Shown here: piece after piece, positions 1 through 32,213 of the stretch
How positions within the stretch are numbered: the stretch's first letter is position 1
How the letters are laid out: every line of letters begins with the position of its first letter
From: Candidatus Colwelliibacteriota bacterium
Lineage (GTDB): Bacteria; Patescibacteriota; Minisyncoccia; UBA6257; Colwellbacteraceae
NCBI GenBank assembly: GCA_028718505.1
Contig: JAQULQ010000005.1
Coordinates: 3,729 to 35,941 of the forward strand
Direction: 5' to 3'
DNA length: 32,213 nt
Notes under the pieces: model-generated
Told to the model about the DNA's origin: nothing
The model's input: only the letters and a program-made list of their open reading frames with translations
Database searches by the model: none
Made by a program: the position numbers and the translations under genes

Positions 1-955
1 GCAATCCTATCTCACGTGTCCGTTCTGTTACCGAGACCAGCATGATATTCATTACTCCCACTCCGCCGACCACCAAAGCGATAGCTACCACTGACGACAG
101 AAAGGCCGTCAGGGTGGAGATGACGGTCTGGATCATTTCGGCCGCTCCTTGGAGAGAAACAACGAAAAAGTCATCTTTTTCGAGATCATCTATCTTGTGA
201 GATTCCCGCAAGGTCTTTTCAATATCGGCGATAGTTCGGTCTACCCGGCTACTATCATCGGCCATAGCGATAAATTCATGATAATAGTCGATGCCTAAAA
301 TATATTTTTGGGCAACCGTGTGCGGTATAATTACCAAGTCGTCAATATTAAAGACTGCTACCACACCCCTCTGGGCCAGTACTCCGACCACCCGAAATTT
401 CTGCTCCTTTATCTGGATATATTTGCCTACAGCATCCGATTCGCCGAACAGCTCTTGCCTGACCTTATATCCAATAACAGCCGCCTTCTCCAGCTGTTTC
501 GTGTCGTTCTCTGTGAAAGTAGATCCTTCCAATAGGGGAGTATCCCATAGATCAACGAAGAAATTCACATCCCCGCCAAGCATAAAGGGCCTATAGGTTT
601 CGCCTTCGTAAGAAACACTTCCCGGGACGACTACGAACGGCACTATTTCTTTCAGATAAGGGACGTTGCTTTTACGTTTCAGCAGTTCGATATCTCTTTC
701 CCTAAGAGATTTACTGGTAAAAGTATTGGCGGCGTTGGTAGCGCCGGTCGGCTGATTACCCGGCCTGACGATTATGGTCTCTCCGCCGAAACCGCTGATC
801 TCACCTAAGATAAGTTTTTCGGCACCGTCACCCAGAGAAACCATCATCATAATGGCTGTAATGCCGATGAGGATACCCAAAATAGTCAGGAAAGAACGGG
901 ATTTGTTGATCTTGAGAGCTCGATAGGCAATTTTGAAGCTGTGCCTGATATCCAT
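1..955 (-). CDS. MacB/FtsX-family ABC transporter permease, second tandem copy (3' end cut by window edge)
   Basis: Not in the ORF track because its stop lies outside the window. Manual minus-strand translation from ATG at 955 is open to position 1: MDIRHSFKIAYRALKINKSRSFLTILGILIGITAIMMMVSLGDGAEKLILGEISGFGGETIIVRPGNQ...VVAIALVVGGVGVMNIMLVSVTERTREIGL. Paralog of the 957..2201 gene. Confidence 0.93.
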   Translation of the reverse strand, partial: MDIRHSFKIAYRALKINKSRSFLTILGILIGITAIMMMVSLGDGAEKLILGEISGFGGETIIVRPGNQPTGATNAANTFTSKSLRERDIELLKRKSNVPYLKEIVPFVVVPGSVSYEGETYRPFMLGGDVNFFVDLWDTPLLEGSTFTENDTKQLEKAAVIGYKVRQELFGESDAVGKYIQIKEQKFRVVGVLAQRGVVAVFNIDDLVIIPHTVAQKYILGIDYYHEFIAMADDSSRVDRTIADIEKTLRESHKIDDLEKDDFFVVSLQGAAEMIQTVISTLTAFLSSVVAIALVVGGVGVMNIMLVSVTERTREIGL

Positions 956-956
956 G

Positions 957-2201
957 CTATTCGTAACCGAGAGCTTCCACCGGACTTTTGCGTGCCGCCT
1001 TGCGGGCAGGATAAAGCCCGAAGACCAGACCTACTAAGCTGGTGACAGCCAAACCCATTAGAATAGCGGAGAAGGGGAATGAGAAGCTCCAGTTGGGAGC
1101 CACGAACTGTGCCATAGCCAGAGATATGAGGAACGACAGGATGCCTCCCAGAATAATGCCGGCCAGACCCCCGATAGAGGTGAGCAGCACTGCTTCCAGC
1201 AGAAACTGCTGAAGGATCTCTCCTTCCGTTGCTCCCACTGCTTTGCGCAATCCTATCTCACGTGTCCGTTCTGTTACCGAGACCAGCATGATATTCATTA
1301 CTCCCACTCCGCCGACCACCAAAGCGATAGCTACCACTGACGACAGAAAGGCCGTCAGGGTGGAGATGACGGTTTGGATCTGCTCAATCGCGCCCTGCGT
1401 AGTCGTCACATAAAAATCGTCTTTATCGGGATCGTCGATGTTGTGGGCCTCTCTTATAGTTCTCTCGATATCAGCAGCTGTTTGATCGACCACATCAATA
1501 CTTTCCGCCACCACGTCTATCTCATGATAGTAGTCGATACCCAATATATAGGTCTGGGCAGTGGTGTGGGGAATAATAACTAGTTCGTCCATATCGAAAA
1601 AGGAGACCATACCCCTTTTAGCTAAGACCCCCACGACCCTGAATTTGAAATCCCCGATCTGAATATTTCTGCCGATAGCATCTGACTCTCCGAAAAGCTC
1701 ACGTTTGACCTTATCTCCGATGACAGCTACCTTAGCCCGCTGTCGGATATCGCCCTCCGCAAAAACGCTGCCCTCTCCAACGGGAGTGTTAAAAACGCGC
1801 GTTAGAAATTCAGCCGATCCTCCTAATATCGTGGGGGTATATGTTTCACTTTCGTAAGCGATGTCTTCTGATACCATTACCATCGGCTCTACCTCCTTCG
1901 CGTAGGGTACGTTATTTTTGCTTCTCAGGAGCTCGACATCTCTATCTTTAAGAGAGTCGCTATAAAGGGCGCCCGCAAAATCTGTCGGCCCCGACGGTTC
2001 CTGTCCGGCATTAATGGCGATAGTTTCACCGCCAAAGCCGCTCAATTCACCCAAAATGAGCCCTTCGGCACCATTGCCAAGAGAAACCATCATCATAATG
2101 GCTGTAATGCCGATGAGGATACCCAAAATAGTCAGGAAAGAACGGGATTTGTTGATCTTGAGAGCTCGATAGGCAATTTTGAAGCTGTGCCTGATCAACA
2201 T
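957..2201 (-). CDS. MacB/FtsX-family ABC transporter permease
   Basis: 414 aa. N-terminal TM plus MacB periplasmic core-like region, then FtsX signature VGGVGVMNIMLVSVTERTREIGLRKAVGA and C-terminal TM helices. Confidence 0.95.
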   Translation of the reverse strand: MLIRHSFKIAYRALKINKSRSFLTILGILIGITAIMMMVSLGNGAEGLILGELSGFGGETIAINAGQEPSGPTDFAGALYSDSLKDRDVELLRSKNNVPYAKEVEPMVMVSEDIAYESETYTPTILGGSAEFLTRVFNTPVGEGSVFAEGDIRQRAKVAVIGDKVKRELFGESDAIGRNIQIGDFKFRVVGVLAKRGMVSFFDMDELVIIPHTTAQTYILGIDYYHEIDVVAESIDVVDQTAADIERTIREAHNIDDPDKDDFYVTTTQGAIEQIQTVISTLTAFLSSVVAIALVVGGVGVMNIMLVSVTERTREIGLRKAVGATEGEILQQFLLEAVLLTSIGGLAGIILGGILSFLISLAMAQFVAPNWSFSFPFSAILMGLAVTSLVGLVFGLYPARKAARKSPVEALGYE

Positions 2202-2891
2202 CTATTTTTTAGTTATCCGATCTTCTTCTAATTTGCCGTCCCGCAAGCGGATAATGCGTCCGGCGTAATCTGCGATCTCTTTTTCGTGGGTGATGACAAT
2301 AATCGTACGTCCCTCCTCATTGAGCTCTTTGATAATCTCCATCAGTTCGTGGCTGGCTTTGGTGTCTAAATTACCCGTCGGTTCATCCGCGAAGATAATT
2401 TCCGGATCATTAACTAAAGCCCGGGCAATAGCTACTCTTTGTTTCTCTCCTCCAGAGAGCTGATTTGACTCGTGTTCCAAGCGATGCTCTAAGTGGACCA
2501 TTTTGATAGCTCTGAGAGCCAGATCCTTCCACTGGTGCTGAGGAGTATCGGAGTAGAGGAGGGGGAGCTCGACGTTATCGAGTACGGTTGTGCGGGGCAG
2601 GAGATTAAAAGCCTGAAAGACAAAACCAGCCTTCTTATTTCTAACCTTGGCAATCGCGTCTTCGGGATAAGCATCAACTGCTTTGCCGTCGAATTTGTAC
2701 GAGCCGCTGGTCTGCTTGTCCAGCATGGCCAATATGTGAAGGAGGGTAGATTTACCGGAGCCGGAGGGACCCATAATAGCTACAAATTCCCCTCTGTCTA
2801 TTTCGAGAGAGACATCATCAAGAGCAACGGTCTGGACATCGTCGTTTCCGTAAACCCTGCGCAGGTGTTTGGCTTCGATCAGTTTGCTCAC
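2202..2891 (-). CDS. ABC transporter ATP-binding protein (MacB/LolD type)
   Basis: Walker [10 protein letters not shown], signature [15 protein letters not shown], Walker [13 protein letters not shown]; abuts the permease gene. Confidence 0.96.
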
Positions 2892-2906
2892 ACTCGAAGT
2901 AGGGGA

Positions 2907-4445
2907 TTAGCCCCTGGTAAATACGACTATCTGGTCGCCCTCATTCAAGCCCTCAAGAATTTCCGTGTCTCCGTCAAAACCTTTTAATCCCGTTTGGACC
3001 TCAACTTCCTCCGTTTTATCTCCGCGTACTACTCTGACATAGCGCTTGCCGTCTTTCTCAATAACAGCTCTTTGAGGAACAGAAAGGGCACCGGAGCTGG
3101 TGTTAGTAATTATGTCCACGTTGGCAGTCATACCCGAACGGATCCTTTCATCTTCTGTTTCAAAGCTCAGCAGTACTTTGTAGGTTGCCACCCCCTCAAC
3201 CATCGTTTCAGCCGGGTCAATAAAGCTGACGTAGGCACCAAAAATAGTATCGCTGTCATAAGCGTCCAGAGTTATCTCTGCTTTGTTGTTCAGCGCCACA
3301 CTGGCGATATCCGCTTCGGGTATAAAGGTCTCTATCTCAAATTGAGAAGCAGACATAACAGAAACGACCGCACTGCCGGCAGAGAGCATTTCGCCCACCT
3401 CAGTATCAATCCTGGTGACCACTCCGCTGAAGGGTGCGCGAATACTCGATCTTTCTATTTCAGCATAGACTGCGTTTACCTGCGCCTCGGCGCTTTTAAC
3501 CCTTTGCTCCTGAAGAAGAACATCCTGAAGCTGCTCCGATGAAGAGTTCGAAGAGCCAGCTTCGACGGTTAAATATGCCTGCTTGGCCGTGCGAAAGGCA
3601 GTTAGGGCTGTGCTGATGGCTGTCCGGGCAGCCGCAATGTCAGAACGATAACCAGCCACAATTGTATTGGAAACAGACGTCGCGTAGTAGGCGTTGATAA
3701 TAGCGGCAATGTCGCTGAGGAAACTCTGCACAGATATCAGGTAGCCCTCAACATTATCGGCGGCCTCTTCGATGTCCAGTCCGGCCGGATCCTGTAGGTA
3801 GCTCTGCCAGGCTTCCAGATCTTTGAAAATGAATTTTCTCTGAGTGCGCAGACTCGAAGCGTCGCTTACATCCGCGCCGAAAATTATTTCAGTTCCGCCG
3901 GTATCTACTATTGCTCCGAACGATTTGCTGTCAGCAGGGCCGTAGAACAGCTGTTCGGCCTCATTTTTAACGGCGTCGTCCGCTTTAAAGTAGGCGTTTC
4001 CCATAGCGTCGATAAGGTCTTCTTCTGCACTTGAAAGATCTATAGCGCTGGTTTTCAGAATAGCTTCCAGTTCCAGACGCTCTATCTCTAAATCGGACTG
4101 AGCGGAGGCCAGACTGGCATAAAGATCCGCCCCAGCAGCGCTTAGAATAAGGTCACCCCTTTGGACATCATCGCCGACAGCTGTATAAATTCGGGCAACT
4201 TTACCGCTGCGTTCGAGCGCTATGTCAACCCTCTCACTCGGTTTCACCCGGCCGGTTACGTCTACAATACTGACTACATCTTTTCGGACCACCTCACCTA
4301 TGTCGTAAGCAGCCAGAGGATTGTTCTGCATAGAAGAGAAGAACAGAAAGAGCGCTATCAGAGCCACTCCAGTCAAAACAGCCCCTTTGGGCTTTCTGAC
4401 GAAGACGAGGAAACGCCGTCCGTACGTTTTGATTTTATTCAGCAT
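2907..4445 (-). CDS. HlyD/MacA-type periplasmic adaptor (membrane fusion protein)
   Basis: N-terminal TM, VVDVTGRVKPSERVDIALERSGKVARIYTAVGDDVQRGDLI lipoyl-like half, central coiled coil, IRAPFSGVVTRIDTEVGEML second half; operonic with ABC genes. Confidence 0.9.
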   Translation of the reverse strand: MLNKIKTYGRRFLVFVRKPKGAVLTGVALIALFLFFSSMQNNPLAAYDIGEVVRKDVVSIVDVTGRVKPSERVDIALERSGKVARIYTAVGDDVQRGDLILSAAGADLYASLASAQSDLEIERLELEAILKTSAIDLSSAEEDLIDAMGNAYFKADDAVKNEAEQLFYGPADSKSFGAIVDTGGTEIIFGADVSDASSLRTQRKFIFKDLEAWQSYLQDPAGLDIEEAADNVEGYLISVQSFLSDIAAIINAYYATSVSNTIVAGYRSDIAAARTAISTALTAFRTAKQAYLTVEAGSSNSSSEQLQDVLLQEQRVKSAEAQVNAVYAEIERSSIRAPFSGVVTRIDTEVGEMLSAGSAVVSVMSASQFEIETFIPEADIASVALNNKAEITLDAYDSDTIFGAYVSFIDPAETMVEGVATYKVLLSFETEDERIRSGMTANVDIITNTSSGALSVPQRAVIEKDGKRYVRVVRGDKTEEVEVQTGLKGFDGDTEILEGLNEGDQIVVFTRG

Positions 4446-4483
4446 AGTTTACCAGTTTATTGTACTCGTCTAACGGGAAAAAG

Positions 4484-5254
4484 CTATAAATAACCTATCT
4501 TCTTCAGCAGGGGAGAGTGCTCCCATTCCCAGAGTCTCTTGGCCCCCAGAAATGCCTGAAAATCGTCCTGCCAGTAGGGGAATTCCTTAAGCTGAACCAC
4601 GCCCTCCAACTCACCCCACTCGTGATTGCAGGTTTTGGAATTAATGCCGTTGCCGGGGTAGGGGGGCCGGATCTTTTCCCGCCCGCCCTTCAGCCGGCGA
4701 TTAGCTCCGCAGAGCATACATCTCTGATCCTGATCCACACGCAGGATCCAGCGGGTCTGCAGATTGCGGAATTGTTCAAGCAGGGGAGGATAATAGGCGG
4801 CTGTTTGCAGATTATAGTCGCGGTAAATGCCTTGAGAGGTTTTAATATCCATAATGCCGAACTTACCGTCTATCAGGGCCAGAGCATCCAAAGTGCCAGC
4901 GTATCGGTCATTGAGATTGACGACCCGATGCTCAACCCACTCGGGATCAACAGAAATATCGTGGGTATCTAAAAACTTTTTAAAAGCAGTAATTGAAGGT
5001 TTAATGTCGTCCGCGATAGTAGGGGACTGGCCGGTCAGAATAGCCTCGATCGCTTCGTGCACCCGGGTGCCCTCATCTGCCGAAAGGCTCATAATTCTCT
5101 CTGCCTCCTGATAATTATCCAGTTCGGCGTAGTATCGATAAAGGGCCGGCTTGGACTTGATGGTCAGAATGCTGGTTACCCGGGGATACCAAGTACCTTT
5201 TATCTCATAACCGTGTTTCTCTTTGAATTTTAGCGGATTAGGGTTATCCCACAT
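4484..5254 (-). CDS. PD-(D/E)XK superfamily nuclease with Cys-rich insertion
   Basis: GTRVHEAIEAILTG..., YAGTLDALALIDGKFGIMDIKTSQGIY...LQTAAYY matches the RecB/Cas4-like motif order (G-x-x-D, D-x-K, Q-x-x-x-Y). CMLCGA...TCNHEW insertion. Confidence 0.75.
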   Translation of the reverse strand: MWDNPNPLKFKEKHGYEIKGTWYPRVTSILTIKSKPALYRYYAELDNYQEAERIMSLSADEGTRVHEAIEAILTGQSPTIADDIKPSITAFKKFLDTHDISVDPEWVEHRVVNLNDRYAGTLDALALIDGKFGIMDIKTSQGIYRDYNLQTAAYYPPLLEQFRNLQTRWILRVDQDQRCMLCGANRRLKGGREKIRPPYPGNGINSKTCNHEWGELEGVVQLKEFPYWQDDFQAFLGAKRLWEWEHSPLLKKIGYL

Positions 5255-5459
5255 GTTTTCTATAAAAATGCCTTATAGGTCAATTTTAAGCCAAATTTAC
5301 GGCTTTTTCACGGGGGGAGCGGCTTAAGCTATGATTCTACTGTGATATGACGCAAAACGATGCTTATACGACATTATCACAAGAGCCAAATACCCCTCTC
5401 CCCTTCAGGGCAGAGATTACTCTGCACAGAACAGTAAAGATAGAAAAGTTCGGATGATA

Positions 5460-6755
5460 TTACAAATACTGCGTGGGATTAAGAGTAACTCCGATCGGTA
5501 CCAATCCGCTGGCTGGCGGGACCGAGACCAAACCGCCGGTTTCTCTGGTCCCTCCGGCACTCCAGCCTCCGGCTGGGGTAGCATAAAGGCCGAAGTGCAG
5601 ATGCGAGCCGGTCGAAAATCCGGTACTGCCCACGTATCCTATCAGCTCCCCTTTCTTAACTTTCTGGCCGGCAGAGACAACACTCTTGGATAGGTGCGCA
5701 TAAAGGGTAGAGAGACTGTTCTGATGGTCGATTAGCACATACCGTCCGTATTGGTAATACAAACCGTTATAGTCCGAACGGACAACCGTCCCGTCAGCCG
5801 CCGCCCGCACCTCCGTGCCGGTCGGGGCACCGATATCCAGACCGTTGTGAGGCCGGCCGCGGTAGAATCTGGTGGAGTAGGCGGTTTCTCCGTAATTTTG
5901 AGTTATTATTCCAGCTGCTATTCCCCCGCTTGAGGTCACCGGCCAAGCCAGCAGGCCTTTCTGCCGGCTGAGAACCGTGGAGCGGTCGAACCCCTTGCTG
6001 AGCTGAGCTTCAATATCAGCGATCTCGTTCATCAGGGCCTGCTGCTGTTCTTCCAGAGTAGTCAGAAGCTTTTGGTACTCCCCTTCCTGGTTCTTGGTTG
6101 CAACCAGCAGTTCCTGCTTTTGGGACTTTTGTTCGTCCAGGATAGTTTTTCTGTTCTCTAAATTAACGGTTTCTACCGCCAGCTCATCCCGTTTATTATC
6201 ACTGCTGACAATGGTCGTACCAAGCTGGTTATGCAGATGGGTAAGTTCGGCTACCTCTTGGCTGAGGTTGCCTTGCAGGGCCGTTAAGGCATTGATTTCG
6301 GCCACTCCTTCAGCGATGGTCTGGCTGGTCAAAAGAGACTCCAGAAGAGTCCATTCATCCTTGCGCTGCAGCTTTCTTAACAGCTCGGCGACGGCCGCCT
6401 GCCTAGTGGAAAGCTGCTCCCCTACTTCCTGTGCTTCATCGGTCAGGGATACTATTTCTAAAGTCAGCTTCTCAATGTTGGTCTCGGTGGCCTTGATAGT
6501 CAGGTCGGCCTGTTTGATGCCCGTATCCAGCTGGCCAATGGCTGTCCCGAGGGTCCTCCCCTGCCCCTGCAGGGTGGTGATCTTGGATTGGGTTTGGTTA
6601 ATCTGCTTATTCAAATCCTCCACCTCTTGGCGCTTCTCTTCAATGGCTTTTTGGAGATCTTCTTCAGAATCAGCGATCACCGCCGGCACATAGGGTGAGA
6701 GCATTAAGCCGCAGATTACTAAGAGCGGCAGGCAGATTGCAGTAAGGGGTTTCAT
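5460..6755 (-). CDS. EnvC-like murein hydrolase activator: signal peptide, coiled coil, M23 (LytM) domain
   Basis: Long coiled coil EEKRQEVEDLNKQINQTQSKIT..., then HNGLDIGAPTGTEVRAAADGTVV...LYAHLSK...GSTGFSTGSHLHFGLY. Confidence 0.92.
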   Translation of the reverse strand: MKPLTAICLPLLVICGLMLSPYVPAVIADSEEDLQKAIEEKRQEVEDLNKQINQTQSKITTLQGQGRTLGTAIGQLDTGIKQADLTIKATETNIEKLTLEIVSLTDEAQEVGEQLSTRQAAVAELLRKLQRKDEWTLLESLLTSQTIAEGVAEINALTALQGNLSQEVAELTHLHNQLGTTIVSSDNKRDELAVETVNLENRKTILDEQKSQKQELLVATKNQEGEYQKLLTTLEEQQQALMNEIADIEAQLSKGFDRSTVLSRQKGLLAWPVTSSGGIAAGIITQNYGETAYSTRFYRGRPHNGLDIGAPTGTEVRAAADGTVVRSDYNGLYYQYGRYVLIDHQNSLSTLYAHLSKSVVSAGQKVKKGELIGYVGSTGFSTGSHLHFGLYATPAGGWSAGGTRETGGLVSVPPASGLVPIGVTLNPTQYL

Positions 6756-6758
6756 AGA

Positions 6759-8177
6759 TCAAAAAGTCTCGGGAATTTCTAATTTATGCAGAGCGAGATT
6801 AATCCTCCTGATTGATTCCTTCTCACCTAAAGCTTCGATGATCTCAAAAGGACCGGGTGAATTCTCCTGCCCGGAAAGGGCTACCCTCAGCGGCCAAAGC
6901 GTCTCTCCCCTCTTCCCGTTGCCAACGGCCTCCAGCAACTTTTTCTCAATAACATCTCTGCGGCTGCGCGGCTCCAGGCCGTTAATGGCGTCTTTCATTT
7001 TGTTCAGATTCAACTCCACCTGCCCAAAGTTCATCTCTTTCCACTTTAGCAGATCGACGGGATAATCGGGCAGTTCAAAATAAAATTTAAGCAGGTTTTC
7101 AAGTTCATCCAGCCGGCTGGCCCGCCCCCGGATAGCGTCCATCATGGCCTCATTTAACTTCCAGCGTTTAGGTACGAACTCCTCTGCCAAAGCCAGCAGC
7201 TGCCTGCCGTCCATCTCCTTGATATAGTGGGCGTTGAACCAGTCCAGTTTCTCCTGGCTGAAAACCGCACCCCCCTTCTGCACCTTCTTCAGATCGAACT
7301 CCTTGATCAGCTCCTGGATACTCATCACTTCTTCATCGCCTTTCGGATGCCATCCTATAAGAGCTAAGAAGTTAAAGAGAGCCTCTCTAACATAACCCTG
7401 TTTGATATAGTCGGTCAGAGCCACGCTGTTGTAGCGTTTGGATATTTTGCTTCTATCGGGATTGAGTATCATCGGCAGATGAGCGAACTGCGGGATATCA
7501 AAACCTAGCGCCTGCATAATAAAGATCTGGCGGGGAGTGTTGGAGATATGATCCTCCCCTCTGATGATATGAGTGATACCCAAGAGCGCATCATCTACGG
7601 TGACGGCAAAATTATAAAGAGGCTCTCCGCCCTCTTTGGCTATAACGATATCCCCCATCAGGGCGCCGTCGAATTCTATTCTTCCTCTGACAATATCCTG
7701 GAAGGCGACCTTGGTGTCAGGAACTTTCAGCCGGATCACATGAGGCGCTCCCTCCCCCACTCTCCTGAGAGCCTCGTCCGGCGGCAGGCTGCGGCACTTG
7801 CCTGAGTACTTAGGCGCCAGTCCCTGGGCCAGCATAACCTGCCTCTGCTCTTCCAGCTCATCTTTACTGCAAAAACAGTAATATGCTTTGCTCGATTCCA
7901 ACAGCTTACCTAAATAATCTCTATGTATTTCAACGCGGTCACTCTGTCTGTAGAACTCATCCCAATCCAGGCCCAGCCATTTTAGTCCGTACAGAATGTC
8001 TCCTTCGAATTTTTTTTGGGATCTCTCCTTGTCCGTATCTTCAATGCGCAGCAGAAAATCGCCGTTGTGGGCGCGGGCAAAAAGCCAGTTGAAAAGAGCG
8101 GTTCTGGCATTACCAATATGAAACGAACCGGTCGGCGAGGGTGCTATCCTGACTCTCACCTTTTTTTCGCTCGGCAT
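6759..8177 (-). CDS. gltX: Glutamyl-tRNA synthetase
   Basis: RIAPSPTGSFHIGNARTALFNWLFA (HIGH), LYNFAVTVDDALLGITHIIRGEDHISNTPRQ, DRSKISKRYNSVAL (KMSKS-like). Confidence 0.97.
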   Translation of the reverse strand: MPSEKKVRVRIAPSPTGSFHIGNARTALFNWLFARAHNGDFLLRIEDTDKERSQKKFEGDILYGLKWLGLDWDEFYRQSDRVEIHRDYLGKLLESSKAYYCFCSKDELEEQRQVMLAQGLAPKYSGKCRSLPPDEALRRVGEGAPHVIRLKVPDTKVAFQDIVRGRIEFDGALMGDIVIAKEGGEPLYNFAVTVDDALLGITHIIRGEDHISNTPRQIFIMQALGFDIPQFAHLPMILNPDRSKISKRYNSVALTDYIKQGYVREALFNFLALIGWHPKGDEEVMSIQELIKEFDLKKVQKGGAVFSQEKLDWFNAHYIKEMDGRQLLALAEEFVPKRWKLNEAMMDAIRGRASRLDELENLLKFYFELPDYPVDLLKWKEMNFGQVELNLNKMKDAINGLEPRSRRDVIEKKLLEAVGNGKRGETLWPLRVALSGQENSPGPFEIIEALGEKESIRRINLALHKLEIPETF

Positions 8178-9319
8178 TACCTATATTTTAGGATGGCCTG
8201 AGCTAAATTTGAAGCAGCTTCCGGCTTGTAGAAACCAATAGCTGCCTCTGCCATTTTCCTGAGTCTAAGAGGGCTCTCGAGCAGATTCTGGATATTTTCG
8301 ATGAATAGGTGCGGCAAAAGATTATCTGGCTCCATTACGATAGCTGCTCCGGTATTTTGATATGCGATAGCATTAGCCTCTTGGTGATTGTTGGCCGAAT
8401 CCGGCAGAGGAATAATAAGAGAGGGTTTGCCAAAAGCCGCTATTTCAAAAACAAACCCGGCACCGGCCCGCGAGATAACCAGATCAGCTGCCCGAAGGGC
8501 CAGCCGCAGGTCCTTCTGAAAATAATCCATCGCCCGATAGCCATTTCTCAGATTCTCCGGCAGATCTTTAGATACCACCTGAAATTCTGCCAGGACGCTC
8601 TTATAGTTCTTAACCCCGGTCTGATGCAGGACCTGACAGAACGGCAGCAGTCCCGTTAGGGTATCCAAAATAAGATCGTTGATCTGAGCAGCCCCCTGAG
8701 AACCGCCTAGAACAAGTACGAGGGGTTTCTGAGTATCAAAGCTAAAATAACCCTTAGCCTGCTCCTGAGTAGTCTTGTCAGCCAAGAGATATCGGCGCAC
8801 CGGGTTGCCTACGTAAAAGATGTTTTGGCTGGCAAAGTATTGAGCAGCACCTTCGAAAGAGGTCCCCACCAAGTTGGCAAACTTAGCGGCCGTCCGATTA
8901 TTGATACCCGGTATCGCATCTGATTCGTGGATGACAATGGGAATGCGATAAAAACGCGCCGCTAATACCACAGGCAGAGAGCCCACTCCCCCTTTTGAGA
9001 AGACTACATCCGGCATATACCAAAACATTTTCCCGACAGCCTGAAAAAGGCTCCAGACGAACTTCGGTACATCAATGATGTTCATAGGAGAAAAGTATCG
9101 TCTCAGTTTACTGCCGGTTATTCTTGCTACCCGGACGTTATTTTCTTCCAAATACTGCCTAAAGCTTCCGCACGCGCCGAAATAGCGGATCTCCATATTG
9201 ATCGCGTGCTGGGCGGCCAGCGTCTGCAATTCTGCTACCACTGCCACCAACGGATAAATGTGGCCGCCTGTGCCGCCGCCGGTTACTAATACCCTGAATT
9301 TCTTTTCTCTCTTAGCCAT
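8177..9319 (-). CDS. murG: UDP-N-acetylglucosamine--N-acetylmuramyl-(pentapeptide) pyrophosphoryl-undecaprenol GlcNAc transferase
   Basis: VLVTGGGTGGHIYPLVAVVAEL, FSKGGVGSLPVVLAARFYRIPIVIHESDAIPG, VLGGSQGAAQIND, VISRAGAGFVFEIAAFGKPSLIIPLP. Confidence 0.97.
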   Translation of the reverse strand: MAKREKKFRVLVTGGGTGGHIYPLVAVVAELQTLAAQHAINMEIRYFGACGSFRQYLEENNVRVARITGSKLRRYFSPMNIIDVPKFVWSLFQAVGKMFWYMPDVVFSKGGVGSLPVVLAARFYRIPIVIHESDAIPGINNRTAAKFANLVGTSFEGAAQYFASQNIFYVGNPVRRYLLADKTTQEQAKGYFSFDTQKPLVLVLGGSQGAAQINDLILDTLTGLLPFCQVLHQTGVKNYKSVLAEFQVVSKDLPENLRNGYRAMDYFQKDLRLALRAADLVISRAGAGFVFEIAAFGKPSLIIPLPDSANNHQEANAIAYQNTGAAIVMEPDNLLPHLFIENIQNLLESPLRLRKMAEAAIGFYKPEAASNLAQAILKYR

Positions 9320-9322
9320 ATA

Positions 9323-10423
9323 TCAGCCGTTTTTACGGACATTAAGCATTATACCGACCATAGTCATAAAAATCATCAGAGAAAAATTGCCGTAGCTGAT
9401 AAAAGGCAGAGGTACACCGGTCGTTGGAATCAAAGCGGAGGCTGAAGCCATATGCACGGCTGCCTGAACGCCGATGACCGTCGAGAGGCCCAGAGCTACT
9501 AAGTAACCGAATTTGTCCCTAGTTTTACGCGCGATCATAATGCCCCCTATAATTAGTGCCAGAAAAATAAGGATCACGAACATAGTCCCAACGTAACCTG
9601 TCTCCTCGGCGATGATCGCAAAAATAGAATCGGTCATACGTTCGGGCAGGAACTGTTTGGCCTGAGAATTACCGTAACCAACCCCAGTCCATCCGCCCGA
9701 GCCTATTACCGTTAGGGCTTGATTCGCCTGATAGGCTGAGTCCTGAACATCTTCGGTAGGGTCTATGAACGTTTTTATCCGCTCTATACGATAATCCTGA
9801 GCGAGCATAATGAAACCTGCCAGTAAAAGCGTGCCGAGAAGAATAATAACGGTCAGGAAGCTCCATCTGGCTCCGGATGCCATATACATAGCACAGGCAG
9901 TCAGGCAGATGATGATGGCGGCGCTGGTCGAACCCTGGATAAACAGAATAAGTGCTACGAAGCCGATGATAGATAAGAAAGGAACCAGCCCTTCAGAGAA
10001 GCTTTTCTCCCGCGAGGATTTCTGGCTGGTAAGCCAAGCGGCCAGATAAATGACGATCGTCAGCTTCAGAAGTTCGGACGGCTGAATAGTCAGGCTGCCA
10101 ATATCAATCCATCTTCTGGCAGCACCCGATGCTATCCCGAGAGGCGTGAAAAGCAGCATCAACAGGCCGATGCTGCCGATGAAGATCAGGGATGCCAGTT
10201 TCTTGTAGAGATGATAATCAATAAAGTAACCGGCTAAGAATCCCAAAGTGCCAATGCCGATGCCGATGATTATCTGGTCTTTTAGATAATAAAATGGGTC
10301 GCCGTGCTCTTCCTTACCCAGATCAGACGAAGCTGATGCCAGAGCCATCAAGCCGATCCCCAGAAGCAGTACCAGGAAGCTAAAGAAGACCAGGTAATCC
10401 AATTTGCGGTTGGCTCCCTTCAT
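9323..10423 (-). CDS. ftsW: SEDS-family peptidoglycan glycosyltransferase FtsW
   Basis: Polytopic protein; SGAARRWIDIGSLTIQPSELLKLTIVIYLAAWL; IIAEETGYVG; TTGVPLPFISYGNFSLMIFMTMVGIMLNV. Confidence 0.95.
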   Translation of the reverse strand: MKGANRKLDYLVFFSFLVLLLGIGLMALASASSDLGKEEHGDPFYYLKDQIIIGIGIGTLGFLAGYFIDYHLYKKLASLIFIGSIGLLMLLFTPLGIASGAARRWIDIGSLTIQPSELLKLTIVIYLAAWLTSQKSSREKSFSEGLVPFLSIIGFVALILFIQGSTSAAIIICLTACAMYMASGARWSFLTVIILLGTLLLAGFIMLAQDYRIERIKTFIDPTEDVQDSAYQANQALTVIGSGGWTGVGYGNSQAKQFLPERMTDSIFAIIAEETGYVGTMFVILIFLALIIGGIMIARKTRDKFGYLVALGLSTVIGVQAAVHMASASALIPTTGVPLPFISYGNFSLMIFMTMVGIMLNVRKNG

Positions 10424-10424
10424 C

Positions 10425-11915
10425 CTACCGGTAGTAACTAAGGATCTCCCCCTTTAATTTATCCCGGCCGAATACTTTGCCTCCCAAAATTATCTCCTTA
10501 ACTTCGTAATTGTCTTTGCTTAAGATCGTCAGATCAGCCGCCATACCCTCATCAATGATTCCTCTATTCTCTATGCCGAAGAACTCAGCGGGGGTTTTGG
10601 TAAGTCTTTTGACGGTTTCTTCGAGAGACAGCAGTCCTTCTCGAGCTGTTTCCCGCAAGAAATTAGTGAATGCTTTGCCTGCCTGATCGTTGAATAGGTG
10701 CCCCGGACCGGGTGAAACGCCCGACATAGACGAAGTAATCAGGGCGTTCTCTTCGCCCAAAAAATTACGGAGGGTCGGTGAACTGATATCATCGTAAAAA
10801 AGAGTAGCCGTCAGGTCGCTCATATCAGCTATGCGGCGAACGGCGTCAATATAATCTACGCCCCAGTTCTCAGAGATCTGTTTAATGGTTTTTCCCACCA
10901 GGAAGTGATGCTTGGGGGCACTGGCAACACGAATACTTCTTAGATCATGATTCTGCAGCTCCTTGCGAAAAGCCTCCCGATACCTCGCTTCCCGCACTCT
11001 GGCCAGCATAATGCCCAAACCGGGCGCCTGCATGATCTTGGGCAGAAAGAAAGAGATGGGGATCTCCCGTGTTTCGAACGGCTCGAGCAGAAAGCGGAGA
11101 TTGTCTTTTTTGCCTGAATAATTTCTAAGCAAACCGATAGCCTCCCGAAACTCTTTCGTATACCCAATGATCGGCCTTAATCCCTCGATCAAGATTTTGG
11201 CTTTAGATGTCTGGGCCAGCCGGATTATCTCCTCCACGGACTTTTTAAGGCCCTTGCGCTTATCTCGCAGACCAACCACATGAACGGCGTCAAATTCACG
11301 GACTGTTCTGGCGACCTCAAGAAGTTCGCGCGCCGAGATACTATTACCCTGAGCAAAGCTTAGATCAGACGAAACTCCGTAGGCCCCCCCTCCTAGTGCT
11401 TCCTCTATCATCCGCTTTAGAACGGCCAACTCCTTGATATCCAGACTCTTTCTGTTACCCGCCAGATCACGCCGCAGAGTGGAATGTCCTATCAGGGTTC
11501 CGAAATTGATACCCAGCCGGTATTTATCCAGCTGATTCAAGAACTCTTTCAGAGTATGCCAATTAACATTAAGGTCGTTTGTATCGGCCCAAACTTCGAT
11601 TGTACTCGGAGCGCCGTAAAGCAGTGGGGCCAGAGAGACTCCTCCCGTTCCGCCTAGGATGGAGGTTACCCCTTGTCTGATAAAGCTGGTCTGCTGAGGA
11701 TTAGAAAAAAGGCTAAGATAGTGGTCGGAACGGGCATGAACGTCAATAAATCCGGGCACTAAGTAGTTGCCGAACCCTTCGATAACTTCACCAGCACCCC
11801 GCTCCCTAAGATTGCCGATGGAGGAAACAATATTCTTCTGCACCAGTACGTCAGCCCGGTAGGCTTCCTTGCCGGTACCATCGACAACCTGAACGCCTTT
11901 GATCAGCAGACTCAT
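10425..11915 (-). CDS. N-acyl-D-amino-acid deacylase-like amidohydrolase, apparently degenerate metal site
   Basis: LLIKGVQVVDGTGKEAYRADVLVQ...VPGFIDVHARSDHYL...TPAEFFGIENRGIIDEGMAADLTILS: amidohydrolase/D-aminoacylase framework. Confidence 0.85.
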   Translation of the reverse strand: MSLLIKGVQVVDGTGKEAYRADVLVQKNIVSSIGNLRERGAGEVIEGFGNYLVPGFIDVHARSDHYLSLFSNPQQTSFIRQGVTSILGGTGGVSLAPLLYGAPSTIEVWADTNDLNVNWHTLKEFLNQLDKYRLGINFGTLIGHSTLRRDLAGNRKSLDIKELAVLKRMIEEALGGGAYGVSSDLSFAQGNSISARELLEVARTVREFDAVHVVGLRDKRKGLKKSVEEIIRLAQTSKAKILIEGLRPIIGYTKEFREAIGLLRNYSGKKDNLRFLLEPFETREIPISFFLPKIMQAPGLGIMLARVREARYREAFRKELQNHDLRSIRVASAPKHHFLVGKTIKQISENWGVDYIDAVRRIADMSDLTATLFYDDISSPTLRNFLGEENALITSSMSGVSPGPGHLFNDQAGKAFTNFLRETAREGLLSLEETVKRLTKTPAEFFGIENRGIIDEGMAADLTILSKDNYEVKEIILGGKVFGRDKLKGEILSYYR

Positions 11916-11957
11916 TAATGAAATTATAAACCCAAAGAGCTGTGATCCCCCAATTTG

Positions 11958-13001
11958 TTAAACGAAAAGGCGGTCCAGGAAGAAGATAGCTAAGCCGAGG
12001 CCCATACCAATAACGGAGATGATCCAAAACCTCATAGTTACCTGGCTTTCGGGCCATCCGCACGCCTCAAAATGATGGTGGATCGGGGTAGACAGGAATA
12101 TTTTCCGCTTAAGGTATTTTTTATAGAAGGTTTGGATAATGACAGACCCCGATTCCATTACTGGTACGATAGCGAATATCGGCAGCAGAACGATCGTATT
12201 AGTCAGCATGGCGATGACCCCCATAGTGATGCCGAGGGCCATAGCGCCGGTATCTCCCATGAAGAACTTTGCCGGATATATATTAAACCAGAGAAAGGCC
12301 AGGAGCGCTCCGAGAATGGCTCCGATCATGGCGGCCAGATCAAATCTTCCTAAGGCGAAAGATATAACCAACAAGGCGGCGAAGATAAAAAGGGAGATGC
12401 CTCCCCAAAGGCCGTCCAGCCCGTCGGTTTCATTAGCTGAAAAAGCGCTGGCTATGATAATGAAGATGAATATGGGTACGTACCAGAAACCGATCTCAAA
12501 ATTGCCAAGAAAAGGAATGCTGAGCTCCCGCCACTCAAGTTTTGAATAAAACCACCACGCGCCCACAAGCGCCAGGCAGAAATAGATGATCATCTTATGG
12601 GAAATCCGCATTCCCCCGCCCTTGTCCCCTATTCTCAGTACACCCATAAGATCATCGAAAAACCCGAAAGTGGCGGCAATAAAAAATGCCGCCAAGGGCA
12701 GATAAGTCTGGGCTCGGTCGATAAAATTAAAGTACCCCCAAAAACCGTCGAATAGTGCGTCTAAAAGCAGAAAGCCGGCCATCAAAATGAGGACGGTCAG
12801 CCAGATGATCGTCCCTCCCATAGTTAAAGTCCCCTCCTTCTTTCGGTGCAGACTGGAAAAAATAGGGGTGTCCTTGGACACTCTTATTTGCTTGCCGATA
12901 TGCAGTTTTTTCAGAAAGTTCGTGACGAACGGTGTGAGGGTGAGAGCCGTAATGAAAGCGATGATCAGGATAGCTATAATTCTGACTCCTTCTAATATCA
13001 T
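11958..13001 (-). CDS. mraY: Phospho-N-acetylmuramoyl-pentapeptide transferase
   Basis: GTLTMGGTIIWL, FGFFDDLMGV, SANETDGLDGLWGG, KFFMGDTGAMALG, STPIHHHFEACGWPESQVTMRFWII. Confidence 0.97.
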   Translation of the reverse strand: MILEGVRIIAILIIAFITALTLTPFVTNFLKKLHIGKQIRVSKDTPIFSSLHRKKEGTLTMGGTIIWLTVLILMAGFLLLDALFDGFWGYFNFIDRAQTYLPLAAFFIAATFGFFDDLMGVLRIGDKGGGMRISHKMIIYFCLALVGAWWFYSKLEWRELSIPFLGNFEIGFWYVPIFIFIIIASAFSANETDGLDGLWGGISLFIFAALLVISFALGRFDLAAMIGAILGALLAFLWFNIYPAKFFMGDTGAMALGITMGVIAMLTNTIVLLPIFAIVPVMESGSVIIQTFYKKYLKRKIFLSTPIHHHFEACGWPESQVTMRFWIISVIGMGLGLAIFFLDRLFV

Positions 13002-13067
13002 AGTAGTAAAAACAGAGTTAGCACTGTCTATTCTCCAACTCTATACACTGTTGTGTCAATGGGAATA

Positions 13068-13637
13068 TCATTGATCATCTCCTGCCCGGTCATTTTCGGC
13101 AAAATAAGACTGAACTAAAGTGCGGTACTGCTGGAAATCCGGCATTTGTTCCTGAGAGCCCAACCCCATGTGACTAAGAAACTCGAAGGTCGGCTGGTAG
13201 AGATAGGTATTCGGCCTCTTGGGGTCCGCTCTGCGCTCAATTAATCCCTTGACCGTCAGACTTCTCAGAATAAACGATGAGTTGACCCCCCGGACATGCT
13301 CAATTAACGCCCGGCCGCAGGGGCCCAAATAGGCGATGATAGCTAATGTCTCCAAGCTGGCAGGTGTCAGTTTGCTGTCCATTTCTTCCCTGATCATCTG
13401 GCTGATCAAAGAAGATAGGTCTGGGGAGGTCGTCAGTTCAGCCCGGCTGTCATGAATGATGAGATCCAATCCCCTGCTCTCATCAGCGAGCTTGTGCTTA
13501 AGGGACTCCAGGCCGGCTTTAACTCTGTCTTCATCCATTTTTAGCAGGACGGCTAAGCGTTTAAAAGTAACCGGCTCACCGTGGACAAAGAGGATAGCTT
13601 CTATTTTCGCTTCCAGACTTTTTTTAGATCTTTCCAT
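13068..13637 (-). CDS. scpB: Segregation and condensation protein B
   Basis: LEAKIEAILFVHGEPVTFKRLAVLL...LTPASLETLAIIAYLGPCGRALIEHVRGVNSSFILRSLTVKGLIERR; overlaps scpA. Confidence 0.95.
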   Translation of the reverse strand: MERSKKSLEAKIEAILFVHGEPVTFKRLAVLLKMDEDRVKAGLESLKHKLADESRGLDLIIHDSRAELTTSPDLSSLISQMIREEMDSKLTPASLETLAIIAYLGPCGRALIEHVRGVNSSFILRSLTVKGLIERRADPKRPNTYLYQPTFEFLSHMGLGSQEQMPDFQQYRTLVQSYFAENDRAGDDQ

Positions 13638-14358
13638 CGGTGCTTAAAATAGTGATGTCTCCGAAGATATCTTCCTGAATAATGTTGATGCGATTGTCTT
13701 TCAGAAGATGCAGTAAGGCTAAGAACATTACCACCACTTCTGATTTCTCTTTATCGCCCCTCAAACGGCTGAAGCTTGTCTGGACTATGTTTTTTATTTT
13801 ATGCAAAAGCTCTGTGATTTTCTCTTCCAGGTTAACCATAGTTACCTCTCTAGTTTCTAGTTTTTGCAATTCCTCAACCATCGCCACTAGCTGGGAGAAA
13901 CTCTGTTTTAACTGTTCGGGTATTACTTTCTCGCTTAGGTAAAATCCGGGAGGTACTGCGGCCAGATAGGGTCTTCCGGCTGTCCGGCGAATATTCCAAG
14001 CTTCAGCGATAGTTCTCTCTGCCTGGCGAAATTCCCTGTAAAGCTTCAGCCTTTTTTCAAGTTCAGCTACGTCTTTTTCTTCCTCCTCGGAGAGGGTAAG
14101 ACTGGGCAAAAGGGCGTACGACTTTATCAGCACTAGTTTGGATGCTATAACCACAAAGTCAGCCAATTCTTTATGGCTAACCTCTTCAAGTTTTTCCAAA
14201 TAGGCGATGAAATCTGCCGTTACCTGAGCGAGATTCAGCCGTGTAATTTCCAATTTTCTTTCGTCGATGAGCTCCAGAAGCTTGTCCAGAGGACCCCTAA
14301 ACTCCCCTACTTCCAGCTCATAACCAACCGGTGTAATCGTTTCCACTCTGTATTCCAT
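13624..14358 (-). CDS. scpA: Segregation and condensation protein A
   Basis: YELEVGEFRGPLDKLLELIDERKLEITRLNLAQVTADFIAYL...ADFVVIASKLVLIKSYALLP; C-terminal winged-helix region with LALLHLLKDNRINIIQEDIFGDI. Confidence 0.95.
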   Translation of the reverse strand: MEYRVETITPVGYELEVGEFRGPLDKLLELIDERKLEITRLNLAQVTADFIAYLEKLEEVSHKELADFVVIASKLVLIKSYALLPSLTLSEEEEKDVAELEKRLKLYREFRQAERTIAEAWNIRRTAGRPYLAAVPPGFYLSEKVIPEQLKQSFSQLVAMVEELQKLETREVTMVNLEEKITELLHKIKNIVQTSFSRLRGDKEKSEVVVMFLALLHLLKDNRINIIQEDIFGDITILSTDGKI

Positions 14359-14360
14359 TC

Positions 14361-14402
14361 TAGGTTATATATACCTATAATGAAAGCGGATTTCCCCCCA
14401 AG
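14361..14402. promoter_or_regulatory. Divergent scpA/dnaX promoter region with TAGGT-N7-ACCTA inverted repeat
   Basis: TAGGTTATATATACCTA at 14361-14377; TATAAT at 14376-14381 about 22 nt before the dnaX ATG; TATATAA on the minus strand for scpA. Confidence 0.55.
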
Positions 14403-15512
14403 ATGTCCTTAGCTATTTATAGAAAATACCGTCCGCGAGTGTTCGCCGACCTGATCGGCCAGGAGCTGGTAGTCGAGATCCTGGGGAACGCCGCCCGGGC
14501 TGACAAAATAAGCCATGCCTATCTTTTCCATGGTCCAAGGGGTACCGGTAAAACCAGCGCCGCCCGCCTTTTAGCTAAAGTAGTGAACTGCGAAACGCGC
14601 CTGAAAGACGAAGTTTTCCGCAAAAAGGGTGAACCTTGCAATAAGTGCCGCCCCTGCATTGAGATAGATGAGGGACGGGCTCTGGATGTAGTTGAGTTAG
14701 ACGCTGCCTCTAACCGCGGCATAGAAGAGATGAGGAATATTAAAGAGGGCATCCGATTAGCACCCACTTCCTATAAGTACAAAGTTTTTATCATAGATGA
14801 GGCGCACCAGCTCACTAAATTCGCCGCCGATGCCCTTCTGAAAACTTTAGAGGAACCGCCCGGCCATGCAATTTTCGTTTTAGCTACCACCGAAGAGGAT
14901 AAAATACCGGTGACTATCAGCTCACGTACTCAGCGTTTCCATTTTCGCCGGCTGCCCGTTAAAGCCATCTCAGAGAAGCTAGTCAAAATAGTTAAGGCGG
15001 AGGAAATAGAAATAGAAACTGCCGCCCTCGAGCTGATCGCCACCTCTTCCGAAGGAAGCTTCCGTGATGCAGAGTCCCTGCTTGAGCAGGTGGTCAGTAT
15101 GAGCGACTCAATGGACCTAGCATCGGTGGAGAGAATCCTTGGCAAAGTAGGATTCATCCGCACCGATGCTTTAGCGGAGTATCTTATCAGCAGCGATTTG
15201 GAGAAGACTTTGGATTACTTAGCAGAGATAAACGAAATGGGTTTCAATCTGGTCCAGCTGACCAAGGATCTAATTCACTACTTAAGGCGCATTTTAGCGT
15301 ATAAATTTGACGATAAGCTCGGCGTTTATTATGAACGAGAGTTCACTCAGGATGAAGTCAATGCCATCAAACAACGCGCCGCTTCGGTCCAAGATGTCGA
15401 TAAGCTGATCCGCTTAATAAAGGGGCTTATTCGAGCTTATTCACAGATGCGCTACTCCCCCTTTACTCTTGTACCGTTAGAGGTCGCGATAATTGAGAAT
15501 CTTAAGGGTTAA
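14403..15512 (+). CDS. dnaX: DNA polymerase III gamma/tau subunit, short form
   Basis: YRKYRPRVFADLIGQE, GPRGTGKTSAARLLAKVVNC, CNKCRPC zinc site, FIIDEAHQLTKFAADALLKTLEEPPGHAIFVLATTE. Confidence 0.96.
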   Translation: MSLAIYRKYRPRVFADLIGQELVVEILGNAARADKISHAYLFHGPRGTGKTSAARLLAKVVNCETRLKDEVFRKKGEPCNKCRPCIEIDEGRALDVVELDAASNRGIEEMRNIKEGIRLAPTSYKYKVFIIDEAHQLTKFAADALLKTLEEPPGHAIFVLATTEEDKIPVTISSRTQRFHFRRLPVKAISEKLVKIVKAEEIEIETAALELIATSSEGSFRDAESLLEQVVSMSDSMDLASVERILGKVGFIRTDALAEYLISSDLEKTLDYLAEINEMGFNLVQLTKDLIHYLRRILAYKFDDKLGVYYEREFTQDEVNAIKQRAASVQDVDKLIRLIKGLIRAYSQMRYSPFTLVPLEVAIIENLKG

Positions 15513-15539
15513 AAAGCGCTGTTCGGGGACGGGCGCGGT

Positions 15540-16397
15540 TTATGGCTGGAGGACTTCTTCGGTTTCGCCGTTTATAGAAATAATCACCTCCTGAATAGTC
15601 GGAAACTCTTTAAGCGTGTTAGTGATCTCGGCACGGATGGCCGCCACTCGGCAGGAACCGCCGACTTGGTACTGGAGCTGCTGGTCAAAGTCAACCTTAG
15701 CTATCCCGTCCTCGATTGTCAGAGATTGGATTTTTACGCCCGGATTTATCGAGGTGAACAGGTCTTGGCTTTTTTCTTCCTGAGTGGGCCCCTTTAGTAA
15801 TTCTTCAAGGGCTGCTCGAGCCACCGCTTGGGTTTTAGGAACCACCCGTTCGACAGCGACCGTGGTATTACACTCGGTTGAGCCTTCGGGCATCGTACTG
15901 AAATGGACTCTAACCGCAGTTTTCTCTCCGGCTGTTTTCCCGAAGATCACTGGTATAAGCACGGCTCCGTCATTCTCCGGCATATCAGAGGGATTATCTT
16001 TCTCTAGTACCAGCATCCCTTTTTCAGTAGATGGCTGGGAAAACGAAAGATTTGCCCGAAATTCAACGAAGTCTTCGGTCATCCAATTAAGGGGAGTTTC
16101 AGCAATGCCCTGGGCCAGCACTTGGCCGTTGTCGTCCAACAGACGAACTGGAAAGGATGCTTCAAAGAACCAATAACCCCGAGCTTTCCCCTGAATAGCC
16201 AGCGGGCTGGTGATCGTATCCCCCGGAGCGGGACTGCTGACTACGATCATACCTTCAGCAGTTGCCGGGATATAGGAAGCAGCTATGTCCGCTCCATTTT
16301 GCTCTGTATCTGGGGCAACAGTCGGTTTCGTGAAGAAGAACAGATATCCCCCGATGATCACGGCGAAGAAAACTATTACCCAGAGTATTTTGCCCAT
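15540..16397 (-). CDS. Membrane-anchored Gmad2/GerMN-domain protein (start trimmed from ORF-track 16592)
   Basis: Internal ATG at 16397 gives MGKILWVIVFFAVIIGGYLFFF (TM/signal anchor); VVSSPAPGDTITSPLAIQGKARGYWFFEASFPVRLLDDNGQVLA (Gmad2-like); ALEELLKGPTQEEKSQDLFTSINPGVKIQSLTIEDGIAKVDFD (GerMN). Confidence 0.88.
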   Translation of the reverse strand: MGKILWVIVFFAVIIGGYLFFFTKPTVAPDTEQNGADIAASYIPATAEGMIVVSSPAPGDTITSPLAIQGKARGYWFFEASFPVRLLDDNGQVLAQGIAETPLNWMTEDFVEFRANLSFSQPSTEKGMLVLEKDNPSDMPENDGAVLIPVIFGKTAGEKTAVRVHFSTMPEGSTECNTTVAVERVVPKTQAVARAALEELLKGPTQEEKSQDLFTSINPGVKIQSLTIEDGIAKVDFDQQLQYQVGGSCRVAAIRAEITNTLKEFPTIQEVIISINGETEEVLQP

Positions 16398-16496
16398 GGG
16401 GTCATTATAGAACAGGCATACAGCGAATGATATTTGACCAATAGATGCTGGCGTTGCATATTTTAGGCACGGTTCTTCAAAGAAGGGAACGAAGCT

Positions 16497-16706
16497 ATGG
16501 CGATCCAGCCAGAAGTTGCTCCGCCCGAAGCCGAAGAGCTTCTCTTGCGTTTCATCGAGAAGACGCTTAGACGTCTGCGCGGACTTCGTCATGTCGCCCC
16601 CAAGCAGCTTAGTAAGCTGGTGGACGAGCTCGAGGGCGATCGGTTAGATGCCGAGGAAGCGATTCGGCGCATGCGTGAGCGTGAGCGTAAGCGCAAACGC
16701 AAGTAG
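16497..16706 (+). CDS. Small 69-aa protein with Arg/Lys-rich C-terminus, unknown function
   Basis: MAIQPEVAPPEAEELLLRFIEKTLRRLRGLRHVAPKQLSKLVDELEGDRLDAEEAIRRMRERERKRKRK; purine-rich AGAAGGGAACG upstream of ATG; strong hairpin terminator 50 nt downstream on the same strand. Confidence 0.6.
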   Translation: MAIQPEVAPPEAEELLLRFIEKTLRRLRGLRHVAPKQLSKLVDELEGDRLDAEEAIRRMRERERKRKRK

Positions 16707-16755
16707 GGCTGCTTCCAGCAGATTCTGTCTCTATGTACCTACCCAAGGAGGACAA

Positions 16756-16793
16756 GGCGGGTCCTCGGAAACTACCGGGGCCCGCCTTTCCCA
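16756..16793 (+). terminator. Rho-independent-type terminator
   Basis: GGCGGGTCCTCGG-aaacta-CCGGGGCCCGCC, 12 paired positions with one bulged T, followed by TTTCCC. Confidence 0.7.
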
Positions 16794-16822
16794 TTTCTTA
16801 TACAGCTAGATTTTAGCGGAGC

Positions 16823-17263
16823 TCAGCTGCGTTTCCCCAAGAACATCAGTTGGACATTCCTCGGCCGAGCCCGGTCAAGTTCTATTAGAAAAATCCTTTG
16901 CCAGGTTCCCAAGTTCAGCTTGCCGTCAATGATCTGACAGGTAACTGAAGTAGGCAGAAAAAGGGCGTTGCAGTGCGAATGGCCGTTAACACAGCCGTCG
17001 CCGTTGCAGATATGGGATTCATTGTGCCCATACTGTGCGTCCTCCGGGCTGAACTCTGAGAGCTTTTTTCTGAAATCGCTGAGCAGTTTGGGGTCGGTAA
17101 ATTCATTGACTGCCACAGCGCAGGTAGTATGTTCCACAAAAACATTGAGCAGCCCGTTCTGCAGCCGCTCGTCGGTGATAAATTTAGCCGCATGATGAGT
17201 GATATCGATCATGTCATGCGCCTCTTTCGTTTCTAAGTGGATCTTTCGGGTAACAACACTCAC
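16823..17263 (-). CDS. YjbQ/UPF0047-family protein (ORF track extends to 17368; GTG at 17263 is the likelier start)
   Basis: VSVVTRKIHLETKEAHDMIDITHHAAKFI...NGLLNVFVEHTTCAVAVNEF...HNGH-like GHSHCNALFLPTSVTCQIIDGKLNLGTWQRIFLIELDRARPRNVQLMFLG. Confidence 0.85.
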   Translation of the reverse strand: MSVVTRKIHLETKEAHDMIDITHHAAKFITDERLQNGLLNVFVEHTTCAVAVNEFTDPKLLSDFRKKLSEFSPEDAQYGHNESHICNGDGCVNGHSHCNALFLPTSVTCQIIDGKLNLGTWQRIFLIELDRARPRNVQLMFLGKRS

Positions 17264-17318
17264 AGCTTTTAGTATAACCGAATTGGGGGTCTTGGTCAGG
17301 AGTATCTTGTACGGCGAA

Positions 17319-18662
17319 CTAAGGGTGAAGACTGATATATGCGCGTGTAATTGGGCCGAAGAAACCAACGCTGGGAATAATGTTATTCGCGATCTGAAAA
17401 CGGGCTAAGGCAGCGCGAGTTAATTCACCAAAGAAGATTGTTTCATTCCCGGGGGATCCGTAACCGGAAGCGGTAAGGATGAAACTGTGAGCATTGAGGT
17501 ACTGCTGCAGCCCCCTAACATCCTCGCCGGTGGAGCCCGCATCGAGATCGCGGGTGAATCTTTGCGCCCCGGAATCGGCGGTCACCGATGCCTGTAAGCG
17601 CGAGAGGAGCGCAACCAGTTTCTCTAACTCTGCTTGCAGCTGCGCCAGTGTCGTCTCCTCTGTATCGGTGGTGTCTTCTGTGTCGGCGGTGTCTTCGGCA
17701 GATTCTTTGGATGCACTGCCGCCGCCCCCGCCCCCGCTGTGATTTTCCTCCTCCTCGACATCATCATCTTCATCAGCGGGCTCAGACGGACTATAGGAAA
17801 TAGAATTAACTGGGTAGCTCTTGCCGACCAAAGCGATAACTGCATACGAGGTAGTAATCGGGCTGAAACCATCTTCTCCCGTTCCCATTTGATATTGGAA
17901 ATATCCTCCTTCAGCTTGCAGGGACAAAAGATGCTCTGTCGGACCGCCAACGCCCTCAATTGCCCAGTCATCAATATCTCCGCCCATAGATGTAACTGCA
18001 GAAATGATCCATGCGTCCGACGAGGCGTCAGAATCGGTTCCCCACATCCCGTGAGGATCGTATGGGAATCCGCCGTCGGCGTTCTGGGCAGACTTTAAGT
18101 AAGCGACGGCGTTCTGGATAACCGTATCGCTGTCGGAAACCCCAGATTCTGTCAGGGCCATAATGGCAGCCGTAGTCATATTGGTATCACTGCCGCCGTC
18201 TATGCTGAATCCCCAACCTCCGTCTTCGTTCTGATTCTGCAGAATAAAGTCTTTTGTGCCGGCAACCGCCGTATCGTCCGACGGCTCTCCGGCTGAAAGA
18301 AACGCTAAAAGCCCGAAGATGTCATCATTTAGAGTAGAGCTGTCCCCCATCTGGCCGTCCGTATAATAGCTTTTCAATTCTTCAATAAGGTTAGTATTAG
18401 AAAATGTTCTCGGATCTTCACCGATGGCAGTTATGGCCAAGATCGGGGCAGCGAATTCTATAGCTGTTGAACCGTCGGTGGATCTAAGGTATTCCCCGCT
18501 TGTCTCCTCTCCAACCGCCGAGAGAGCCATGGTCACCCAGGGATTATCGCTCTGTGCCAGAAGGTAGGCAGTCGCTTCCGCGACACCTGCCTTGGCAGTC
18601 TGCAACGGAAAAATTCCAAGACAGATTATCGGCAGTACGATTTGAATTAATATTTTCTTCAT
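17319..18662 (-). CDS. Secreted protein with prenyltransferase/squalene-cyclase-like alpha/alpha-toroid repeats, Gly/Ser/acidic linker and C-terminal peptidoglycan-binding-like domain
   Basis: Signal peptide MKKILIQIVLPIICLGIFPLQTAKA; repeats LQNQNEDGGWGFSIDGGSDTNMTTAAIMALTESG, LKSAQNADGGFPYDPHGMWGTDSDASSDAWIISAV, LLSLQAEGGYFQYQMG; linker GGGGGGSASKESAEDTADTEDTTDTEETT; C-terminal RDLDAGSTGEDVRGLQQYLNAHSFILTASGYGSPGNETIFFGELTRAALARFQIANNI. Confidence 0.85.
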   Translation of the reverse strand: MKKILIQIVLPIICLGIFPLQTAKAGVAEATAYLLAQSDNPWVTMALSAVGEETSGEYLRSTDGSTAIEFAAPILAITAIGEDPRTFSNTNLIEELKSYYTDGQMGDSSTLNDDIFGLLAFLSAGEPSDDTAVAGTKDFILQNQNEDGGWGFSIDGGSDTNMTTAAIMALTESGVSDSDTVIQNAVAYLKSAQNADGGFPYDPHGMWGTDSDASSDAWIISAVTSMGGDIDDWAIEGVGGPTEHLLSLQAEGGYFQYQMGTGEDGFSPITTSYAVIALVGKSYPVNSISYSPSEPADEDDDVEEEENHSGGGGGGSASKESAEDTADTEDTTDTEETTLAQLQAELEKLVALLSRLQASVTADSGAQRFTRDLDAGSTGEDVRGLQQYLNAHSFILTASGYGSPGNETIFFGELTRAALARFQIANNIIPSVGFFGPITRAYISLHP

Positions 18663-18666
18663 AATT

Positions 18667-18697
18667 GAAAACTCCCGCGGACAAGGCGGGAGTTTTC
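18667..18697 (-). terminator. Terminator/SD-sequestering hairpin in the riboswitch expression platform
   Basis: Minus strand GAAAACTCCCGC-cttgtcc-GCGGGAGTTTTC, perfect 12-bp stem; U-rich 3' side; GGGAG in the 3' arm lies 9 nt upstream of ATG (18662). Confidence 0.8.
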
Positions 18698-18726
18698 AGA
18701 TTTCTGATCTTCTGAATCTGTTGTGC

Positions 18727-18870
18727 ACTCCGGTCCTTGCTCGAGGACTTTATGGTTAATTGTATGTATACGGAGTTGGCATTCGGACTGACTGCAGCTC
18801 ACAGATTAGCGAGCCGCAGAACACCGCAACGGCATTGCGTAGGACTCTCACCTACTTCCCCAATCTCCGT
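18727..18870 (-). promoter_or_regulatory. Cobalamin riboswitch-like aptamer
   Basis: Minus strand: ACGGAG (P1) ATTGGGGAAG TAGG-TGAGAGT-CCTA CGCAATGCCGTTGCGGTGTTCT GCGGCTC-gctaatctgt-GAGCTGC AGTCAGTCCGAATGCCA ACTCCGT (P1'), then GTCCT-cgagca-AGGAC hairpin. Matches conserved cobalamin elements GGGAA, GGTGNRANNCC, GCGGT, AGYCCGAANNCC. Confidence 0.82.
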
Positions 18871-18902
18871 AAATTCTCAAAAATCTTTCGACGTGCTCTC
18901 AG

Positions 18903-18930
18903 GATATACCTGCGGGTATTGTTAAGACAA
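18903..18930 (-). promoter_or_regulatory. Candidate sigma-70-like promoter for the riboswitch leader
   Basis: Minus strand TTGTCT (18930-18925), 16-bp spacer, TATATC (18908-18903); predicted start about 25 nt upstream of P1. Confidence 0.45.
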
Positions 18931-18971
18931 GTGATACTTATGCACAGGGAAACAGTTTATGTAAAGAAAGG

Positions 18972-19004
18972 TTGACAATTCAATATAGTTTAACTAAGTT
19001 GAAC
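18972..19004 (+). promoter_or_regulatory. Promoter and tandem operator-like repeats upstream of RHH-Nudix gene
   Basis: TTGACA at 18972-18977; AGTTTAAC (18987-18994) and AGTTGAAC (18997-19004) with 10-bp period covering the -10 region. Confidence 0.5.
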
Positions 19005-19008
19005 CCGT

Positions 19009-19656
19009 ATGAGAAAGACCAAGATAGTCGGATTTTCTATCCCGCCAGCATTACATAGGGAATTCGAGGCCTTAATTAAAAAGGGCCACAAGACAAAAAG
19101 TGAGTTCTTCAGAGAAGTTCTCGCTGTTTATCTAAAGACGTTAGAGTCTGTCGTTCCCGGCAGAGAGAACATCAATGTAAGCGAGCCGGATCTGGCGAAG
19201 GCCCTAAAAATTTATTGGAATCTTAGGTCTCTAGGAGATACTGAAACTATTATCGTCGGCCTTGGCCTTATTGTTAAAGACGGCAAAATCCTGATCGGTC
19301 ATCGGACAGAAAAAGATAAGTGGGTGGAGAATCTAACCTGGGTTTTCCCGGGCGGCAGAATGAATTCTTTAAATTTCGGAGAAGAGATCAAGAAAGAGAT
19401 TAGGAAGAAAACAGGTTTGAAGGTAAAGGTAAACAGCTTAGTGGCAGCCAGGGTTCATCCGGACGCCGGCTTCAAAACAGCCCAAGTGGTAGCCCTTTAC
19501 TTTCACTGCACTCCCCTCTCTGACAAGGAAGCAAAGCCGGGAGAAAAGATGTCTGAATTGAAATGGGTTAAACCCACAGATGTTTTTAAACACTTTACTA
19601 CTTCGACTTGTGACGAAGTAACCGAATTCTTAACGACTCTTGAAAAGGCTTCGTAG
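19009..19656 (+). CDS. RHH DNA-binding domain fused to Nudix-like domain, putative regulator
   Basis: N-terminal MRKTKIVGFSIPPALHREFEALIKKGHKTKSEFFREVLAVYLKTLE (ribbon-helix-helix); TIIVGLGLIVKDGKILIGHRTEKDKWVENLTWVFPGGRMNSLNFGEEIKKEIRKKTGLKVKVNSLVAARVHP (Nudix fold with altered Nudix box). Confidence 0.85.
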   Translation: MRKTKIVGFSIPPALHREFEALIKKGHKTKSEFFREVLAVYLKTLESVVPGRENINVSEPDLAKALKIYWNLRSLGDTETIIVGLGLIVKDGKILIGHRTEKDKWVENLTWVFPGGRMNSLNFGEEIKKEIRKKTGLKVKVNSLVAARVHPDAGFKTAQVVALYFHCTPLSDKEAKPGEKMSELKWVKPTDVFKHFTTSTCDEVTEFLTTLEKAS

Positions 19657-19712
19657 TACCCTACTCCAATTTGGCTGACCCCTCCGGTCTGGTACTCCTT
19701 ACAGAGATCTCT

Positions 19713-19758
19713 GATGATGCTGCCCGACCGCTCGGATGAGTAATCGGGCAGCATCATC
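19713..19758. terminator. Perfect 15-bp inverted repeat between convergent genes, possible terminator (no clear U-tract)
   Basis: GATGATGCTGCCCGA (19713-19727), 16-nt loop, TCGGGCAGCATCATC (19744-19758); flanked by 12-bp palindrome CAGAGATCTCTG (19702-19713). Confidence 0.5.
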
Positions 19759-20092
19759 CAGTCCTACGTTGGCGTCGTGACCAGTCGCTTTGATGATCAG
19801 CTATGACGCTGGTGTAATGTGCTCTTACGAGGGGTATCTGCCGTTCCCGACGTACCCTTCGCCGTTCTCTCTCGGACAATCCCCCCCAGACACCGAACCT
19901 TTGACCGGTGTTTATAGCGAACTCCAAACACTCCTCCCGCACTTGGCATTCTCGGCAGATTACCTTGGCGGATTGCGACGATTTTCCCCTCTCGAGAAAG
20001 AACAAATCAGAGTCGGATCCCCTACAGTTTGCCTGGTCTTGCCATTCCAGGTCGATAGGGGTGAAGGGAAAACCCTCCCAGCCTTCGTCCAT
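19754..20092 (-). CDS. WhiB-family Fe-S transcriptional regulator
   Basis: WQDQANCRGSDSDLFFLERGKSSQSAKVICRECQVREECLEFAINTGQRFGVWGGLSERERRRVRRER: C...CxxCx5C pattern, GVWGG turn and basic tail; GGAG SD before ATG. Confidence 0.93.
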   Translation of the reverse strand: MDEGWEGFPFTPIDLEWQDQANCRGSDSDLFFLERGKSSQSAKVICRECQVREECLEFAINTGQRFGVWGGLSERERRRVRRERQIPLVRAHYTSVIADHQSDWSRRQRRTG

Positions 20093-20219
20093 TTTATCTC
20101 CCTCCCCGAGACAACTTTAGGCTAGACCATTTAGACAATTTTTCAAGCATGTTGCCAGATCAAAGATCCGCGAGTTACATTTTTATATATACGCTCTGGC
20201 CGATCTCTTCGGTCTGGTA

Positions 20220-20948
20220 TTATTGATGGAGTTTCTCTATTTTTTCCCTATCATCAAGTTCTTCTACGAGTCCTATTGCCCAATTAGTTATTGAATCGCG
20301 ATCACTCACGTTTACCCAACCTGGCAGAAATCCTTGCAGATCGGAGATCCCACTAAACTGCGTCGCCATATAACGCTTAGCTATATTGATTTTGGAGATC
20401 AAAGAGTCGTGCATGATACGTCTGCACCGGTCACTATCTTCAACAACCTCCTGATAATCACGAGTATCTAAGGCTTTTGTTCTCGCCGCTCGTTCTACTT
20501 CGTGAATGCTTCTTACATATTTTTTCGCAGCCTCATAGATATCCTGGATCAATTGTCTAGCTGTAACTCTTCGTTCTTCTAGATTAACCGCTTCCTCTCC
20601 GTCGATCTGTAATGTTACGCTATCAATTTCTTTGAGTAGGTTCTCTAACAAAGTTAGGTTGGTGGTTTCTGTCTCTGACCTCCGCTCCGTTGTTTTTATT
20701 TCTCTAGTCGCCCATGAATCGGAAGGATCGATAATATCACCCTTCCCCAGGCCATATTTTGTAGCATCGCGAAAGAATCCCGCTTGTGAACGATTTACGC
20801 CCTCTCGATCATCATCCAAAGACGACACGGTTTCTGCGTCTGTAAATAGATCTTTAGACACTTCTTCCAAATTATATACCGAGCTAAATATACTAACACC
20901 GATCAAACAGGATAAATCGAAGTGCTGGCCTCTTCGTGCTGGAACCAA
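20220..20948 (-). CDS. Hypothetical protein, 242 aa, mostly helical C-terminal region
   Basis: Long ORF; LEERRVTARQLIQDIYEAAKKYVRSIHEVERAARTKALDTRDYQEVVEDSDRCRRIMHDSLISKINIAKRYMATQFSGI; no family assigned confidently. Confidence 0.7.
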   Translation of the reverse strand: MVPARRGQHFDLSCLIGVSIFSSVYNLEEVSKDLFTDAETVSSLDDDREGVNRSQAGFFRDATKYGLGKGDIIDPSDSWATREIKTTERRSETETTNLTLLENLLKEIDSVTLQIDGEEAVNLEERRVTARQLIQDIYEAAKKYVRSIHEVERAARTKALDTRDYQEVVEDSDRCRRIMHDSLISKINIAKRYMATQFSGISDLQGFLPGWVNVSDRDSITNWAIGLVEELDDREKIEKLHQ

Positions 20949-21054
20949 TAATGGTCAAGCTCTGTTTGGCGATTTTAACTAACTTTATGATACCAGAACG
21001 ACCCTCTTCGAGCACGTATAAAAAGTGACAAAAGTGACAGATTTATAAAAAGCC

Positions 21055-22269
21055 CTAATCTCGGTCGTCCGGCTCTATCAAATCCAATTTAACTCGATAA
21101 TATTTAACAGAGACTATATCTCTCACTGCCTCTACCGCAGCGTGTAGTGCAGGCGTGCCTCGGTTCACTATTATAAGGCCGCGCACCCTCTCTTTCTTCG
21201 TCGCAAGATTATTTTTTACCCAGGTTATATAACTAAGTATTTGACCCACAACATCGTATCTAGAAGAGTCCCTTTTGAGTTCTATCACCACAAAATCTCC
21301 ACTTTGATCCTTAGCCAGAACATCTATTATCCCAACATCTGTAGTAAGTTGTTGTCCTGGGGATCCGTCTTCGTCGTAGTAAAGATTAAGTTTCTCTCCA
21401 AAATCAATATTATCCCAATTGCGCACAATGAAATCCTCTAGATACGCTTCGAGTGGAAACTGCATTTCAGTGATAATATGGTGTGCAATAACCTCCTCTT
21501 TCCTTTCGTCTTGAGATGCGTCCTCATCATCTAAATTAGTAATCGTTTTGTGACTACGCTCGTCCGCGATGAGCCTCGCGGTCACATAGATGACGTCCTG
21601 TGCCATCCAACGAAATTCCAGATCAGTAAACTCCAATCCTCGTGTTAGTTGATCACGTAACTTTTGTATTTCGGGCATGGTCTTAAGAGTTTCTCTTAAG
21701 GCATCTATATACTTCGAATAGATTTCATAGCGCTCACCGATTGATGTGCGGTTTGGTATGGAGAAGTCCTCGTCAATGTATTTACAGAACAACGACCATT
21801 CTCTCGGCTTTAATGCGCTCCACAAATCGGGAAAACGAAAACCTAGAAGAAGACTAAGGAATCGTATCCCAATATAGTTGATATGATTCTCATTACGAGC
21901 CTCGTTTCTTAGTTTCATTAAGCCATCAAAGGTGTCTTCTGCGTCGTTAATCCTAGTTCTAATAGCAAGAGTATTATCGAAAAGTTTGCGCAGAGCCCCT
22001 CTGGTTTCGGCTTCAGATTCTCTCGCGAATGTAATAAGCACTCTTTTTGGAAGGTACATGTATCCCGCAACTAAATTGTTATCTTCTATAGCATTCTCCA
22101 ACATCTCTGCTAAATCTGGAGCATCGATGTTAAAGTTTTTCTGGAAAGTATCAACCGCCCTAAATTTATACCCCTCCTCTTCTGTAACGTGCACCTCGGA
22201 ACCGATCTTATCTATGTGTTCAAGATAAAGATCAATCCACTCTTTTGTCTTTTCTTTATTTATCATCAT
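21055..22269 (-). CDS. NucS/DUF91-like PD-(D/E)XK nuclease-domain protein with unassigned N-terminal region
   Basis: C-terminal LEAYLEDFIVRNWDNIDFGEKL...TTDVGIIDVLAKDQSGDFVVIELKRDSSRYDVVGQILSYITWVKNNL with D...ELKR active-site pattern. Confidence 0.8.
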   Translation of the reverse strand: MMINKEKTKEWIDLYLEHIDKIGSEVHVTEEEGYKFRAVDTFQKNFNIDAPDLAEMLENAIEDNNLVAGYMYLPKRVLITFARESEAETRGALRKLFDNTLAIRTRINDAEDTFDGLMKLRNEARNENHINYIGIRFLSLLLGFRFPDLWSALKPREWSLFCKYIDEDFSIPNRTSIGERYEIYSKYIDALRETLKTMPEIQKLRDQLTRGLEFTDLEFRWMAQDVIYVTARLIADERSHKTITNLDDEDASQDERKEEVIAHHIITEMQFPLEAYLEDFIVRNWDNIDFGEKLNLYYDEDGSPGQQLTTDVGIIDVLAKDQSGDFVVIELKRDSSRYDVVGQILSYITWVKNNLATKKERVRGLIIVNRGTPALHAAVEAVRDIVSVKYYRVKLDLIEPDDRD

Positions 22270-22960
22270 TGTTTAGTAGATCCCCTCGACCATTGTGGTA
22301 ATTACACCTCTCACATATACCATTATGTCCGGGATATGGATTATTAAGAAGTTCCACCATATCTTTTAACTTACGCTCTATATTAATGGAGCCGATGTCA
22401 ACCGGATCGATGTGTCCCTCGAATTCTATCGTAATGCTCGGGTTGGTCTTATCTTTGGGATAGTAATGTAGAAGATATGCCCTACTGGACACCTTATGGC
22501 CATGTTCCCTAAACATAAAACCATAGGCGGCTAATTGATCTCTATAGTATTTCTGTTTATCTTCACCCGGTTCATTTCCAGATGATTTATAGTCCGCCGG
22601 GACCAGCGCTCCATTTTTATCCATCAACACATCGTCGATTTTCCCTCGAAGAATATAACCAATTTTTTCATTTATAACCTCAAGGGAGCTTGTGTTCTCC
22701 CTCCACTCATTGAGTTTCTCTATATCTGTGAACGGTTTGATCCCGTCTTTTTCTAAGGCCCTAGTTTCTGGTGGAAAGGTATTCTTCTCTCGATAGCTGT
22801 CGTATCTGTGTTTTAATATTGAGTCCATCGCGGAATTTAAGAGTAGGGGCAACATGGGGGCCCTTTTATAGTGATTTTCCACCCAAAAACAAGATGGGCA
22901 GTCTGTAAATGAATATAAACCACTGGGACTCAACTTCCACAATCCTTCCTTAGTTTTCAT
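22256..22960 (-). CDS. Cas4/RecB-like PD-(D/E)XK nuclease with N- and C-terminal CxxC pairs
   Basis: LSPSGLYSFTDCPSCFWVENHY; LRGKIDDVLMDKNGALVPADYKSSGN; YYRDQLAAYGFMF; GICERCNYHNGRGD. Confidence 0.83.
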   Translation of the reverse strand: MKTKEGLWKLSPSGLYSFTDCPSCFWVENHYKRAPMLPLLLNSAMDSILKHRYDSYREKNTFPPETRALEKDGIKPFTDIEKLNEWRENTSSLEVINEKIGYILRGKIDDVLMDKNGALVPADYKSSGNEPGEDKQKYYRDQLAAYGFMFREHGHKVSSRAYLLHYYPKDKTNPSITIEFEGHIDPVDIGSINIERKLKDMVELLNNPYPGHNGICERCNYHNGRGDLLNNDDK

Positions 22961-23012
22961 CTGACCGTACTTTTATTATTAACAGGGGTGCTTTTTAATA
23001 TATTGATATCAG

Positions 23013-23915
23013 TTAGAAACAAACTATCGGCTCTCTACCGATTTGCTCTGCAAAGTAATTTTCCACTTCTTTATATCCTCCGATCCTATCAATTAAGCCG
23101 TTTTCCAAGGCCATACTACCGAGCATAGATGAACCATCGGCTAATGCCCTAACTTTATTAATATCCAATCCCCTATTCTCCGCCACCACTTTTACAAAAG
23201 CTTCGTGGATAGCTTGCAGATCACGCATAAGTAACGCTTGTTCTTCGATTGTAAGCGGCTTTTCTGGATTAAGCATGTCTTTATATTTTCCCGTACTCAG
23301 ATTGTTGTACGTATATCCCTCTTTCTCGTTGAGTTTGCTTTCATCTATATATGACTGAGTGACACTTATACTCCCTACATCCGAAAGCGCCGAAGCGAAG
23401 ATAACATCGGCTCCCGTAGCCGCCCAATAAGCAGCGGATAGCCCCGCCTCTCTAATTTGAGCCACCACCGGCTTAGTCGCATTCTTAAGAGCGATCGCCA
23501 CTTCTTCTGCGGCTACTGGCGACCCTCCGTATGAATCTATTTCAAGCAAGATGCCCTTTATATCTGGTTCAAGCTCAGCCATTTGAATCTGATAGGTAAT
23601 GTCTTCAGCAGAGGCTTGGTCGGGTGTGCCACCAGTTTCTGGATCGGACGGCAGCGTATATGTATATAGATCTCCGTGTAACGTGATTCCCGCCACATCG
23701 CAGCCAGCATATCCATAGTCTTCCGTGGATCCTCCGCCCACTTCTTCGGAGGAATACCCAGAGTCACCAGTGTCTACATTCCAAATATAAAAGTCATACC
23801 AGAAGGCGCTGATAGTTAGTACAACCACGATCCAACCTAGTGTTTTCCAAACCTTCTGGAAACCAACATCTTGCCAGATCGACTCGGGTAATTTAGTCAT
23901 GTGTATATCCCTCAT
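23013..23915 (-). CDS. SppA-like S49 family serine peptidase, single N-terminal TM anchor
   Basis: TM WKTLGWIVVVLTISAFWYDFYIWN; IKGILLEIDSYGGSPVAAEEVAIALKNATKPVVAQIREAGLSAAYWAATGADVIFASALSDVGSISV; LSTGKYKDMLNPEKPLT; candidate Ser and Lys catalytic residues present. Confidence 0.87.
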   Translation of the reverse strand: MRDIHMTKLPESIWQDVGFQKVWKTLGWIVVVLTISAFWYDFYIWNVDTGDSGYSSEEVGGGSTEDYGYAGCDVAGITLHGDLYTYTLPSDPETGGTPDQASAEDITYQIQMAELEPDIKGILLEIDSYGGSPVAAEEVAIALKNATKPVVAQIREAGLSAAYWAATGADVIFASALSDVGSISVTQSYIDESKLNEKEGYTYNNLSTGKYKDMLNPEKPLTIEEQALLMRDLQAIHEAFVKVVAENRGLDINKVRALADGSSMLGSMALENGLIDRIGGYKEVENYFAEQIGREPIVCF

Positions 23916-26706
23916 TCTTAAGTTCCCTTAATATCGAATCGACTTGTCCCTCAATTTTCTTATCCTGTTTAATCTTCAGGCCGATTTTATTGAATGCAAA
24001 AAGAGCCGTAGTGTGATCACGCTTGAAAGCATTTCCTATAGATGGAAACGATAGTCCTATGACGCTACGAGCAAGATACATTGCTAATTGTCTTGCCTCA
24101 GCGATCTGTGCTTGGCGACCTCGACCCTTAATATCTTTGACACTAACACTCGTGTTTTTTGCTACTACCTCAATTACTTTTTCAATGGTTGTCTGAATTC
24201 TGTTCTCTTGCTCTTTAATGTAATCTACTGGATGAGACTTATGTTCAGATCTTTCAACTCCATCTCCATACTCTTTCTTAAGTGCGGCATTGATTATCTG
24301 TCTAATCCTTTCTCGTGTGAGATTAAACTTTCTAGCTATTTCCTCTAGTGTATGTGAATATTGGTCATTGAGCCCAAATCTCATCTCTATCATCTCTATT
24401 TCTCGATTACTCAATTCACCCAATAGATCTTTGCCATAAAGACCAGTTCTTACCTCAGCTTCCTTAAGCTGACCCTCTTTCCTCAAGTCCATAGAAGATT
24501 TTTCTTCGACAAAATGTTTATAAATTGAGGGGCCAAGTTCATATTTATTTTGAGAAATGTAATAGAGAACATCGTAGTCGGATCTTTTGGGCAATGTTCC
24601 TTTTTGTATCGCTTCTGGGATAGCTACATTAAGTACTTCATTAAGTATTAACTCAGCCAAATAAAGTTGTGCCGTTGTCGATTCTTCTAGATCAGATTTC
24701 TTAGGGTTCTCCCCGAAATATTTAATATTAACCGGATGATTCGGGTTTACGAGTATAAAGCCGCACGTTGGACTTTCTTGGTATGGGTCATATGTCGCCT
24801 GGAATGGTTTAGTGACCTTCTCGTCAAAATCCCACCCCCTAAATTTACCCACTAGTCCACTGGGATTTTTCGTAGACCGACTTCTTATATCAACCCTGGC
24901 TTGTGCGGAATAATCTCTACATAGCGCATCGATAACTCCAGATTCGCCAGTTTTTTCACCCACAAAAGCCACCGGTAATCGCACAATTGTTCCGTGTCGC
25001 CAATACCTATTAGACAACACCGCCTCCTCCTCTTTTAGTTTTATATATTTATTCGAGCTCATAAATTTGATCTCGTCACCGTTTTTTATAAAACGGGTGT
25101 CAATAAATAGCCACAACGTACTTTCACGATTTTCAATTGCCCGGAAATAATCTGGACTGAAAGCAATGCCGTTGTCCGGGTAAAATATGTCTAAATAGAT
25201 AACAGACACGACTACCGACGTCTTTCTTCTTCCAGATATTGCTTCAATTGTGTCTACGGTATTAGCCTTTGCACCGAATATGGTGATCGTTTTTACTAAA
25301 AGACCGTCCATTTTCTCGTCCGGCTTCTTGATCAGTATTGACTCAGGAGAAAAGCCAACATTCTTCCTTGTAGAATTGATAGTAACAATTGATCCCGGTT
25401 TGATAACCCGCGTATCTATTACAAGTTGAAGTCCGTATTTTTTGTTAACCGTAACCTCTATTTTGTTTCTGGCAAACTCTATACCCCCCGCTGGTCTTTT
25501 CTTAACGGGCGCCCGAATTGTTCCGTGTGTGCTTTCTCCGGTAAGTTGTGAATAGAATTTGTTGAGTTCGTCGAATGCTAATTTGTGTTTTTCTCGCGCC
25601 GCCTCTGAAAGACCATCATCTCCGTGTTTCTTACGCTCCCTGCTTATGATTGGATATAACCAATCTTTAATTATTTGTTGTAAATTTTTGTAGAATTCGT
25701 GTTGTTCATTAAAGCCGTCGCGAGTATCTAATAAGATTTCTTCTGGATGTTTCTTGTTAATTTTATCAAGAATTATTTCTCTGGCTCCCGTAAGCTTCAT
25801 AAAACCATAATATTTATCTGATCCCGGAAGACCGTCTAAACCGAAAAATGTTTGATCATAGACGGTACCCTTGTCGTCATAAACCAAAAGACCGCTTTCC
25901 TTTTCATCGCCGACCACAGAAAGAGATTCATCAGATTTATATAAGTCTACATCTATCTTTACCGGAGGATATTTCTCGAATGTCATCTCAAATTCTCTAT
26001 GATCATCGATCGGTTCTCCCTTCGGAAATGTATATTTAATAATTGATTGCCTTGCTCTTCCTCTCGAATCAATGTGCTGCAAAATAACGCTCCTATTGGC
26101 ATCTGAATTAATTAACTTGATCGCATAAAAACTACTAAGTTTGGCGGCTAAATGACTATACTCATGCAGGACGGTGTCCTTATCGGCGATAAACTCTATG
26201 ATTGTTCCACGGAAATTGTTTATTCCCCACTTCTTTGCTATCTGATCGATATCGCCATTAACGTGTTCGGCACTAATAAACCTCTTCTCCTTCTTCTCAT
26301 AAAATCTACAAATGGATGCTCTTCCATCCTTAATTGATTTAATTACTCCACTAGAGTGATAAAAAAGAACATCAGAAACGCCCTGTCCGAAAAGTCCTCT
26401 CACTCCATATCCCTCGTAGGCACCACTTTTCCCCGCACCGTAAACTCTGAACTTATCTTCCAGGTCCTCTTTTGTCATGCCCTCGGCATGATCTATTATT
26501 TTTACCAATCTATTTCTTTTATCTATTTGGACGATAATCGGTGATGGACTTTCAGCTTTGTCGTCGCCCTTCGCGGACAGAATACGATAACTATCGTCAG
26601 AGTTTGTTATGGGTTCGGTCAGGGTTTTGAGAATGTTTTTCCCGACCGCATTAGAGCTTTTTCTTCTGATATAACGAGGGGCGATTCTTACCTCAATTTC
26701 TGACAT
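23893..26706 (-). CDS. GHKL/HSP90-like ATPase, sigma-70 region 4-like HTH and DnaA domain IV fusion protein
   Basis: N-terminal LTEPITNSDDSYRIL...IIDHAEGMTKEDLEDKFRVYGAGKSGAYEGYGVRGLFGQGVSDVLF (N box, G1, G2-like); aa about 765-813 LSNREIEMIEMRFGLNDQYSHTLEEIARKFNLTRERIRQIINAALKKE; C-terminal aa about 851-937 VKDIKGRGRQAQIAEARQLAMYLARSVIGLSFPSIGNAFKRDHTTALFAFNKI. Confidence 0.9.
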   Translation of the reverse strand: MSEIEVRIAPRYIRRKSSNAVGKNILKTLTEPITNSDDSYRILSAKGDDKAESPSPIIVQIDKRNRLVKIIDHAEGMTKEDLEDKFRVYGAGKSGAYEGYGVRGLFGQGVSDVLFYHSSGVIKSIKDGRASICRFYEKKEKRFISAEHVNGDIDQIAKKWGINNFRGTIIEFIADKDTVLHEYSHLAAKLSSFYAIKLINSDANRSVILQHIDSRGRARQSIIKYTFPKGEPIDDHREFEMTFEKYPPVKIDVDLYKSDESLSVVGDEKESGLLVYDDKGTVYDQTFFGLDGLPGSDKYYGFMKLTGAREIILDKINKKHPEEILLDTRDGFNEQHEFYKNLQQIIKDWLYPIISRERKKHGDDGLSEAAREKHKLAFDELNKFYSQLTGESTHGTIRAPVKKRPAGGIEFARNKIEVTVNKKYGLQLVIDTRVIKPGSIVTINSTRKNVGFSPESILIKKPDEKMDGLLVKTITIFGAKANTVDTIEAISGRRKTSVVVSVIYLDIFYPDNGIAFSPDYFRAIENRESTLWLFIDTRFIKNGDEIKFMSSNKYIKLKEEEAVLSNRYWRHGTIVRLPVAFVGEKTGESGVIDALCRDYSAQARVDIRSRSTKNPSGLVGKFRGWDFDEKVTKPFQATYDPYQESPTCGFILVNPNHPVNIKYFGENPKKSDLEESTTAQLYLAELILNEVLNVAIPEAIQKGTLPKRSDYDVLYYISQNKYELGPSIYKHFVEEKSSMDLRKEGQLKEAEVRTGLYGKDLLGELSNREIEMIEMRFGLNDQYSHTLEEIARKFNLTRERIRQIINAALKKEYGDGVERSEHKSHPVDYIKEQENRIQTTIEKVIEVVAKNTSVSVKDIKGRGRQAQIAEARQLAMYLARSVIGLSFPSIGNAFKRDHTTALFAFNKIGLKIKQDKKIEGQVDSILRELKNEGYTHD

Positions 26707-26716
26707 GGTAGCCTAT

Positions 26717-27367
26717 CTATTTAAATAGATTTGCAAACCTTTTTTCTATCCAACTTAAAAATTTGATGGTTTGTCCACTCTTCGCGATTACGGCAGCTCG
26801 CTTGAGTTGTTCGAGATATTCGACTAAGAGATGGTGCGGGGTATATGGTACCGCCTTCAGAAAGGCCAATACTTCATAGTCCGTTATTTCATAATTCCCA
26901 CCACACCACTTCTGAAATAATTGCGATTCAATGATTTCTGTAACGTCTTGTTCAGAAGATCTCCCCCTCGATCGTCTAGATATAACATGCTTCTTCTGTC
27001 GACTCGGGGTTTTTAATAAGTTCTCTGTCTGCATTGCCATCTCTTTCCCTAAATCCGTAATATAGAAACCGGTTTCAATACTACCCGTTGCCCAATTTTT
27101 TCTTCTGGGGTCAACCAATCTTCTAAGGGACTTATTTATTCGATTCGTGTCGGGGTAGATATTGAAACTTGCCATCGAAAACTTTGTGGGGAACATTTTA
27201 AAAAGACTGACTGATATATAATCCCAATAAAGTGGGATCTTCTTTTTTTCTAGAATCGACATCGCAAAAATAGCCAACCTATCTAAGTCCAGATTTTTAT
27301 AACTTTCCGGGGGCAGAGGACGTAAACCTAAAACAAGTTTATCGACCTTGTCTTCGCGCTTAATCAT
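26717..27367 (-). CDS. Hypothetical protein, 216 aa, possibly winged-helix DNA-binding
   Basis: Long ORF in operon; RINKSLRRLVDPRRKNWATGSIETGFYITDLGKEMAMQTE resembles a wHTH region; overlaps upstream gene by 4 bp. Confidence 0.7.
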   Translation of the reverse strand: MIKREDKVDKLVLGLRPLPPESYKNLDLDRLAIFAMSILEKKKIPLYWDYISVSLFKMFPTKFSMASFNIYPDTNRINKSLRRLVDPRRKNWATGSIETGFYITDLGKEMAMQTENLLKTPSRQKKHVISRRSRGRSSEQDVTEIIESQLFQKWCGGNYEITDYEVLAFLKAVPYTPHHLLVEYLEQLKRAAVIAKSGQTIKFLSWIEKRFANLFK

Positions 27368-27594
27368 AATTTGAACTCTCTCTTCTTTTCTCTTTGGCCA
27401 CGCTGAAAGGCTGCTTTTGAAACCCTTGTAGCGCCATCGATAGCGCTAAATATTTTATGTACTTCTGTGTCGGAATAACTGTACAGCGAAGTATTGGAAA
27501 GATTGCTTAAAATACGAAGGTCCTCAAGGACTCGAGTAACCCTTTTCTCAGCAAGCTCCCTGAACTTTCTATTCTTTTCTTCCTTCCTGTTCAT
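27364..27594 (-). CDS. Small 76-aa protein of unknown function, first gene of operon
   Basis: MNRKEEKNRKFRELAEKRVTRVLEDLRILSNLSNTSLYSYSDTEVHKIFSAIDGATRVSKAAFQRGQREKKREFKL; ATGA-type overlap with next gene; near-consensus promoter upstream. Confidence 0.75.
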   Translation of the reverse strand: MNRKEEKNRKFRELAEKRVTRVLEDLRILSNLSNTSLYSYSDTEVHKIFSAIDGATRVSKAAFQRGQREKKREFKL

Positions 27595-27603
27595 AGTACG
27601 GCT

Positions 27604-27647
27604 ATTATACTCTCGCAGAATATTCTGTCAAGTATTCTGTGAATACT
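27604..27647 (-). promoter_or_regulatory. Near-consensus sigma-70 promoter overlapped by palindromic operator-like sites
   Basis: Minus strand TTGACA (27631-27626), 16-bp spacer, TATAAT (27609-27604); palindromes CAGAATATTCTG (27616-27627) and AGTATTC-tgt-GAATACT (27631-27647); ATG only about 9 nt after -10. Confidence 0.75.
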
Positions 27648-27797
27648 CACGGGAATGCTGATGATAGAAGATAAAAGGCGCAATCGATTATCCTAAGTAG
27701 ATCTACTGCTGAGGTGACTTTAAAAAGACCATCTCGGCGTAGATTTGCGTTCACAACGTATATTTCCCGTTTTTAGCGTTGGGGATTAAGGCCATTT

Positions 27798-27817
27798 TTT
27801 CGACCTAATTTCGACCT
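27798..27817. repeat. Two 9-bp direct repeats TTTCGACCT with 11-bp period
   Basis: TTTCGACCT at 27798-27806 and 27809-27817. Confidence 0.6.
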
Positions 27818-27930
27818 TCGCCACATCTTTACCGCACAAATACGGGCTTATTTGCCCTGAAAAGTTATCCCCACAGATGGGTAGGTGTTGGGATTTTTTT
27901 ATTCATTTATAAAGATCACAATTTATATGT

Positions 27931-29214
27931 ATGAAAGAGGAACGATTAATTTGGAAAACGGAGAGTCGTATAGTTAACGATCTTCTCCCCTACTCCGAAA
28001 ATCCACGACGGATGTCAGATAAGCAGATCGAAGGCCTTAAAAAGAGCCTCAGGCGGTTCAATCTAGTCGAAATCCCCGCGATAGACAAAGACAACAGGAT
28101 AATCGCAGGTCATCAACGCATAAAGGCGCTCCAGCTACTCGATCGTGGCGAAGAATCAATCGAGGTGCGTGTGCCCAATCGTAAACTCACCCAAAAGGAA
28201 TACGAGCAGTATCTCTTAACCAGTAACGCCGTAATTGGCGATTGGGATTACGAGAAACTTAAGCTCTTTGATTTAGATTTTTTGGTAGATGTTGGTTTCG
28301 ATCCAATAGAAATTGCCCCGTTTTGGGACAAAGACGCAGAAGTAATAGAAGAGAACTTCGATGTGGAGAAAGAGCTTAAGAGGATTAAAGAAGTCCAGAC
28401 TAAGCCCGGTGATCTAATCATTCTCGGTAAACATAAATTAATTTGTGGAGATTCGACCAACCTTGATGTTCTCGCGAAGCTTTTTGGTGAGGACCGGGCC
28501 TCTATGATCTATTCTGACCCGATCTATAACATAGACATCGATTACAACGGGGGCATAGGCGGCAAACAGAACTATGGCGGTTCAGTAATCGACAGCCGTA
28601 GTGATCAGGAATACAGGGACTTGATAAAAAGCTCCTTGGTTAATGCCCTCGCCTATTCTAAAGAGGACGTCCACGTCTTTTATTGGTCAGATCAGACCTA
28701 TATCTGGCTCATCCAAACCCTCTATAAGGAATTGGGCATCCAGAATAAGAGAGTGTGTCTATGGATTAAAAACGGGCATAACCCCACTCCCCTCGTAGCC
28801 TTTAACAAGGCCTACGAGCCATGTACGTATGGAGTACGAGGAAGACCGTACATTGCTAAAGACATTCAAAACCTGAATGAAGTAATGAATAAGGAAACGA
28901 CTACTGGCAACAATATGCTGGACGAGATAAGTGACATCTGGGCAGTAAAAAGACTGGCGGGTAGAGATTACGAACATGCCACATCCAAACCACCTCAATT
29001 ACACCAGAAAGCCATTCTACGTTGCACTAAGCCGGGCGATATTATTCTCGACAGCTTCTCTGGGTCAGGTAGTACCCTAATCGCCGCAGAACAATTAAAA
29101 AGAAGGGTCTATGCGGTTGAGCTTGAACCCGTATTCTGTGATCTCACGATTAGAAGATTCGAAAAGCTGACTGGCTTGAAAGCCGAAGTAATGCGTGGTG
29201 ATGAAAAAAGATAG
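27931..29214 (+). CDS. ParB-like N-terminal domain fused to DNA (adenine-N6 or cytosine-N4) methyltransferase
   Basis: LLPYSENPRRMSDKQIEGLKKSLRRFNLVEIPAIDKDNRIIAGHQRIKALQLL (ParB/Srx); SMIYSDPIYNIDIDYNGGIGG (DPPY-like); DIILDSFSGSGSTLIAAEQLKRRVYAVELEPVFCDL (AdoMet motif). Confidence 0.93.
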   Translation: MKEERLIWKTESRIVNDLLPYSENPRRMSDKQIEGLKKSLRRFNLVEIPAIDKDNRIIAGHQRIKALQLLDRGEESIEVRVPNRKLTQKEYEQYLLTSNAVIGDWDYEKLKLFDLDFLVDVGFDPIEIAPFWDKDAEVIEENFDVEKELKRIKEVQTKPGDLIILGKHKLICGDSTNLDVLAKLFGEDRASMIYSDPIYNIDIDYNGGIGGKQNYGGSVIDSRSDQEYRDLIKSSLVNALAYSKEDVHVFYWSDQTYIWLIQTLYKELGIQNKRVCLWIKNGHNPTPLVAFNKAYEPCTYGVRGRPYIAKDIQNLNEVMNKETTTGNNMLDEISDIWAVKRLAGRDYEHATSKPPQLHQKAILRCTKPGDIILDSFSGSGSTLIAAEQLKRRVYAVELEPVFCDLTIRRFEKLTGLKAEVMRGDEKR

Positions 29215-29632
29215 ATTAGCTAAAAAGTTTCTAGAAGAACTATCTGAGGTGCCGATAGTTTCTGATAGCTGTGAAAAAGTTGGAATATCGAGGAATACGC
29301 CATACAGATGGCGAAGAGAAGATCCTGTTTTCTCGAAAGAAATGAGTCGAGCGATGAGTATGGGCGTGAATCACGTAAGCGATTTAGCCGAAAGTAAGCT
29401 GATACAAAAAATCCAGCAAGGAGATATGGCTGCTATCAAATATTGGTTAAATAATCGCAAGAGGAACTATGCTCGTCCGCGTCCTAAAGATTATTGGGAT
29501 ACAAAAAGAATTGAGGGGAACATTATCCAGCTTGTGGATATGAGTAGAGATACTGCAAAGAAAGAGAAACGACTAGAAGAACTGGAGAAGAAATACGGCC
29601 ACTTGATGCCAGAGGAAGATTCAAAAGATTAA
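29201..29632 (+). CDS. HTH protein resembling phage terminase small subunit
   Basis: SDSCEKVGISRNTPYRWRREDPVFSKEMSRAMSMGVNHVSDLAESKLIQKIQQGDMAAIKYWLNNRKRNYARPR; ATG at 29201 preferred over GTG at 29195; overlaps methyltransferase end. Confidence 0.65.
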   Translation: MKKDRLAKKFLEELSEVPIVSDSCEKVGISRNTPYRWRREDPVFSKEMSRAMSMGVNHVSDLAESKLIQKIQQGDMAAIKYWLNNRKRNYARPRPKDYWDTKRIEGNIIQLVDMSRDTAKKEKRLEELEKKYGHLMPEEDSKD

Positions 29633-29741
29633 CAGAGCTCCTTTTCCCCTATCACAGACTCTTTGTTTTGCTAAGCCCGTCTGCCAACAAGTTGTCAACG
29701 ATCCTAATTTACTCCTGGTGGGGATCTGTCATCCATTAGAT

Positions 29742-31079
29742 ATGGATACACAAATAAGCGCCCTCACCAGCGACAAAGTGGTTATACCAGTACCAAAGGT
29801 CAAATACTGCCTATACGCCCGTAAAAGCACCGAATCTGACGAAAAACAGGCCCTTTCCATAGACTCCCAGGTAAAGGAGATGCTCCAGATAGCTGAACGG
29901 GATGAGCTGGATATAGTAGATATCCGGAGAGAATCTCACTCAGCTAAGGACTCAGCCCAAAGGCCAGTATTTGAGGAGATCCTTAGAGATATAAGGTCGG
30001 GTAGATACACGGGAATCCTTACCTGGGCTCCCGACAGATTGAGTCGTAATGCTGGAGATTTAGGGAGTCTAGTCGATCTTATGGATCAAAAAAGCCTCAT
30101 TGAGATACGTACCTTTGGACAGATATTCACCAACTCCCCTAGCGAGAAGTTTCTCCTAATGATTCTCTGTTCGCAGGCAAAGTTAGAAAACGATAACAAG
30201 AGCGTGAATGTGAAGCGTGGACTTAGGGCTAGATGTGAAATGGGATTATGGCCAGCACCAGCTCCTACCGGCTACCTCAACGAAAAGAGAATTGATAGGA
30301 AGGGATATGTATTAATAGACGAAGAACGAGCACCTATCGTCAAACAAATATTCGAGAAAGTAGCTAATGAGAAATGGAGTGGACGTAAGCTCTATAACTG
30401 GCTTAAGTTCGATCTTAATTTTAAAACTATTGGGAATAAGAATTTTACTCTGGGGAACATATATACACTGCTAGACAATACTTTCTACTACGGTACTTTC
30501 GAGTATCCTAGGAAGAGTGGAAATTGGTATGCGGGTAAACACCAACCGATTATTACCAAAGAACTTTTCGATCAAACGCAAAAGCAGGTAAAAAGCCAGT
30601 TTGTGAAATCTGAGGGTAAGGAATTTGCCTTTACTAAATTAATGACCTGCGGACTGTGTAAGTCGGGGATCACTGCTGAGGAGAAATTCAAAAAACAGAA
30701 GAATGGCAATATCCATCGATATGTTTATTACGTCTGTGCTAGATCGAAAGATAGGAATTGCAAGGGTGGATATATTAATGAGAAAGATCTCTTAATCCAA
30801 TTTGAGAACCTTATTGAAAAAATAGATATTGATGAAATTGGTATAAGGGGGAAAATAAGAGCAGAGGTAGAAAGATTTAAGAAGTTCCAACAGGTTCTCT
30901 TGGGAAGAAAAGAAAAGATTCAAATAGAAGAAATAGATATTCGGAACTATGCTAAGTATCTCCTAAGAGAAGGGATGGATGTCGAAAAACGAGAACTACT
31001 CGGGTGCTTAAAAAGCAGATTAACATTAAAAGAGGGGGCTGTGTTCTTAGCTCCTGGGGATAAATTTGAGAGTGTATAA
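29742..31079 (+). CDS. Large serine recombinase (resolvase + recombinase + zinc ribbon domains)
   Basis: YCLYARKSTESDEKQALSIDSQVKEML, ILTWAPDRLSRNAGDLGSLVDLMDQ, FLLMILCSQAKLENDNKSVNVKRGLRARCEMG, CGLCKSG...YYVCARSKDRNCKGGYINEKDL. ORF track begins at GTG 29718; ATG at 29742. Confidence 0.95.
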   Translation: MDTQISALTSDKVVIPVPKVKYCLYARKSTESDEKQALSIDSQVKEMLQIAERDELDIVDIRRESHSAKDSAQRPVFEEILRDIRSGRYTGILTWAPDRLSRNAGDLGSLVDLMDQKSLIEIRTFGQIFTNSPSEKFLLMILCSQAKLENDNKSVNVKRGLRARCEMGLWPAPAPTGYLNEKRIDRKGYVLIDEERAPIVKQIFEKVANEKWSGRKLYNWLKFDLNFKTIGNKNFTLGNIYTLLDNTFYYGTFEYPRKSGNWYAGKHQPIITKELFDQTQKQVKSQFVKSEGKEFAFTKLMTCGLCKSGITAEEKFKKQKNGNIHRYVYYVCARSKDRNCKGGYINEKDLLIQFENLIEKIDIDEIGIRGKIRAEVERFKKFQQVLLGRKEKIQIEEIDIRNYAKYLLREGMDVEKRELLGCLKSRLTLKEGAVFLAPGDKFESV

Positions 31080-31100
31080 TGTTATAATTTCATCATCTGT

Positions 31101-32213
31101 ATGAGAAAAATTGCCCCACAGGAATTGAAAAAAACGTCGATCCCCTTCACCTTCCCCGAAGAACCTACTGCAATTATTAAAGAGCTTAGGAATTACCTAG
31201 CCGGTAGAACCTCCGGTATTAGTCGCGATGAAGCACTTCTTGAAGAAGTTCTCAAGGTACTCTTCTGTCTTATAAATTTCCCACAAACGAAACTGCCTGA
31301 GGAAGAATTTGAAACAGCAAAAGAAATTCGGGCTGAATTTTCTAGACTCAAAAGCAAACTTAACGGCTTTTACGGCTCCGATGAAGAGATATTACTTGAT
31401 CCCAAGTCAATTCAATACGTTGCAGAGGGCCTTCGCAAAATCTTGAATAATATGAAGAGGGAGATCGACATCGTTGCAAATCTATATCAAGCATTTATTG
31501 GGGGAAGTATTAGAGGACAAGAAGGTCAATTCTTCACACCGCGAGTGGCTGTGGACTTTCTAGTTAAAGCAGTTGGAGTCAAAAGTAGTTGGAAAGTTAT
31601 AGATACCGCTTGTGGAGCATGTAGCTTCCTTACTCGATCTTATACGCAGGTGCTCAAGAAGGAGGGACCAGAGGAGGCCAAAAACTTTGCGAAGAAGAAT
31701 CTCTTTGGGATTGAGAAAGATGAGAAATTATCCAGATTGGCCAGAATTCATCTATATGTCCTTACCCAAGAACTCGGCAATATCAATAATGCAGACTCCC
31801 TATTAATAAAGAAGGGGTATTTAACCAACATAAGGGATGGGGATTTTGACTTAGTTATTACAAATCCACCCTTTGGCGCACGTATTAAATCCGCTGACGA
31901 AGAGACTTCGTCCAAGTATGAGCTCGGTCACAAATGGGAGAACAGGGATGGTAAGCTCGTAATGACAAGTCGGGTGGTTGAAAATACTCCTCCTCAGGTT
32001 CTATTTATGGAAAGAAATGTGCGAGCCCTGAAGCCAGGAGGGATGCTCGCGACCGTTATCCCTGAGAGTTTAGTTTCAAACGAGAATTACAAGAGTGTAG
32101 TTAATTATCTCTTAAGGAATACTTCCATTGAAGCAATAATTGGAATGCCCGAATCACTTTTTAAAACTTCCGGGAAGGGCGGCACCCATACAAAAACTTG
32201 CCTTTTAATCGCC
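31101..32213 (+). CDS. N-6 DNA methylase (HsdM/type I RM-like), 3' end cut by window edge
   Basis: Not in the ORF track (runs off the end). Manual translation MRKIAPQELKKTSIPFTFPEEPTAIIKELRNYL...LYQAFIGGSIRGQEGQFFTPRVAVDFLVKAVG...VIDTACGACSFLTRSY...DFDLVITNPPFGARIKS. Confidence 0.9.
   Translation, partial: MRKIAPQELKKTSIPFTFPEEPTAIIKELRNYLAGRTSGISRDEALLEEVLKVLFCLINFPQTKLPEEEFETAKEIRAEFSRLKSKLNGFYGSDEEILLDPKSIQYVAEGLRKILNNMKREIDIVANLYQAFIGGSIRGQEGQFFTPRVAVDFLVKAVGVKSSWKVIDTACGACSFLTRSYTQVLKKEGPEEAKNFAKKNLFGIEKDEKLSRLARIHLYVLTQELGNINNADSLLIKKGYLTNIRDGDFDLVITNPPFGARIKSADEETSSKYELGHKWENRDGKLVMTSRVVENTPPQVLFMERNVRALKPGGMLATVIPESLVSNENYKSVVNYLLRNTSIEAIIGMPESLFKTSGKGGTHTKTCLLIA

Follow-up and report, generated by a model that had tools for sequence, protein, structure and literature searches.

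What does a GHKL ATPase that carries DNA-binding domains of a sigma factor and of DnaA do in an operon with a protease and two nucleases? Many bacterial R-M and defence loci contain GHKL/MORC-type ATPases, whose triggers are mostly unknown; a GHKL protein with a built-in reader of -35 and DnaA-box DNA offers a concrete candidate for one. We analysed the locus within a 32,213-nucleotide stretch of patescibacterial DNA (the window). Our preferred reading, to which we assign a probability of a little under 60%, is that the locus is a paraMORC-like GHKL conflict module (anti-phage or anti-plasmid, a role that we infer) on a patescibacterial serine-recombinase island, with a tail that would read promoter- or origin-like DNA and with exchangeable effectors. 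As such, it would add an undescribed conflict module to the patescibacteria. The operon comprises the following features:

27364..27594 (-): p76, a small protein and putative general partner of GHKL ATPases; heads the operon
26717..27367 (-): p216, a predicted winged-helix protein and constant partner of the window's GHKL family
23893..26706 (-): GHKL-sigma4-DnaA_IV fusion, a GHKL ATPase with transducer and DNA-binding tail
23013..23915 (-): S49 peptidase, apparently exchangeable cargo
22256..22960 (-): Cas4-like PD-(D/E)XK nuclease, an extra copy from a common patescibacterial family
21055..22269 (-): NucS_C-like PD-(D/E)XK nuclease, related to the phage-defence candidate PDC-S02
27604..27631 (-): operon promoter, TTGACA-16-TATAAT, 12 of 12 consensus letters
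27638..27646 (-): DnaA-box-like GTATTCACA, ending 6 nt upstream of the -35; a possible target of the fusion's tail

From p76 to the NucS-like gene the intergenic distances are -4, +10, -23, +52 and -14, and the original prediction of six minus-strand genes with overlaps of 4, 23 and 14 bp and gaps of 10 and 52 bp matches exactly. The strong, operator-bearing head promoter that it described is the sole perfect TTGACA-16-TATAAT site within 8 kb, and the palindrome CAGAATATTCTG overlaps the 3' end of its -35 element and the spacer. The operon lies on a low-GC, strain-variable island, where the recombinase and DNA methylases mentioned in the prediction are also found:

18952..32213 (no strand): strain-variable island; its left edge (near 18,951) is the end of homology with contig C21
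27931..29214 (+): N6_N4 DNA methylase, divergent island neighbour of the operon
29195..29632 (+): small-terminase-like / transposase-type HTH protein
29718..31079 (+): large serine recombinase, 56% identical to the recombinase of the element on contig C16
31101..32211 (+): N-6 DNA methylase, cut off by the contig end

The GHKL protein and its tail

The fusion consists of a GHKL ATPase and transducer (aa 1 to about 390), a beta-rich middle (about 405-655) and a tail that matches Sigma70_r4 (aa 761-811, E 2e-11) and Bac_DnaA_C (aa 841-908, E 7e-23). Its GHKL part has a weak Pfam score (0.038), yet the N, G1 and G2 motifs are intact and the region matches the GyrB/Hsp90 ATPase plus transducer fold with an E-value of about 1e-11. 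Residues N35, D72-x-A-x-G76, G104..G109 and T168 are conserved across 32 family members. With its N, G1 and G2 boxes and Bergerat fold the protein is a GHKL ATPase, and the predicted union of GHKL, sigma4 and DnaA_IV in one gene stands. Having a GHKL domain, a transducer and R-M or nuclease neighbours, it fits the paraMORC-like GHKL proteins of R-M and defence operons. Strict MORC identity was rejected: the S5-domain motif GhXhhpXXRhl reads GFMKLTGAREI, with K and E at hydrophobic positions. Nor is the protein a sigma factor, which needs regions 2 and 4 (only region 4 was found), or a DnaA initiator, as domain IV is present and the AAA+ domain III is absent.

Region 4 of the fusion shares 50-60% identity with region 4 of the host RpoD, and the DnaA domain IV does not group with patescibacterial DnaA in a tree of this short domain. 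The fusion is not an assembly artefact, since three other genomes each encode it in a single uninterrupted ORF (932-963 aa). Four patescibacterial species were found to have the tail, and matches to the fusion are sporadic (4 genomes among 384 from the class, its own counted). When 380 patescibacterial genomes were searched for other sigma4-DnaA_IV pairs, only this assembly's two spanned both domains among the matches listed; nearly all others covered little beyond domain IV and lay in DnaA-sized ORFs. No relative turned up in viral contigs, whether the query was the fusion, its GHKL alignment or the fusion of C16. In a tblastn search of phage and plasmid sequences with the fusion, the matches listed fell in DnaA or sigma-factor regions and extended over no more than about 20% of the query.

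The second fusion of this assembly, on contig C16, joins the same tail to a different GHKL protein, a true MORC with the motif GFNLYRYKRLI and a Morc6_S5 match. Its neighbours include the 56%-identical serine recombinase, a related p76 and a trypsin-like protease. The same tail sits on two GHKL families, and the neighbours that both fusions have in common are a methylase, a terminase-like protein and a serine recombinase of related sequence.

Conserved partners and the setting of the core

The p216 and GHKL genes form a two-gene cassette at about 30 loci (32) in many phyla. A fold search with p216 returned winged-helix matches only, none with a significant E-value, and the window's GHKL and p216 families matched no PADLOC model except via the sigma4 tail. 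In 9 of 10 other patescibacterial genomes, and likewise in 9 of 10 plasmid regions examined, the gene that follows p76 encodes a GHKL or GHKL-motif protein, several of these neighbours (PDC-M33-like and others) being counted as GHKL by motifs alone. Pfam confirmed HATPase_c_3 next to p76 in two further genomes (G523, G329) and in C16. Profile tests of the PDC-M33-like neighbours as GHKL gave no confirmation; a related 'KDAIQNSWDA' family matches them at 98.5%, and the PDC-M33A model matches a p76-linked GHKL-motif protein. Neighbourhoods with p76 and GHKL genes commonly contain Dcm, Vsr or restriction endonucleases. For p76 itself, no family was found in Pfam, NCBIfam or PADLOC, and a sequence search against the PDB gave no match.

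The window fusion and its counterparts in the three other species are always accompanied by both p76 and p216. Judged by these sequence comparisons, the conserved core is p76, the winged-helix p216 and the ATP-binding GHKL/transducer protein, not all six genes, with the sigma-70 region 4 and DnaA domain IV tail added to it. It is possible, if rather doubtful, that p76 serves defence-type GHKL ATPases from several unrelated families as a general partner, so far without a name, and that in patescibacteria such ATPases acquired a sigma4 and a DnaA domain IV of host-like type as a tandem DNA-reading tail, sensing promoter or origin sequence of invading replicons and feeding back on their own DnaA-box/-35 promoter. 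A small partner common to several GHKL types would give a handle on all of them.

The shared surroundings of the two fusions also suit an unlikely alternative, in which the fusion regulates its own mobile element: the tail would govern promoters, replication or partition, or block related elements, and the protease and nucleases would be passengers. A tail holding only host-like replication and transcription DNA-binding domains, and a DnaA-box-like site within the element's own promoter, point in the same direction. However, no recombinase was found within the several kb retrieved around two of the fusions (L039 and L040), the tail-less p216-GHKL cassette occurs in many phyla without the window's serine recombinase, and p76 is linked to R-M genes. 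No function in replicon control, which the original prediction had offered as one option, was found; the AAA+ domain of DnaA is missing.

We consider it improbable that the fusion is a housekeeping-like stress or transcription regulator, that is, a chaperone of Hsp90/MORC type that sigma region 4 would bring to RNA polymerase and that would tune host genes with no conflict role. A region 4 so similar to that of RpoD could contact RNA polymerase, and in other phyla defence genes are not clearly more frequent within 2.5 kb of p216-GHKL than beyond 4 kb (PADLOC; 98 near vs 60 far proteins), but the sporadic occurrence of the fusion, its place on a strain-variable island and the matches of its partners to defence candidates all argue against such a role.

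The protease and nuclease genes

The S49 domain is significant (E 1e-30), with one predicted membrane helix at aa 26-44 and Ser160/Lys210 as candidate catalytic residues. The Cas4-like protein matches PDDEXK_1 (E 2e-13), and the NucS-like protein matches NucS_C (E 2.5e-8, aa 309-369) and the PADLOC candidate PDC-S02. A membrane-anchored S49 peptidase and two different PD-(D/E)XK nucleases had been predicted, and both assignments are borne out. The second nuclease was not accepted as NucS, with NucS_C alone matched and its N-terminal NucS domain without a match, or the first as CRISPR Cas4, with no cas gene among the window proteins scanned.

Relatives of the three genes live elsewhere, separate from one another. 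The family of the Cas4-like gene is present in 29 of 41 patescibacterial genomes, the window copy being an extra one; an S49 relative is located in an unrelated element; and relatives of the NucS-like gene adjoin a type I R-M system, an AbiEii-like gene or another large ORF. The fusion loci of the three other species contain p76 and p216 and none of the three genes. A DUF4268 nuclease (PDC-S11 match) lies downstream of the G329 fusion, and serine proteases also follow the GHKL gene in C16 and at locus L091. The S49 protease and the two nucleases look like exchangeable cargo.

That all six genes are one dedicated defence system, with the protease and both nucleases obligate, as originally proposed, has little chance of being correct: tight overlaps, a single strong promoter and the proteases in C16 and L091 agree with it, but it is already weakened because the six genes co-occur nowhere else. 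The fusion does not occur alone either; its occurring alone, in a random neighbourhood, was the other outcome named beforehand as speaking against the proposal. What survives of the suggested defence island or mobile-element module is the mobile-island setting and the kinship with defence-type GHKL ATPases, not the six-gene unit.

Proposed mechanism, related systems and promoter sites

The conflict-module reading is based on the retention of the p216-GHKL pair at 32 loci, with intact Bergerat motifs and a GyrB/Hsp90-type ATPase and transducer fold, on the p76-GHKL association near modification and restriction genes, on defence models that match partners (MzaB, PDC-M33A, PDC-S11, PDC-S02), on the sharing of one tail by two GHKL families together with the promoter sites described below, and on precedents (MORC/paraMORC, PMC2292703; VcSduA, PMC12137116; mzaA, PMC9523054). 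Weighing against it are the PADLOC result for the window's GHKL and p216 families, the comparison of near and far neighbours in other phyla, the two fusion promoters that have no DnaA-box-like site and the motif-based GHKL calls for several p76 neighbours. Under this reading, ATP would drive dimerisation of the GHKL protein, which would close as a clamp under the control of p76 and p216. The tail would place it on -35-like and DnaA-box-like DNA, that is, on promoters or origins of incoming replicons, and binding to its own promoter would limit its expression. DNA engagement would then license whichever effector lies downstream: presumably the membrane S49 protease and two PD-(D/E)XK nucleases in the window, the trypsin-like protease in C16 and the DUF4268 (PDC-S11) nuclease in another species.

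Prokaryotic MORC/paraMORC GHKL ATPases occur in R-M operons (Iyer et al. 2008, PMC2292703), and the portion of that report used here describes a similar GHKL and S5-type transducer, nearby methylases, a sporadic mobile distribution and variable C-terminal extensions. The window protein differs in lacking the strict MORC motif, which the C16 protein has; the same portion makes no mention of p216 or p76 partners or of a sigma4-DnaA_IV tail. In MZA (mzaABCDE), MzaA, described as a sigma factor (PMC9523054), is paired with the MutL/GHKL protein MzaB; the GHKL protein of C16 gives a score against MzaB, and the tail of the window fusion one against the sigma4 stretch of MzaA, whereas here sigma4 is fused to GHKL and joined by DnaA domain IV. 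Membership in MZA was rejected, Z1 and AIPR partners being absent among the window proteins scanned. VcSduA (paraMORC3 Shedu) is a GHKL-nuclease in which ATPase and nuclease residues are both required against phage (PMC12137116); it likewise couples a GHKL ATPase to a PD-(D/E)XK nuclease effector, whereas the window nucleases are separate genes and DUF4263 was not found. As for the PADLOC candidate PDC-M33, a p76-type gene precedes M33A on plasmids and also precedes M33A-like proteins in patescibacteria, but the GHKL-motif family is a different one and the window has neither DUF6339 nor the ~290-aa partners.

Three of the five fusion promoters have a DnaA-box-like site 3-12 nt upstream of their -35, and the other two, those of L039 and L040, do not. 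For comparison, such a site was present at 1.6% of 1112 sigma-70-like sites and at none of 11 tail-less p76 promoters. The test was devised after inspection, and its best two cases are related elements in one assembly. At these two loci, in the window and on C16, the site is exactly 6 nt upstream of the -35.

The operon and its conserved core

The six minus-strand ORFs of the operon were recovered as originally predicted, with the same strand and gaps (-4, +10, -23, +52 and -14), and the strong promoter expected at its head is a perfect sigma-70 site (12/12); no other site in the 8 kb covered by the scan scores as high. All named domains passed Pfam except GHKL, which is weak by Pfam (E 0.038) and secure by motifs and fold: its motifs in the window fusion are conserved across 32 relatives, and the predicted fold of this part matched GyrB/ParE and Hsp90 ATPase-transducer structures in Foldseek searches (~1e-11 to 1e-12).

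Within the class 384 genomes were searched, and 84,980 species genomes were scanned as well; the fusion turned up in three further patescibacteria (loci L039=L036, L040 and L041=L037; 37-55% identity), always in the order p76-p216-fusion. The proposed co-occurrence of all six genes failed here, as the S49, Cas4-like and NucS-like genes are absent from all three loci. A DUF4268 gene (PADLOC model PDC-S11, 4e-124) follows the fusion in L041; no comparable gene follows it in L039 or L040. A tail-less version, with p216 and GHKL as a two-gene cassette, recurs at a further 29 loci spanning Bacteroidota to Chloroflexi, and defence-gene enrichment around it in other phyla gave no clear-cut signal. 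As modelled (pLDDT 92), p216 is a winged-helix protein, with weak winged-helix structural matches and an HVO_A0261_N match in four members. At L063 (7005-10879), the cassette apparently has one half of a DNA methylase gene on either side.

The window S49 peptidase retains a membrane helix along with a candidate Ser/Lys pair; of 40 relatives, 3 have matches to it, and one of those matches lies in an unrelated element. Together with a trypsin-like protease on contig C16 and an SDH/ClpP-class protease 3' of GHKL at L091, it places a serine protease after GHKL in three settings. The Cas4-like nuclease belongs to a family present in 29 of 41 genomes, of which it is an additional copy. Judged by eye, the neighbours of full-length NucS-like relatives are a type I R-M system at L180, an AbiEii-like gene at L181 and a large ORF at L182. 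At L053 (3228-4988), a separate 586-aa sigma region 4 protein, weakly MzaA-like, lies directly 3' of p76-p208-GHKL.

Strain-variable island and a second fusion locus

The window forms one end of its contig; the patescibacterial assembly totals 577 kb, and its contamination is 7%. Contig C21 of the same assembly carries a copy of window 13.6-18.95 kb (74-82% identical), probably from a related strain, and the assembly thus probably mixes related strains. Past the end of homology C21 has a purA-like gene, where the window has NUDIX, WhiB, DUF3232 and the operon genes; the operon therefore lies on a strain-variable island starting near 18,951. GC content is 0.417 in the island versus 0.494 in the flank. 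The island's right end is outside the contig, which breaks within an N-6 DNA methylase. Features in and beside the island are as follows.

17319-18662 (minus): squalene-hopene-cyclase-like toroid domain joined to a peptidoglycan-binding domain
19009-19656 (plus): ribbon-helix-helix and NUDIX domain fusion, at the island's left edge
19754-20092 (minus): WhiB-family protein (Pfam E 1.1e-24) on this patescibacterial island
20220-20948 (minus): DUF3232 protein between the WhiB and NucS-like genes, sharing the operon's strand
23893-26706 (minus): GHKL ATPase with a sigma-70 region 4 and DnaA domain IV tail (the fusion)
27931-29214 (plus): DNA methylase (domain at aa 191-406) whose N-terminal ~165 aa are ParB-like by eye, a phage-type architecture

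WhiB is elsewhere typical of actinobacteria and actinobacterial phages.

C16 carries a second island (L034 3696-8682), adjoining tRNA-Asn, with a methylase, a terminase-like HTH protein, a serine recombinase (sharing 56% identity with that of the window), a p76 homologue (43%), a 677-aa GHKL-sigma4-DnaA_IV fusion and the trypsin-like protease. Given the mixed assembly, C16 may belong to a different strain. Its GHKL is a true MORC by Morc6_S5 and by Iyer's motif (PMC2292703), and scores to MzaB. BLAST aligned the two fusions in the tail only (27% identity), and profile comparison found them distantly related overall. That two GHKL families bear one tail suggests domain shuffling. The DnaA_IV domains of the fusions group apart from patescibacterial DnaA in a tree of this short domain, with limited support.

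Fusion promoters and the likeliest reading

T.TTCACAG.A..C-TTGAC is common to the window and C16 promoters; in each, a spacer of 16 nt and a good -10 come next. The C16 promoter was scored by hand because its -10 falls at the margin of the region scanned. In both, an 8/9 match to the DnaA box lies precisely 6 nt 5' of the -35, and in L041 TTATCTACA precedes TTGACA by 9 nt. DnaA-box-like sites occur 3-12 nt upstream in 1.6% of 1112 background sigma-70-like sites, so that a box in three of five fusion promoters is unlikely by chance (4e-5); tail-less p76 loci have it in 0 of 11 (Fisher p = 0.018). The test was set up after looking and its first two cases are related, hence a lead short of proof. 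Such a layout suits a protein whose -35-reading and DnaA-box-reading domains adjoin.

A CRISPR locus was rejected for the operon; the fusion is neither a DnaA initiator nor a sigma factor, lacking the AAA+ domain and region 2, respectively. MZA was rejected, Z1 and AIPR not being found among the window proteins scanned, as was a strict MORC for the window GHKL. The analysis shows the operon's gene content, conserved core, ATPase fold and island setting. The operon is most likely a GHKL conflict module of paraMORC-like type, its effectors being exchangeable. The tail would direct the GHKL clamp to promoter- or origin-like DNA, and also to the fusion's own promoter; we infer a role in defence, in which the targeted clamp would close and license effectors. 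In VcSduA, GHKL and nuclease residues are both required against phage (PMC12137116), and mzaA, which lies beside the MZA genes, has been described as a sigma factor (PMC9523054); these precedents make such a working mode plausible.

The p76 family

p76 had no significant match in Pfam, NCBIfam, PADLOC or PDB. Among 380 sampled patescibacterial genomes, it was found in ten others, and in nine of them GHKL motifs occur in the next gene, or in the next but one past a p216-like gene. The same pairing was seen in 9 of 10 plasmid regions examined. Across the genomes and plasmid regions together, the exceptions were G661 and the Vescimonas plasmid. Relatives on viral contigs are mixed, only part of them preceding GHKL-motif proteins. 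The neighbours represent several GHKL types: C16, G523 and G329 exceed the curated cut-off of HATPase_c_3, and the window, G313 and G108 score below it. PDC-M33A-like and related neighbours were counted as GHKL from N-box, G1 and G2 motifs alone, an assignment that profile tests left unconfirmed. About half of these regions have Dcm, Vsr or restriction endonucleases next to p76. At L140-L148, L187 and L193, on plasmids and in patescibacteria, p76 lies 5' of PDC-M33A-like or other GHKL-motif genes, several with DUF6339, and adjoins Dcm/Vsr. Such candidate systems may include p76 as a member that has been missed.

Follow-up and report, generated by a model that had tools for sequence, protein, structure and literature searches.

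A GHKL ATPase bearing sigma-70 region 4 and DnaA domain IV, encoded in a defence-like operon of Patescibacteria

The 937-aa protein encoded at 23893-26706 on the reverse strand of our window (the whole 32,213-nucleotide stretch of Candidatus Colwelliibacteriota DNA that was analysed) joins a GHKL ATPase to sigma-70 region 4 and DnaA domain IV, and this architecture is confirmed by Pfam, an AlphaFold model and Foldseek. A literature search, in which few subscription papers were covered, found no published description of the combination, and the view of a preliminary description that the family is undescribed stands within the libraries and literature searched. On balance, we infer that in Patescibacteria, a group of very small bacteria, the protein serves as the ATPase and recognition subunit in a mobile, restriction-like defence system that is GHKL-based and has variable effectors.

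Architecture of the 937-aa protein

The open reading frame begins with ATG and is uninterrupted. Its two C-terminal domains were found by Pfam, with Sigma70_r4 matching aa 761-811 (E=2.3e-11, 43.4 bits against a cut-off of 24.1) and Bac_DnaA_C matching aa 841-908 (E=6.6e-23, 81 bits against a cut-off of 31.5). As refined, sigma-70 region 4 extends over aa ~759-811 (24274-24432, reverse strand), a revision of the bounds of about 765-813 given in the preliminary description, and DnaA domain IV over aa ~829-931 (23914-24222, reverse strand), at the C-terminus as had been claimed. The N-terminal GHKL and transducer module (aa 1-315; 25762-26706, reverse strand) was weak by single-sequence HMM, where HATPase_c_3 gave E=0.038, sub-threshold in Pfam alone. 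It was supported by HMM matches in orthologues (E=1.1e-4 and 4.4e-4), by an HSP90 profile match (E=2e-4) and by Foldseek searches with the AlphaFold model (pLDDT 82, pTM 0.46), which retrieved the ATPase regions of ParE/GyrB, HSP90 and MORC3 (E from 6e-12 to 3e-9). The N-box, G1 and G2 motif residues of the Bergerat fold, together with the transducer domain, place the module in the GHKL superfamily. Furthermore, residues E31, N35, D72, G76, G104, G109 and T168 are invariant across 27 homologues, the conservation of the I33-Y40 stretch that holds N35 being built in by construction as part of the search pattern. The catalytic residues are intact and the protein is a predicted ATPase. All these matches bear out the tripartite fusion that had been proposed from the letters of the sequence. 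Between the ATPase and the tail, the AlphaFold model places two beta-sandwich (Ig-like) domains (aa ~409-503 and 514-608; 24883-25482, reverse strand), and a conserved region (aa 624-732) also lies there.

The two C-terminal domains come from the DnaA and RpoD families, but the 937-aa protein differs from both: domain searches matched neither an AAA+ domain, whose absence had been noted before, nor sigma regions 2 and 3, so that it cannot act as an initiator or as a sigma factor. The DNA-contact residues are nevertheless kept. The sigma-4 recognition helix (TRERIRQI) is identical to that of SigA/RpoD, placing it within region 4, and the Arg and RDHTT contact signature of DnaA domain IV is likewise retained, placing this part within that domain family.

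Recurrence of the sigma-4/DnaA-IV pair

The full architecture (hereafter type A) was also found in three other Patescibacteria assemblies (loci L070, L071 and L072) at 37-54% identity. Single-sequence pattern scans found no relatives, which were recovered by alignment and profile searches. In addition, a second, MORC-like GHKL family (type B) carries the same tail both elsewhere in this genome (contig 16) and in a different one (G705). In searches, the type-A GHKL domain of the window protein matched GyrB/HSP90 better than MORC, whereas those of type B matched MORC2 structures (E=4e-12) and Morc6_S5 (E=7e-6). In two further genomes (G431 and G590) the pair occurs in reverse order, DnaA domain IV followed by sigma-4, on a protein of its own whose gene directly follows the GHKL gene. 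The pair is thus associated with GHKL ATPases in three arrangements (type-A fused, type-B fused and in trans), and every protein found with both domains belongs to such a GHKL operon.

An artefact, either an assembly chimera or chance domain matches, could be suspected from a single draft genome with an estimated contamination of 7%. However, the domain E-values are far from chance and independent assemblies share the architecture, as does a second GHKL family, which makes this explanation barely conceivable. The chimera, which the preliminary description had named among the outcomes fatal to its proposal, is rejected because the full-length architecture recurs in the three other Patescibacteria assemblies.

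The copies differ in their contact residues. The L070 copy carries a degenerate LDHAT motif instead of RDHTT, so that the protein may not depend on strict reading of DnaA boxes, and the type-B sigma-4 helices (KQRVYQI and RQRVYQL) differ from the -35 reading residues. These two features, together with the commonness of tail-less relatives, are what would be expected if both domains were mere helix-turn-helix affinity units, a generic DNA tether with no specificity for promoters or origins. We consider this very unlikely, since chance use of such motifs would not favour the repeated pairing of the same two domains in both orders, and the type-A helices are identical to RpoD. A DnaA-IV tree grouped the two type-B tails (support 99) and split those of type A, on an alignment too short to decide a single origin of the tails. 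Retention of the contact residues and the occurrence of the pair in three arrangements with GHKL operons make the coupling of the ATPase to promoter or origin recognition, proposed earlier, plausible.

The conserved operon and its genomic setting

The ATPase gene comes third in a conserved operon, which the preliminary description had overlooked, consisting of a small protein, a protein of about 215 aa and the ATPase. In the window, the small protein has 76 aa (27364-27594, reverse strand) and the second, p215, has 216 aa (26717-27367, reverse strand). In 33 loci p215 immediately precedes a GHKL gene of this type, and a listing of the neighbours of these loci, made without a matched control, includes methyltransferases, Mrr, Fic, PIN, PDC-S04 and mad2. 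The small protein (about 75 aa) is common to all fusion and trans loci and opens all eight of these operons. In CPR genomes it heads operons of diverse GHKL ATPases adjoining DNA methyltransferases, Vsr and candidate defence genes: it precedes PDC-M33A (E ~1e-120) in two loci (L232 and L233) and also stands ahead of methyltransferase-adjoining GHKL genes and of Vsr-type operons. It was absent from phage records, and its single plasmid match adjoins a C5 methyltransferase and Vsr. Type-A relatives were absent from viral contigs in a pattern search, and type-A GHKL was absent from plasmids.

Downstream of the ATPase gene, and overlapping it by 23 bp, lies a gene for an S49 (SppA-like) protease with an N-terminal hydrophobic helix (23013-23915, reverse strand), followed by genes for a Cas4/PDDEXK_1-like PD-(D/E)XK nuclease (22256-22960, reverse strand) and a protein with a NucS/PDC-S02-like PD-(D/E)XK C-terminus (21055-22269, reverse strand). 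All three, assigned by domain searches, are possible effectors, but they are not conserved beside other copies and may be separate cargo. On the other side, a ParB-N6/N4 DNA methyltransferase fusion (27931-29214, forward strand) is divergent from the operon and is a possible modification enzyme; with the downstream PD-(D/E)XK genes it supplies candidate restriction-modification components. Contig 16 has a recombinase cassette that also includes this methyltransferase, which may be unrelated to the ATPase operon. Domain searches assigned the next two genes to a terminase-small-subunit-like HTH protein of the recombinase cassette (29195-29632, forward strand) and the large serine recombinase of the island (29718-31079, forward strand). 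Past the recombinase the contig continues for about 1.1 kb, and no direct repeats bounding the island were found in the part within the window. Several copies are located either on serine-recombinase islands or next to tRNA genes.

This setting raises the question of whether the ATPase serves the island itself, regulating its transcription, replication or excision via promoters or DnaA boxes with no role in defence. In this regard, recombinase islands carry several of the copies, and the promoter-like region of the operon (27595-27650, reverse strand; TTGACA and TATAAT) has its TTGACA within inverted repeats (AGTATTC/GAATACT). However, these promoter motifs are also present in systems without the tail, and the tail-less pair of GHKL and ~215-aa proteins is widespread across many bacterial phyla with no common element. 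Moreover, the L071 copy is a three-gene cassette exactly between two tRNA-Arg genes with no adjacent recombinase, and the window shows no enrichment of DnaA boxes (3 against 1.9 expected). Taken together, we judge such a role unlikely. The box count also leaves the earlier suggestion of locking replication initiation without support, while the mobile, defence-like setting agrees with that of a sensor for invading replicons.

Relation to known systems and proposed role

One close precedent is the anti-phage system MZA (mzaABCDE), where a sigma-70 family protein (MzaA) is likewise paired with a MORC/MutL-like GHKL ATPase (MzaB). The window sigma-4 matches MzaA (E=4e-14, 52 bits against a cut-off of 800) and the type-B fusions match the GHKL domain of MzaB (E=6e-20, 71 bits against a cut-off of 850), scores far under the curated cut-offs, and neither Z1 nor AIPR was found among the window genes flanking the ORF, so the locus is not an MZA system. 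In addition, MzaA stands alone as a protein, with a model whose alignment to RpoD reaches far past region 4, whereas the window protein has region 4 only, fused and joined to DnaA domain IV. Prokaryotic MORCs occur in restriction-modification operons (Iyer, Abhiman and Aravind 2008, PMC2292703), and the MORC/paraMORC proteins of that study are GHKL+S5 ATPases with variable C-terminal extensions and adjoining methyltransferases and nucleases. Its text mentions neither sigma nor DnaA, type-A GHKL is nearer to GyrB/HSP90 than to MORC in searches, and the window showed no superfamily-II helicase. The PADLOC candidate defence system PDC-M33 has a GHKL-like subunit A preceded by the same small protein, but it lacks the sigma-4/DnaA-IV module and the window ATPase has no PDC-M33A match. 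Finally, VcSduA (Shedu with a GHKL N-terminus; PMC12137116) offers a case of a GHKL ATPase proposed as effector control in phage defence; VcSduA fuses a DUF4263 nuclease, while the window ATPase fuses a DNA-binding part and its candidate effectors are separate genes.

According to the defence reading, ATP binding would dimerise the ATPase into a clamp, as in its GyrB, MutL and MORC relatives. The tail, a recognition module built from sigma-4 and DnaA-IV, would direct this clamp onto incoming DNA, either at sequences resembling -35 elements and DnaA boxes or at RNA polymerase bound to that DNA, and clamp closure would license adjacent effectors, here the S49 protease and the two PD-(D/E)XK nucleases. 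The small protein is probably the operon regulator, and protection of self DNA may fall to the adjacent methyltransferase. In favour of defence we counted the domain matches, the MZA and MORC precedents, the defence-like neighbours, the other operons headed by the small protein, the recombinase/tRNA context and the three arrangements; against it, the cargo-like effectors, the possibly unrelated methyltransferase, the L070 LDHAT motif, the unenriched DnaA boxes and the uncontrolled neighbour counts.

Alternatively, the two domains could be an integrated decoy, a bait whose binding by phage anti-sigma or anti-DnaA proteins would alter the ATPase and trigger effectors. Phages do target sigma-70 region 4, as with T4 AsiA. 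Both domains copy exact host targets with host-like surfaces retained, the pair is found in three arrangements with sensor-type ATPases, and proteases and nucleases lie downstream in some operons. However, the DNA-contact residues are retained, which a bait need not do, the C-terminal part of RpoD past the recognition helix is unmatched in the window tail, and we know of no anti-sigma or anti-DnaA phage protein for Patescibacteria, and we regard the decoy as a live alternative, though a rather unlikely one. A wider proposal, covering both sequence reading and decoy, is that these operons form a mobile immune class in which a GHKL ATPase recognises invaders via copied parts of the host transcription and replication initiators; we advance it tentatively, with a little more doubt than belief.

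If true, the defence reading would link GHKL-based immunity with promoter and origin recognition, the two most universal events of DNA recognition in a bacterium, and would mean that the DNA-binding ends of sigma-4 and DnaA-IV work together outside transcription or replication. The combination points to a novel means by which a defence protein could locate or sense its target, and because it occurs in two fused lineages and once in trans it can be treated as a rule open to testing, not as a curiosity. Patescibacteria, which seldom encode CRISPR-Cas (PMC6509639), would gain a defence-like gene set, and the small protein a use as a marker for locating further such operons.

A GHKL protein joined to sigma-70 region 4 and DnaA domain IV

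The 937-aa protein encoded at 23893-26706 (minus strand) is an uninterrupted ORF and, as the preliminary description had claimed, combines a GHKL ATPase with a C-terminal sigma-70 region 4 and DnaA domain IV (the tail). Both tail domains exceeded the curated Pfam cut-offs (Sigma70_r4, aa 761-811, E=2.3e-11; Bac_DnaA_C, aa 841-908, E=6.6e-23); the recognition helix of the former, TRERIRQI, is the same in SigA/RpoD, and the latter keeps the Arg and RDHTT signature. The single-sequence GHKL signal was weak (HATPase_c_3, E=0.038), and we consider the GHKL identity established from detection in orthologues (E ~1e-4), a profile match to HSP90, an AlphaFold model (pLDDT 82, pTM 0.46) whose best PDB matches were ParE/GyrB ATPase domains, HSP90 and MORC3, and motif residues invariant across 27 sequences, of which I33-Y40 belonged to the search pattern and the G1, G2 and T168 residues did not. 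In the model two beta-sandwich domains (~409-503 and 514-608) precede region 4, from which they are separated by a conserved region (624-732). Foldseek also matched this model to proteins of two giant viruses, Hokovirus (A0A1V0SGC9, E=5e-23) and Yasminevirus (A0A5K0UA26), and because their overall layout is similar, the ATPase type may also be present in giant viruses.

Our literature search found no description of this architecture, in line with the preliminary description, for which no described family with it was known. Among the nearest known systems are the anti-phage system MZA (mzaABCDE), whose sigma factor is separate from the MORC-like ATPase, and MORC/paraMORC R-M operons, the text on which mentions neither sigma nor DnaA (PMC2292703). 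Assignment to MZA was rejected because the window system fell short of the MZA cut-offs and differed in gene content. It resembles a defence or R-M-like system built on a GHKL ATPase, with a recognition module that is new.

Genomic islands and distribution

The host genome (577 kb, 29 contigs, estimated completeness 96%) has Patescibacteria as its named relatives. On its left side the window consists of core chromosome, with murG/mraY-type glycosyltransferases, scpA and dnaX, and from ~18.7 kb onward an island takes over. Six genes follow one another on its minus strand, with successive gaps of -4, +10, -23, +52 and -14 bp; they encode, in order, a 76-aa protein, a 216-aa partner (p215), the 937-aa ATPase, a protease of the S49 family, a PDDEXK_1 nuclease and a NucS/PDC-S02-like protein. 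The cassette divergent from this run (27931-31079) combines a ParB-methyltransferase fusion with a terminase-small-like HTH protein and a large serine recombinase, and its type is found in two islands of this genome (also L034:7357-9970). Two other genes were noted: a 447-aa protein with the odd combination of a squalene-hopene-cyclase-like toroid and a peptidoglycan-binding domain (17322-18662) and, inside the island, a WhiB-type transcription factor (19754-20092, E=1e-24), a family usually carried by actinobacteria or phages.

Contig 16 of the same genome carries a parallel cassette of a methyltransferase, an HTH protein, a serine recombinase (58% identical to that of the window), an 85-aa relative of the window small protein (43%), a 677-aa GHKL-sigma4-DnaA-IV fusion and a trypsin-like protease in the position of S49. 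The GHKL domain of this second fusion differs in kind from that of the window protein and is MORC-like (HATPase_c_3, E=2.4e-24; Morc6_S5, E=7e-6; MORC2 structures, E=4e-12), whereas the two tails can be aligned over their full length with 27% identity (E=4e-15); a domain tree, which rests on ~70-100 aa, cannot settle common origin.

A tail profile search of 387 class genomes gave three further fusions, two with the HSP90/GyrB-like GHKL of the window (G582 and G598) and one with the MORC-like type (G705), at E-values well separated from ordinary DnaA (1e-33 or better vs 1e-23); none was found among 381 phylum genomes outside the window's own. Scanning 85,462 species genomes with the HSP90/GyrB-like alignment left 80 loci, and p215 lies upstream in 33, spread over many phyla. 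Of these 33, only Patescibacteria loci have the tail (L070, which is G582, L071, and L072, which is G598; L075 is truncated). The GHKL and p215 pair is thus widespread, and the tail looks like an addition made in Patescibacteria.

DnaA domain IV and region 4 also occur in trans. In genome G431 a small gene and p215 are followed by a 704-aa protein, GHKL-like by profile match (E=9e-16), and a 382-aa protein that ends in a cysteine-rich stretch and has DnaA domain IV (E=5.4e-22) ahead of region 4 (E=4.3e-5; 23.4 bits, below the 24.1 cut-off). A G590 homologue (36% identity) has the region 4-like helix VTRERIRQI; on its contig it comes after the 3' part of the same GHKL gene, and the operon start runs off another contig, the join being inferred, not assembled. 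The two trans-encoded proteins, each immediately behind a GHKL gene, lie at L225:5007-6155 and L249:148-1149. The reversed domain order suggests that this pairing arose separately. All proteins found with both domains belong to such operons, six fused and two in trans.

Possible mechanism and mobility

In GyrB, MutL and MORC relatives, ATP drives N-terminal dimerisation to form a clamp. Here the tail would guide such a clamp either to RNA polymerase or to -35/DnaA-box DNA, where closure would license effectors; alternatively, the tail could be a bait for phage proteins attacking region 4 or DnaA. Downstream genes differ among copies (S49 protease and nucleases, a trypsin-like protease, PDC-S11, PLD-type PDC-S05), which fits modular effectors and is also compatible with unrelated cargo. 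Large serine recombinases accompany the window, contig-16 and G598 copies, the L071 cassette exactly fills the space between two tRNA-Arg genes, and the contig-16 cassette end adjoins tRNA-Asn. Neighbours of the 33 paired loci include DNA methyltransferases and Mrr, Fic/SoFic, PIN, PDC-S04, mad2 and DrmMII matches, and since these were counted with no matched control, the defence association is suggestive only.

The small protein and the operon promoter

Upstream of the small gene, a promoter-like region (27595-27650) combines a TTATAAGG-type motif with inverted repeats and TTGACA, and it recurs in front of the small genes of L070, L071, L075 and L220-L224. In the window and in L071, TTGACA sits inside the inverted repeats. 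Because TTATAAGG-type motifs are also found upstream in systems lacking the tail, autoregulation of the operon is more likely the job of the small protein (27364-27594), which belongs to a ~75-aa family with no Pfam model (also L179, L220-L238). Its gene is upstream in all six fusion loci and was found in 24 of the 387 class genomes. In L073, L076, L100 and L104 a different ~135-aa protein (cluster c8) replaces it upstream of p215.

In nearly every locus examined the small gene was the operon head and the next gene or genes included a GHKL-type protein of several kinds, a call that for several partners, on which Pfam was silent, came from motifs read by eye; two loci, L232 and L233, have PDC-M33A as the partner (E ~1e-120). 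Often a DNA methyltransferase gene was present on the opposite strand, or Vsr-like genes were present, and on a Deinococcus plasmid the small gene adjoins a C5 methyltransferase and Vsr. The small protein family, heading diverse GHKL and R-M/defence operons, is a useful marker for new systems.
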